A stretch of 64,000 nucleotides of DNA. It comes from Porodaedalea pini (taxonomy: Eukaryota > Basidiomycota > Agaricomycetes > Hymenochaetales > Hymenochaetaceae). The DNA lies in contig NBAY01000001.1 in the NCBI GenBank assembly GCA_002794775.1, forward strand, positions 434,001-498,000. The letters run 5' to 3'. The position numbers and the translations under genes are program-made. Of this stretch, positions 1 to 64,000 are shown piece by piece (the stretch's first letter is position 1; each line of letters starts with the position of its first letter). The notes below the pieces were generated by a model, which was not told the DNA's origin, did not search any database, and saw only the letters and a list, made by a program, of their open reading frames with translations.

Positions 1-2555
1 CTTCGTCACAAACGGAACAGGACGTGAGTCCGGTGCCGAGCGACGCGCCGGCGGAGGGAACCCGCGTCCATGCCCTGTACTACCGTCAGTTGCACCCTGG
101 CTGAGTGTGCGCCGGTGTGGCGGCGACGTCGGGAGGTTCACTGGCAGAGTCTTGACCGACGGCTTCGGCGATGCAGAGAGCGGCCCGGCAAAGAGTTCCG
201 TGATCGTGTCATCCGCGACTTCGACTTCATCGTCCCAGACGAGCACTTTCTGTCGTCGAGTAAGCTCGAGAGGGCCTTCATCGTCGTGTTTCAAACTCTG
301 AACAGCGTTGTATGCCTGTCCCTTAATGACAGCGAGTTGCCTCTGTAAACGATATTAACACACGTAACGGTCAGTGGTATGTGAATGCGCAGAGGACCAA
401 AAGGACCAACCCGGAACATCTTGCGATTGAAATCAGGATCCACGGCAAACAACTTCCTGAGCTGGAACGTCGTCTCCTCCCACCACGTCTTCGACGTGAG
501 CAGCGGCAAGAAATGGTCACGTGTCTTCTGGCTGAAGGGCTGCCCAATAAGGCTCACAGGCAGGTACAACCATCCATATGTATATGAGCGCCAGCCGCGC
601 GGATGCTCGTGCGGGAATGCCAGCGAGTTGTCAATAGCAGCGATATGGATGTGCGGGTAACGTGTATACGGCGGTGGTTGTACGTAGCTAGGCGTCCGGG
701 ATGGCTGGGGAGGTGTAGGCAGGAAGGATTGACTGGTAGACGAGGAGGCCATGGAAGGCATGGGAGGCGTGGATACCATGCCTTCTTTCCGCAGCTCACC
801 CATCATAGGCATTTGTAGAGTGTTCGAGCGCGAAGGTGCGACGTCGACGAGGGATTTCTCATGTTCGCCTTCGCAACATTTAATCATGTAATTGTCCGCC
901 CCGCGGTCAGTATTATGCATAATATAGTCTGATAATCCATCAGATCGTTGTCCCTCTAGACAAGCGAGGAAACATACCTAGAATAACAAGTCTGAAATTC
1001 CGACATAAGCATTAGGGCATATAAATAACATCAGATAATAACCCACTTCTCAAGCTCCTCTCTGAAGCTCTGCTGCAGTGAGGCGCTCCAATAAAACGGA
1101 TGGCTCGAGCCATCATCTTCGCTCACATCATAGAGCACGCGCTCCTCATCAAGGTCATCATACAAATCATTGTTGTCGTCCTCGTCGCCTGTCTTGCCAC
1201 ATACAACCTTCAGAGCTGTAAGGAGGCGCTTGCTGAACTTTCCCGTGCGGTGCGTGGAATCATCGAACGTGTCTCGTATTGGCCGACCGGGCCACGGGTG
1301 TTTACGAAGAAAATCGGAAGCATCTACAAATGTGAAGTCAGCTGAAGGACTGAGGAAAAGAGCGAAGGGTCTAACCTTGATAGCCGTGCATAAAGCATTG
1401 CAGACTCCCTATCTTCTCAGGCAAGGGCTTGCCTTTCTTTGCGGCATTCCGGTCTAGCCAATCATAAAAGAAAGCCTAAGAGACATTAGGCAAAGCAGAA
1501 AGCAGGATGAATTAATACACACAGGGCTAGAGAAAGAGGCGAGTTGAGTTTTGGGTACAATGTTGAGATTCAAACGGTCATCTAGGAGAGAGGCGGCAGC
1601 CTCCGATATATAACTGAAACAGTTCCAGCCATTACACGTCCATATGACCTTCTGCTATGAAACGTACCTAAGATTCGGTATAAGGCAAGCTCTACCGAAG
1701 GGAATTAACCATCTAAATTGTCGGTGTAGCCATTTAGTTGTCTAGAGCCATCTATTTTAATGAAATTCTCGTAGTATATTCCCGCGGGAAACACATACCT
1801 TCGGATTTCAGACGCCCGTAAGGCTCTTCGTCCTTCGGCTTGAAGACACTTATACACGGGTCCATTAACTCGCAGATATGAAACGCGAAACGATAACTTA
1901 CGCGACTGTCTGTATTCTTCCGTCCACCTTAGCTCGGGCATAGTACGACCCAGAGGAACCTTTGGTGATCATTTTCGGATGTATTCCTTCTGAGATGGCT
2001 TTCTGGACAGACATGACGAGTCTACAACGCTTTTAATTAAAAATTCATATTCATAAGCTGATTTGAACGTAAATATCATACCCATCATAATCAGACTGCG
2101 ACATGGGTGGACCGTGATCTAAAGTTTTGATCTATATTGCACATACGTTCGTTGAATTGTCCATCGACTGATGAAGTAGAGTAGACATACAACAGTCGGA
2201 GGTGCAAACTGAGCAGGTACAGGTGGATCAAATACGCTCCTCATAATTTCCTTCCGCGAGTCGTCCGACTCGACCTTCTTCTTGCCTTTCACCTTCTGCG
2301 CGATGTTCTCCGTCCATCTTCACAAATGCAAGCAGCTTCAGCATGATATCAGCTTAAGATATATTTTTCGCACCTCTTGAATGCTACGTCCAATTTCTTT
2401 AGGTCTATTGGCCCGGGACGAGACGGCCGCCGCAGTCCCTTCGACCGACGAGAGGCTGGTGCGGCTGAAGGTCCCGCACCGCTGCCACCGTGCTCGTCAT
2501 GCTCATCATCGAGTGACTGAGAAAGAGGCTGATAATCCGAACGCTTTGGCATCAT
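1..2555 (-). CDS. Type II phosphatidylinositol 4-kinase, LSB6-like (3' end cut by window edge)
   Basis: It phosphorylates phosphatidylinositol at the 4 position on endosomal, vacuolar and plasma membranes. About seven or more exons read in order from the right: an N-terminal region with MPKRSDYQPLSQ and RWTENIAQKVKGKKK, the nucleotide-binding loop KGSSGSYYARAK (about 1940-2000), the ATP-site lysine region SVFKPKDEEPYG (about 1840), a serine-and-leucine stretch SEAAASLLDDRLNLNIV (about 1590), FFYDWLDRNAAKKGKPLPEK, RKHPWPGRP, the catalytic loop NTDRGADNYMIK (about 900) and the metal-binding IAAIDNSLAFPHEHP (about 620). The last visible exon (RQLAVIKGQAYNAVQ onward) runs off the left edge. The start is placed at MMPKR (2555 or 2552) because that matches the usual family start; an in-frame ATG at 2645 is possible. 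All signature residues are present. It diverges from the gene at 2866. Confidence 0.93.
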
Positions 2556-2865
2556 CCAACGTGAAAAACGCGGCTTGAACGCGCTGGTAAGGTAGGAAAG
2601 TGCAAGACCTCCCAGGCTGCCAGGGACTCGGCGTGCGCGGTCCACGTAATGACGCGTGTCGGATCGACTTGCCTTTTTTGTGCTGCATTTATTCCTGGTG
2701 GCATATTAATATTGCCAGCTCTCAGGCTCACGGAACAGCTTCGGCTCACTCTCTTCCTTCACGAGAGGCGGCAGCTTTTGGTCGCCTCGCTGCTGGGCCA
2801 CTACGTTCTCTCTTTTATACCAGACAGACTATTAGACTGGAAGTACTCTCTTTACCTCTATCAAC
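2556..2865. promoter_or_regulatory. Divergent promoter region between the PI 4-kinase and the 2866 gene
   Basis: About 310 bp separate two start codons pointing away from each other, so both promoters must lie here. A TTTTATA-like run around 2813-2819 sits about 50 bp before the plus-strand ATG. No further element is recognised. Confidence 0.4.
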
Positions 2866-4350
2866 ATGGTGCTCAGCATGCTCAGTGTCTGGTCGCCGAA
2901 GGCATCTGCAGCGAACTTGAAATCATCCGAGCGAGGGGACGATGGACCTGTCAAGGTCACGGTCGATCCAGTGAACGCCGATAAAGAGAATATCGGAGCA
3001 AAGGACAACGTGGACGCGTCGGGCGCGTCTTCTCCTATCGGTGCTGAAGAGAACCCGAAACTGTCGGTGGACCCAATAGCAGCGCCAACTGAGTCTAAGC
3101 CAGACGCTCCTGAGCTTACCGCGGAGTCTGCGCCACCCAAGGAGAGACCTTCAGCCACGCAGCCGCGTTTCTCTTTCCGCTCTCTTGGCTTTTTCTATGG
3201 GACGAAGAGTGCAGTCACGCAAGAGCAGGATGCGATTGAACGCCAGAAGGTGGATGATGCCGCGAAGCGCGAGTCCCTATCTATGTTCTCTCGGTCTGCG
3301 GACAGACGCGCGCAGAGGAACGCGCTTGCCGTGCAGAGGCTGATCGTAGGCCCGGCAGCTATCGCGTCAACAGACACGAAGGCTCATCCTGTCTCCCGTG
3401 GGCAGCTCACGAAGATCAAGTCTGAGCTGATGAAGCCAAAGTCCGCGAACAAGCTTATCGCAAAGCTGCGCGAGCTCCCTACGCCCGATGGACCGAGCGA
3501 GGGTGAGAATCAGCATTCGTCCTCTGTTCCGGTGGCGAAAGCGGGTGTTCCTATTCACGCAGTATGTCTCGAGAGTACGGAGGCCGACGTGCAGGCGAAG
3601 CATTTCTCAAAGCTTAAGGCGGCTTCCGTCGCATCTGCCAGTATCGATGCGATTACTTCTCTATTCAACGAACTGCACATCGTCGACCTTCTGGCAGTCC
3701 CGGACCTCGGACTCGGGCAGCCGAGTGACGGCGAAGGGATCCTTGCCGGTGCGATTCCGACCGCAGAAACAGTCATCGAAGGCGCGGCGAAGCTCACCCC
3801 ACAGCTCATGGCGCTCGGGTACGCAACGGGCAAAGCCGTGTTCCCAGACCACGCAGGCGTGCATCCGCCGACGGACCGCATGTCCGTGCTCACCTACTGG
3901 TGGGGCCTCGAGCTGTGTCTCCCTCCGCCGTCGCTCGCGCATCTCGCGCAGGCACCAAACGTTGCGCATCAGTTGATCAACTTCCTCAGTGCGCTATCTC
4001 TCATGAACGACGGCGTGCGCGAGGTGCTCCCGTTCGTTCGCTACATCGGCCAGTTCGTCGACTTTGAATGGGGTGCGATACAGAAGCAGGACCACGGCCG
4101 CGGTGTTTTGTGTGCGGCGACGTGGATCATGCCTGCCGCGATGGTCCCGCGTCCTTGGGACTTCCCCGATACGCCGCCAACAAAGGGAGGAAGCCCAGCA
4201 GATGAGCCAGATGCCGCCGAAGCTCCGCGTACTGGCAAAGGGGTGGTCGAGGATATTATACCAGCGCCTACTGGGCCCTTGCCAACCCTTCTCGTTACTC
4301 CTCCTTCAGTCATCAAGAACAAACCTGCTAAGGAGACTCCAAAGTCTTAG
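2866..4350 (+). CDS. Conserved hypothetical protein, intronless, 494 aa
   Basis: Long single-exon ORF with an ATG in good context (CAACATGG). Residues 1-75 are acidic and low in complexity. Residues about 90-200 are basic and Ser/Arg-rich. A compact folded part runs about 230-430, with a conserved-looking segment around TYWWGLELCLPPPSLA and FVRYIGQFVDFEW. The last 60 residues are Pro/Thr/Lys-rich. I see no signal peptide, membrane segment or catalytic motif. The Trp- and Pro-rich central part resembles fungal proteins of unknown function. A function cannot be given. GC-rich codon use and lack of stops over 1.5 kb support it as real. Confidence 0.82.
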   Translation: MVLSMLSVWSPKASAANLKSSERGDDGPVKVTVDPVNADKENIGAKDNVDASGASSPIGAEENPKLSVDPIAAPTESKPDAPELTAESAPPKERPSATQPRFSFRSLGFFYGTKSAVTQEQDAIERQKVDDAAKRESLSMFSRSADRRAQRNALAVQRLIVGPAAIASTDTKAHPVSRGQLTKIKSELMKPKSANKLIAKLRELPTPDGPSEGENQHSSSVPVAKAGVPIHAVCLESTEADVQAKHFSKLKAASVASASIDAITSLFNELHIVDLLAVPDLGLGQPSDGEGILAGAIPTAETVIEGAAKLTPQLMALGYATGKAVFPDHAGVHPPTDRMSVLTYWWGLELCLPPPSLAHLAQAPNVAHQLINFLSALSLMNDGVREVLPFVRYIGQFVDFEWGAIQKQDHGRGVLCAATWIMPAAMVPRPWDFPDTPPTKGGSPADEPDAAEAPRTGKGVVEDIIPAPTGPLPTLLVTPPSVIKNKPAKETPKS

Positions 4351-5098
4351 ATTACTCCCCCGGACGATCCTCTTGCCTCTGTATTTTTTATAATCATCGA
4401 CTTTATACCCTTATCTGACCTCCAGCTCCTTCATCTTGGACTCTCAGAATGACTCTTCACGACTTCACGATCTGTTATGATGCTTCTGCTGCTCCCCGTT
4501 TGTTACTGTGTACCTCGCGCTTTGCCTGTTGTACGCTATTGCCATTGCAATTGATAACCCCCCTTCTGTAAGGAACGATAGACGATGCGCAGGTCAATAA
4601 ATAGTTCGATTGAGAGTTTCGTCTTCAGTACTTCACGTTTCCAATGCTTGGCTATTTTGAAGTAGTACATGTATGTTCGTACAAATTACTGGAACAACTG
4701 CGGAATCCGTCTGAGATCTATGCATCGTTTTTCAGAAGCAACTCTTGAGACAACAGATATCGTCTTCGACAGCTATTAGCTTAGACTCACAAACAATCAG
4801 AACCAATGTTTTCAATAAAAATTACGGTGAATGAACATTAATATTGTCATAAATAACTATCTTCCCAACAGTCCACAAAGCTTCCCTCCGATAAATTCGT
4901 CTCCACTTCATGCGATATCGCTTGGGGTTGTCTCAAAGGGGCGCTCGTCAGTATCTCCGTTTGCAGCGACGCCTACATCACGAAAACTATCCGCGGCTGG
5001 TAGTGACATTTAGTTCTGACACGCATTAGGCAAGGATCAGCACTGCCTATATGTGGTTACAAGCACTGACAAGCAACCACAAGGCTTTCATTTGAATG
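4351..5098. other. Intergenic, no gene seen
   Basis: About 750 bp, AT-richer than its surroundings, with only short ORFs lacking recognisable features. The first 250 bp probably hold the 3' UTR of the 494-aa gene (TC-rich, with AATAAA-like runs near 4597). Confidence 0.5.
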
Positions 5099-5100
5099 TA

Positions 5101-5777
5101 CAGTCGAACCTGTGTATAAGCATTGGCCTCGGTGGACATGTCGGCCAATGCTTATACACAGGAATGCTTGTCCGCGTTATTGCGTAATAAACAAATAAAG
5201 TTATTTCCATTTATGTAATGCTGTCTCACACAATCCAATGTCAAGACCCACGCATGCAGGTGAAGACATTTACATTACTTTCAGCTGTTAAATAGTTGCA
5301 AGGGACACTTTAAGAGAAATAACTATTAGCATTTAGACCTTTGTTGATTTCCTTCTGGAGCTCCTGCTGCAGCTTTGGACCTTCGGTAACAGCTTGTGTG
5401 TCTGACTGAACTCTGCACTGGTCCGGCTTTTGAAAAAGCACATTAGCTGCAAGAGTGCATGGCAAGTAAGGGTATCTGATAGGTGCTTTTTTTTTTTTGC
5501 CTTATCTATCTACTTTCTGCAGGCCACAAAAATCATTGCTTGCCAAGCTGCATACCATCACAAGAGCATCCATATGGGGGTATATATGGTCACATGATGA
5601 CCTCTAGATAAGCATTTTCGGTTTAAATTTTTGTTCAAATCTTAATGTCAAATGCTTATGGGGATAATGCTTATAGGACCCTGAATTCTCTGCCTACCGA
5701 GTTCGGTGGATCAAAAATTCAATGCTTATGTACAGGTAATGCTTATGCACTGGTATGCTTATACACAGGTTCGACTG
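5101..5777. mobile_element. Non-autonomous TIR element (MITE), TA target duplication, pogo/Fot1-like ends
   Basis: The left end begins CAGTCGAACCTGTGTATAAG and the right end is its reverse complement (CTTATACACAGGTTCGACTG). Both are flanked directly by TA (5099-5100 and 5778-5779). TA duplication plus ends starting CAGT fits the Tc1/mariner-pogo superfamily, with Fot1/pogo the closer guess. No transposase ORF is present in the 677 bp. The octamer ATGCTTAT or its complement is repeated many times near both ends, the kind of subterminal repeat a transposase DNA-binding domain could use. Confidence 0.82.
5109..5162. repeat. Perfect 20-bp inverted repeat inside the left end of the element
   Basis: Positions 5109-5128 and 5143-5162 are exact reverse complements around a 14-nt loop. 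The outer arm is part of the terminal repeat, so the left end carries a second, inward copy of its own tip. Confidence 0.9.
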
Positions 5778-6066
5778 TAGCTATCCACAAGCACTGCGAC
5801 TCAATGTAATCATATAACAAGGCTCTTAACTTAATTGTAAGCTTGTACAAGTACTTTATGCACTTTATAATTAATTATATGCACAATAAAATTATTTGGA
5901 TTTGAATACATTTGCACAGAAGGGCACGACAAGTCTTAAGCAACAATATTATTATTATGAGCGCGCGAGGGCGAGGCTTAGCGGTGACGGGCACCTGCTC
6001 CTCGTAGACCCAAAACACAGAGTTATGCTTTACGATGAACAAGAAATGATCAGACATCGAGATGCG

Positions 6067-7180
6067 CTACGACGAGAAGCAGAAAAAACACACCTGCATC
6101 TCGCCGCCAGCAGTCGAGAAATCAGAGACCTGCCCTGGCATACCGTAGCTCATGGACTGCAGATGCGAGTTCGGGAACTGGAGACCGTTCATCCCACCAA
6201 ATTCCCCTTGTCTTTGCAGGCCATGGCCATTCATCTGCATCTGCTGCTCGCCTTCGCTGCCCTCATGTGTCGCATGCGAGCCAACCGCCGAGCTACTGTT
6301 CGAACCAGGCGCCGTCTCGAGCAGCCTCGGGATCTTGATTGTAGGAGGCGCAGGCGGGTAGAGGTCAGCTGGCATCGTCGGTGGCATCGGTGCACCCGGT
6401 GCGCTCGTTGAGCGGCGGTTCTGTGGAAGGACAAAGCTAAGCGGTCCGGGAACTAGGCTCTGGGCGGTCTGAGTCGGGATTTGCGTGGAAAGCAAGTGTC
6501 CGTGTCCGTGCCCATGTCCACCATGGTGCGAGTGCCAGTAGGAAGACGTGCTGAGCAGGCCCGATTCGAGAGAGGCGTGTCAATTGCAAGGCTCGCTCCT
6601 GATACAGAACCAGATGCAACGGAGAGCGAGGGCATTGAGAGGCTCAGTGGGAGCGAGAGCGTCTGACCTTGACCCTGGCCCTGTGATCCCTCCGATTCGC
6701 TCATGTCGAAGTCCGCGACATCCACCATCTCGACTTTGCGCACGCTGCTGCACCCGCTGTTCGCATAGCCGTACGGACCATAGAGAGACCCGTTGGTGGA
6801 GAGCGAGTCGAGCTCGTTGAAGTCCTCCGAGTTGGCAGTCGGTGCAGATGAGGAGACACTCGTGGTGCTGGTGGTGGAGCACGAGGAACTGTTGCGGGCA
6901 TGCACGCCGGAACCGCACACACGGCTGCTTGACTTGGTAGTATGGTACGGTCACGACGCTCCTTCTTCCCATCCTTCTCCTTCCTCACCTTCCCACCTGC
7001 CATCGACTCTGCCTTGCCCTTTTTCTCCTTGACAGTGCATGTGGGCTGATAGACGTACCAAGGATACATCTATTCATGCTCCCTCTTGCGCTGCTTTGCA
7101 AGGTCGTCCCAGTACTTGTGTTCCTCTGCGGAGAGTGAGTGCCACTGCTGGGAGATCATCTTGGACAGGTCGGCCTGGCG
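6067..7180 (-). pseudogene. HMG-box protein, 5' part missing
   Basis: The first recognisable exon starts at an acceptor at 7180 and encodes RQADLSKMISQQWHSL, then EHKYWDDLAKQRKREHEQ, then YPWYVYQPT: the second half of an HMG box (helix 2, helix 3 and tail). The region upstream (7181-7540) contains neither the first half of the box (the usual RPPNAF-type start) nor a start codon. Downstream is a Ser/Thr/Gly-rich tail (SSSAPTANSEDFNELDSLS, FDMSESEGSQGQGQG), then after an apparent short intron near 6545-6600 a His/Gly run and a Pro-rich C-terminus to about 6067, perhaps to 5940 with one more exon. HMG-box proteins of this layout are usually transcription factors. It is either a truncated relic or a gene split by inserted DNA. 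Confidence 0.7.
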
Positions 7181-7538
7181 CTGGAGAAATTTTGTGGCAA
7201 AAAGAGTGCACATGATGGTGGTGGAAGCAAGCAAGGTGTAACAACATGTCACATCTTGACGTGTTTTCTAAGTCCAGGTCTGAATGTCTGAATGAGATCC
7301 GTATAGTTCATTTGTACTGGCCTTGCACTTATATTCAAGCATAAATAGTTTAGTGGTATATTGAGTTCCTTAAGCAAATTGTAAGAATGAAAGGAAATTT
7401 TTGCACATTCGGAAACGATGATCAAGGCAGATCATCATTGGTCATACACGTGATTACGTGGTCACCTGATCTTGACGGATACTTGCCCAGGCAAAAATCC
7501 ATCAGTCACAGTCACGCTACACCATCACATCTTGTGAC
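7181..7538. other. Gap between the HMG-box fragment and the orphan ORF
   Basis: About 360 bp, AT-rich, with no coding potential recognised. The missing exon of the HMG-box gene should be here but is not. Two CACGTGA-like motifs occur near 7448. Confidence 0.4.
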
Positions 7539-8186
7539 ATGGCACACAAACGTCAAGAAAGTAAAGGACAACCAATGGAGGTTGATCCCCAATGCACCAA
7601 GTGCATGCTACTACAGAACGTAGCACAGAAGGTCCCAGAACTCCTGAAGACAATAGGATTAATGGACCAGGACGTCACATTACGAGCACACAAGTGGGAA
7701 GGCCAATCCCCATACTTTGAAACAGGACAGGCAATCTACTATCGAGATGCCAAGACATATAAAGTCCACATCAGTAAAGAAGAACGTGGCATGGAGAACT
7801 ACAAATGGGATACAGTCATCCAATACAATAAGGAACCACACGAAGAATGCAGGAACTGCAAGATGATGATACGAATACCTACCCTGAGTCCAGTACAAGG
7901 GAATGATGTACCAATACACATAACGACAGCACTCAAGCACTGTTGGGCATACCTCAGGGACATAAAGCATCATGGCACGATTACGCTATACGAATTCGAG
8001 CACGTGTCAAGAAGACGAACGTTCAAGATCACTCTAGCCTTAGGAGTACATGACCCACCATTCACAATGGAGACATGTCTCGGCGGAGCAGCTCTATCAC
8101 CGAGTGGACCTGACACTGAATGGCGATCCAAGAATAACCCATGGGTCCACATGGTTATCCCCAATGGATTTGAATGGGAGGAATGA
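7539..8186 (+). CDS. Orphan ORF, 215 aa, function unknown
   Basis: An uninterrupted 215-codon ORF starting MAHKRQESKGQPMEV. It has a Cys pair CTKC near residue 20 and another, ECRNCK, near residue 108, which could form a metal site (inference). No membrane segment, signal or known domain was recognised. Its codons are A-rich (many ACA, CCA, ATA, AAG), unlike the GC-rich host genes nearby, and it lies directly before an LTR-like stretch, suggesting it arrived with mobile DNA. It might be an accessory ORF of a retroelement or a recently transferred gene. I do not recognise it. Confidence 0.5.
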   Translation: MAHKRQESKGQPMEVDPQCTKCMLLQNVAQKVPELLKTIGLMDQDVTLRAHKWEGQSPYFETGQAIYYRDAKTYKVHISKEERGMENYKWDTVIQYNKEPHEECRNCKMMIRIPTLSPVQGNDVPIHITTALKHCWAYLRDIKHHGTITLYEFEHVSRRRTFKITLALGVHDPPFTMETCLGGAALSPSGPDTEWRSKNNPWVHMVIPNGFEWEE

Positions 8187-8299
8187 ACACCCGAGCGCAG
8201 CAATGCAACCCGATAGGCTATGCAGTGCCACAACTGAGGAAGACGCTTCGAGAAGCAGGGAAGTAAAGCCCCAATATAGAAGCACACGGGAGAAGCAGG

Positions 8300-8975
8300 A
8301 AGTTAATTAAACCAAAGCATGTGGAGAACGTGGGAGCCCGACTACCGAATCAGTGATGTACTCACCCGAGCGCGCGGGTCATGACATCACGTGACTCACA
8401 CCGCAGTCCAAATTGCAGAATGCAAGAAAACCATTGGACGGAGTACATGTGCATACATCCCCACCGCAGCAGCCAAGTACTGCGGCCACCTGAAACATAG
8501 GGAGGAGACGGAAGGGCATCTGGTTGGACAGAACGTAAAGAAATTAGAAATTCAGTAGGCTATATAAGGCCGAGTAACTAGCACCCCAGATCCCCATTCT
8601 CTATCACTTTAGCTTTCACAGCACGGTTTTAGCTACCTGCATAGCTATCTTCTTACCCCTACCTCTACATCTATAACTACCACTGTGTAATATCCTCCTT
8701 GGTTGAATAACGAGTCCGCCCCATACTGGGTTGAGGATTTGTCCCAAGTTGAATAAGGATTGACTTTGATTGAGTAGACCCTCGGCTATGCCACGCTTAG
8801 AAGGTTCCTCTCATTGTCCACAGAACCAAGCCTGGTTGAGTGCATCTCGGCTATGCCAAGCCTCACAGTTTGCCTCCTAGACAACATCGCAGCATAACCG
8901 AACGTCTCTCGACCCTCTAGGGCATTACCTCCCCTATCTGCTGTAACTAAGTGCTTTCAATACCAACCTCAGGTT
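8300..8975 (+). other. LTR-like, promoter-like stretch
   Basis: It contains a good TATA box (CTATATAAGG near 8559) followed by a pyrimidine-rich leader, resembling a retrotransposon LTR or promoter. Two near-copies of a block around CTCGGCTATGCCA occur (about 8791 and 8847). One possible pair of LTR borders is TGTGG near 8320 and ACCTCA near 8971, but no second LTR, primer site or pol gene was found, so it would be a solo LTR or relic. Confidence 0.3.
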
Positions 8976-9152
8976 CCACCTGATAAGGGCAGCGAAGGAG
9001 AAGCTGGTTATGGGATCGGTCGAAGAGAAGTAAAGTCGTCTCGGTAACACACCACTCAGAGGACCATACAGTCTGGAAGGCAACACCTTCGTGGTTAAAG
9101 AATTGGAATATTCGCCCGACCCTAACAAAGAAAGAGGTTGTGAGTTCAAGAC

Positions 9153-9566
9153 CCTGCAGTAGGGACTACGGTGGATTAGGGACTACGGTGGATGGCCGGA
9201 TCCACGGCACCGTACCACGGACAGAGGTTCTCACGGATACCATATCTGTGGATAAGAGTCCCACGGATACCACGGTTTTCACGTTATGGCTTATGTGTCA
9301 CGTCATAAAAGTAGGCTTACCTTACTGGAGTAGTGTTATCTCACACTTCCACACGTAAGCCTGGGCCATGCCAGAATGGGCAAGGAAGTTCCCATGACCA
9401 CAGGGCTGAAAGAATGATTTCGTCTTCCAGAGCCAGGATCGAACTTGGGCTCGTTATCCACGGATCATCCGTCATCCGTGAGAATTTTATCCATGGATGG
9501 GCTGTCCGTGGATATGGATGAGATTAACCACGGGCGGATGCCACCATAGTCCCTACCCTGCAGCAC
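9153..9566. mobile_element. Short element with imperfect inverted ends (CTGCAG-TAGGGACTA-GGTGG)
   Basis: The left end reads CTGCAGTAGGGACTACGGTG. The right end, read backwards, is CTGCAGGGTAGGGACTATGG with the same GGTGG following. The left end holds a tandem copy of TAGGGACTACGGTGGAT. Inside are several copies of ATCCACGG or CCGTGGAT in both orientations. No ORF. On the minus strand near 9430 a sequence GTTCGATCC fits the polymerase III B box, so a tRNA-derived (SINE-like) origin is an alternative. No clear target duplication. Confidence 0.5.
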
Positions 9567-9889
9567 TAAGAAAAAGAATAAAACCTGAGAAATTAAGAAA
9601 CCTGAAATTTGAGAAACAGTTAAGAAAGGAAATCTTACAAAATAAGAAAAGAAAAGCAAAAAGCTACTTTTTCTATTTTCTTCTTGGTGTCACAAGTAAT
9701 TACATGTGATTGTAGGTCTGGTAATGTCTGACAAGAATTGTGGAGGATTACAATCTCCATAAGTCTTGTGAGCTTTGACAAGTCTTGTGGGTCTTGTAAG
9801 AAGTGCCGACCAATGAAATGGGGTACAATATTACCCACAAGGCTTACATATAATTTACATATTTCATTTCTTACAATTAAATGTATGCA

Positions 9890-10770
9890 AATGTAAGATT
9901 TGTCTCGTTTTCGTGATGTATTGGCTCCGCAACGTCCCAAGTCAACTGAGATTTCTCCGTGAGTATTCCCACTGGACCATAATACTCGACCCGAAGGTTT
10001 ATAAGCAGTTTTGGAGCAAGGATTTTCATAATGGTAATCGTAACTGCTTGATAAGCGTTCATCTGGGACATAATGAACGTCTGGGCGTCGACCATGGGAC
10101 CAGAGAAGTAAAATGAGGAATTCACGAGGTGATGAGCAGAACATATGGGAAATCGCGTGCTGTACTCACGGACCCAGAAGCCCCCACTTCACGAACAAAT
10201 GCTAAGACAGTGCCAATGAGACAGACGGTAAATATCCTTTTAGGATCTGGTCAGTGTTCTGAAATCAACATATTAAAACATTTGTTCATTTACTCATACA
10301 ACAAAGTACGCAACGGAGTCCCTCGCCATGATCGAAGTAACATTGCGAGTTTCTGGCCTGTGAGGCAACAGTACGATCGACGAGGTCAGAATGGCACTAT
10401 CCTTCTCCACTTGCCTAGTCTTCCACAGTACTGGGACAAACAGAAGGAGCTCCACAGTGGAAGTCACCAACCACCCGATAGCAGAAATTGTATCCTCCTC
10501 AGAAGTGCAGATTGCATGCCTGTTGTCTTGCAGCACTAGACCACGTTTTCTGTGATTACAAGCATTTTTTATACATATGCTCTCTTCCGCTGCCTCTGTG
10601 TGAAACAGGTCATTGATAGAAAATTATGGAGCGAGACACACAATTGAACATAAAACTTACGCGGGAGCCCGAGGATCTGCACGATGTTAAATGCGAACAG
10701 AGCGAATGTCATCAAGACGAAAAAGATCAGCATCTTCCTCCTCCTTCCGTACAGCGTGTAAATGCGCTAC
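9890..10770 (-). pseudogene. Seven-helix membrane protein gene, 5' truncated
   Basis: Three exons can be read from right to left: RIYTLYGRRRKMLIFFVLMT (about 10770-10665, a loop followed by a hydrophobic helix), EDTISAIGWLVTSTVELLLF with SSIVLLPHRPETRNVTSIMA (about 10535-10294), and VDAQTFIMSQMNAYQAVTIT with APKLLINLRVEYYG (about 10080-9960). The pattern of helices plus RIY, MARD and LLINLR motifs matches the fungal seven-helix family to which DUF6533 proteins belong. The first helices and the start codon are missing: the coding sequence stops exactly at the edge of the palindrome at 10770. Probably not functional. Confidence 0.62.
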
Positions 10771-10872
10771 GAGAGACGCGCGTGCGGCGGCGCTCGCTGA
10801 CCTAAGCCGTCTCTCAGCCGTCTCTTGAGAGACGGCTTAGGTCAGTGAGCGCCGCCGCACACGTGTCTCTCG
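10770..10872. repeat. 47-bp inverted repeat (foldback), 9-nt loop
   Basis: Arms 10770-10816 and 10826-10872 are reverse complements with three mismatches. All three are transitions that turn a CpG in the left arm into TpG or CpA in the right arm. The left arm abuts the truncated seven-helix gene. Confidence 0.9.
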
Positions 10873-10998
10873 TGAGTCAAAAGTCGAAAACGCCGGCCTC
10901 ACTCCGCACTCACACTCTCACAAGCTGTTCTTCCCCCTTCAAGCCGTTCTTCATTCTGAAGCAACATGGACAACTCCTCAACAATTCCTCAACAACTC

Positions 10999-11021
10999 CT
11001 CTCTCTCTCTCTCTCTCTCTT
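10999..11021. repeat. (CT)n microsatellite
   Basis: About 11 uninterrupted CT units between the two palindromes. Confidence 0.9.
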
Positions 11022-11058
11022 TTCCAAGCTCTCACTCCGCACTCATATGTACCAGCTC

Positions 11059-11198
11059 AATTAATTACATCTCAAGGAGGATGTTATCTTGTACGACTAC
11101 GTTATCTCAAGGTGACTATGCAAACAAGGTTGTTTGCATAGTCACCTTGAGATAACGTAGTCGTACAAGATAACGTCCTCCTTGAGATGTAATTAATT
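11059..11198. repeat. Near-perfect 140-bp palindrome (69-bp arms, 2-nt spacer)
   Basis: Arms 11059-11127 and 11130-11198 are reverse complements with a single mismatch (T in the left arm, C in the right, again a CpG-to-TpG type change). The tips are AATTAATTACATCTCAAGG. There is no ORF inside. Could be a foldback mobile element, a hairpin RNA source, or an inverted-duplication artefact. Confidence 0.93.
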
Positions 11199-11906
11199 AA
11201 TCTCTTGACTTTTGCTAACTTTTGCTTAGATATTGATTTGTAACCCTCAAATTAGTGACTAACCTATGACTGCCTGTGGAAGGGTATTTGCGAGTGCAAA
11301 AACTGCAAGTTCCCCGGAGCTCAGTGTCCATGACATTGACATTGAAGTGGGAAGTGAGTTCGAGGATGGCCTACTTGGAGAATGGCTGATGTTGCAACAT
11401 TATAGGAACAAAGATTCAGGGGAAATGAGGTTGTCAGTGGCTCGTGCACCAAAACCAACGCCGCTGATAGTGTCAGTTGTGAGAAAGCATGTCCGTACAG
11501 GACGGAGGTACATATCATTTTGAGCACTAAATCACAGCAGTACCAGCAGAGATCCATGGCGGCTAGCTGTACATGGTGTAACAAGAACTGTCAAAGGACA
11601 TTCGCGTTGCAGAAAACTGATTACTCCGTGTTTCATTATCCTGTTGACACATATAGAAGGAGGCGTTGGTTTATCAGATGATCTGACGTTCCAGGACCGA
11701 GAGGAATGAGCTTGATCCTGTGGCGGCGATCTTTAGGACAGAAGAAAATACGAGCGGAGAGAGGCAGGTTCAGATCCGATTGCTGGGAGGACACGCGTTC
11801 TGATCTCTGACTCAATCCGCAAAAGCCCACACTGCTTGATGGGCTACAGTTGATGCATACATGTTTTGCTGCAAATACTTGACCAAAAAGCATAGTCAAC
11901 ATTGGC

Positions 11907-14117
11907 CTATTTCCGTCTGAACAGCTTGAGAGGTACGTCTCCCACAGTCATGGTCATCTTAAGCGTCGGCGAAAGCACCCTCTCCTTCCACTGTTCCTTT
12001 GTCTCTCCATCTCTCAGCGCAAGCTCCACTCGCCACTCGCGGAGCAAAAACATGAGGAACGCGACCACCTCGACTTTCGCGAACTTGTGCCCGAGGCAGG
12101 TGCGCGGGCCGAACGAGAAGCCGATGAACCCGTCTAGGGAGCTCGTGGGTGATGATGCAGAGACTTCGCCGGCCTCGGTGTCCTTTGTTATTGATGATGA
12201 TGTTTCAGACTTTCCTGGATTGACCCAGCGCTCTGGATCGAAGGCTTCGGGGTCTGGGAACATCTGGGGATCATAAACTATTATTTAAGAAGATGCGACT
12301 CATTGTTAAAGACGACTAAGCACAACAAGAAATACAAACAGAAAGACGTACACATCCCAATGAGGTCCAAGTTGACCGAAGTACCCTTCTTTACGAACAA
12401 CTGTTCCACGACCTCGGGGTTATCCCTGCGAGGAATTGATAGGGTGAGGTCCTTTGATGCGACTCTCAATGTCAGGTAAGCAGCGGCTGCAAATCTCAAA
12501 CCATTAGAGAATAAATGCATTGGTTGCAGTATTGACTTACGATACATCCTAAGAGCTTCGTAAAAGCAAGCAAGGACATTTTTCAGATCATCATAATCAT
12601 CGAATGTCTGAGTTTAGAAATAAAACAAAACCAAAAATGAGATTCGCATAGTTAAATATACAGAGAATGCAAAATTTACTGGAATCCTGTCACCGACAAT
12701 GGACTTGATCGATTTATACACCCATTCTTGTTTGTCAGGATGCAGGGCAAGTAGCGAAAGCGCCATAACGAGTGTATTTGCCGTTGTTTCTAGAGCAAAA
12801 GTTGAGCATTATCGAAAGTGTATATAACATGCAGCGCACCATGACCTGCAAAGGTCTAATGCAAGACATCTAAGCTTGATAATTCTAGACTTGATTCAAT
12901 AGACTCACAAAGACAAAGCAGTTGCCTATAATTTCCTCGTCGGTTAAAGTGAGCTTCCCATCTGAAAGACGCGCATTCACAAGCCGGCCAAATACATCTT
13001 TGATACTATCCGCAACATCCTCATCACTCGCTCCTTCCGTAGCGCGGATCTTCTCCAGCTGCGTTTCGCGCTCCGAGATGCATTCGTGCATGAATTTCTC
13101 GAACGTCGAGTACGCCTCGTCGATGTTTTTAAGCCTCTTGAAGCCGAGTGAGTAGGACCATTTTGGAAGCTGACTACGCTCGAGGATGAACGACGCGACT
13201 TCGAAGACCATGGATTGCACTGAGAGGCGCCCCTTATCGTCCCGCGGCCACTCAAACCACGACATGGGTAGGTTAAACCCCACAATCGCGATGAGAAACA
13301 GTGCAAGCTGGATCGTTGAAGAATATAATGATGTATTTTAGGTGAAAAGCATTCCTAGCTATACGTAAGTAGACCCGGCCTACTTTATGTGTAAATTGAT
13401 TGAATTCCGCGACAGGCATTTCATCGACGTGGAGCCAGCCCTCTTGTTTGAGCATATCGGCATACACATTCGCAGTTGTGTCCCATACATTCTGGTACGT
13501 CGAGTGGTTGAAAGCCGGCACAGTAACGCATCTGTGTCTCTTCCACATCTCACCCTCCGCCGTTACGACATTTTCGCCCATTATTCTGGAGTGAAATTAT
13601 CAGTTGTAAGGAAGAGGGAAGAACAACGATATGAAATAAAAGCTAACTTCAGTATTGCCATGTCAGGTTTCTCGAATGGTGCATTCAATCCAAGACATTG
13701 GTGGAAGACGGAAAGGCTTGATGTATACAGTATGTCCCGGCCATAGAAAAGCGGTATGACAGCAACAGTCTTCAGCTCTGCATCTTTATACACTGTATAT
13801 AGGAGTCATGTCGACTTAGCCCTTGAGTATCCCGAGAACAACAGCATGTTCGCACTTGAGTCTCTTTCATCCCAAGGGAAGCCAATCCCGTGATGGAACG
13901 GAGTTTTCGGAAGAATTGCACCAGGTGCAGACATGGGCTGGATTGCTGTTATCAGGTGTGGGAGACGCTTTTCATGATTCTATTGAAACAGCTTGAGTTC
14001 TGCATTAAAAGCTAGAGAAATGAATATAGCAGTACTCACTGTTTGTGCTTTTACAAAGATTAATATCCGCTTCGCTATGTAAATCGCCAGGAGGACAGCA
14101 CCAAGGACAGCGTACAT
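11907..14117 (-). CDS. Cytochrome P450 monooxygenase
   Basis: A microsomal haem-thiolate oxidase, substrate unknown. The first exon begins MYAVLGAVLLAIYIAKRIL (an N-terminal membrane anchor) at 14117. Later exons give the Pro-rich hinge (MSAPGAILPKTPFHHG), the C-helix WKRHRCVTVPAFNH (about 13545), FEWPRDDKGR, the I-helix AGHETTANT, the K-helix EALR (about 12555), the PERW-type FDPERW (about 12230) and the haem loop FSFGPRTCLG (about 12115), ending LFRRK before TAG at 11907. The AGHET part is supplied by a 16-nt microexon at 12840-12855. All signature residues are present and no break was seen, so it is probably functional. About ten exons, typical of Agaricomycete P450 genes. It has no clustered biosynthetic partner in the window. 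Confidence 0.92.
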
Positions 14118-14400
14118 GGTGATCAGAGAACAAGAGACAATGCTCTGCGATCAGTGATGCCCGCGAATGGAGCTGTCTTCGAAGCATCATTGGTTGGCGG
14201 GTGTACAAGGGAATGTTGATTGAATCAATGAATGGCCTGTCAGTGGAGGCAGATAGATAGGGTCATCCCCACAAAATAATGATGCACGTGCATTTCACGT
14301 GATGAGATATTTATAATCTGCTATCTACTACTACTGACAGCCTGCCAACCGCAAAGGAAACGGACACAAAACAAGAGAACAACTACGTAGAGCGTGGATA
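14118..14400. other. Spacer between the P450 start and the LINE 3' end
   Basis: It should contain the P450 promoter. The exact 3' boundary of the LINE is not visible: there is no poly-A tract or clear target duplication. Confidence 0.3.
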
Positions 14401-14453
14401 TTGGCGTTAGGTAAATGGGAATGCAAGTTAACACAGGGGTTTAGGGGTCATTA

Positions 14454-17400
14454 CTAAAGGTAAAATGAGGGAGGTAAGTCAGATAATAAGGGCATACTGT
14501 CCGGCGGGCGACGGAAAGAAAAGTAAGCGAATTTTAAAAGAAGGAGAAAATTATTTGGGCGAGACCATTCAACAAAAGTTAGGGGTAAGGAACGTTGATG
14601 AAAGAGACCATTTCGAACAGAAGCGAAAAAAGGACAGCAATTAAGAATGTGGTGGACATCGTGCTTAGAACACAACGGGTCCGGACAACGCGGTTCGGGG
14701 TTTCAGTTATGCAAATCGAGCGTGTTCAGCATTAGGCTGACAACGCGTGATTGAACTGTGCGATGTATCTTCTTCCTTGGAGAAAGCTTCAAAAACAGGT
14801 GTAGGGATCGCGTAGGGTGAAGGATGAACGAGGACGGCTCGAGGATGGAGCGATGTCCGCGTAAATTTATGATATTGGCTTTCCAGTCACGAACTAAGTC
14901 GAGCTGTACTTGCGCCAACAAGTTGGGGAGCGATTCTGGAAGGGTCTCGTGGTGTGGATTGGTGGCAGCGTCTTTAGCCAGCTTATCAGCTTTAGAATTG
15001 CCCAGTATTCCGCGATGGGATGGGAGCCATTGGACTGTAATGTGTGAGGCCTCATGGTGAAGGGCGAGGAAAATTCCACATAGACGGCGGAAAAGGATAA
15101 TAAAATCCGCATGTCAGGCATCGTTGGAGAAAATAAGCTGGACGCAGTTAAGCGAATCCGAGACGATATGGATGTGGATGGGTGTGAAGCATTTTGAAAG
15201 GAGAGTTGAGATACGTTGTAAGGCTGCGATGAGTGCTTCCTGCTCTTCAAACAGAATGTTTGAACAAGAGTGCGCTGCTGAGGAAAAGACAGTGAGTTCC
15301 TGGTGATTGTGCATAATGACGAAGCCGTGACCGCCATTGAGGGAGCCGTCGGCCTGAGGGATGATGGAGCCATCTGTAAAGATAAAGTATTGATATGGAG
15401 GGGGGTGTAAGAAGAAAGAATTGAAATTGCGGATAGCATGTTGGCGTTGCGAAGATGAAGGTATGGGAGTCATAATGAGACGCGAATGAATGGGCATAAA
15501 ACTAGGGAAAGAGACAACCTTGGGAATAGAAATATTAGGAAGAAGCGAAGACGCTAGATATTGATTTCGGATGGGGTTCTGTGAAGAATGAGCGAAATAG
15601 GAGAGAAGAAAGCGTTGCGACAGGGATCGAATAAACAGAGAAAGAGGTGGGCAGGATAAGAAGGATTCCGCTACGTCAGGGAGAACATTGTGATTGAAAA
15701 CGAGATGAAGAAAACGGTTTTGGGTTTTTTGGAGAATTGAAAGAAGAGGGGACTCGGAGAAAAGGACGGCGCCATAAATGGCGACCGAACGAATTAAGCC
15801 AAAATACAAAAGACGCGCGTATTGAAGATATGCGCCATTGGTCTGATTGAAAAGAAAAGAGTGCTGATGAAGGGTAGAAAGGGCTTTATTGGCCCGGGAT
15901 TCGAAGTGGAGTTTAGGAGATAAGTCATAGGAAAAAATGACGCCTAGCCAAGTGAGATGGCGTAAAGGGCAAATAACATGGTTGTTCGGCAAGGTCAGTG
16001 CCGAGTTAGAAGATGTAGAGGAGTCCGATAAAAAGGATTGGAAGGTCAATCTTGCGATACTGGGATGAGGAAGAATGTGAAGAAGTTCAATAGAATCTGA
16101 GTCGATGGATAAGCCGAGGGATTGAAATTGAAGAAGAAGAAATTGAAACTGATTGCGGAGGCGCACAAGATTAGTGCGAATGCTGAGTGAACGAGCGTAA
16201 AGAAGATGGTCGTCCATATAAGCAAGTAGAGGACGATGAGGGCCAAAACGAGAATTATATGCCGTGATAACATCGGCTGCGGCGAATATAGAAAGGAGGG
16301 GAGACAATGGGGACCCTTGGGGGACTCCACGGTTAGGTTTGACAAATGGGGCAGAAAGGAAATTGTTAAAAGACAGTGAGATGGGTCGGTCTCTGAGCCA
16401 GCCCGAGAGAACGTGAATGATGTTAAGATGAACTTTAGAATGAATGAGTTTTGAAAGAAGACGGTTGTGAGAAATGTTATCGAAAAAACCTTGAATGTCA
16501 ATGGTCAAGATGGAAGTGATCAAGTAGCGGTGTTGTCGGTTTAATCGTCTGAGGTCATCACTGCCGCTTTTAATGAAGGGTTGGGATAAAATGGTCGAAA
16601 GTAGAGCGTAGCAAGCGGTAAGAGAAGAACGATGTTTCCGACACCCATGTTGGGTGTCGGGAAGGAGGTTATTAAGCTCGAAGAAAGGTTGAAGAAAGTT
16701 GAAGAGAATACGTTCGAAAAGTTTGCCTATGGTGTCGACCAGAGTAATAGGCCGGAACCCTCTTGGGACAGAAAAGTCAGAACATTTAGGTTTAGGAATG
16801 AAGGTAACGAGTGACGTTTTAAAAGGGAAAGGGAAGTAACCAATTTTCAAACAAAAGGTGAAAAGATCTGCGAAAAATTGACCGCGATGCTCGATAAGGA
16901 GCTCCAAATGTTTGTACGAAATATGGCTGTTGCCAGGGCTTGTTTCGCGATCAACGCCCTGAAGGGCAGCGTGAATGTCCTTCAATTCGATGGGACAGAA
17001 CTCTGAGAGGTCAGGAAGAGCGATGACATCAGGAGTGTTCGATAGCGAGGGAAAAAACGTTTCGCGAAAGAGCGACGCTTTATCGGATTCTGTCGTTGTA
17101 AATGATCCATTTGCCATGCGGAGCATGCCGATTGGAGCTCGGTGGCGAGCCATGCCTAGGTACTGATTGCGCCAGGCTGAATGCGTGTCGGAATGTTGAA
17201 GGCGCGAACCAAAAAACGTGTTTTTAGCTCGAGTGATCTCCGTATTCAGGAGCGTTTTCGATTCTGGGCACGGGTTACGACAGTGCTCGCGATAAAGTTT
17301 CGTACATGCTTCGGACCACCAATTGTTGGGGCCAAAGTAGGATCGAGGTTTTCGCTTGTGAAGAAAGGAAGTGGCGAAATCCGATAGGGTTGAATGAAGG

Positions 17401-18109
17401 GAAAAAAGAAGGTCGTCCAGCACCTTAGGAGACTCAACTCCAGCTAGAGAAAATGGGAACATGTTAGAATCGCAAAATTCCCCAATAAAAGAGGGTAGAT
17501 CTCGAAAACGAATCGAACGAAGGGGGTGCTGTTGGGGAGCAGCGAAATCGTTAACTTCAAAAGAGAAACGAATCGGGAGGTGGTCTGAAGCGGTGTCCAG
17601 GGAAGAGTCTGAAATAGAGACACGTTCTAATAGGGAAGGAGCGAAATCATCCGAGGCAATAAGAAGGTCAATGATAGTTTTAGACCCGGACAAACGGTTG
17701 AAATATGTATGTTGATAAGGGGGGTTGCAAACGATTAAGCGATTCTCATTGATCCAGTCAACAAGAGTCGTTGAACTCGAGAACGCAGCAGATTGCTCAG
17801 GAAAAGACCAGAGCTCCGCATGGCGGTTAAAGTCTCCTATGAAGATGTTAGAAGGAAGGTCAAGTGGAGGGAGAGGGTTCTCGAATTCATGGAGAGAAGG
17901 GGAACTATAGATGTTCCAGAGTAAAAGAGGGGATAGGTCACCTCGGAAAATCGAGATGACCGTAATGTCGGGTGACGACGCGCCCGGAGAATAAAGGGAA
18001 ATGCGGTGAATGATGCGGGGGTGAACCAGCGTACAGCACCTGGGTTTCTCGGAAGAAGAAGGACGAAAGGCAATATAAGGTGTAAAGTTGCGTATGCTAA
18101 ATACGTGGG
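14454..18109 (-). pseudogene. LINE ORF2, main part: endonuclease C-term, reverse transcriptase, RNase H
   Basis: Read from 18109 leftwards: the apurinic-endonuclease-like domain (IFIGDFNRHAELW; TASDHLPIRF with the catalytic SDH), reverse transcriptase (PRGFRPITLVDTIGKLFERI, TIDIQGFFDNISH, GVPQGSPLSPLLS, AYMDDHLLYA), RNase H (FTDGS at about 15380, EEQEAL, SDSLNC), then an in-frame TGA at 15114. The same frame continues afterwards with TVQWLPSHRGILGNSKADKL (the RNase H final His region) and a C-terminal Cys/His motif CPDPLCSKHDVHHILNCC (about 14640), ending at 14454. The first 33 residues of the ORF open at 18206 are LTR sequence, not part of the LINE. The N-terminal piece of ORF2 is at 24417-24596. 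Confidence 0.9.
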
Positions 18110-18522
18110 TGTTAGAACCTGAACTTTCACCTTTTCCTTTATTTTCCCTTTTACCATTTCCTTTATTATATCCGTCCTTTTCATTATATTTACCCATCTT
18201 ACACAATCATTCCCACACTGCCTTCATTCGTTCCATTCCCACTCGTTATGTAATGTTAGGTAATATAGTCTCACGGTTGTCGCTATATAAGGTCTCAGGA
18301 ATCGCATGAACTCCTTGTTCTGCTTTTCCTCTTACCTCCGCGACGACCTAGGTGAGACTCGTCCCCCTTGTATTAGTTTAGACTTGTATTAATCCTCTTA
18401 CCTCCGCGACGACCTAGCCTGAGTAAGCGTGTCCCGAGTCTACGCTCAAGTATAGCACGTCCCAGAGAACAGTCAGCCGAGGCCTGCCCGGTCCGAGTCG
18501 TCTCCCGGACTCCCGCCTAACA
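18110..18522 (+). repeat. 5' LTR (413 bp)
   Basis: TG...CA-bounded terminal repeat. The TATA box TATATAA is at 18284-18290, and the likely transcript start lies about 30 bp later. The block CCTCTTACCTCCGCGACGAC occurs twice within the LTR. Confidence 0.97.
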
Positions 18523-18534
18523 TAAAAGCAGAAC
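18317..18534 (+). promoter_or_regulatory. Self-priming pair: GTTCTGCTTTT (18317-18327) and primer site AAAAGCAGAAC (18524-18534)
   Basis: The 11 nt one base after the 5' LTR are the exact reverse complement of 11 nt lying 33 bp after the TATA box, where the transcript should begin. In Tf1/sushi retrotransposons the first 11 nt of the mRNA fold back and prime reverse transcription on such a site. No match to a tRNA 3' end was recognised. The same 11-mer occurs in the 3' LTR. Confidence 0.8.
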
Positions 18535-19309
18535 CGCCACCCAGGCTCATCCCCAGCGTACGTCGTCGCTGCCGACTCGCCTTCACTTGGTCTAGAGGAG
18601 CGCTCCCCTCGATGGACTTGACGTGTAAACCCCCTGAACGACAACCCTCAACCCTGCCCGGGCGTTTTCGAACGTTTGTGTATTAAGTAATCCGACTTTC
18701 CCCGACTCTTACCGCATTCGGGCGCCTACTCGACCTTGAAGGACCTGATGTCCTAATCGGGAAACCCTCTCCCACCCTGGCCCTCCGTCTTTCTCTTTGG
18801 TGGAGGAACCATCTGACCTGGACGTGGGTAACACACCGTGTACAGTCGTTGACGTCGTTGTCAATTGTGATCTCGGTCGCCTCCTTCCGTTTGGTCATCA
18901 AACTCGCCGACGAACCTGTCCTTCGTCAGCGTAACATACATCCGGACAACCAGCCCCTACCTGTTCCCCCCCCGACGTAGTCAAGATAGATCTCACCGAG
19001 GAACAACAGCGGGCTTTCCCCTCTTCTTCACGCTACGACGCGGAACGCCAATCGTACGTAGCGGACGACAGAAACCACGTCACCCATAATCTCTGGTGGA
19101 GTGACACTAGGCACGCCTGGTACTCGACTGACCCGTCTTCCGGCGAGCGAACTCGTTGGGCGCCTCGACCTCCCCGTGCACCATCATCACCGACAGTCTC
19201 GACATTGTCGGTCGTCCTCCCAAGCGAACCAGGAGGCTATCGTACACCCCGTAGAGACTCGTCACCGCCGACACCCCCTGAGCGCCTGACACATACGCCT
19301 GTACCAGCG

Positions 19310-20377
19310 ATGGCTGAAGGTTTCACTCAAAGGCAGCAACAAGAGATCGCCGCGATCGTAGCTGCCGCCTTCACCCGAGCAGCAACGAACGCCCCTGCAG
19401 CCCAAGCTCCAGCTCCCTCGATTGACGTCGCCCGGCCACGCGAATTCGCTGGCGGCGATGACTACCTCGACTTCAAGCGCGAAGTCCTACTCTTTGTCTC
19501 GGCGAACCCCACGAGGTATCCCTCGTCATCGAGCAAGATCTATGTCGCCCTCTCTTACCTCAAGGGTGGCAACGCGTCGACGTGGGCGCAAAACTACGTC
19601 CAGGAATTCACAACGAATGGCGTCGTGAGCTTTACGGACGACTGGGCCAAGTTCCAGGAACGACTGGATGCCTCCTTCGATGATCCGAACAGGAAGGAGA
19701 AGGCGCTGAAGAAGTTCCGAGACAAGATCCAGAAGGACCTCTCCGCCGACCAGTTCTTCCAGGACCTCGACGTGATCATCAAGGCAGCGGAGCTGAAGGA
19801 CGAAGGCGTCATTTGTGATCGCTTGCAACGTGCGATGAACATCGAGGTGGTCCGCGGCGTGTTGAGGTCGACGCCCGTGCCAACAACGTATGAGGCATGG
19901 AAAAAGAAGGCCATTGAGATCGATCGGGGCGAACAGCAGATTCGCGCCATCCAACGAGGTCGTACATTGCCGTTCACGCCCCGTCCGACGCCCCAACAAG
20001 GGCCTCCTGCACGCCGACAGGTAGCAGCCCCGCACGCCGATAAGCATGACGCGACGGGCATCACTTTCGGAGGTGCCGGCCAACCAATGGACGTCTCGAT
20101 GAATGAGGCGCAACGAAAGCGCGCATGCTGGATTTGCGGCGGACTGGGGCACTTTAAGGACAAATGTCCGCAGGCGAAGCCGATCATCCAGCGTATGTTG
20201 GAACTGATGGCACCGGGCGAGCGCCGCCTCATCGCTGACGAGCTCGGCGCGATGAAGGAGTCGGCATTCGAGGAAGTCGTGGACACTCGAAGGTCGACGG
20301 TGGAGGACTATGTGGAGGAAGAAGACAATGACGAAGAGGTCGTCGACTCGCAGGGTTTTGCGAGTGGTCAGGCGTAG
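19310..20377 (+). CDS. Gag of the Ty3-type element
   Basis: Structural capsid/nucleocapsid protein. The first strong start is MAEGFTQRQQQ at 19310; the frame is open further upstream (19205). A retrotransposon-gag fold region runs roughly from DYLDFKREVLLFVSANP to the EAWKKKAIEIDRGEQQ segment. One CCHC zinc knuckle, CWICGGLGHFKDKC (C-x2-C-x4-H-x4-C), lies near residue 275, followed by an acidic tail (VEDYVEEEDNDEEVVD). It ends with TAG at 20375-20377. Pol lies in the -1 frame and is open through this stop, so a -1 frameshift is the likely way to make Gag-Pol. Confidence 0.93.
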   Translation: MAEGFTQRQQQEIAAIVAAAFTRAATNAPAAQAPAPSIDVARPREFAGGDDYLDFKREVLLFVSANPTRYPSSSSKIYVALSYLKGGNASTWAQNYVQEFTTNGVVSFTDDWAKFQERLDASFDDPNRKEKALKKFRDKIQKDLSADQFFQDLDVIIKAAELKDEGVICDRLQRAMNIEVVRGVLRSTPVPTTYEAWKKKAIEIDRGEQQIRAIQRGRTLPFTPRPTPQQGPPARRQVAAPHADKHDATGITFGGAGQPMDVSMNEAQRKRACWICGGLGHFKDKCPQAKPIIQRMLELMAPGERRLIADELGAMKESAFEEVVDTRRSTVEDYVEEEDNDEEVVDSQGFASGQA

Positions 20378-23300
20378 CCATCGGGGCGACTGACCGAGAA
20401 GAACAAGGGACTTCGAATCCGGATTCGCTAAAATATAACCAACCGTCTGTACAATACATAGATGCAAACGACGTCGATGGTTTTCCCGATTACGAAGTCC
20501 CCACCGGTGTGAACAAAGATGAAGAGTACGAGCAACTGTTCATGAGAGGAACTGGCGGACGCCAGCTGGACCTTCTCCTGACCGTTGAGCATGAAATAGC
20601 GGGTGAGGCGAGAGAGGTAGATGCGCATGCCCTTGTGGATTTGGGATGCACGGGATCCTGCATCAACGTCAGGTTCGTCGAGAGGTACGGGTTGGAAACG
20701 AAACGCTACATTCGACCCCTCGCGGTGCTCAACGCCGATGGCACGCACAATGAGGCCGGATTGATCGAGGAGTACGTTGACGTCGAGCTCATGATCGGCC
20801 ATCACCAAGAGAGGATCGTCCTCGCGGTAACGTCCCTAGCGTCGTCAAACATCTTCCTAGGATACGACTGGCTTCGACGTCACAATCCGGAAGTCGACTG
20901 GAAAACGGGTTCGATTGAATTCACCCGCTGTCCAGAAGAATGTGCGATAGAGAGAGAGCCGGTGGAGGACCTAGGCAAGGTGAAGAAGGTGGTGGAGCAG
21001 ATGAGGAGGGTGAGTGAGATGCGAATGGACAAGGCGTCCTGGCCCGCATACCTCAACGACTACGCCGATGTTTTCAGCGAAAAAGGTTTCGAGAAGCTTC
21101 CGGAACACCGACCCTGGGACCATGTCATCGACTTGAAGCCCGACTTCAAACCGAGCAAGTGTAAGATCTACCCGCTCACGCCAACTGAGCAGCAGTCACT
21201 CAAGGACTTCCTTGATGAAAATCTGAAGTCGGGTTGCATTCGACGGTCGATATCGCCCATGGCATCGCCCTTCTTCTTCATTAAGAAGGCCGACAAATCG
21301 CTACGCCCGATCCAGGATTACCGTAAGCTCAATGACGGTACGATCAAGAACAAGTATCCCCTCCCTCTCATTGACGAACTCGTCGACAAGGTCAAGAAAG
21401 CGAAGTACATCACTAAGCTTGACCTTCGCTGGGGGTACTACAATATCCGGATCCGCGAGGGTGACAAATGGAAGGCAGCGTTTCGCACGAACATGGGCCT
21501 CTTCGAACCGACGGTCATGTTTTTTGGTCTTTGCAACGTGCCGGCCACATTCCAGGCCTTTGTCAACCACATCTTTAAGGACCTAATCTATGCGAACTTG
21601 ATCATCGTATACCTCGATGACATCCTGATCCTCTCGGAAACCATTGAGGAGCATATCGACACGTCGAGGCGCGTACTCCAGATCCTCCGAGAAAATGGCC
21701 TGTACCTGAAGCCGGAGAAGTGCGAGTTTGACGCCAAGGTCGTCAAATACCTCGGCCACATCATCGGCAATGGCGAGATCAGGGCTGACCTGGCAAAGAC
21801 AGAGGCGATTGCGAACTGGCCAGTCCCACGGAACCTCAAGGAGCTGCAACAGTTCCTCGGCATGGGAAACTGGCTGAGACGGTTTATTAAGGACTACAGC
21901 AAGGTGGTCCGACCGTTGACGTCGTTAACGGGCAAGAAGGACTGGGTATGGGAGACCGAACAGCAGGAAGCGTTCGAGGAGCTGAGACAACGTCTCTGCT
22001 CACCTCCAGTCCTAGCCATCGCCAATGACGAGGGCCCCTTCCGCATAGAAGCGGACTCGTCGAACTTTGCACTCGGTGGTGTGTTGTTGCAGAAGCAGGA
22101 AGGGAAGTGGAGGGTGATCGCCTACAGGTCAGAGGCACTTGAACCGGCAGAACGAAACTACGAGATCTACGACAAGGAGATGCTCGCGATCGTTTCGGCG
22201 CTCAAGGAGTGGCGGCAATACCTCCTTGGCGCTCGCCACAAGATTGAAATCTGGTCCGACCACGCCAACCTCACCTACTTCAGGTCGGCGCAGAAGCTGA
22301 GCTATCGCCAAGCTCGCTGGTGGACTGAACTTGAAGAATTCGACTTCCACCTCGAACACAAGTCGGGCAAGACGATGGGCAAGGCAGACCTACTATCGCG
22401 CATGGCGGGCTATGATCAGGGGAAGGATGACAACGATGGGGTCGTGTTCATCAAGGATAAGTGGTTGAACCGTGGAGTGGTGCGGACATCGCGCGACGAG
22501 GTGATGGAACGAGTGGGTGAAGCGCAGAGGGCGCAGGACGAGTCGGAGAGGCCTACGGGTTTGGTGGAGGTCGCCGAGTTGTGGCGAATGAAAGGCAAGG
22601 TGTATGTTCCATCGACAATAAAGGAGGCCGTGTTGCGGGAGTGCCACGACTCGGTTCTGGCTGGTCATCCGGGAGCGTCGAAGACAGTAGAGCTTGTCCG
22701 TCGCGATTTCTGGTGGGCATCGATGTTCTCCGACGTCCGAGCATACGTCCGAGGATGCGACCGTTGTCAACGGACGAAAGCCTTAAGAACGTCGAGGTCT
22801 AGACCGCTCCATCCAAACGCTGTCCCTGAAGGACCCTGGGAAATTGTTACGGTCGACCTAATCGGAGAGCTCCCGGACTCCAAGGGACACAACGCGATCT
22901 GTGTCTTCGTGGATAGGTTCTCAAAGCAGATGCACGCGATCCCGACGACGACGAGGCTGTCAGCAGAAGGCATGGCCCAGCTGTACCGCGACCACGTCTT
23001 CCGCCTCCATGGCCTACCAAAGAAGATCATCCATGACCGAGGCACGCAGTTCGATGCGTCGATGATGAAGGAGTTGTACAAACTTCTGCACATTGAAGGC
23101 AACCCGTCGACAGCGTACCATCCACAGACGGATGGTCAAACGGAACGCGTTAACCAAGAGCTCGAACAGTACCTTCGACTCTTCGTTAACCATCGGCAAT
23201 CGGACTGGAAGGACTGGCTCCCCCTCGCAGAGTTCGCATACAACAACCGTGAACACTCAGCAACGAAGATGTCCCCCTTCTACGCGAACACAGGACGTCA

Positions 23301-24003
23301 CCCCTTGAGCTTCGACACGACGCGAACCTCATCTGCTAACATGTCAGCGGAAGAATTCGCAAAGCACATCAAGGAGACTCATCGCGTTGCTAAGGACAAC
23401 CTAGTCAAGGCAGCAGAGGACATGAAGCGATACCATGACCGAACAGCAGGAGCTTCGGTGGAGTACAAGGCTGGAGACAAGGTCTTCCTTGATGGGCGAA
23501 ACATCAGTACGGACTCGCCGACAAAGAAACTCGCAGACAAATGGTACGGCCCCTTTGACGTAGTCGACAAGGTAGGAGCGAGCGCGTACAAGCTCAAACT
23601 CCCGAAGCGATGGAAAAAGGTCCACCCTGTCTTCAACAAAGCCCTGTTGAAACCCGCCGTCGAACCGTCCTTTGAAAGCCAGAAGCAACCACCGCCACCG
23701 CCACCAGACATCGTCGACAACGAGGAGGAGTACGAACTCGAGGAAGTCTTAGACTCACGTCTGCACTGAAGGAAACTACAGTACCTTGTCAAGTGGGTCG
23801 GCTACAATGAACCTACTTGGCAGCCTGAGACGGACTTTGGCGAGAACGCGAAGGAGGCGATCGCTGAGTTCTACCTCAAACATCCCGGTGCACCTCGGAA
23901 ACTCGACATCCCTCGTCAACGACTCCGTCCGCTCTTCGTCGACACCGAGCCTGACGACCGCGATCATGGTTGGTCGGGACACCCAACCTTGAAGGGGGGG
24001 TAA
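20378..24003 (+). pseudogene. Pol of the Ty3-type element, interrupted by TGA in the chromodomain
   Basis: Replication polyprotein. Protease ALVDLGCTGSCIN (about 20630; the usual DSG/DTG is DLG here). Reverse transcriptase KADKSLRPIQDYRKLN, KLDLRWGYYNIRI and VYLDDILIL (about 21610). RNase H FRIEADSSNFALGGVLL with the DKEMLAIV helix. Integrase zinc finger H...H...CDRC (HDSVLAGHPG, GCDRCQRTK), core VTVDLIGELPDS, HDRGTQFDA and YHPQTDGQTERVNQE with the D,D,E residues, and a GPF-type module (KWYGPFDVVDKVG). A C-terminal chromodomain (KLQYLVKWVGYNEPTWQPE) marks it as a chromovirus. An in-frame TGA at 23767-23769 cuts the chromodomain; the same frame then runs to TAA at 24001, directly before the 3' LTR. 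No ATG starts pol. Confidence 0.95.
23989..24003 (+). promoter_or_regulatory. Polypurine tract
   Basis: GAAGGGGGGG immediately before TAA and the 3' LTR; the plus-strand primer site. It overlaps the last pol codons. Confidence 0.9.
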
Positions 24004-24416
24004 TGTTAGAACCTGAACTTTCACCTTTTCCTTTATTTTCCCTTTTACCATTTCCTTTATTATATCCGTCCTTTTCATTATATTTACCCATCTTACACAA
24101 TCATTCCCACACTGCCTTCATTCGTTCCATTCCCACTCGTTATGTAATGTTAGGTAATATAGTCTCACGGTTGTCGCTATATAAGGTCTCAGGAATCGCA
24201 TGAACTCCTTGTTCTGCTTTTCCTCTTACCTCCGCGATGACCTAGGTGAGACTCGTCCCCCTTGTATTAGTTTAGACTTGTATTAATCCTCTTACCTCCG
24301 CGATGACCTAGCCTGAGTAAGCGTGTCCCGAGTCTACGCTCGAGTATAGCACGTCCCAGAGAACAGTCAGCCGAGGCCTGCCCGGTCCGAGTCGTCTCCC
24401 GGACTCCCGCCTAACA
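24004..24416 (+). repeat. 3' LTR (413 bp)
   Basis: Same length as the 5' LTR and different at three positions. Followed by the GTGGG duplication. Confidence 0.97.
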
Positions 24417-24596
24417 GTGGGTACCGGTAAGCGAAAGTTTAGAAGGGATGATTGACTGAATGGTAGGGATTTCTTGAAAACAGATAATGTCAGGGGGAGA
24501 ATGACTGGAGGAAAAGGCTCGAAGCAAATAGTCAAAAGTAGGGACTGAATTGCGAAGGTTAAGAGAAAAAACTGTAATGGAATTAGTCATGAGCAT
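24417..24596 (-). pseudogene. LINE ORF2, N-terminal piece
   Basis: Starts at ATG 24596 (MLMTNSITVFSLNLRNSVPT) and gives the start of the endonuclease domain (SLNLR; DIICFQEIP with the catalytic Glu) before the LTR insertion. The ATG follows the TAG stop of ORF1 with no spacer and in the same frame. Confidence 0.8.
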
Positions 24597-25688
24597 CTAG
24601 AAGGGGGAACGATAGTTGCGGCGAGCTGGGCACTCTGATGATCTAGCGCTGTGGTTGCCCTGGCAGTTAATGCACAGGGCGAAGTGCTCGCATTGTAAGT
24701 TGTTGGATGCGGTGCATGGAGCGCACTTGGCGACATGCACAGCGGTACGATGTGGTTCGGAGCAGATTGCGCATCGCGCGACTGATCGGCACCTTGCAGC
24801 TGGATGTCCCAGGTGATGGCAATTATCGCACTGGTTAATAGTGGGATGGGCTCACATCTCTTCGAGGCGACGTATGACTCCGAATATCGGGACCGATCGA
24901 TTGTTGTGGAGGAAGAAATGGTCGAAGCAGAGTCGAGAGTCGTCTTTGAGAACGACCAAAACATTACAAAAGTCGCGTTGGTTTAGGCGTTCGATGGAGG
25001 ACATGAACCGCGGGGGAAACATGAATTTGTGCCCCTCGAACTGTGGAAGGGCAGATATTTCGTCGATGAGGTCTTTCTCTGAATAAATTAGTTTGGTGTC
25101 TTTGTCGTATACTGGGACACCTGGGATGACCATTTTGAATTGCGGAGAGGGAGTAAAGGCCCTGGCGCCACTGATATTGATTATGCGATTCAGCTGGGAA
25201 ACGAGCGAACTGTGTTGGGCATCAAAGTCAGGACGAATGTTAGTAAACGCGATTAAAAGATTGGAGTTGGTTGTGTATTCCACATTGAGAATAACAAGAT
25301 GTTTGAAAAAGGGATTGCCCTTGAGGCCAGCGCGAACACTGTTTTTGACGGACAAGGTAGAAGGGCGGATGGCGAGGTCGCCGGGAAGAGAAAAGAAGAT
25401 GCGGCGGACGTTTCGAGCGCGAGTGTTGACCGATCTGTTAGACCAGTTGATTGGAACGGTAGAAATTTCCCCGTCAGGGTTCTGTTCGGTGATACGGACC
25501 ACTTTGGTCGGAGTGGGTTTAGCTTTCTTCTGTGCCGCTTTAGCGTAAGTAACTGTTGTGAACCCATCCCGATCCGTTCCAACGGCTTCAATGGGCGGGT
25601 AGTAGACCTTGGTTTGGGAGCCTTGAGGGGTGTTGTGAGCAGAGTGGGCATAACCATCCGGTGCGATAATGGTGCCTTCCGAAGTCAT
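24597..25688 (-). pseudogene. LINE ORF1, distal part with three zinc knuckles
   Basis: Begins MTSEGTIIAPDG at 25688, overlapping the previous stop as ATGA. An RNA-binding-like region follows, to RRLEEM, then an in-frame TGA at 24852-24854. The same frame continues with three Cys/His motifs: CDNCHHLGHPAARC, CAICSEPHRTAVHVAKC and CINCQGNHSARSSEC. It ends with TAG at 24597-24599. Such knuckles bind the element RNA in Tad1/I-type LINEs. The TGA removes them from this copy. Confidence 0.8.
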
Positions 25689-26830
25689 ACGGTAGCCAGA
25701 ACCCGGGATACGGGTTTTAGCGATGGCAGCTGCATATTCTGATTTTCCATTTTTCGGGGTCTGGACTCGCTGCTTAAAGACGGGACCTGGGGGAGGGAAC
25801 TTGGGTCATGAACAAAACGGGCACCAATTGGATCAGGAAGGATTTTGTTCTGTTTGTTAATATTAGTAGTGGCGGGAACCGGACGCGAGACTGACAAGAC
25901 CGAAACGTCTGAAAGTTGTTTTTCGATTGTGTTAGTTTTATCAGAGATAGAAGAAACGACCGCGGAAAGGTGCTGAATAGACCGGGACATGGCGTGCATA
26001 GTATCTGTGATTTCTTGATCGCGGATGGTTTGACTGTTGACATAAATGTTTTCGAACACGTGCTTGAACGAGGGAGAATGAATACGGAAAGTGGAATGAA
26101 AAGCTTCCAAGCTTTCATTGGCTGAGTTGGCGAGGCTGGTTTCGTCGTCCAATGAATTTGACTTGTTTATCCAGGATACCAAATTGGATCCAACATTAGC
26201 GAGGATGGACCCGGCGCGAACAGGGTCGTCGAACCAGGGTTTGTCAGATGACCACGTAGGCTGGGAGATGAGCGTGTTAATTGTATCCATAGTTTCTTTG
26301 GTGAGGTCAGCAAAGGAAATGTTGACTTTCTCGGCGATGGCCGGATCGTTCATTTCATCGATATCTTCCATAATATTGTCGACCTGAGGGGCTTGGCTGA
26401 CATGTTCGTCCGGGATGTACAGATCATCGTCCATAGCATCATCGTCAATTCGGGCGGGGGGCGGGATGGACCTGTGTTCTTCTTCTGAATTCGAACGTTT
26501 GAGAGTGTTCTGCGATTCGATGTCCGGAGTCGGGGGAAGGTCCCCTTGTTTACGAAGTTTGGCGGCATGTTCGTCCGCCTCGACATCGGGAGACCATTTA
26601 GCACGATTCGCCTGTACTGTAGCGCATACGTTGTCATCGTGGTTGTAGGTCTTGTCGCGACCACAAGTGACACATAATTTGGCGGTCCCGCTGACGCACG
26701 AGCGACTGTGGTAGGGGAGATCCTGTTTACACTCCTCACACTTGGTGGGGTCCTTGGGATTGACAAGGGAACGGGTAAACTTTGTCTTGTGAAGAGACGC
26801 TTTTGCTTTGGCCAGCATTCTGCTGTCCAT
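25685..26830 (-). CDS. LINE ORF1, proximal part (381 aa)
   Basis: Starts MDSRMLAKAKASLHKTKFTR. It has an unusual N-terminal Cys cluster (CEECKQDLPYHSRSC with CVTCGRDKTYNH) resembling a small zinc finger, an acidic middle and a helical region (ETMDTINTLI, LSAVVSSISDKTNTIEKQLSD, possibly a coiled coil). Ends TGA at 25685, overlapping the next ATG. It may originally have been fused with the distal part by frame, or expressed by reinitiation. Confidence 0.7.
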   Translation of the reverse strand: MDSRMLAKAKASLHKTKFTRSLVNPKDPTKCEECKQDLPYHSRSCVSGTAKLCVTCGRDKTYNHDDNVCATVQANRAKWSPDVEADEHAAKLRKQGDLPPTPDIESQNTLKRSNSEEEHRSIPPPARIDDDAMDDDLYIPDEHVSQAPQVDNIMEDIDEMNDPAIAEKVNISFADLTKETMDTINTLISQPTWSSDKPWFDDPVRAGSILANVGSNLVSWINKSNSLDDETSLANSANESLEAFHSTFRIHSPSFKHVFENIYVNSQTIRDQEITDTMHAMSRSIQHLSAVVSSISDKTNTIEKQLSDVSVLSVSRPVPATTNINKQNKILPDPIGARFVHDPSSLPQVPSLSSESRPRKMENQNMQLPSLKPVSRVLATV

Positions 26831-27068
26831 AGCGAGTAGGGAATGAGAAATGAGACTGATAACACTGTTTTCCCACGGTCGATGATGATGGTAGGAAGCG
26901 AAGTGATGAGATAAGAGTCGGTTCCTCCGTACCGATGACGGTCGAGAAAACTATCCCTGTTATCTCTCAGGCTCAGGCTTATGTACTTGCACCAATAGAA
27001 TTACATCGAGAGTGTGGCAGAGGCTGCTGCCTTGTGCTCGGGGTCACATCGAGCTCGTCATCCTCGAC

Positions 27069-29684
27069 ATGCCTCGCGTCACCTTCGCCGTCCCGGCAGA
27101 CGAATCTGCGCCTTTGCTGCGACGGTCAAGGTTTGCCTCGGCTCTGAATGATGCAGATACTGCCTCCGCTTTGCATGGTAAATCTCGGACAGTCAAAGGC
27201 ATCCTTATCGGCGGCGACGTGCACAAGACCTCTGTTGGCGATGTCAGCTACCTGCCTCTCTACCGTCGACCAAGACGACATGAAGTTTCGCTGTGGAAGA
27301 GTCTCCTCTGTGTAGCAGTCAGCGCTGTCTTCCTCCTGTGCTTCATTATCGCCTCGACTGTACTTCTCGGCAAGGTGCAACATCCGACGGGTCCGTATCC
27401 TGCTCCACCATCGGGTTCACCAAGTGGGGATGCAGTGCAGCGCAATCCCGCGTACTTGATCGAGGCAAAGAATGGGGCAGTCGCAAGCGAGAATGAGATG
27501 TGTTCGAAAATTGGAGTCAATGTGTTGAAAGAAGACGGAGGAAATGCAGTAGATGCGGCGGTAGCTACGACGTTCTGCATCGGCGTAGCAAACCTATTCT
27601 CGTGCGTGATCTCTTCTGTGTTGTCAATTCTAGTCTAATCTTTCCAAAAGGTCGGGCATAGGCGGAGGTGGCTTCATGACCGTGCGCATACCCCCAGTCT
27701 CTTCAAACACGTCCTCGGAAGTATGGTCCATCGACTTCCGTGAAACTGCTCCTGCACTAGCGAACAAGACAATGTACGTGGACGATCCACGCTCCTCCAT
27801 GTTCGGCGGTCTTTCAGTCGGTGTGCCCGGGGAAGTACGCGGCCTTGCTGAGGCTCATGGTCGCTGGGGCTCCTTGCCGTGGTCACAGCTCGTACAGCCC
27901 AGTGTGGACTTGGCAGCCGGGTGGAAAGTCGGGAAGGAGCTTGGTATACGGCTTCCAGTAAGCTCTGATGATCATTCGTGTTTCTGTCTAAACGCTGAGT
28001 GTACTTCGCGGACATATTAGTGGTTCGAAGAGCTGATCTTCAGAGATCCGGTTTGGACTGCCATATTCGCACCTAATGGTAGAATATTGCAGGAGGGCGA
28101 GATCGTCCGGCGTACCAACTACTCGCGGACGCTGGCTGCCATCGCCGCCAGAGGCGCAGATGCTTTCTACAAGGTACCCATTCCTTGCTAAATCTTCACT
28201 CGTTCTGTCTAATTTGTCTAGGGCGAAGTCGCCGACGGCATCGTATCTTCTATTCAATCTACGGGCGGCATCATGACGCACGCGGACCTCGAGGGGTACC
28301 GCGTGAAGGTCGAGCCCGCGCTTTCAGGCTCGTACAGAGGGCGGAAAGTCTACACGCCGTATGCGCCGACGAGTGGTCCGGTACTGCTGCATATGCTTAA
28401 CCTGTTTGAGCGGTATGACCTCGCGGGCGAGGGCCGCTCGGGCTTGAATACGCATCGGTTAGTTGAGGTTATCAAGTGTAAGAGGACATTCCTTTCTTTT
28501 GGACATTCAACTTCTCTCAACTGGCTTGCTAGTTGGCTTCGCTGCTAGGTACAATCTGGAGGTATCATTCTGTGCCAACTGATGACTGATGTATTACCGT
28601 TAGGACTAAGGTCTGCGACCCCGGATTCACGAATGATACTGCCGTATAGACGAGATCTCTACGAAATCTTTTGGGAAACTTATTTCTGTAAACATTACTG
28701 ACGTACGTGGCGCTGTTCCTGTTTATTTAGTATTAATCTCATGCTTTGGAACAGGACTTCACTCATACCCCGGATTACTACAACCCAACTTATGACGTTC
28801 CCATGGATCATGGCACAGTGCGTATCACTGTGAGTATATATCACTATGCTTCTCGCTGATGTTTAGTTTATTAGAGTCATACCTCAGTCGTCGATAAGAA
28901 CGGCATGGCCGTGGCCATCACGAGCACGGTGAACTTGATCTTTGGGTCTCAAGTAATGGATCCGGTCACTGGCATTCTTTTCAATGATGAGGCGAGCTAT
29001 TTCACCTACCTCTTCGAAGTTCTGTGACCTGATCACACATCGAAGATGGACGACTTCTCGACGCCGGGTCTTCCAAATGCTTTCGGCCTTTGGCCATCAC
29101 CGTGTTCGTACTGTCTTCCCTCTTGTCGTCGACTTGTCTTACCTTACGTAGACAACTACCCTGAACCCGGCAAGCGGCCACTCTCCTCCACCGTTCCCAC
29201 AATTATCGAGCACGAAGACGGCTCTTTCTACCTCGCCGTCGGTGGATCGGGTGGGTCTAAGATATTCCCAGCGGTCGCACAGGTCATACTCGGGATCGAC
29301 GACTGGGGGCTTGACCCCAGCCAAGCGATCGAGTGGGGGCGCGTGCACGACCAGTTGTATCCGATGTCTGTCGAGGCGGATGACGTGCTTCCAAAGGACG
29401 CCTTAGACGGGTTAAGGGAAAGAGGGCATAACGTTACTGGTTTGTGGTTTTTGTTGCTGAAGCGCGCAGGGAAGGATGAGCTGATTCATTTCGATGGCTT
29501 TGTCGTAGTCCTTGATATTAACCGTGTTGCGTCTGTGGTCCAGGCTGTGGTGAAGAAAGGAGACACGATATACGGTTCGTCATCTTTGCTACCATGTTCC
29601 GCCTTTCTTTTTACCAACTCATTATTTCTTCTCGTGATAGCTGCCAGCGACTCGCGGAAGAATGGCATCGCTGCTGGGTACTAG
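27069..29684 (+). pseudogene. Gamma-glutamyltranspeptidase, with a 1-nt frameshift
   Basis: Cleaves the gamma-glutamyl bond of glutathione; type II membrane-anchored and self-processing. Start MPRVTFAVPADES at 27069; one membrane helix (VAVSAVFLLCFIIASTVLL); the large subunit has GGNAVDAAVATTFCIGV, GIGGGGFMTVRIP and DFRETAP (glutamate binding). The small subunit starts at the catalytic Thr in HGTSHTSVVDKNGMAVA (about 28870), followed by STVNLIFGSQV, MDDFSTPGLPNAFG, KRPLSSTVPTIIE and GGSGGSKIF, ending SRKNGIAAGY. About nine exons. Near 28641-28647 the reading frame breaks: one base is missing relative to the continuing frame (IDEISTKSFGKLISVN follows out of frame). One intron appears to use a GC donor (28992). 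Otherwise all catalytic motifs are intact. The LINE 5' end lies only about 200 bp upstream. Confidence 0.85.
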
Positions 29685-30017
29685 AGACAGATGTGCTTTA
29701 CGAGACGCAATTAGACTGCTTTTTCTTTTCACACTGGCCGAAGAGTACAGAATGCAAACAAGCTCAAGGCAACGCGCTCAGCTTGGGTATCAACCGCAGC
29801 GAGTTTCAACTGTTGTCACTGAAGAGACTATAGAATACTGGCTAAAATTACAAGACCACAAGGATACAAAACACTTGGCTGGTACTAGTATACAGTAGAG
29901 GCGAACTCTGGCTCTGGTCGTCAACACACGGTCATTAATACATCACATCAACACGCTGGTGCGGCTCTGTCAGGGAGGTTCTCAATTCTGTCGGATTCCG
30001 TCTCGGTTCAGTGGCTC
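29685..30017. other. Intergenic, convergent 3' ends
   Basis: About 330 bp between two convergent genes, with no gene seen. It should carry both 3' UTRs. Confidence 0.4.
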
Positions 30018-30581
30018 TTAAAGAAGTGGACGTTTAATCAGGTCAGTCCTTCTGGAAGCGTCTACGCAAAAGGGAGGGAGAGAAGCCTCACCGTGGAGGA
30101 TGACTTTCTGTCCTGCAAGCGCACACGCGTTGCGTTGCCACTCGTCCATGAAGTTGACGCGCCGCCGCGTGCCCGGAGGAGAGGGCGAGGGCGAGTCGAG
30201 GTGCGTGCTCCGTCGTTCGGTGTTTATCGGGCGGGATCGGTCTGGCGGCGAACCGTCTGAGTAATTTTACGAACGGGATGAAATCAGTCGCATTTTTACA
30301 GATCAAGGAAGTTGAAGCGCACCGCGGAGCGTTAATGGTGCGACGCCGTCGCTATTCGAGCGCCTATACTGTGCATCAGAACTTCCTTCCTCCCCTGCGT
30401 GTTCGCGCTCGCGGTCGTGTTCATGCGAATGGCGCTTCCCGAGCGGCGCGCGCCGGCCCTCGAGCCCGTCGAGCCGGCGCAGCGTCTGCTGCCTCGCGGC
30501 CTCGGGCGTGCGCGGGTTGTGCACGACCTGCAGCACGTCGGCGATCTTTGCGGAGTTGTGGCGGGAATGTGAGGGTGGCAT
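30018..30581 (-). CDS. Con-6-like (conidiation-specific type) paralogue A
   Basis: Starts MPPSHSRHNSAKIADVLQVV at 30581. The N-terminal motif NPRTPEAARQQTLRRLDGLE has the Con-6-like shape (small residue, Pro, x, Ser/Thr, x, Glu, Ala-rich helix). A charged middle follows, then after a splice RRRVNFMDEWQRNACAL and LAGQKVILH, again like the Con-6 repeat (G-x-K-A-x-L). The last exon, HDASRRTDLIKRPLL, is divergent from the motif. Related to the gene at 37328 in both N- and C-terminal motifs. Role unknown; Con-6 proteins are small, stress- or development-induced fungal proteins. The exon joins are less certain than in paralogue B. Confidence 0.55.
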
Positions 30582-30912
30582 CTTTTTTTTTGTTCGTGTT
30601 GCGCTTTGAGTATCGGGTGGATATGTTAAGGGGGGAAAGAGTTGAGATGCAGGAGTCCGGCTTTTTAAGCGTTGAGGATATGCTATGCCTGGCTGCGGGC
30701 TTCTCGTCCCTTCTACAGCCCTAGCATTTATACGCACAAAAAATATAGCGTGTCAGGCCCGCCCCGGTCCATGGGCATAAGCACGTATCACAGGCCGCCT
30801 TCTCCAGTGGAGCACGCAGTGCCACGCGACCTTACGTCCTTACGTTTACCACATCTCTCTGCCCTTCCGCGATCTTCCGATTCCTTGCTTGAGACTTCGC
30901 GCTGGGAGATTA
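30582..30912. other. Upstream region of paralogue A up to the transposon
   Basis: Holds the likely promoter of paralogue A. No other gene seen. The Tc1-type element inserted at the TA 30911-30912. Confidence 0.4.
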
Positions 30913-31392
30913 CTGTATTTTTCACAAACAATGACAGTCGGTGAATATCACAAGTGTTTCTCGGACCTCGGTCCGAGTGAGGGAAGTGAGCATCTGAGCA
31001 GATTACAAATGCGACCGCGTGATGTCACAGTAGCTAGTAGTACAACCTGCGCGTCAAGCTGGCACGCGTCTGCTGCACTCACCCAGTGGCATGTAGTACA
31101 GCGGCATCCGTAACACCGCTAGGCAGCCATACCCAGTCTCCGAATATATTCTCTCAGCCGCTCACTATCAGCACACCACCAATTGTCAGCAACAAGCAAT
31201 TTTTGTGTGCCATCCACTGCAACTTTGTCGCAACTCTCCAACCGCCTCATAACTTCAAAAGACCACAGTTCTCTCCAGATCTTCTTTGCTGGCCTTTCCA
31301 AGGACATCTACCTAATAGCTAGGAGCTACACTTGTCCAGTACAACCAGGTCCAAGCCAACACTGAGAGCGACGACTCTATCAACAGGCTAGA
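30913..31392. repeat. Left terminal inverted repeat (480 bp)
   Basis: Matches 36457-36936 in reverse complement. It carries the promoter and 5' UTR of the companion gene, whose ATG begins at the last TIR base. It also has a 62-codon ORF on its minus strand (31119-31307), present identically in the other TIR; I do not know whether it is expressed. Confidence 0.93.
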
Positions 31393-32725
31393 TGGCACGG
31401 GCACCGTCAAGTGGAGTTGCTGAGGATGATGATACACAGAGTGTGCAAGGTACATCCAAATGAATTCTATACCTCTAACAGAAGCTAACTATGAGAAAGA
31501 AATTGGCTCTGATGAGGACGAAATAGAGATCGAGGCATCAGCATATGGCGAAGGAGTCCAGTACATTGTAACACTGATCGAATGGATCCCACCGGCAAAG
31601 CGCAAGAGAAGGAATCAAGAAAAGAGCTCGTCAAACTGTAGCATCAAGATCAACGAACATGCAGGTGTTGCTTTCTGGCTCAAGACTATCTTTTCTCAGT
31701 TCAACCGCATCGATCTTGCCGCTTTCCGTTACCCAGATCCAGCAACTTCTCTGCTCTCTACTGAGCGCTTCACCATCACATACACAGTACCACGCATCCA
31801 GCCAGTCTTGCTACCAATCAAATCTGCCAAAGACTATGAGACTATGGTCGAGGAGGCAGAAAAGAAGGGTGTACCAAGTGCAAAAATTACCATCTCAGAG
31901 AAAGAGGTAAAACAAGTTTTATTATTTGTCAATTGAAAAACTAAGTGTATCAAGCGAGTGGATGAGGAGGAGGACTCAGAGGATGATGAAGAAATACGTG
32001 TCGGTGCTCCACCCGCTAAGAAAAAGAAAACAAATGTGAGCTTAGTTTCTTCTGTGATTTTTCTGATATCTCCCTTGCTTTGCAATTGATATAACTACTT
32101 TCCAGCCTCTATCACGCGATGATGAGGCCATTGCAGACCTTATTATTCAGCTCGAAGAGAGATACAAGTGCCAGGACAACGCATGCAAGAACACACCGAA
32201 AACATGCTGGGTGCACCCGATCACAAGAAAACATATCCGCCTTGATCACAACCTCCTCTCTTTATGGGCCACAGCAATAGTAAGTTATATTTTCTACTGT
32301 GGATATATATCTAACAGGGCTTTTTAGATCGCTGGGGAAGGAGACGTCTCAGTTGAGCAGCCACCGAACTCAAAGGACTTTGATCCAGACAAGACATCTG
32401 CAACAGTTGATGGGCGACGTGCAGCTCGATCTAATGACGGCAATGATGCCTCAAAGGGCATAACAATCAACCTTGTTGATAATCGGGGCCAGCCGTCGAC
32501 AGGCAACTCAACAAAAAAAGCTGGGCCTCGTCTCTCACTGGACCAGTTCTGTACCACATACAAGCTGTCTGACGAAATCAAACAGAAGCTTTCTGACAAT
32601 AAAGTAACAGGACCACATGCACTGTCCTACCTATCCGATTCGCTATTGCTGGAAACCGTTGGGCTTCAGATTGGGGAGATGGCTGATGTACGATTTGCGG
32701 AGCAGGAATGGTCTGTCTCTTCCTG
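31392..32725 (+). CDS. Transposon companion protein with SAM-like C-terminus
   Basis: ATG at 31392 (MARAPSSGVAEDDDTQSVQ), then exons giving YEKEIGSDEDEIEIEASAYG, IEWIPPAKRKRR, HAGVAFWLKTIFSQFN, RVDEEEDSEDDEEIRVGAPP, the basic KKKK, a Cys/His segment KCQDNACKNTPKTCWVH with KHIRLDHNLLSLWATAI, and a C-terminal helical module (KLSDEIKQKLSDNKVTGPHA ... GLQIGEMADVRFAEQEW) resembling a SAM domain. Four introns; all joins keep frame to TGA at 32723. The Cys/His segment might bind DNA and KKKK might be a nuclear signal (inference). Its position just inside the TIR, facing the transposase, suggests it is a normal part of the element. I recognise the type as a repeated agaricomycete protein but know no function. 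Confidence 0.75.
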
Positions 32726-32865
32726 AGTTGTTCTGTAGTCTCGCTTTTACATGCTGTGTATTCTGCTTCAAACCACTGTATCACTCTGCAAACTACTCGC
32801 ATACTGTACTGATATATATTCTGTAATGCTAATTACATGACGAGAATACCTCTCAGTTCCTTTGT

Positions 32866-33076
32866 GTCTTCCCTTTTCTTGCTACCCGTCAAGGAATATC
32901 AGATTGTCAACTTCTTCCTCCCAAAGCTCAAGGATGGGGACATCTCATGAGGGTCACGCCCGTGCAGAAGCAGACCAGCACCGGCTAAAGTTCTCACTCC
33001 AAGATGTTCGTCGCCATTGGTGACTTTGACGGCCACGTAGGTCTTGGTGTCAAGTGCGCGAAGGAAGTTGCGACGC
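32866..33076 (+). pseudogene. Captured fragment of 40S ribosomal protein S2 (uS5)
   Basis: Reads LPVKEYQIVNFFLPKLKD, then in a shifted frame MRVTPVQKQTSTG, a stop, and [20 protein letters not shown]: three consecutive segments of S2, with the highly conserved [15 protein letters not shown] block. It ends abruptly near 33076, where the WD40 fragment begins. A frameshift and a stop show it is not functional. Confidence 0.85.
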
Positions 33077-33330
33077 CGTTATCCGCAATGTGTTTTCCGT
33101 CAGCTGAGAAAGAGACGGACCAAACACCGGCCGTGTGCCCTTCCAGAGCCTTCAGCCATAATCCAGTGCGTGGTGCAAAGGAGTCGTCGAAAGAGCGTAC
33201 CTTACCTCGCGAAATCGCATCACCACTACCCGCCGATGCTGGGCATGACGTGTCGTGTTTGAGAATATCCTTGAGGAAATTGACGGATGTGTCGAGGTCA
33301 TGGGAGGAAGGGGGCACGAGCTCCAGTGGG
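33077..33330 (-). pseudogene. Captured fragment of a WD40 protein
   Basis: Minus strand: [40 protein letters not shown], then [18 protein letters not shown], the start of a WD40 repeat (GH...SVSFS.DG..IA). The repeat is cut where the S2 fragment starts. The parent gene is not identified. Confidence 0.65.
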
Positions 33331-33559
33331 AGATTTGAAATGAGTTAGACCAGAAGAGTCGATCGCTAGAGAGACGACTTACTTCTGTAAATGAGACTCA
33401 TAGCGACGTGAAACTCAGTTCCGCGTCGGCAAGAGCCCATATCTTTGTCAACGTGTTTTTATCCAATCCAGTATACCCCTTCAAAGGTGAAACAAACATA
33501 CCGACACAGCAACGGAAGTCGTTGAGTCATTCACCTTTGGTTCCTTCATGTACTAGACA

Positions 33560-34572
33560 CTGGTAGGTTCATCGTCACAGAAGCCCTTGGCGTATGCAAT
33601 GTATGGTAGATATGTATATCTCTTTTCGTGGTACTTGCCGACAATCAAAGGATCTAGAGAATTTATTAGCGACACGTTGTGAAAGGACAAAGAGTTCACC
33701 CTACGGTGTCCCCCCTTCAAGAATGCCTCAGGAGACGACGCGCAGAGCGTTCGAGATGGGTGGTGGTCGTCGTCGTCATCGTCGTCAATTTCCGCGTTGA
33801 GCAGAGTGATCCTGCATGAGCAAGGTTAAAGTTGAAGCGTGTTCGGTCGCGGCGGGTCCCAATCGAGAGAATCGAGAGTGTGGGCCGGGACGGTTTGCGC
33901 AGCGGATAAAAACACGTTCAACAGTGAGCACAAATTCGTCCCCGACGACGAGGGCAGCGAAGAAGCACAAGACGTACCGCGATCAACAGGGTCGAGAGAG
34001 AAGGAGAGAAAAATAAGAGAGGACAACAAGCAGGTGTAGCACCTTGAAAACGCAGAGCAGATGGGATCAGCGCACTGCCCGTGATAGCGGCTGATCGTTT
34101 CGTCGAGGGCGCTGGGACGGCATATACGAGGGCGACGACGATGCAGACACGGTCTTGCTGAGCATCGGGACGAGGGGCGGGGTGCGGCGGGGAGACCAAG
34201 TAGTGCGAAGGGTGCAACAGCGGGGGTTTGAAGGCAAGCGTCGAGTTGAAATTTCGCGACGGCGTTATAAACAGCGGGATCCCGGCTGCCTGCCTGAATG
34301 CGTGCCTCAAGCCAGGACATGATCAACGTCAACCTGTTGCACGACTCAACTTCCTGCACGGGTTCATCGATAGGGAAGTTTCCGGTAACCGACGCAAGCA
34401 AGCCCTGGTCGTTGTCTTATTGCAATTGACATCCAGCAGACCACCAACGACTTGCGGCGTACGCGCAGAATTGACCTGCTGAATGTAAACTTCGACAAGC
34501 TTTGTGAGCTCATTCTGAAAAAGATAGAACACAAGGTCGTGCACGAAATCGAATCGATCGCAGGCGATGATG
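33560..34572 (-). pseudogene. Captured fragments of clathrin heavy chain
   Basis: From right to left: CDRFDFVHDLVFYLF, QNELTKLVEVYIQQVNSART, PQVVGGLLDVNC, SVTGNFPIDEPVQEVE, RLTLIMSWLEARIQAGSRDP, AVYNAVAK, then after unrelated DNA (about 34230-33690) IVGKYHEKRYTYLPYIAYAK and GFCDDE. These follow each other in the order of the clathrin heavy-chain repeats. Frame changes, a stop and the intervening segment show decay. Near 33385-33480 a further piece (GLDKNTLTKIWALADAE) resembles an EH domain; that call is weak. Confidence 0.82.
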
Positions 34573-35010
34573 AATAGAAGCTCACGACAGATGACGGTGA
34601 TGTGTGCCTCGGGGAAGATGTCCGGCCTGAGGAGGTCGAGGCAGGAGCTGCCGGCAAAGTACTCAATGAGCGCGCCGTAGTGGCGCGACACGTTCGCGCT
34701 GTGCGAGATGCGTGATTTCCTGCTGTATCTCCGGGATGTCGTTGTCCGTGTCCTCAAGACCTGCATTGAGCCCAAGTTGGTAAATTTAGTATATATGCAT
34801 GAGAAAACAAGGGAGGAGGGGTGAGAGGGTCCCCGGTGCGCACCAATTTGCTTGATTGCAACGATCTGCTTGGTGTCATTGTGCATGCCCTTGTAGACGG
34901 TGCCAGCGCCCAGCTTCTCGAGTATCGCATACTGGCTCGCTGGCTTGTTGTTCAGCGCCAGACATAGCAGGCAATGCCGCGACGGCGTGTGATTGCTCGC
35001 TATTTTGTTG
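34573..35010 (-). pseudogene. Captured N-terminal fragment of a Ste20-type protein kinase, fused to clathrin
   Basis: Minus strand: MSGAEQQASE, a frame change, YAILEKLGAGTVYKGMHND and KQIVAIKQI (glycine loop and ATP lysine), an intron, EDTDNDIPEIQQEITHLA, then IEYFAGSSCLDLLRPDIFPE and AHITVICREL. Relative to Ste20/germinal-centre kinases, several residues of the glycine loop and the hinge region before EYFAG are missing. The open frame 34329-35027 runs from the kinase straight into clathrin at about 34575. The retained intron means capture from genomic DNA rather than mRNA. Confidence 0.85.
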
Positions 35011-35269
35011 TTCACGATGTATGGCACTTCCAGTGAGATGGGTGATGAGGGTAGAGAACAAGTCGCAAGCGAGGTTCAGCAAAAGAATAACTCGGACCCG
35101 ACAACTTCATTGCTAAGCATATCGCATTGATGGCTTTGCCGTTCTGTTGTGTTTCATTTAGTCAAAGGACAATCAGATGTGCCACAAATACCAATGTGGT
35201 TGAAAAAGATCTGCTTCCATTGTGCGAGTGCGAGCTGCGCATGGGTATAGAAATGAGTACATGACACTG
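35011..35269. other. Spacer between kinase fragment and transposase stop
   Basis: About 260 bp with no recognised coding sequence; the origin (host flank or transposon 3' UTR) is unclear. Confidence 0.3.
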
Positions 35270-36345
35270 TCAGTCGTCAAAATGAAAACCTGAATGAGAA
35301 AAAAAGCCTTCTGCCATTTCCACAGTGATAATTTCACAGGCTCGATAGAGCTCATAGTGAGGTGAACGAGCGTACAAAAATGATTTCCCCTTCCGCCGAA
35401 TATAAGCCTTGATAATTGCAAATGCTTGTTCAATCGGATTATAGTCTGGTGAGTAAGGTGGTAAGTATTCGATTCGGCAGCCTTTTTTTTTGACAGAAAG
35501 TCAGCGAGATTATAGATACAGATTTTATGGGACATACCATAGCTTTCAACCAGTTCAGTGACTTCAACAGAGTGATGGATATGAGCATTGTCCATCACAA
35601 GGACACTTCGTCTGCCTGGGTATGGCTCACAGCGAGGAAGCTATAAAAATTATTCAATACTTCCACTAAATAGAATAGGTTTACTTACTACGTGATTGCG
35701 AAGAAAATCTAAAAAGTATTCATGAGTAAATGAGCCTTCAAGTACCTTGTAGGCAACTATTCCAGTAATGTCCATGGCTGGTAGAAGAGAATATCGTCGG
35801 CCTCGAATGAATGGAGCAGTGGCGTCTGCTGACTGGCCTCGAACTGAGCGCCCATAGGACCGAAAGTAAGTGCGTTCATCTTTTGCAGATTCATCAATGC
35901 ACAGGATTGATTCAATTGGGTGCTGCGAGATGCGTCGTCTAAAGTCTGCCCTTTTGATTGGATCTCTTTCTTGAGCTATCTTGTGCAATTTTTTGCGGGA
36001 AAAACTTTCACGAATTAGGGTGCGATGGATAGTGGATGTTGAAACGGTTATTGAGCGATGAATATCCAGTTGGTGCTGGTATTCGTCAAGAAACATGTCA
36101 GGTTTGTGTTTAGTTAGAGCCGTAAGATAGTCGACATCATCCCTGAGCAGAATTCGTGGGGCACCTTGTCCAATAGCCTTTGCACGAGTTACTGAACCAG
36201 TCTCCTTCTTATGTGCCTTTGCCCTCCAGAATGTGCTCTCAGAGAACTCCACAATCTCCAGTATTTCCTCCAATGTGTCTGTACCGCGACCATGCAAGCG
36301 TAGAGCAATCTCTTTGCGATCATCTGCAACATGTCTGTTTGGCAT
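35270..36345 (-). CDS. Tc1-like DD34E transposase, apparently intact
   Basis: About 320 aa in three exons. It cuts out and reinserts the element at TA sites. The N-terminal helix-turn-helix pair runs MPNRHVADDRKEIALRLHGR through ESTFWRAKAHKK. The catalytic domain has the first Asp in LCIDESAKDERTYFRSYGR, the second Asp in VLVMDNAHIHH, and Glu in YLPPYSPDYNPIE. Counting across the second intron gives exactly 34 residues between the second Asp and the Glu (DD34E, Tc1 type). The C-terminus YELYRACEIITVEMAEGFFS ends at 35270. Two introns (about 50 and 56 nt) with good GT-AG sites. No stops or frameshifts seen. Confidence 0.93.
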
Positions 36346-36456
36346 AGCGGTGCATCACTTCTGGTATGACCAGACGTTGCAGAGCACTTCGAGACTGTGT
36401 TTTATGAGCTAATAACATCTGGAAACAAAGAAAATGACACACTTCTGGCCTTAACT

Positions 36457-36936
36457 TCTAGCCTGTTGATAGAGTCGTCGCTCTCAGTGTTGGCTTGGAC
36501 CTGGTTGTACTGGACAAGTGTAGCTCCTAGCTATTAGGTAGATGTCCTTGGAAAGGCCAGCAAAGAAGATCTGGAGAGAACTGTGGTCTTTTGAAGTTAT
36601 GAGGCGGTTGGAGAGTTGCGACAAAGTTGCAGTGGATGGCACACAAAAATTGCTTGTTGCTGACAATTGGTGGTGTGCTGATAGTGAGCGGCTGAGAGAA
36701 TATATTCGGAGACTGGGTATGGCTGCCTAGCGGTGTTACGGATGCCGCTGTACTACATGCCACTGGGTGAGTGCAGCAGACGCGTGCCAGCTTGACGCGC
36801 AGGTTGTACTACTAGCTACTGTGACATCACGCGGTCGCATTTGTAATCTGCTCAGATGCTCACTTCCCTCACTCGGACCGAGGTCCGAGAAACACTTGTG
36901 ATATTCACCGACTGTCATTGTTTGTGAAAAATACAG
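36457..36936. repeat. Right terminal inverted repeat (480 bp)
   Basis: Reverse complement of 30913-31392. It lies 111 bp before the transposase start and probably supplies its promoter. Confidence 0.93.
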
Positions 36937-36938
36937 TA

Positions 36939-37327
36939 ACGTGCGATAACGTGACGATAATCGCGCTTGGATCTTCGCCTGTGTTCAATCCGGGTCGGCG
37001 GGGACATGGGACAAGGGGCGGACGGCTGTCAGCTAGAACGGATTAGGTGCTTCGATAAGAGTTGGAAGGTATCGGGCTCCAACGTTAGTGCGAGTGATTG
37101 CTCTAAGATGAGTGAGTAGGATCAGGAGGTCACTGGCAAGCGGGGTTCTATTAGGGAGAGAGATTACAGTTTGGATTCGAGGGATATAGGAGAACGCGAG
37201 TAAAACTATAGGGTATCAAGACAACGGGGGACGGTTGGGACGGAAGGAGAGAGAAGAGAGGAGATAACGAAGCCGACGGTGTTATCTGGCTCCAAACCCA
37301 CATTCGCGAAGTGTAACGAGCGTCCCC
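36939..37327. other. Spacer between transposon and Con-6-like gene
   Basis: About 390 bp, no gene seen. Confidence 0.4.
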
Positions 37328-37984
37328 TCATTCGCAAACTTCACCATGGAACGCAAGCAGCTCGCGCGCGTGCTCTTTGCGCACCTCGGAGGCCCTTGGA
37401 TCTGCAAAGCACATGAGTCACCTCAGAGATGAAAGAAGGAAAGAAGGGCGAATGGAAGACGTACCGTGCAGGGTGGCCTTCTGCCCTTCGAGCATGTGCG
37501 TCGGCTGTGTCTCATCCACGAAGCCAACGTGCTTGGGCGGGCTGCCCGCGGAGCTCGAGCTCGTGTCAGACGCGGAATCGGGCGACGAGTTGAGCTTGGA
37601 GGAGGCGCGCCGGCGGAGCATGCGTTTCGGCGTCATGCACTCGTTCGCGTGCGTATCTGCATGTACATACGCCATCAGCTTCAGATTATTTTCTCCTGTA
37701 AGAAGAGCTTGGAACGCATGCTTACTGCGCACGGTCTCCGGATCAAGGTCATTCTCCTCCTTCAGGTCCTCCTTATCTTCTTCCTCGACCCTTCTTCCTT
37801 CATCAAGGGCAGCCGCAGCCGCCTGCTCAACCTCTGCCGGCATCTCCTCCCCACTATCAAACCCATCCAACTTCCTCAGAGCCCGCTTCTTCGCCGCCTC
37901 AGAGATATCCGGGTCCTCCAGAGCCGTGCGCAGGGCAGTTGGCGCGATGCTCGTCTTGTGTTCTCCGCTCCTCGTGACGACCAT
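37328..37984 (-). CDS. Con-6-like (conidiation-specific type) paralogue B
   Basis: Starts MVVTRSGEHKTSIAPTALRT at 37984. The N-terminal helix LEDPDISEAAKKRALRKLDG matches the Con-6 repeat pattern. An acidic linker follows, then SPPKHVGFVDETQPTHMLEG and the second repeat QKATLHDPRASEVRKEHARE ending FHGEVCE. The last exon joins at ATLH|DPRA across an intron (about 37392-37465), which replaces the meaningless read-through. A further 69-nt intron within 37640-37720 is possible because a GT...AG pair there keeps the frame. Two degenerate Con-6 units are typical of basidiomycete relatives. Function unknown, probably stress- or spore-related. Paralogue of the gene at 30018. Confidence 0.75.
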
Positions 37985-38546
37985 CCTTGCAAGTGAGTCG
38001 AAGACTATGAATCAAAAAATTTCAAGCTTCAAGTTTCTTCCAAGCGGGTGGTTCTAGTGTGCGAGTCGTTGGACGTAAGATATGTCCTTCTTTGCGTGCT
38101 GTTTGTGGATAGTGGATTGGATTGTACAGGGTAAGGGACCTCATTTCGCGTCCTTTATATGCGCGCTTTCAAGTTGGAGCGCGGCTTGCGTAGACAGGAG
38201 CTACCGCGATGCGTTGACGTCATTCTGGTCGTGACTGGGGGTGGCTGTGTATAGCGAAAAGCTTAACTTTATTTTCTTATTTTGATCGGATTACGTCGTG
38301 AAAAAAAATTCAGCATTTGAGTGGTTTATGCAAAGCTGAAAGGGAGATAGGGATACATAGTGTATATACAGATGGAACAGAGGTTAGTGGGACATGAGGA
38401 CGTGGGACTGTGAGAAAAGAAGCTGTACATATGGGTGAGACACTCGAGTAGTCAAGAAATTAAAAAAAAAACATATCCAAGAGCAAAATGGAAAGCGCCG
38501 TTCAAATCCCACAGATAAATTTTGGAGTATCTTACATGAGATGGCG
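37985..38546. other. Intergenic
   Basis: Promoter of paralogue B and the 3' UTR of the HbrB-like gene; A-runs at 38301 and 38462. No gene seen. Confidence 0.4.
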
Positions 38547-40692
38547 CTAGGTCATACGCCGCCTCCTCGAGTCTGGCGCGGGTGGTCCTGGCCCTTGTCC
38601 AGGTGCAGGCGACGGCGTATGCGAGTGCAAGTGCACATGCGTCGCTGACGGATCTCCATGGTCCAACTCGGCCCCAGCGTTACCCATCCCGACCATACGT
38701 TCGATAACAGCCTGCAAAAAAAGTCAAGTCGAGTGAGTATACGTAAATCATGACGAAGCATAGCGAGAAACGGCGCACCTGCGCTGAATCCCAGTCGAGA
38801 TGCTCGTCCCCCCCATTCGCATTCGCATTCGCCGCCGAAGAGGTGGAAGACGAGAATACGTCGTGCTCAGGCGGCGGTAGCGCAGGGAGCGAGTCATCCC
38901 TCCTCCCAATCGTATTCACGCTCTCTCTCGCACTCGCGCTCGCGCTCGAGCCGCCATTGGTTTCTGTCCCACTATTCTGCACAAACGCATACGGCGACCC
39001 AAGCGCGTGCGCGTGCTCCGCATCAAAGGGGTTCGGGCTCCGTAATGATTCCAGAAAGCTGCGATCGCGCTCACGCTCCGCGCTGAAGCGCCCGCGCGGA
39101 GTCATCCCTCCGCCCGTCTCACCGTCCCAGCTTCCCGTCTCCGTCCCCATCCCACCACCACCTCCTCCGCGCGCCGCGCGTCCGTACGCTATTTCCCATT
39201 CTCCTTCCTCGTCCCACTCGGCGTTGTAGTATGACCGGAAGCGGCCCTTGTTCACGCTGCCGTTCTCACCTACGGTATACGAGGAGGAGTATGTGTTTGC
39301 AGAACCGGAAGGAGCGGGAGCGACAGGAGGTGTGGGGTGCGCTACATCGTCGATATTGATGTACCGTCCACGACGCTTCGCGTTTTCCTTGTCCGAGTCC
39401 GCGCCGGCATTGAGCCCGATGCCGATGCGCCCCCTTCGATCGCGCGGCGCGCCGCCAGAAAGGAAGCTCGGTGCGCGGCGATGGCGTTGGGGGCTTAGCG
39501 GTCCGACGGTCTTACTATTCCTTGAGGAGCTCGAGCCTGCAAGGGGCGCACGATGTGCAGCGAGTGCATCGAGCAGCCGGCGGATGGTATGCTCTTGTGG
39601 GGAGAGCGACGGGGCTGGGGCGGTGAGACTCAATGCGGGACGCGCACGCTGTGCCTGCGAGTGCAAAACGAGGAGCATTTGTTGCAGGCGTGGGTGTTGA
39701 TAGCTCGTCGCTTCGGCGACGCTGCTCATTCCAGGTACTGTCGTAGAAGAAGAGAAAGATGAGCCGGGACGTATAGCGACTAGACGCGCCTCGAGACACG
39801 GTGCGACAGGGACGATGATCTTATCGCGGAATGCACGTAGTGCGATCGCGCGCACATCGATGGGGGAGAGCGCTGCAGCGCCAGACAGTGTATCTTCAGG
39901 GCTCGCCAGCGTCGTTGGGCTCGTTGGGCGGTGCGACTTCGGCGTACGGTACAACGCGAGAAGGAGGGGGTCTGTCTGCAGCGGGATGAACACGCCCTCG
40001 ACGTACGGGAGGACCTGGTCCCAGAAGAACGTCCAGAGCTCAACGACGCGGGCGGGCAGTTTGTCGTCCTCGACGCCTGCGAGTTTCGTATTAAGCGTCG
40101 TCATTCCCGCACCAATGAGCTCCGCGACATCGATCTCGAGCGTTGCGAGGGCACGCGAGGGCCCGGCCGACATCACCGCCTCGATGTGCCTCCGGACGAG
40201 CGCGTTGAGGTCTTCGCTGCATGATATGAGAGTTGGTGATTGGCATTTACAAATAACGGAACGAGGGTGGACGTACATGGGAAATTGCAGCTGCTCATGA
40301 TTGAACAGCGGTAGCACATAGATATGGAGCTGTGCCCACGCGCCGCCATCGTTCCCATTCATTCCCATCCCTAGGCTCGTGCTCCCTCCGTGACCATGGC
40401 CGAGTGCATGCCCCAGCGCGTGCCCATGTCCGTGGGCCGCACCTGCAGCGCCAGCGGTGCCGACACCAGCTGTGTGGGGAAGTACTAGCGTGCTTGCAGA
40501 GTTGAGGGCTGAAGCAGACGAGCCCGTGATGGTGCTGAGCGCAGCGGCGGGGAGCTGGCCCGCGAGCGTGCCAAGGCGCAGCATCTCGCGCTGCACGAGC
40601 TTTGCGTCGTATGTACGGTTCGCGGACGTCAGTGCGGCGGATGAGGACGCACCCTTTGATGTTGAAAGGTGGGAGGAGTAAGAGTAGGACAT
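38547..40692 (-). CDS. HbrB-like protein, putative TORC2 subunit (Bit61/Protor type)
   Basis: Starts MSYSYSSHLSTSKGASSS. After a Gly/His-rich segment comes the HbrB domain (roughly residues 115-330): LHIYVLPLFNHEQLQFP, IEDLNALVRRHIE (joined across a 64-nt in-frame intron at about 40217-40276), KLPARVVELWTFFWDQVLPY, VEGVFIPLQTDPLLLALYRT, IDVRAIALRAFRDKIIVP, QHPRLQQMLLVL. The rest is Ser/Gly-rich and probably disordered, and the last exon gives QAVIERMVGMGNAGAEL before TAG at 38547. In fungi this family (yeast Bit61/Bit2, human PRR5) belongs to TOR complex 2; HbrB was first linked to hyphal branching. The domain is well conserved, so the call is firm; the role in this species is inferred. Confidence 0.88.
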
Positions 40693-41325
40693 AGCGAGAT
40701 AGCAATGGAATGGAATAGAGAACGGTCAGACAAGAGCGCACGTCGGAGAGATAGGGAATGGAACGGAGAAATATAAAGGAAATATAAAACGGAGAGATCA
40801 TCGCTCGCTGTCATCAATGATGCAGACGGGCGGTGTCACGACTAGCGATAGCGACAGCAACACGGACTTGCGATCTGTCGAATCTGGGATGGGGAACGGG
40901 AGGACACATGCGATGCGGACTCACCTTTGACGGCGACGCATGCATCTTGGACGCAGACGGCGGCGACGCCATCCCTCGCTGTCGCGCTTATCAGAAGAGG
41001 GTGTGTCGGCGATGGTGAACGTGTTGTGTCGCTGTTGAAGGCGGTGTGCAAGAGGTGTTCGTCGTCGTCGTCGTCGTCTTACTGATCGCTGTGTGTGATC
41101 GTCGGCCGGCGGCTTGATTTTGGGATTTGCGCGTTGCAGTTGCCTACTTACCTGCACTTGCCTTTCTCTTTACTCTCTTATTCCTCAGTCTGTTCGCAAG
41201 TAAACCATCCAGCTCAACGCGTTGATGTCAAGCTCGCGGGATTTGTTAAGCAATACCCAAAGAATAAATTGTCTACCCGAGATCGCAAGAAACTCGTTAG
41301 AAATTACGCTTTCTCTCAGTCTACC
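40693..41325. promoter_or_regulatory. Divergent promoter region (HbrB-like / DUF1349)
   Basis: About 630 bp between divergent starts. The ORF open from 41095 is in frame with the DUF1349 gene but its extra N-terminus looks untranslated. TCG-repeat (GTCGTC) near 41060. Confidence 0.4.
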
Positions 41326-41886
41326 ATGACATCCGCATCGCTCCAGCTCAAAGCAAGTGCACCCACAGACTACTGGCGCAAACCTCCCGCAACCGACGTC
41401 TCCAACGCCCCTACATATACCCGCAAATTGTCTTCTCAATCCTTCCATCGCGCGCGCGTCACCGTCTCCGCGCCTTGGACGAGGCTGTACGACCAAGGCG
41501 GGCTCTTCGTCCTCTTGCCCTCCGCCGGCGGCGGAAAGAGGGGCTGGCTCAAAGCCGGAATCGAGCACGCGGGCGGGCGCACAAATCTCTCCATCGTTGC
41601 CGCACGCGAGTGGGCCGACTGGAGCCTCGGCGCACTCGACGGCGATAGCGTGACGATCGAGATTGAAAGAGAGGTCGTTGATGTAGAAAGGGGGAGCGGC
41701 TCGAGTTTGTTTGTATATGTCGTGCAGGACGGCGCGCGTGCGGACCTGCCGGTGAGGGAGGTGACATGGGCCTTTGAACAGGAGGGTGAGATCGAGGTCG
41801 GCGTGTATGCTGCGAGGCCTACAAAATCGGACGAGGGCGTCGAGGACGAACTAACGGTTAATTTCGATGGGCTCAAGATTGAATGA
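41326..41886 (+). CDS. DUF1349 family protein (186 aa)
   Basis: Single exon starting MTSASLQLKASAPTDYWRKP. It shows the DUF1349 pattern: an N-terminal strand with YWRKPP, a beta-rich core (FHRARVTVSAPWTRLYDQGG, LFVLLP, WLKAGIEHAGGRTNLSIVAA), then WADWSLGALDGDSVTIEIER, and near the C-terminus WAFEQEGEIEVGVYAARP. The fold is like concanavalin/glucanase lectins. The family is annotated as 'regulation of enolase protein 1' from yeast YNL-type relatives, but the molecular role is unclear. No signal peptide. The start is chosen at 41326 because family length is about 190-200 aa. Confidence 0.85.
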   Translation: MTSASLQLKASAPTDYWRKPPATDVSNAPTYTRKLSSQSFHRARVTVSAPWTRLYDQGGLFVLLPSAGGGKRGWLKAGIEHAGGRTNLSIVAAREWADWSLGALDGDSVTIEIEREVVDVERGSGSSLFVYVVQDGARADLPVREVTWAFEQEGEIEVGVYAARPTKSDEGVEDELTVNFDGLKIE

Positions 41887-42189
41887 GGTATCGTAAACCC
41901 GAGATAAGATGTCTGATATGCTTTCATTTCTTCCGGAACCAACGTCATCGATGCTTTCTCGTCCCTTTTCATGACAGGATGTTACTCTAAGCAGATAAAA
42001 TGCCTGTATCTTCCCTCCCCTCATAATCACGACATTGTGGTAGCTTGTATATGATCTTCAGTCAGAGAAAGTCAGACTTTTCTAGTTCATGAGATTCGGA
42101 TTGTATCATTATCAGGATAAATGATTTCAAAAATAGTTATATTCTTGTGTTCTATCCCTACAGACTACTCCTGACTAAATATGGGATAC

Positions 42190-43988
42190 TTACTTCGTGA
42201 TCTTGTCCAAAAACTTGGAGATCCTACTCTTCCTTCCCGCATTCCTCTTCGGCTTGATAGCAGCCTGGAGTTTTGCCAACCCAGTGACCTTCTTGTTCTT
42301 CGCAGCATCCGCAGGTGAGAACGGCTTCGCCTGCTCCGGCTGCTGGCCCTTTGGCTCGAAGGTCTTTATCCACTGTTTGTAAATCCGTGAGTGCATGGGA
42401 GGTAAAGTCGAATAAGTACTAACTGGATCGTCAAGGGCGCGCTTCGCTGACGGCCTGCGCGTATAGCTTACTCTCAACAGCCTCTCTATGAAATCATACG
42501 CTGTTGGTGAGAAGGGCAGGTTAGCGCAGACAGAGCCTCTGCAAAAAAATAAATATTGGACTAACCGTCTTGATGTGACTGATACCACTCATCGATTCCT
42601 GAAGGCCAATTCGGTTCTTGATAATGGGTTCTAATCATGCTCTTCTCTTTGCTCCTCAGCTCATCATATTTTCCTACATTGTAGTAAGATAGTATAAGTG
42701 AATATTCATATCAGAGCACGATAAGAATACTCACGTTCGTTAACGAGCGTCGCATAGAAAGCCATAGCCTTTTTCCTGATAGCGAACTTGTTGGTGAGTT
42801 CGAAGGGAAAATTACCCTTGAAGTACAGATTGAAGACTGTCACTCTAAGAAGTGCGGTCGTGACGCCTATGATCAGCAATGGATTGTAGTCGGTGAAATA
42901 CTCTCGTCTTACCCAACGGCCCAGATATCAGCAGCATATCCTTGGATATTATCTGCAAACTGCTCAGGAGCAAGATAAAGCATTGTTCCTGCTACGCTAT
43001 CACTGTATGCATATCCCGTAGGCATCTCCAGTGCGCTGTCATAGAAGGAGAGAGTGATATATTAGTCAAATAAACATTCTCCAAGAATGAACTCCAACTC
43101 ACAGCCCGAAATCTGTGATCTTTACAGTATAATCCTTTGTTAGCATGAGATTTTCTGGCCTACAGCAGAAGCAATGAGTTTCAAAATAATGCGGCTCTTT
43201 CCGAGATTGACAATCTGAGTAAACAAGACTTACTTTATATCACGGTGCGCAAACCCTTTCCCGTGGATAAAATCCAGGCCTTTGAGAATTTGTCTGAATG
43301 GGGTTTATGTTAATTCACCGACTTACAGGCGTTGCGGAGTAGCTTACCGAGTGAAATATGCTATCGTACTCGTTGGGATGTTGTACCCCCTTGGAAAAAT
43401 GACCACATATAATGAAACAGGTCCCCTCCGTCGATGTACTCAAATTCAAAACAGTCATAGTTAGTCCTTCCAATCTTGTATTCGAATTTACCGAAATACC
43501 GGACCTAAGTAGGCAGAGGTGAATTCGATCAGTACGGATAAAATAGTAGTATCGCGAAAGTCTATGAGCACGTACAATGTTCTTGTTTTTCGCTGTTGCC
43601 AGTACAGATAATGCCTTCAATTCAGTACTTCTTACCCCTACACCATTCTGGCTTTTGTCAACGCATTTGATCGCTACAGTGACGCGTCCCCGAGCAAGCG
43701 GTGACATATCATCCTTCACAACTTTCTATTGAACAGAGTATCAGTAAGTCAATATGTTGCAGCAACGTAAACAGGAATACTGCGCAAGAAGGAACGTACG
43801 TAAACCACCCCGAAGTTTCCTCGGCCTAGCTCTTGTTTATGGTCCCAGTCATAAACGAAATTTGGTTGTGGGTTATTTCCGCGCCTGTCAGTATCCTTAG
43901 TTCCCCTCCGTTCATGAGCTGCCGCGGGTCTTCCATGGGGAGTGTGACCTGCCACAGGACGGACAGGTTGACCTGTTCGATTGTTCAT
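42190..43988 (-). CDS. Serine/threonine protein kinase (CAMK-like)
   Basis: About nine exons. Start MNNRTGQPVRPVAGHTPHGR; glycine loop LGRGNFGVVY (about 43815); ATP lysine in VTVAIKCVDKS (about 43680); GLDFIHGKGFAHRDIKPENL (about 43215-43260) with the HRD catalytic loop; KITDFGL (DFG); a short AGT...LAPEQ activation segment (about 42975); AADIWAVG; RRPSAKRALDDP; then a basic Lys/Arg-rich tail ending KSRISKFLDKITK. All kinase landmarks are present. A CAMK grouping is suggested by the hinge (GGDLFHY-like) and substrate-site style; the exact family is not certain. Confidence 0.85.
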
Positions 43989-44053
43989 GTTCTATCTGCC
44001 TTACGGTTTATTCTGCTGTACTTGTGGAGCTTGGTGTTTGAGTGGACGATGAG

Positions 44054-44392
44054 CTAGCTCATCTTATACACACTCGAGCCAGCACGATTTGCATACTCGT
44101 CATGCAAAGCCAAGACGACGACTTGGTTGGCTTTGATAGTCAGGATATTATTGGAAGTAGCAATCTCACCATGGAACACCGACTCGTCCGCGTGATCGTA
44201 ACTTGCGAGTGGTCTTAAATTGTCACCTGCGTCATATATGAGCCCAAACTGCGGTTGGTCATCGCAGGATCAGAGAGACTTACTCCATACAGCAACTTTG
44301 TCTGATTGATAGGTGCTAGATATAAGCCGTTTACTATTGTGATTTGAAGTCCAGTTCCGATTTGGGCCACGAGCGGCGGTATCGTCGTACAT
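44054..44392 (-). CDS. Possible small protein, about 98 aa, unknown
   Basis: ATG at 44392 (MYDDTAARGPNRNWTSNHNS), then KRLISSTYQSDKVA, a 42-nt GT...AG intron, and FGLIYDAGDNLRPLASYDHA followed by SNILTIKANQVVVLALHDEY, ending VYKMS TAG at 44054. The second exon is open and has a strand-rich, balanced composition. No domain recognised. It may be a real small gene or the remains of a larger one. Lies upstream of the kinase on the same strand. Confidence 0.35.
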
Positions 44393-45600
44393 CAAGGCGA
44401 GCGTCGGGCTTCAGCATCACCGACGCACCCGGATTGTCGTCGTGCTCGCACAATGAAAATGTGTAAGACAAACGTAGTAGTTTCATGTTCATATTTGAAA
44501 ACGATTACGAAGAGCCTATGAAGACGAAGTTCAAAGTCAAGTGCATTATAGGTGAATGGAGACCAATATACGCGCAAGAGTCGCGAAGGACTACTCGCCA
44601 GCGGCCGGTGCAGATGAGACTCCCCTGCACTCAGGGACTCCATATGCACCTTTGTGACGGTTTTTGAGGCTGCCTACTTCGCTTCGAACAATGCAGCTAG
44701 CAACGCACCTCAATTCTGACTATGCATATTTCCCATACATTGTCCCTCAAAACACCCTCCCCCTCATGCATTCCTCGAGACCTGACTTCCTCAGCTCCGT
44801 ATCGGATACGCACATACATGAGCATCCTGAGTACGCAAACGAGCGTGACGAAGAGCTGAACTTTAACGCAGAGGAAAGAAAGTCAACAGGGAAAGGAGAC
44901 AGGCGAGGTAATCGAACATCATAGGTCATCTCTTGTCCCCATCGTGCTCACATTCTGCACCAGTCTTGCTTTTTGGTGTCGCAATTGTGGCGAAACTTGC
45001 GTGGCTTGCTCTGTTGGCTACGCTGGAGACCATCTACGCTACCGTCGTGGACATCTTTTTTCGGAATAAGCAACTATCAACAGGCATACTGAACGAGTGT
45101 ACTGTTAACTGTCATCCTTAGAATCGTCACACTCACACTAGACATGATTCTGTTCTGACAATAGTCCTGAGCCGGGTGGTGGATGCGAGCGCAGGTTGCA
45201 GACTCGATACTCATCTGATCCACTCGATAGCACAAGACAGATGAGGCCTGAAAGAAATGTAAGTAAGATGATATGAAACTTGCTGTACGCACTTTGTTGA
45301 ACTGACCGTTCAGACTCGTCAATATACGAGCTTATTTCCAAAGTAAATTCGCCAAACATCGAATCTTTTTACTCACCTTCCGTATATTGATAGCGCCGGT
45401 GTACCTCCGACGCACTATTCCCGTGGCTCGAAGGTTAACCTGAGTATTGATTCAAAATTATTAGACTTTGGTCCGTCGACAAAGTTTACCGCACAGCCAC
45501 GCTTATTTTTAGACAGGACCGACTCTGATCGTTGCAGCACCCGCAGGCCACTATCCTAATAAATGTAAATTTTTAGCATCGCGTAAAATAATCCCAGAAA
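44393..45600. other. Intergenic or decayed region
   Basis: 1.2 kb with several short ORFs on both strands, none with a recognised motif or consistent splice pattern. Part may be 5' remains of the patatin-like pseudogene. Confidence 0.35.
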
Positions 45601-45759
45601 CTTACAAGAATACAGAACTTGTCCTTCTCTTCGGTTTCCATCACTCCTACCGCGAGCGAAACCGCTCGCACGCATCTTCCCTCGTCAGCTACAGACCATC
45701 CTACATACACTCTGATACCATTACCTTCGACGGCGGAGGAACGCCAAAATCATGGACAT

Positions 45760-46618
45760 CCTCATGAATCGTCTCTCGAAGGCAATCGGCACATCGTCGA
45801 CTATTTCGACATGTTCGGCGGAACCAGCACCGGAGACCTCATCGCCATGATGCCGGCCCTGCGTTCCAAGCGATACGCTTCTCATCACCCACTCTGATAT
45901 CTGGAACCGCCTGTCTAACTCCAAGGTCAAGATATTCAGGAGCATCTTCCAGGGATGCAAATACTCCGGAAAGCTTGCAGAGAGGCTCTTCGCTAAAATC
46001 GCCGCCAACCACTCGATCGATGGCCCCGACGCCGTTTTATTTGTAATATCGAGTTGGGCAGCCCCGACGTCTTTGTCGCCACAATGAACACATTCAATGC
46101 GTCGAATGATCTGCTGGTTATCTGCTCCCACAACGTTGGGATGAAACCAACTCAAATCATGCATGCCGCATCGCCGACGCCACCCGCGCCATGACTGCCG
46201 TACGCGCCTACTTCCCAGCAAATGCGGTCGGGAACGGCCAGGTCGCGCTCGACGGAGGGCTCGCGGGCAACGACCCGACAGACCTGCTCGTCACCGAGGC
46301 ACGCTAGAGCATGGACGATGCGTTCGCTTTGACGTGCTCCTCAGCATTGGTACGGGTGAGAAGGCCCCGATGGCACTGCCCACTGCGTTTCTATCTTTTC
46401 TTTCACGAAAGCCGTTGGACACATCCTCACGCATCTGCGCGTCGAACAGCGATCTCTGGACGTACCTTCGCTTTAATGTTCCCGCCATTAGCGACGTTCG
46501 CCTCGACGAGTACAAATCGATTCTTGCCATCGTTCGTCAGATGGAGATGTACAGGAACATACCCGAGATGTTGGAAATCAGGAAAAAGATCGTAGGTCTT
46601 GCATCATATCCAGCGTAG
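45760..46618 (+). pseudogene. Patatin-like phospholipase, broken
   Basis: Pieces of a patatin domain in order but in changing frames: HIVDYFDMFGGTSTGDLIAM (nucleophile elbow G-T-S-T-G), then SDIWNRLSNSKVKIFRSIFQ, VFVATMNTFNASNDLLVICS, DATRAMTAVRAYFP, ALDGGLAGNDPTDLLVTEAR (the DGG catalytic Asp motif), a stop at 46305-46307, FDVLLSIGTGEKAPMALPTA and a C-terminal stretch to 46618. At least two frameshifts and one stop. Active patatins hydrolyse lipid acyl chains with a Ser-Asp dyad; both residues survive here but the gene cannot encode one protein. Confidence 0.75.
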
Positions 46619-46763
46619 ATTTCTTGTATAATATACTTGTAATAAACCTTCTTGAAAACAACCTTTCAGAATGCATGCTCGTTGACTTTATCGTTACGAA
46701 CTGCCAAACTGCCTGAGTTCATACTGGTCGCTGTCAAAGAGAGAATGAAGACGCTTCCATTTT

Positions 46764-46780
46764 AGTAGTAGTAGTAGTGA
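46764..46780. repeat. (TAG)n microsatellite
   Basis: Five consecutive TAG units in the promoter region of the methyltransferase gene. Confidence 0.8.
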
Positions 46781-46899
46781 TGCTTTATAACCGAGTTGAG
46801 TCGGTAAACTCGTTACTTATTTTCACTTCCCTCCCATCAACATCTCCTCTTTCTCCTCTCTTTCAACACCGACGCACGACGCACGAGTCGCATTTCAAC

Positions 46900-47941
46900 A
46901 TGCCTTCCGTCTTTCAGCGCCATCCTCGCTACGCCCTCTTCTCCGCCATCTCCCTCCTTGTCACCTTCCTTCTCCTCGCGTCTCAGCACGCCCCGCCCCC
47001 GCCGCCATTCAACGCTGACGCCTTTTCACCATCGGAAGAGCTTCGGCACCGCCTCGAGTATGCTGAGAGTGCCTATCAGAGGATGCTTAGGGATAGACAG
47101 GGCCTCATTCAAAAGTTTGGCCCAACAGCGGACAAGGTGCAGATGTGAGTGTGCAGCCTTTTGCAATTCATTGAGACGTTACTGACGTGTCGTGCCCAGG
47201 TTCCCTCCCGACTCTGAACCCTGGCCTCCCTACACTGTTTGGGACTTCGTGCCGGCTGCATTCAACTGTCCGCACCCCGTTGAGCGGATTGGCGCTCTTG
47301 GCGATGGCGGAAAATGGGTCTGCGGTCTCCAGCGTGTCGCACGCAAACCAGACTGCGTCGTATACTCAGTCGGGATCAACCACGACTCGTCCTTCGAGGC
47401 TGAGCTGCTCTCCCGCACCTCTGGATGCGAGGTCTGGGGGTACGACTTCTCAGTCGAGTCCTTCGGCCCCGAGGTTCAGGACGACCCGGCGCTCCTTCGT
47501 CGTGCGCACTTCGAGCAGTTCGGACTGGCTGGTGAGGATTCGGCTGGAGAGCACAAGATGTTCACGCTACAGAGTCTCATGGCGCGCAACGGTCACACAC
47601 ATATCGACATCCTCAAGATCGATATCGAGAGCTGGGAGTTCGAGACACTCTCTTCACTCGTCAAGCCTTACCTTCAGTCCGGCGAACCGCTCCCCTTCGG
47701 CCAACTCCAGCTCGAAGTACACGCATGGAACAAGAAGTTCGAGGAGTTCCTCAAGTGGTGGGAGGCTCTCGAGGCAGCGGGTCTTCGCCCGTTCTGGACG
47801 GAGCCGAACATCGTGTATATCAACTACAATCGCGGCTCCGACGCTGACCTCGCCGAGTACTCGTTCCTCAACATCCGCGGCGACAATGTATTCATCAGCG
47901 ATCGCGAGTTTTACCGCCCGCGTAATGTCCCGCACGACTAA
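46900..47941 (+). CDS. Membrane-anchored methyltransferase-domain protein (Methyltransf_22/METTL24-like)
   Basis: Start MPSVFQRHPRYALFSAISLL with one membrane helix at residues about 11-28, so a type II Golgi/ER protein is likely. One intron (47145-47199) splits codon M of QMFPPDSEPW. Domain landmarks: ERIGALGDGGKWVCGLQRVA (cofactor-binding glycine region), VVYSVGINHDSSFEAELL, VWGYDFSVESFGPE, HIDILKIDIESWEFETL and FGQLQLEVHAWNKK. This is the pattern of the PF13383-type family that includes human METTL24. Acceptor substrate unknown. The gene looks intact; 276 aa. Confidence 0.88.
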
Positions 47942-48545
47942 GTGCACTTAAAATCGATGCGCATTCCTCCATCTCATGACCTCGTCATAACCATCTTTCA
48001 TCCAAAGTACTTACATCGCCATTCTTTTATACCCTGGCATCGCATCACACCACACCACACCTATCGACCTCTTCTATACTGCACGCTACGGTAGTATTTG
48101 TTTGCTCCCGCCGCCACCGCTAATGCTCTTCTTGAACCCGCTTTCGTATTTTAAATGGACTGGGCTGGCACTTGGACTGTATATATGTATTTATGAGGAG
48201 GAATAGGCTACACGTGTCTACTTCTACTGAAGCTCGGTGCGATGCTGCGGGAATGAGAACTAGAATATAATTCAGTGCTCATATGCCATTGTCACTTGCT
48301 GTTCCAGAGTGCACGTAAGGCAGGTCCCTAGCACCAGCAGCGTATTAGTATATACATTTGAGCCGTTCCCTGTTCTCCGTGCAATCCATGACGAAGTAAC
48401 CCACAGAACCGTACATATGGTACGGTACCACTGCAAAATCCTATGGTCGATAATGATAGCAGGAGTACAATATGCAGCAAAATAAGGTAAACTAAGCGCA
48501 ATATTTTAAACAAAGACACCTGTACCACCAGAGACTAGTATCCGG
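47942..48545. other. Intergenic, convergent 3' ends
   Basis: 600 bp between convergent genes. Nothing recognised. Confidence 0.4.
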
Positions 48546-50384
48546 CTAACGCGCCCTGCGAGTCCGACTCTCAAGCTCTATCCTCCACGGATCCGTACCC
48601 TCAAGCCCTGGCGCGGGGTCTCGCCGATGCTCGTGCACATGCCTATTCGCAGTAACGTGCTCCGTATATTCCATCTCCATCGGCACGTCCGCAAGCGAGC
48701 GCCCAAACGGCTCGGACTCATAATCGTACTCCGTGGACACGCTTTCGATACTCAACACGCGTACGCCCATGCGCACGGGCACAGGGCTCACGCCTGCGCA
48801 GTGCAAGTGCGACTGCACGGAGGTCTTGACCGAGACGCTGCCGCCGAGCGGTCCGCGCTGCCGCGCGTGCGTGGACGACGTTGTCGTGGAGGCCTTGTGG
48901 ATGTTGAGGAGCGAGCGGTTGAGCACAAGCGTCATCAGTGCCCAGACGAAACTGTGCGGGGATGGTAGGTCAGCTCGTATGCTTTAACATGAAAGTAGGA
49001 AAAGGAGAAGGGTGGACGACGTACAAGACTCCGCTCATGTGAAGTGTCGGCTGTATCGGAGGGCTCAGTTGACGAGACTAAAATAGAAAATATGCTGACA
49101 GACCCGAGCCGCAGTAGAGAGTATAAGATTGGTCGCTTGTAAACCTGCAACGAGCATATCATTAACATCGAGCATATAAGAATAGACTAAGGGAGGGATA
49201 GGCATACCTGTAAGAGACTATGGTAAGTTACGAGCGTCAGCCAGATTATACTAAAGTCCGTAGAGCACGTACAGTAAAGAAAACTATTCCATCCCGATAC
49301 AGCACGCCTCGTAATGGCGTTTCACGGCCGCGAGGCCGGTAGAGGGCATTGAAGACTACAGACACTAGCACTAGCACCTCGAAGACCATCTGAGCGTCAC
49401 GAATAGGATCAAGGATTAGTGGCGCGCATCAAAGAGACTCTAAAAGTATATGAATGCACCAAAACGCACCATCGAAGCCCACACGCCCGGGAGTTTCGAC
49501 GAGATCACTAGGGTGGTACAAGTATGCACGTAAGTCACATACTCAAATCCGTCTATGTGGGGAATGAGCAGAACAGGCAATGTAACTTGTCAGCAGTCCT
49601 CAATATAGTAAAGAGTAAAGATGAGACGCACCATAAGAGTCGCGGAGTATAGAGATCATGAAGGATAACGACGTGATGAATGAAGCGCAGAATCCCAAAG
49701 CCACGAGCACTGCAACTCGCTGTGGAGATCAGTTTTAGAAGAAGAAAAAGTGGAGTATGACGATACAAAGAGTGGATGATTGTTGATCTCCGAACTATTG
49801 AACACCTACGTAATCGCGATCCCATAGAGCAATGACACGAAGGATCACTAAAACATTGGCGCATGCGGCGGAGGTTATTCCCAGCAAGAAAGCAATAGTA
49901 ACGACGCCCTGGCAGCTCTAACGGACAGTGCGGTGATCAGCCATGCTCTCTTACTCGTCAAAGAACATCCTCACCGCCTTCGTAAACGAATCATCACTAA
50001 AATGATTCATGACTTTCGAGCAACAGGAGTTGACAACCTAAGCAAGCAGCTCACTCATGAGAGTAGACTGTCGTACTCACAGACTGATACGCAGATTTGT
50101 GTTATCACGACCAAATAGCGATTGATTAAGAAGAGCCTTTTTGCGAAAGACGGTCGCGCGTTCCAGACGAGCAGTACTTCGTCAGAGAGAGTAAGGACGT
50201 GGTCATAGAGCATGAGCACCATCCCGACCGCTGTTAACATCCCGACAAAAATGAGAACAGCCGGCAGACATCCCGACAGAAAATTCTGCTTACCAGAGAC
50301 ATAACGTGTTAAATTTGTATCGTGCATTTCGAGGACCAACTCTCCCAAAACCGCCTGTGTCGACCCATCAAAAATCTCCTCCAT
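48546..50384 (-). CDS. DUF6533-type seven-helix membrane protein A
   Basis: Start MEEIFDGSTQAVLGELVLEM at 50384. After an intron, VGMVLMLYDHVLTLSDEVLL followed by VWNARPSFAKRLFLINRYL gives the DUF6533 signature (LYDHxxTxxxEVxxxW ... NRYL) between helices 1 and 2. Five or more small hydrophobic exons follow between 50050 and 49000. The last exon is MTLVLNRSLLNIHKASTTTS and a polar cytoplasmic tail ending SRTRRAR. This family is greatly expanded in mushrooms and looks receptor-like; ligands are unknown. The exon structure in the middle was not fully resolved. Paralogue of the gene at 59065. Confidence 0.75.
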
Positions 50385-50773
50385 TCGCCCTCCTTCCTAT
50401 GAGACAGTCGTCTAGTGAAGAATTGGACGCTGTCGACATCTCCGCGAGCCTTCCTTTACTTATATCAAGAGCGGGACCGATGATCGCAATTGAGTAACCT
50501 GCACTCGGCCAATCAAGTCATATAATATCACACAGCCTGACCCTTCAACACTGATGACGCGGTTAGGCTATCGTGATACTCATTCACCCGTTTGTATTCG
50601 CTCCTGCATTGACTAATTATTGAAGGCACGCTTATGTATCTCGCTCACATGCAGAGCACGGTGATTTCAAGAGTTACATACTGTTGATTTTTAGATTGCT
50701 TCCGTCCTGAACGAAAAAGAAGCTCAAGATCAAGAAACGACCGGTTGTATGCGGCATTCGATCGGAGCTATAT

Positions 50774-53063
50774 CTAAAGTCCGTAGTCCGCAAGATCCAT
50801 CGACATCGAATCGCGATCGAGGCTGATTACCCTCGCATACTCCAAGAACAATCTGACGATCCGGGATAAGTACGGCGGAGATAGAGAACCGATAAAGTTC
50901 GTACCTAAACATATACGCCGTCGCGTCCTCTTCCCGCCAGAACGTGCTCGTCCACTTACTGCCCGCGAGCGCAATCTTCTTTGCGAGCTCGTCGTGGTTA
51001 CCCTCGCCGACGATGTCGCCTCTGAAGAAGACAAAGGCGTCGTGCAGGTCGGAGTAGTCGAATGCGATGGGTATGTAGTGGACCCATGGCTGGATACGAT
51101 CGGCAAACCTGTCAAGGCAGAGATCAATCAGAAATTACGCAGAAGTTGAACATGACGCGATACCATTCAGGGTACGCAGTGCTTTTGAAGATCAACGAGT
51201 TACTGGCCATAAGGCGCTTGAAGCGTGACGACCAGCCATTACCATCCACCTTAAATCACAACATGAGAAGCAATATGGGAGATATTAAGAGACCGTTCTT
51301 ACATCGATCACATACTTATACCTGCTCGACTCGTGTGTATCCATTCGTTTTCTCCAATCAAAGTTGGTCTTGAGCTCCTCGCAGGTAGGTTCCTCACACT
51401 GCACAGGTGAACCAGCGAACGAAACATCCATAATCGCAGGATTGATCCGCGCCTTCACCCACTTCACTCCTTCTCCGATCTGATTTAACTCTTCACCCTC
51501 TTTTGGCGGGGGCAAAACGGTGACGTCGCCCTCCACGGAGTTCACCATATCCACGAGCCTGAAGCGCTGTGACTGCCTCCAGCGCGTGTTCGGGGTGCAC
51601 ATCATACCGGTGTTCACCCCGCGCCACAGAAGGCGCTCGTCGTACTTCTGCTCCCATGAGGTGTCGCGCCGTTCCTCGCCCCAACCGGACGGCGGGATCG
51701 GGAGCAGGTCGTAGTGCAGGAGCGTTGACGAGGACGAGAATTGCGGGATGAGGACGCGGTGCGGTGAGGGTCCTTCATAATGCGAGAGGAATTGGCCGCC
51801 GAGGAAGAGGTGGGAAGGGTGATAGCAGGGATCCATTGACGCGCGGTGATCGTGAATGAATGTCTTCTTTTTCTTGTGAAGAAGGTCCGCCGGGACTGGC
51901 GCGTAGAAGTCGAGAGGACGCTTGTTTGCAGGTGTGTGAGGTTCACAGGCAGACAGCCAGCCGTGCTTCATCGGAGGAGGCCCATCGATATCAATGTCTA
52001 GGCCGTAGTGAGGGATGTGAACAAATGGTTCATACTGTGACGTTGCTTACATATCCCTTTCCTCGCTGCCTCTCGCGCCTCTTGTAATAGTTCCCAATCC
52101 CCTAGCAAGTTCGGGGTATCACCGGGTGAGATGATTGCTCGGAACTCTGGTAGACCGTCTTCAATGTCTAACATGGAGTTGAGCCGCTCCTGAAGCGCTT
52201 GCGCAAACGTCGCCGCTTCTGCCTCGGGCATTCCATTCTTCAATATTCTGATAGGTTTCCCGGCGCTCTTTCCGAATACCATTACGGGCACATCACTGTG
52301 GTCTTCCCAATCCGCCATGATACGCCGAAGATCGAGAGGACGGATTCCCCAAAATGGTTCTAAACGCTCGTTGATGACATCGTACTCATCAGGAAGCTGC
52401 ACCTTGTTCTCCTGCACATACTCCCACCTATCTCACTTGAGGATAAATGTAGATGATACGAAAGTTCGAAACGTACCACTTGTCGAAACCCTTTGGTGGA
52501 GGACGATGGTACCGACGAACGTACTCCTCAAGCGCTTCTTGAAATGTAGCGCTCGCTCTCCTTAGTTTACCGTACCAGACTGCCTCTGCTTTCGTGATCA
52601 GATCAAAGATCGGGTGCGTGCCGTTGGGATTGACCTCAAGTAGTCCATCGGATCGATACGTGTGCGACGCCGCTCGAAACCTCTGCTTGGGCGCATCGGG
52701 CGAGACTGGGTGAGGCGCGATCGGAGATGCCGGCGCACTGTCAGCCACGGTTTTCGACTTGAACCGCGTCCAGTAGTAGAGAGCACACGCGCAAAAGAGC
52801 AGCAGCAACAAGTTGTTTCGCCTTCCGTGCGCAGCCCTGTTTCTACTTCGTAGACGCGTCGATGAGCCAGTAAGAGGGAGAAAGTTTGCTAGCCAGACTC
52901 TAAGCCTCGTTGATGAAGTTTTCACATTATCCTCGTCGGTGTCCACGACTTCCTTGAGACTGATGCCTGACCGGGAGTTGCTTTTTCGCCATGAGCGTGC
53001 ATCATCTGCGAAATCCCCGGAGTATGAGGGTAGATGGCCTCTTGTTGGACGTTGAGTTGACAT
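50774..53063 (-). CDS. Glycosyltransferase family 90 (CAP10-like) protein
   Basis: Start [17 protein letters not shown] at 53063; one membrane helix near residues 85-100 ([19 protein letters not shown]), so type II Golgi. Then [20 protein letters not shown], the luminal stem [76 protein letters not shown], the CAP10 core [74 protein letters not shown] and a C-terminal exon [15 protein letters not shown] ending at 50774. Cryptococcus CAP10 and relatives transfer xylose or similar sugars; donor and acceptor here are unknown. The domain is complete. It diverges from the HAD gene. Confidence 0.9.
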
Positions 53064-53208
53064 CTTATCCAAAAGCAATTATCGATAAGAATACAAAAGA
53101 GGGTTTCCGAGTAGTAATCCCTGAGCGCGCTGCTCACCTTGGACTAGGACGCCCGCCGTACGCGTGTCCTGAGGGTTCAGACAAGACCGTCCTGCGCGTC
53201 TGCGCCGT

Positions 53209-55087
53209 ATGCTGCTCCGTCCTCGACGTGCCCTTGTATAGCGGCTATCAAAAAGGACGCCCATGCTTTGAATTGACGGCAAACATGGTTCATGATGGCA
53301 AAAGAGACGCTTGACCAAACGCCGGGCAAGCACGCATCTCGCGTCGATCTCGTCTCCGACGGCCATGCCACTGTCTATTCATGGATCTGTTCTGCTACGC
53401 CTTGGCTCTCGCATCTCAAGACAAAGCACTTGTTGTCAAAGAAAATGGAATTCACAGGTAGCTGGACTGACTAGAGGTGCCATAAGTTTCAAGTCTTCCG
53501 ATAAGGTTCATGGCTAAAACGAACATGGTATAGACAGTTTACAACGCAGACCACCTCTAGCATTCGCATTCGACATCGTTTGTGAAGTCTCATGCAATGC
53601 CGTATGCGGTTTTGCTTATCGGTGTCACAGGATGGAGTGCTTGTTCGAGGCGACGAAGTGATTCCTCAGGCCAAGAGGGCACTTAGGATGCTAGACAGCG
53701 AGAACGAGTTAGGTATGTAAGTGCGTCAAGTATTTTCTCTTGGAACCCAACTGACTTACGAGGTAGAAAGATCCCGTACATATTCGTGAGTACATTCAGT
53801 CACGACAAGCTCCCAGCATTACTCAAAATGGTGTAGATAACAAATGGAGGAGGCACGTCCGAGACGACTCGCTGTCAGCGACTGTCGAAGCTCCTTGATG
53901 TCGAAGTCAGTTGCTCCTCGCACCTGCATCTTACTTTAACTACTGCTAATAAGAGCTACAGGTCTCATTGTCTCAGTTCATGCAATCACACACTATTCTC
54001 AAATCCGTAGTTGACCAGTATGCGGACAAGCCGGTTCTTGTCCTCGGTGGGAGGCCGGGAGCTATGCCACGTGTAGCAGAAGAGTAAGTGCTTTGTTTCG
54101 GAAGTGGTCTTGTATTTGACTACGCCCAGATATGGTTTTCGGAAGGTGTACACCACACTTGACATTTTTAATTGGAATCCAAGGTAAATGGGAGTGGATT
54201 CATCGTACGTGTTGTACTAACAGTATTCCAGTATCTGGCCGTTCCATGACCTGGATGAAAAAGAGTGCGCTTTTGTCAACGTATGTCTTGCAAGTAATGT
54301 AGGCTATGGCTCCGATTAACTATTTGGACATACAGTCACGGCCGAGATTTGACCCAACGACGCGCTTCGCTGCGATCTTCGTCTTCCACGACCCACGGAA
54401 CTGGGCACTCGACACCCAAATCACTTGTGACATCCTATGCAACGATGGTTACGTCCTTCCAGCTCCTATGCGTCCTACTACCGAGGGACAATCTGTAGAG
54501 AAGGAGGACGCCGTGAAACTCGTTTTCTGCAATCCGGACCTGTTGTGGGGGAACGAATATCCTGCGCCGCGTATCGGACAGGGTGGTTTCCGACTTGCAT
54601 TCCAGGCTGTGTATCAGGCCTTGACAGGCAAGGCGTATCCGTATGTACAATATGGGAAGCCAACGAAAGCGACATATGCATATGCGGAAGAGGTTTTACG
54701 TGGACGCTTGAAAGAGCTCTTGCAGCAAAGAAGGACTCTGAGTAATGACAGCGTCGATGAGAAGCAGAACGATTACACCCCAAACGTGTACATGGTAGGA
54801 GGTATGTCAAGATATTCACATTTTCTTGATACCTATATTCATTTGCTCTACTCTAGATAATCCCGAGTCAGGTATGTCTTCCTTATGTTCTTCGTAGACT
54901 CAGCTCTGACGATACGAGTTCAGACATCGCCGGGGCAAATGCAAAAGGATGGGCATCGATCCTAGTGAAGACAGGGGTGTACGACCCGGCGCGCGGACCT
55001 CCGACCCACAAGCCATCGCATGTCGTGGATGATGTGGAGGGGGCTGTGCGGTGGGCTATCGGTCGAGAATTCTCACGAATCCCATGA
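53209..55087 (+). CDS. HAD-superfamily protein, CECR5/YKR070W-like
   Basis: Exons give RPPLAFAFDI|DGVLVRGDEV (motif I DxDGV at about 53570-53640), RALRMLDSE, PYIFITNGGGTSE (motif II, T-N-G-G), LSKLLDVEVSLSQFMQSHTI, KPVLVLGG, VAEEYGFRKVYTTLDI, FHDPRNWALDTQITCDIL, NPDLLWGNEYPAPRIGQGGF, FGKP-type YVQYGKPTKATYAYAEE, YMVGDNPESDIAGANAKGW (motif IV, GDNPxSD) and HVVDDVEGAVRWAIG. All HAD motifs are present. Fungal members are mitochondrial; substrate unknown. The start is uncertain: ATG 53209 (MLLRPRRAL) would give a short basic presequence but needs a long intron to reach the next exon near 53540. About nine exons, with a MITE 45 bp after the stop. Confidence 0.85.
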
Positions 55088-55133
55088 AATAGGCTCATCA
55101 ACAGAAACGCCCCTGATCTTTGAAGTAAACATA

Positions 55134-55386
55134 CTGTGTTTTTCACAAATAATGACAGTCAGAAAGAAAGGAATGTTTCACGGGTGGTCGCGGCTTCAAA
55201 GCGAGATCAGGTGAGGCCGTTGTTCCGACTATTCTGGCACCAATGGACCAATCACAGGCCTGGAACGGCTGACCAACATAAATTGTAAATCGAGTTGACG
55301 TCAGAAACTCAATAAATATGGGTGTTCCGAAACACTTTCACCGTTTCACGATACTCGCGGACTGTCATTAGTTGTGAAAAACACAG
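55134..55386. mobile_element. 253-bp non-autonomous relative of the Tc1-type element
   Basis: Ends CTGTGTTTTTCACAAATAAT and, reversed, CTGTGTTTTTCACAACTAAT, flanked by TA (55132-55133 and 55387-55388). The first 28 bp match the tips of the 6-kb element (CTGTATTTTTCACAAACAAT) at most positions. No ORF. A MITE probably moved by the same or a related transposase; older, because its two ends have diverged from each other. It lies between the HAD gene 3' end and the start of the protease-like gene. Confidence 0.88.
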
Positions 55387-55448
55387 TAACAAAGATACAT
55401 TTTCCCTACATCTGGCGGTGTAGCGGTCCGTGAAACGCAGTGATTGCC

Positions 55449-57083
55449 ATGAATCATAAGGACTCCACTATCCCCATCCTCAATCCGCCTCCCAATGCTC
55501 CCTACGTTCCTTCCGACGTCGAAGCGACGAATTATTACTATGGACTACCCTCCAAGCCCCGCTTCATCGCACGCTCTAGTTCCGACGTCTGGATGAGGCC
55601 GACGGGGGCTGATGCGTACTTGGTTCCCAAGGAGTTGACGCCTCTCGGCACGCATCTGCTCAACGATGTCTGGGAGGAGACTGTCGGTCCCGCCATGGAT
55701 CGTTATCAGCAGGAGAAGGGGGTCCAGTGTACCAGTATGACCCCCCTTCGCATCGGCATAGCCGGCCAACCTTCCCCTCCCGCCGTCATCTTCGTAGGGG
55801 TCATCCCTGGCTCTCTCTCTCACGAGCTCGGCATCGAGGTCGCTACCCATTGCCGATCTATCCTTGTCGATAATGGTATCGACGATGTTCACGTCGAGAT
55901 CCGCGAATCCAAGTTCACCCACGCCGCCATGATGTACAAACCCGCCATCAGCGCTAACCCTGCCGCCCTCCTCCGCGAGCCCTTCTCCACTTCCCTAGGT
56001 CTCCCCATCTGCAATGCCAAAACGACCAACTTCAAGGGGACCGGGGGCTTCTTCTTCATCGACAGTGCCAAGCCCGGCACCCTCTTCATGCTCACCGCGA
56101 GACACGTCTTGTTTCACCCCGATAGGGAAGAGAACAAGCTTTACAAGTTCAAGGAAGGTACTGGTGCGCATCGTAGGGACGTTATGTTGTTGGGAGAGGC
56201 AGCCTTCAAGGCTCGTGTCGAGGCTGTCAAGGCCGCGATAGGTGCCAAGAACTTCATCATAAAGCAGCTCAACAAGCGTTTGGCGCTAGCTGATGAGATG
56301 GAGGACGAGGACGACGCTGCTGCGGAGCGGGATGCGGTACAGCCCAAGATGGATGAGGCGACAAAGGCGATCAAGGCCTTCGAGAAGTTGCTCGCCGACG
56401 TTGACAGAGATTGGCAGGACGAGGGCAATCGGGTCATCGGCCACGTCGTCTTGTCCCCCCCCCCCATCAGCTTCAACTTCGGCGACGACGGCTTCACCGA
56501 TGACTGGGCCGTTGTCCAGATCCACCCCACCAAAATCTCGAAGCTTAACTTCATCGGTAACGCTATCGACCTTGGCTCCGTCGAGGTTGACGAGCTTACT
56601 GCGTGGATGTACCCTCACCCCGCCAACCCGAATTCGTTTGATTACCCTGGCGACCGTCTTCTCAGGTGCTTCGGCACCGTCTCGGACCAGGAGATGTTCA
56701 AGCCTGATCCGAGGACCAAAGACCACGACAACGACCCCGTCATTATGGTGCTGAAGAATGGAAACACCTCCAACCTCACGGTCGGCCGCCTCAACACCAT
56801 CCGTTCCTTCGTTCGAGAGTACTTTGAGGGAAAACCCGGCGAGATGTCGAAGGAGATAGCCGTACTGCCCCGCAACTCGAAGTCTGGCCCGTTCTCCGAG
56901 CGTGGAGACTCTGGATCTGTCGTCGTCGACGCCTTGGGTCGCATCTGCGGCATACTCACCGGCAGAGACGGAGCCACTGACGTCTCGGACTGCGCCTTCG
57001 TCACCTCCATCAACTTCATCGTCAAGCGCCTGGCGGCGTTCGGTATCAAGGCCAACATCTTCCCCTTGCCAGTCGATCTCTAA
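55449..57083 (+). CDS. PA-clan (trypsin-like) serine protease-like protein, 544 aa
   Basis: Intronless, ATG at 55449 (MNHKDSTIPILNPPPNAPYV). Residues 1-190 form a mixed domain (LRIGIAGQPSPPAVIFVGVI) with no known match. The chymotrypsin-fold part then shows all three catalytic residues: His in LFMLTARHVLFHPD, Asp in FTDDWAVVQIHP, Ser in FSERGDSGSVVVDALGRICG. Between His and Asp is a long Lys/Asp/Glu/Ala-rich helical insertion (ALADEMEDEDDAAAERDAVQ ... DEATKAIKAFEKLLADVDRD), possibly a coiled coil. No signal peptide, so intracellular action is likely. Related proteins are numerous and uncharacterised in mushrooms. The gene is GC-rich and intact. Confidence 0.85.
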   Translation: MNHKDSTIPILNPPPNAPYVPSDVEATNYYYGLPSKPRFIARSSSDVWMRPTGADAYLVPKELTPLGTHLLNDVWEETVGPAMDRYQQEKGVQCTSMTPLRIGIAGQPSPPAVIFVGVIPGSLSHELGIEVATHCRSILVDNGIDDVHVEIRESKFTHAAMMYKPAISANPAALLREPFSTSLGLPICNAKTTNFKGTGGFFFIDSAKPGTLFMLTARHVLFHPDREENKLYKFKEGTGAHRRDVMLLGEAAFKARVEAVKAAIGAKNFIIKQLNKRLALADEMEDEDDAAAERDAVQPKMDEATKAIKAFEKLLADVDRDWQDEGNRVIGHVVLSPPPISFNFGDDGFTDDWAVVQIHPTKISKLNFIGNAIDLGSVEVDELTAWMYPHPANPNSFDYPGDRLLRCFGTVSDQEMFKPDPRTKDHDNDPVIMVLKNGNTSNLTVGRLNTIRSFVREYFEGKPGEMSKEIAVLPRNSKSGPFSERGDSGSVVVDALGRICGILTGRDGATDVSDCAFVTSINFIVKRLAAFGIKANIFPLPVDL

Positions 57084-59064
57084 ACGCCGACCTCTTCCCA
57101 GATCCCCAAATCCACTCGTCCCTTCTCTATGCCTTCTTTTTATTTTTATTTTTTTCTATTCTCCTTTTCCCCGTCCCCGTCCTCGCACCCGTTTCTTCTT
57201 CTACGACCTCGCCTTTTCCCTTTACTCTTCACTCTTCCCGTTCCACGGACTCGTCGTCAGTTAGACTAGGTATCGGGTACTTCCTTCGTACGGTACTGGG
57301 GCTCGTGCTGGTCGAGACGTGGCTTCTTACATACTGCGCTATTCGTCTTCGTCTTTCTTACTCTATCGCTTACGTTGTACTTGCATTCAATATGCAGTTT
57401 CTGAAATAACATGGTTGTTTTGTGGTCTCGTTAACTCGTGGTTGATGAACTGAAGCGTCTCGGTGGCAAGTAACGTCCAAAGCTCGACTTTCGACACTTT
57501 GAAAAGTTTTCTTCTCGTTCTGTTTTCATTTCCACTCGTTACAGTGCGGTAAATGACACTTCAAAATCCCCTAACTGCTGTCTGTGAACGTTGAACTACC
57601 CGAAAGAAGAGAGATAGGAACGAGTATCTTGGATAGGTGGTTGCGCAGCGTCGCAGAGTTCTAACTAAGGTAGAGGGCTCTCGGAAAAGCGGATCCTCGA
57701 AAGGCTTTTAGCAGCGTAGGTCCACTTTTTTGTAACGTCTAGTAAGCTTAGGTATGTAGCCCAAGCGACTTGGTTAAAGAACCGAAGCCAGCAAGGAGAA
57801 TTGTCACTGGTACTAGCCCAGATATAATATAGAAACCTCGGCGCGGAGTATATTGAAGATGTTTCTCAGTACGTCGACGGCGAAGCTGATCCCACTATTC
57901 GGTGTTCAGTCATGGTCATCCGCAACGGCAAACTGTCATGAACAATACTACAGTAAGCGTCTTCGAGGTCGACGATGTGCGATGAGAGCTTACGACTTCT
58001 GTTAAGAATTCAATGCAGAACAGTATCTTTGCTATGCACGAACTGCCCCTTGCAGTGTTGCACTGGTGATAACTCCGGAGCAGAACCAAAACGTGGGAGC
58101 GTTAGGCCTCTTTAGGAACGTTATTTGCGTGATCTCAATGATTAGTCTGTGCATCAAGCATCCCGAAGGCATTAGCTCCTATCACTGTATCAATGCCAGT
58201 TCCGATAACGGGTGCATCAAGCTAGAAGATTGGAGCCATACGGAGATTCTTAAGAGCTCGTATGCTCTTTTATCCTTTCGCCACAGGTTTGAAGGCTGGC
58301 GGATGTGTCTGACACCCTCTGATTGACATTTTCTTTCTTATACCTTTGTATCATGAGATGCATCCCCGGCTGCAACTGGCAACTGTTTCTGCTTCCCGCG
58401 CGATCACGTTCGTATCACCGCTATCATGCACGTAGGTTTTGAGCTGTCGAGCACCGGCACATCCACATTAATATTCAGCTGCATCTCGCGCTTCGCTGAT
58501 CACAACACGCATTCTTGATGCCCACGCACATTTGCGAGCGTGCGATGCGCTAGATCACGGAGTGATCCTCCATTGTCTTCACCGCAATTACCAACACGAA
58601 TCTACTCTTTATACTCTGAAATCACCGACCTGCAACAGTAGGCAAGATCTTTCGCTGGTGCAACCCGTCCGCGCCTCAGCTCGACCTATGCAGCATAGTT
58701 TCTGTCGTTTAGTTCCTTCAGTCCTTCCCAGTAAGGCTGCCAAGAACCCATCTCAAGGCTTCTTTCTTCTCACAGCTGAGCTGAAATAAACACACGATCA
58801 CCTCGTTCCATCACCCATGTCAGTTGCGTTGCTGGCTCGACGTATTTGTTCCCCCGTTCCCCGCTGTCCCCTCTATATGCGTCTGTTGTTGTTATTTGGG
58901 CGCCCTCAAGCGTAGTCATCAGTCGTTCCTCCACGGCTTTGATAACTACAAAACGCTTCTACCAGCTGCTCCAGTGTGCCGCTCTTCCCAGGGCCCCCTT
59001 TCTTTCTCCGTCCTTTCTTGTACAATACCGAGCGACCTTAGTTGGGCTCGAGGCTTCTTGGACG
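57084..59064. other. Intergenic, about 2 kb
   Basis: The first 300 bp are very CT-rich and likely the protease 3' UTR. Short ORFs at 58066-58326 and 58532-58789 have no recognised motif or coding bias. I see no RNA gene or repeat. The last few hundred bp should hold the DUF6533-B promoter. Confidence 0.4.
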
Positions 59065-60555
59065 ATGGAGACGCCGATTCAGTGTATGATCGATGCCAAC
59101 GCGACTCGATACCTCAATGGTCAGTGCATATATTCTGCAACCTTCCTCGTAGGCTGGGAGTATAATGCTAAAGTCTTGACCTCGCAGGGATTGGCCTCGT
59201 TATTCTTTTATACGATCACGTCATAACGTTCGGTGATGAGGTACGACTTGTCTGGCAAGCGAAGCCGTCGTTCGCAAAATGGATGTTTATCTGCAATCGA
59301 TATTTGGTCCCAATCATCTTGATTGGGGTGGCGATATGTATGTGCTCTATGAGTTATTTGGAAACAGATCTCACTGAACGTCAAATACAGCCATGAATAA
59401 CTTCACTGACAACTCATTAGTTACGACTACTGTGGGTATTTCAAATTACATCTCGTTCTGGAAGACGAGCCTGACATTTCTCCAGAGCTGTCAGACGATT
59501 CTTCGCCGTTTCCTCTCTCTTCGGGGTTATCTCGGTGGGTATAGCGAATGTCCTTGTTCTTCTGAGAGTTATCAACCTCTGGGAGCGCAATCGTGTAAGA
59601 ATCTCGTCTACTTTTCGATGTCACATCTAAAGTCTCGTCCTAGCGAATAGCGTGCTTTATGTTCTTGGGCTTCGTGGTTTCGTTCTGTGCGACGTTTACA
59701 CTGATGACCATCACTCTCGTAAAATTACTACGTACGGTCGCTTCTTGGGACTCAGCCCTTTGGTGGTGCTGACAATCCAATCTTTGCAGCCGGCTTGTTC
59801 TATTTCCCGGAGGTACACATGTGTGTCTCGACTTACGCTGTCACTGAATTCAAGGCAGTGTGGGCATCTCCTGTAAGTATTCGACAGCCCCTCCCATTCC
59901 TTTCGCGATCAGGATTCTGACGCCGCCATCGCTCCACAGATGCTCTTCGAAGTCATCGTACTTCTTGCCGTGTGCCTGAACGCGTTAGATCGCCCACACG
60001 CACAAAACAGTGAGGTGAAGCGCGCACTGCTGAGAGACGGACTGGGATTCTTTGCTGTAAGCTGAACTCAAGACTTGTGTTACTCTTGACTAACTTAGAT
60101 CTTCTGTCAGGCATTAACGGGTATGTATCACGTAAAGCAAGTCGTCAAATAATATACTGAAATTACGACGCTTCAGTTTTGAGGATCTTTAACCTGCTTC
60201 TCGCTACAGTGGTCCGGGTATGCCTGTTTTCTTCTCTTTTCCTCCGTACTTCATTATTTAGTTTACCATACAGCCTACATTAATCGTCCTCGGCGTCTTG
60301 TAAGTCCATTTCCCGTTTGTCTTCTTGACTGGATTCGCTGACTTGATATGGAACTTTAGTTTCGTCTGGGCGATGACCACGCTCGTCCTGAATCGCGCTC
60401 TCCTCAACATATTCAAAACAGCCGACTCCCGCTCGCACACTTCAGCGCTCGGACTGCCCACTTCCACTTTGTGTTCGCGAGCCGGTTCTCCTGCCCTCCA
60501 CCTTTATTCCTCTGTGGATAAAGATTTGGCGAGAGAGGTGCATGAACTTCGATAG
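59065..60555 (+). CDS. DUF6533-type seven-helix membrane protein B
   Basis: ATG at 59065 (METPIQCMIDANATRYLN), an intron, then IGLVILLYDHVITFGDEVRL and VWQAKPSFAKWMFICNRYL: the DUF6533 signature. Small hydrophobic exons follow between 59390 and 60320 (for example MLFEVIVLLAVCLNALDRPH near 59940). The last exon, FVWAMTTLVLNRALLNIFKT with the polar tail, ends HELR at 60555. It shares LYDHVxTxxDEVxLVWxAxP and the TTLVLNRxLLNI block with the gene at 48546. Receptor-like, ligand unknown. Exons in the middle not fully resolved. Confidence 0.75.
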
Positions 60556-61355
60556 CTTGATCGGGTACGGGGACTCAAGGAGTTCCTTGTGTAGGAGTTA
60601 GGATCCTATGAACGATCTGATCAAACATGAGATGGATTGCTCATGCACATATTTGCTATCTTATGATATGATTCAAAGTCGGCTAAACGTTGATTAATTT
60701 GTATTCCGTGCCCCTGGACACTTTGCTAAGTAATGTATACATCGAATCGTCATTCCTGTCGAATTGTAGCGCGTATTTGCTATGCAGATTATAAATTTAT
60801 CGCCCGAGCCATGTTCAATAACTGTAAGTTGCTGTGCTTCGATATGAATGGCATCGGTGCCAAAGCATGACAAGCAGATGGCGCAATCGCGCTTAAAGTC
60901 TAATGCGACCTGATTGCGCCTTCTATAAGTTCTAAGTTCTATAGGTCTTTCTTGTGCCGTCATCATGTATTCACATTTCCGAGCTGCTCGCTGTTCAGCA
61001 CGTTCTGCGACATCCTTCGAGGACGACTCTGGACGCAATCTTGCTTGAAAGTTGAACGACGTTCCTACACAAGACTACAACTGCAGGTGGTCGAAGACTC
61101 CTGCGTCTGAACTTGAAGTTACTCTCACTTTCGAGTCTACCCATTAATATTGGTTCAGCTATCCCCGAGAGCGCGTTGAGGGCGCATAAGCACTCGATCA
61201 GCTCGACGTGTTTCAACTTGCTCGGACCGTATCCGGAACGTCCCGAACCAAGCGTGGACTTAAGGCAAGGCAAGGTCTGGCTCAAGCGAGCTCAGTTTGA
61301 GCACCAGTCACTTCCTTCTCCATTTGCAAGGTACGAGACAAACAGATAGACTGGA
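60556..61355. other. Intergenic
   Basis: 800 bp between two plus-strand genes. No gene seen; the short minus-strand ORF 60694-61038 has no recognisable motif. Confidence 0.4.
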
Positions 61356-62850
61356 ATGGGTACTTGCGACGGTCAAACATCTAAGCCACTGAGCGAGCGC
61401 ATTCGGTGGGTACGAAATTTCTAGATTCGTTGTCCCGTATTGACTCCAGATTGAAGGCACTTCACTCCAGCATGGCACGCAGTGAACATGGGTATGTTGT
61501 CTTCATCGATTGAGACATTGTATACTTAATTTTGTCCTTGCAGGTACGGGCGCAATCTCTACGCTCTTTCACGTCTTCCCGTATGGCACTGAAACCCGTG
61601 GAATGCAAATCGCCGCCCTCTTCTTCCTCATCCTCAACCTCGTTTTCTTCGTCGTCCTCACCTTATGTGCCATTACGCGTTACACCATCTACCGCGGCAT
61701 TTGGTCGTCCATGATCCACCACCCTGTGCAGAGCCTGTATCTGGGATGCTTCCCGATGGGCTTTTCGACGCTTATTATTGCGGCTGTCGGAATCGTTTAT
61801 AATTACTTTGGATTCGGAGGAGCGAGATTTCTGTATGCACTATGGGGTCTTTGGTGGTTGGATGTTGCGATTTCGTTGGTGACCTGCTTCGGGCAGCTTC
61901 ATGTCATGTAAGTCGACTACTCATTCGCGAGTTTTGAATGCACCTAATGTGCCTTCAGGTTCACGCGTCAAACGCACGAAACCTCAGCCATGACGATGGT
62001 TTGGCTGTTGCCTATCGTCACACTTATCGTCGCATCCTCAACCGGCGGCGTCGTCGCACAGGCTATGATCCCTTTCGACATCCCGCGCGTCTGCCTCACG
62101 CTCGCCATCTGCATGGCGCTCGTTACCATTGGCATCACGCTCGCGATCGCGGTCTTTACGATCTACTTGCACCGACTCATCGTGCACGGGCTCCCGGAGG
62201 GCATCACCATCTTTTCCGCGTTTCTCCCGCTCGGCCCGCTCGGCCAGTCGGGCTACGCGTTCCTCCTCCTCGGCGAGATCTGCAGGGATACGTTCCCGCT
62301 CCCGGGAGACTCGGTCGCGAATATATTCATGAATGAGTATACACCTCATGTTATTTATGTGCTGGCGTGGGTGGTGGGCTTTGCGCTGTGGAGCTTTGCG
62401 ACGTGCTGGATGCTCTTGGCTGCATTGGCGCTCGGCGACGTCCTGACGAAGAACTCGTTGCCCTTCAAGATCACTTTTTGGGGGATGATCTTTCCTAATG
62501 TGTGTCTACGCTCCAGTATCTCTTCCTGCTTCTGTAACTCACGAATAAATTGCACGCAGGGCGTCTATGCAAACCTGACGATCCAGCTCGCGGGGACGCT
62601 CGACTCGCGGATCCTGCGCGTGTGGGGCTCGATTTATGCTGTTGCGACGCTTGCGCTGTGGTGCTTCGCGACGGCGCGCACGCTGCCGAGCGTGTGGGAC
62701 GGTTCGATATTCGAGGCGCCGTGTCTTGCGAAGCCTGAGCAGGCGGAATTTGTGGGCGAGGATTCCATTGGGACAAGCATCGCGGAGGGAGAGGCGCGTG
62801 GGAGGGCTGCGTGTCAGCTGCGTACGGCGGCGCAGCAGGAGAAGCAATAA
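61356..62850 (+). CDS. SSU1/TehA-type voltage-dependent anion channel (putative sulphite efflux)
   Basis: ATG at 61356 (MGTCDGQTSKPLSERIR), then across two short introns HFTPAWHAVNMGTGAISTLF, the conserved N-terminal helix-1 motif of SLAC1/TehA/Ssu1 proteins. About ten membrane helices follow: IAALFFLILNLVFFVVLTLC, YLGCFPMGFSTLIIAAVGIV, ALWGLWWLDVAISLVTCFGQ, MVWLLPIVTLIVASSTGGVV, CLTLAICMALVTIGITLAIA, LPLGPLGQSGYAFLLLGE, VIYVLAWVVGFALWSFATCW, LPFKITFWGMIFPN|GVYANL and a C-terminal helix, with a polar tail ending QEKQ. The pore-lining Phe and PxG-type helix breaks are typical. Yeast Ssu1 exports sulphite; other members carry malate or chloride, so the substrate is inferred. Four introns, no breaks. 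Confidence 0.9.
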
Positions 62851-63036
62851 AGTGTTTGTTTGGTATATTATAGAGCGCTAACAGCATCGATTGGCGTGCT
62901 TGCTTACTTGCGGGATTCATTATCTTACAAAGAATAATATGCAGCTGTCCTTGTACTAATCAGACATACACACTGTTGTACACTTTGCTCTTGGAACTGG
63001 GAATCCGGAAAACAGGAGAGATGATACTTCAATCCT

Positions 63037-63541
63037 CTACTGGGTATGGACGACTTGGTCCGGCTCTGCCAGTCGTGCAGTCAGTCTTCAGGAACTTTGC
63101 AACCGGACTAGGAATGTAGAGCGCACCGATGTACTTGATGACGTCGCCCTGAAGGGACTTGAACGAGTCGAGCGTCTTGTCGGGGATCGTTGCGGAAAAT
63201 CCGTTGAGGATGGCGTCGAAGCGCTGGTTCACTTGTCCGCCTGTGTGATTCAATTGCAATGGGTAGGTCCAAGACAGAGTCCGAGCATCATAGGATCCGG
63301 AATTCGGAAGGATGCAGCGAAAGAGACAGCAAAGAAAAAGTCAGATCAACGACACGAGCCTTGGTGCTAAGCATACGAAACGCACCTCCTTCCTTCACTT
63401 CCGAGACGTACTTGTCAATCTGGTCCGCCGTGACCTCGTCGTTGAACACGACAATGTAGCCTGCGCATACAGCGCGTCACGATTAGTCAAGTCTGCACAA
63501 CCCAACCGTGACATTGCGAGTTTCTTACTGTTTCCTGACAT
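63037..63541 (-). CDS. Small peptidase inhibitor I9-type protein (yeast PBI2-like)
   Basis: ATG at 63541: MSGN|SYIVVFNDEVTADQIDK, then YVSEVKEGG|GQVNQRFDAIL and NGFSATIPDKTLDSFKSLQG, then DVIKYI|EPDQVVHTQ, ending TAG at 63037. Four exons, about 77 aa. The pattern YIVVF...G(F)SA.IPD..L..L......YIEPDQVV is that of the subtilisin propeptide / inhibitor I9 domain on its own, as in yeast Pbi2, an inhibitor of vacuolar proteinase B that also helps vacuole fusion. The final exon joins through an acceptor at CTGGCAG; the read-through alternative ending PYPVED is unlikely. Confidence 0.85.
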
Positions 63542-64000
63542 GTTTGTAGTTTGTTTCTCTAGCTGGGTAGGATGAGACGGTGGTGGGGGGTTGGAAGAGA
63601 GGGTGCGAGGGCGCTCGAGGGATCGCGACAGGAGCACGGGCGATGACGCCGGGCGCATGAGCTGGCTGAATGCGGCAAGACGTAGCATCACTGTATGAGT
63701 CAAGCACCGCTTGCCTCGTACTCGTCTTCCTCACTCAACCTGTCCGTCTTCACTGCACATTATCTTCGAGGACTTCACTGCATTTTTCGACATTATGACG
63801 TCCAATATTCTACACGAGAGACGCTAGGCGCTGCACTGTGCAAGGCACGAATACGCGCACAGAAGCCTTTTCTCGTTCATTTCACTTTGGACTAGCCGCA
63901 AAATATGGCATACTTGCCCCGAAGGGCATCTCTGACCTCTCCCTCTTACCATACCGTACTGCAGTGTCCCCCTGCCTTTCCTTTCCCTTCTCTTGAACCT
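63542..64000. other. Upstream region of the inhibitor gene, to window end
   Basis: Contains the inhibitor promoter. No recognised gene. Confidence 0.4.

Follow-up and report, generated by a model that had tools for sequence, protein, structure and literature searches.

The window analysed here is a stretch of 64,000 nucleotides of Porodaedalea pini (contig NBAY01000001.1), in which a complete Tc1-type element of 6,024 bp occupies positions 30913–36936. Its terminal inverted repeats (TIRs), at 30913–31392 on the forward strand and 36457–36936 on the reverse strand, are identical over all 480 bp and are flanked by TA target-site dinucleotides at 30911–30912 and 36937–36938. The element contains a transposase gene and a companion gene, which converge on each other from starts at the TIRs or slightly inside them. 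A cargo block of 2,219 bp (32869–35087) leaves a left arm of 1,956 bp and a right arm of 1,849 bp.

Transposase and companion gene

The transposase gene (35270–36345, reverse strand) encodes 323 amino acids in three exons, with its ATG at 36345, its stop codon ending at 35270 and introns at 35641–35688 and 35482–35537. The catalytic triad consists of D151, D236 and E271, with 34 residues separating the second aspartate from the glutamate; among 16 aligned sequences, D236 and E271 were invariant and D151 nearly so. DDE_3 (PF13358) scored 37.8 bits in the last exon frame, above the cut-off of 28.6, and 24.8 bits in the first exon frame, which is below it. The protein matched Sleeping Beauty with an E-value of 8e-4. 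Its ten best-scoring relatives were 45–48% identical, those with names being from agaricomycetes, and agaricomycete relatives at 48% identity carry PF13358. The TA target-site duplication by which Tc1/mariner elements are recognized is present at both copies of the element in this genome (see below). Tc1/mariner TIRs are described as typically short, generally below 100 bp (PMC8277862), and the 480-bp TIRs depart from this feature, which is typical but not defining. On sequence grounds, the element is of the Tc1/mariner (IS630-Tc1-mariner) DD34E type, and cut-and-paste activity is predicted. Since the transposase frame is uninterrupted in each copy, with a single residue difference at position 239, and the two copies are nearly identical, the element is apparently autonomous.

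The companion gene (31392–32726, forward strand) is predicted to encode about 372 amino acids in five exons, from an ATG at 31392 to the close of the frame by 32726. Introns are predicted at 31450–31499, 31907–31954, 32036–32105 and 32280–32327, with alternative splice choices possible for the second and third. A five-helix SAM/HhH-like bundle is predicted at the end of its last exon. SAM and HhH are not separable in this model, which comes from an alignment of 15 in which just four rows besides the query span the domain. In this genome, the last exon is present only in the two element copies. Distant relatives of the companion comprised 16 proteins, 14 of them named Suillus, in a search that scored only the 7,995 candidates with the most words in common. 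No match to the C148-type element was found by tblastn at E 10.

The initial annotation had described a TA-flanked Tc1-type transposon with 480-bp TIRs, an intact-looking DD34E transposase and a companion gene between the TIRs. Its coordinates were exact, the transposase frame is open with its triad in place, and the companion frame lies convergent to it.

A second copy and short relatives

The same contig carries a second copy of the element, 104 kb from the first and in the opposite orientation. It is 6,024 bp long, differs from the window copy by 3 substitutions, and has its own TA pair and unrelated flanks. The copies stop being identical precisely where the TIRs end, each is bordered by TA on either side, and the 400-bp left flank of the window copy matched only itself genome-wide. 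As the second copy carries the same cargo within its own TA pair and between unrelated flanks, the element and its cargo move as one unit. These observations indicate that the element is recently mobile and that it moved after being loaded with cargo. The cargo has been multiplied with the element, as in transduplication, and is the same in both of the two full-length copies. The possibility that the TIRs belong to two different insertions is excluded by this second copy, whose ends, flanking TA dinucleotides and cargo match those of the first.

A genome search with the 27-bp terminal sequence (up to 3 mismatches) returned 27 sites, namely two full-length pairs, ten short pairs and three single ends. 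Copies with empty or different cargo, a check that had been proposed with the initial annotation, were absent among the full-length elements found by this search, both of which carry the same cargo. A 253-bp non-autonomous relative at 55134–55386 of the window has the same 27-bp terminal sequence. An old relic of the wider transposon family was observed on C6. Together with the short relatives that share these ends, the relic points to a long residence of the wider family in this genome.

Cargo pieces and their donors

Searching the cargo against the whole genome gave 11 matches, comprising the two element copies and nine donor or donor-paralogue places. The full block was found solely in the two TIR-bounded copies, and the remaining nine matches are each confined to a single part of it. 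The E-values of the donor matches, from 3.5e-205 to 2.2e-10, are far from chance. The cargo is a mosaic of DNA copies from at least six separate host loci of the same genome.

The block begins with a forward-strand fragment of ribosomal protein S2 (uS5) at 32869–33086 (donor C11:627.5 kb, 33/210 substitutions). It is followed on the reverse strand by a WD40-like scrap at 33087–33161 (limits approximate) and a fragment of a PAN1-like EH/WH2 gene at 33162–33469 (donor C64/C27, 40/308 substitutions). A gap in the cargo (33470–33508) lies between the PAN1-like piece and a forward-strand 50-bp piece of an unnamed gene at 33509–33558 (donor C1:637.6 kb, 90% identity). Clathrin heavy chain is represented by two reverse-strand halves, the first with an intron kept at 33567–33733 (donor C4:995.0 kb, 22/166 substitutions) and the second at 34249–34573 (donor C4:994.6–994.9 kb, 34/325 substitutions). 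They are interrupted by a reverse-strand piece from C8 at 33734–34237 (donor C8:927.0–927.5 kb, 22/485 substitutions), whose donor region lies upstream of a glutamine-rich 1,010-aa frame and is overlapped by a 209-aa stop-to-stop frame. A reverse-strand Ste20-type kinase fragment at 34573–35087 (donor C68:24.0–24.6 kb, 70/495 substitutions), also with its intron kept, ends the block.

The introns retained in the clathrin and kinase pieces, whose limits were set by visual inspection of the donor frames, indicate capture from DNA and rule out capture through mRNA. Indels break the frames of the cargo pieces. No clear microhomology was seen at the five cargo joins inspected by eye, which leaves template switching a putative step. 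The C8 piece was also considered as a transposon insertion, and this was rejected as it has one match outside the elements and no target duplication was noticed at its edges. The WD40-like scrap scored 23.4 bits in Pfam (E 8.7e-5), below the cut-off of 27. A genome search for its DNA parent gave two matches, both of them the element, and at the protein level it resembled three places in the genome (55–60% over 30–32 aa).

Four source genes had been proposed for this block. Three of them, S2, clathrin heavy chain and the Ste20-type kinase, are firm, with parents at C11, C4 and C68 and with introns kept in the latter two, whereas the WD40 assignment is weak, falling below the Pfam cut-off and lacking a DNA parent. 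The host-gene block itself stands, but its inventory had missed the PAN1-like, C8 and 50-bp pieces and the split of clathrin in two.

Divergence and order of capture

All cargo pieces longer than 100 bp except the C8 piece are similarly diverged from their donors (10.5–15.7%), whereas the C8 piece differs by 4.5%. The two clathrin halves are collinear and equal in divergence (p 0.37), and in the parent they lie 19 bp apart by BLAST, perhaps less by finer alignment. The differences in the C8 piece (22/485) are fewer than those at codon positions 1+2 of clathrin (32/317; Fisher p 0.0036) or of the S2, clathrin, kinase and PAN1 pieces pooled (83/832; p 0.0003). Because the C8 piece splits the clathrin piece and is much less diverged, the captures probably occurred in two or more rounds; the later date for C8 presupposes comparable rates of mutation across the cargo and an absence of gene conversion with its donor locus.

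For the pooled pieces, divergence was 0.10 at codon positions 1+2 (83/832) and 0.18 at position 3 (75/417). The resulting ratio of 1.8 compares with a yardstick of about 2, which is what one would reason to expect if a copy decays freely while its parent stays under constraint. Since these counts fit, they are consistent with neutral decay after capture. The PAN1 piece shows a third-position excess above the model expectation (18/82 at position 3 versus 4/82 at position 2), and position 2 is low in the kinase piece (6/108).

Discussion

We are fairly confident that this Tc1-type transposon has been mobile recently, is apparently autonomous and captured host DNA in multiple rounds, presumably by gap repair, and that its cargo is a neutral passenger. 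The TIRs would carry the promoters of both convergent genes. Excision or breakage of the element would leave a gap that is refilled by synthesis from both arms, and this synthesis may stray onto ectopic host templates before the ends are joined. Host DNA would thus end up mid-element, beyond both 3' ends, where it harms neither gene, and later rounds would land in older filler. The cargo would decay neutrally while being moved by the element's own transposase. The initial annotation had argued that the cargo sits in the only harmless place, between the convergent 3' ends. The position is as described, but selection need not be its sole cause because abortive gap repair also leaves foreign DNA mid-element.

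Alternatively, the mosaic may have been built in another species or lineage, the loaded element arriving recently by horizontal transfer or introgression. The cargo is 4.5–16% diverged from the donors in this genome, yet the copies differ at 3 of 6,024 positions. Such an arrival would also agree with the lack of a further full-length copy in the genome search and with a companion whose last exon is confined here to the two copies and whose distant relatives are mostly from Suillus. However, the differences are less concentrated at third positions than an interspecies comparison of S2 and clathrin would be expected to give, and the short relatives and the C6 relic suggest a long-resident wider family. 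We consider transfer possible but unlikely. The rounds of capture could also be dispensed with if a single chaotic repair event had produced a chain of template switches, in which the polymerase left clathrin for C8 and returned a few bases on. This would give the same map and would agree with the similar divergence of the other pieces over 100 bp. It is at odds with the significantly lower divergence of C8 than of its neighbours, and we find it improbable. However constrained the C8 parent may be, that cargo piece can have decayed by no more than its total difference of 4.5%. It is very doubtful that the cargo was selected for silencing or regulation of its donors by read-through transcripts. 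S2 follows the companion stop at a distance of 142 bp and the clathrin and kinase pieces lie downstream of the transposase, all of them in sense orientation, but frame-breaking indels and the near-neutral codon-position pattern argue against function. Segmental duplication of a dead element, suggested by two opposite copies 104 kb apart on one contig, is rejected as having almost no likelihood given the TIR-exact limits of identity, the TA on both sides of both copies and the single-copy left flank.

The reading of one Tc1-type element with host-gene cargo is therefore supported, and neither refutation proposed with it holds in this assembly; a pre-existing pseudogene array is rejected because the full block occurs only inside the TIR-bounded copies. 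We lean, with some reserve, toward a further view in which this is a Tc1-type collector that gathered DNA from six or more loci in two rounds or more, during a span of roughly 0.1 neutral substitutions per site, always between its convergent genes and mobile throughout.

Maize MuDR/Mutator likewise has a convergent gene pair and long TIRs, which carry its promoters, but it differs from this element in its unrelated transposase and 9-bp target duplications. Helitrons are rolling-circle elements without TIRs, unlike this element. Pleurotus Helitrons (PMC4289320) are another case of DNA transposons that capture genes in an agaricomycete. For Tc1/mariner elements, such capture has already been published from animals (PMC8277862), rice (PMC8903248) and a fungus (PMC3538342). 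The animal Pack-TIRs, of which 115 of 370 are TcMariner, carry host DNA between Tc1/mariner ends, and the defining arrangement of non-TE sequence between TIR TE ends (Tan et al. 2021, PMC8277862) is found here. That report proposes that they originate by gap filling or by the stalling of forks and template switching, and their breakpoints are biased to the element inside. They are mostly single-copy, which is explained there by gap filling without transposition, whereas the present element has an open transposase and moved after loading. Rice Pack-Mariner elements likewise have mariner-type ends with coding DNA, and 19% of them carry more than one locus (Gisby and Catoni 2022, PMC8903248). They belong to another host kingdom and are non-autonomous by definition and filter, whereas here an open transposase lies inside; the present element works like a Pack-TYPE element as described in that report, but is not filed as one since it lacks non-autonomy. 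In Pyrenophora tritici-repentis, a transduplicating Tc1/Mariner family is described with one ORF (Manning et al. 2013, PMC3538342), in contrast to the six or more donors, broken nested pieces, companion gene and just two copies seen here. The initial annotation had considered Tc1/mariner capture with a live transposase and multi-gene cargo unusual. Capture as such is on record, but no Tc1/mariner element with such multi-donor nested cargo was announced in the open-licence literature searched by title and abstract start. What is new is the combination of an apparently autonomous carrier, six or more donors and nested strata.

Gene-capturing TIR elements, as far as the cited reports describe them, are mostly non-autonomous or single-copy, whereas this carrier keeps an open transposase and a companion. 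Our results suggest that a self-sufficient transposon can gather host DNA repeatedly without losing its ability to jump. With an open transposase, a companion gene, a move after loading and one captured piece inside an older one, the route of capture becomes testable. If the element is indeed such a collector, its middle would be a stratified, datable record of capture.

Structure and coding capacity of the element

The element at 30913-36936 is bounded by 480-bp inverted repeats (TIRs) with no mismatches, and TA lies outside each end, as the initial annotation had described. The genome (one assembly, 53.3 Mb in 201 contigs) was searched with only the best candidates scored, so copy counts are lower bounds. 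A second full-length copy was found on the same contig (C1:354626-360649), in the opposite orientation and 104 kb from the window copy. Both copies are 6,024 bp and differ at three bases (33768, 34523 and 35582). The second copy likewise sits between TA pairs, the two copies have nothing in common in the 100-bp flanks on each side, and the 400-bp left flank of the window copy matched only itself in the genome. Minus-strand frames at 30303-30752 and 37418-38011 flank the element. On inspection by eye a similar short motif recurs in both, and neither matches Pfam at E ≤ 0.01; they are perhaps paralogues on either side of the insertion.

The transposase gene, which encodes 323 amino acids, extends from an ATG at 36345 to a stop codon whose last base is 35270 and is interrupted by two short introns. 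Its catalytic residues are D151, D236 and E271, the latter two separated by 34 residues. A protein search returned 302 relatives at E ≤ 0.001; the ten best-scoring showed 45–48% identity, and the named ones among these ten are from the agaricomycetes Coprinellus, Antrodiella, Mycena and Agrocybe. An alignment of 16 transposases shows no variation at D236 and E271 and almost none at D151; the best relative of solved structure is Sleeping Beauty (E = 8e-4). Residue 239, near the second Asp, differs between the copies. With the frame open in both copies and the triad present, the earlier reading of an intact-looking DD34E transposase was borne out.

The companion gene begins within the left TIR, on its final base (31392), and is oriented towards the transposase. 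It would encode about 372 amino acids in five predicted exons, the splice sites being predictions for which six models are possible. None of its three long exon frames matches Pfam at E ≤ 0.1. The last exon was found in this genome only in the two element copies, and modelling predicts that it ends in a five-helix SAM/HhH-type bundle, SAM and HhH not being separable. The first protein search yielded one relative and a search with the aligned pair 16, 14 of them named Suillus. These relatives (P0121-P0136) are a family of unnamed proteins, several with a C-x-D/N-x-ACP-type motif followed by CW.

Related copies in the genome

A genome scan for the 27-bp element end, allowing up to three mismatches, gave 27 sites: two full-length pairs, ten short pairs and three single ends. 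Nine of the short pairs span 252–287 bp and the tenth 961 bp with another insert inside; one single end comes from a 276-bp copy that is shortened at its opposite end. Copies with empty or different cargo had been proposed as a check, and the scan found no such full-length copy, so the pre-capture state is not visible in this genome. Among the nine short pairs is a 253-bp miniature element at 55134-55386 with the same 27-bp ends. On contig C84 (locus L054, 4010-4970), a miniature copy is seen by eye to be split by a second small element, which has inverted ends of its own. A relic on C6 at about 651.15–651.41 kb (L056, 4652-4908) resembles the inner TIR through to the transposase start at 76–91% identity. 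A separate family is represented by a 9,360-bp element at C148:2097-11456 (L024, L068, L025), with perfect 2,000-bp TIRs, TA at its ends, a Tc1-like transposase gene in each TIR and other long frames in its interior; by DNA similarity, 23 of the 28 loci L023-L050 are assigned to this family.

Composition and origin of the cargo

The cargo occupies 32869-35087, between the transposase and companion genes. A genome search with 32900-35160 gave 11 matches. Two are the element copies and the other nine each cover a single part; no ready-made fragment array without TIRs was seen in this assembly. Local alignment to the donor places sets the parts in sequence along the block. The cargo begins with ribosomal protein S2 (32869-33086; donor on C11, PF00333 and PF03719) and a WD40 scrap (about 33087-33161). 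These are followed by a PAN1-like piece (33162-33469; C64 and C27 match equally, with a weaker paralogue on C14; donor PF12763, EH, and PF02205, WH2) and a 50-bp piece (33509-33558) from about 170 kb away on the window's own contig. The first half of a clathrin piece (33567-33733; C4, PF00637) is separated from the second (34249-34573; C4, PF00637) by a piece from contig C8 (33734-34237), and a Ste20-type kinase piece (34573-35087; C68, PF00069) completes the block. PAN1 and Ste20, being more specific than the Pfam names, are presumed from domain sets and sequence. A glutamine-rich frame of 1,010 aa lies downstream of the C8 piece, and a 209-aa stop-to-stop frame overlaps the piece.

Five of the six donor places are thus on other contigs (C11, C64/C27, C4, C8 and C68) and one is on the window's contig. 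Of the four host genes initially named, S2, clathrin and the kinase have Pfam-named donors located in the genome; WD40 matched Pfam below the cut-off only, and the genome search found no DNA parent for it. About 7 kb around the PAN1-like gene occurs twice (L058 on C27, L064 on C64; 99.86% identity), either as an uncollapsed second haplotype or as a recent duplication.

Order, age and mechanism of capture

Differences per aligned base between piece and donor were 33/210 for S2, 40/308 for PAN1, 70/495 for the kinase, 22/166 and 34/325 for the first and second clathrin halves, and 22/485 for C8. In the donor, the two parts of clathrin are collinear and separated by at most 19 bp, so the simplest reading is a single capture that the C8 piece subsequently interrupted. 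The C8 piece is less diverged than codon positions 1+2 of clathrin (32/317, p = 0.0036) or of the pooled pieces (83/832, p = 0.0003), and its total difference is an upper limit on its decay, irrespective of what happened to its parent. At position 3, the pooled differences (75/417) are 1.8 times as frequent as at positions 1+2; we reason that a ratio near 2 is to be expected for a freely decaying copy beside a selection-held parent, and a much higher one for two functional genes conserved to this degree. By codon position 1/2/3, the counts were 8/70, 9/69 and 16/71 for S2; 9/50, 5/50 and 8/51 for the first and 11/109, 7/108 and 16/108 for the second clathrin half; 16/105, 6/108 and 17/105 for the kinase; and 8/81, 4/82 and 18/82 for PAN1, which is above the expected ratio. 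Together, these divergences and counts suggest an age of about 0.10 neutral substitutions per site for the older layer and at most 0.045 for C8. The two element copies differ by 0.0005, which indicates that the loaded element moved long after loading.

Alignment to the parents, introns included, showed that the clathrin and kinase pieces retain introns, so the templates were DNA. The gap-filling and template-switching models of Tan et al. 2021 (PMC8277862) fit such capture. Five joins inspected by eye showed no clear microhomology, so the pieces may have been joined by template switching or by end joining of free fragments. The cargo is central (arms of 1,956 and 1,849 bp), in keeping with the proposal that it occupies the only place harming neither gene, but abortive gap repair predicts the same position as selection does.

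Capture by a Tc1/mariner element, initially considered unusual, has already been published. Examples are a fungal Tc1/Mariner of 46 members in which one of the two coding regions is apparently sequestered (Manning et al. 2013, PMC3538342); TcMariner elements, which make up 115 of 370 animal Pack-TIRs (Tan et al. 2021); and rice Pack-Mariners, 19% with several loci (Gisby and Catoni 2022, PMC8903248). The literature searches turned up no example that combines an apparently autonomous carrier with six or more donors, nested strata and movement of the element once loaded. The element works like the Manning Tc1/Mariner, the animal TcMariner Pack-TIRs and the rice Pack-Mariners. It differs from a strict Pack-TYPE element in having its own transposase, and hence is not Pack-TYPE in the strict sense; judged from its sequence, it is apparently autonomous.
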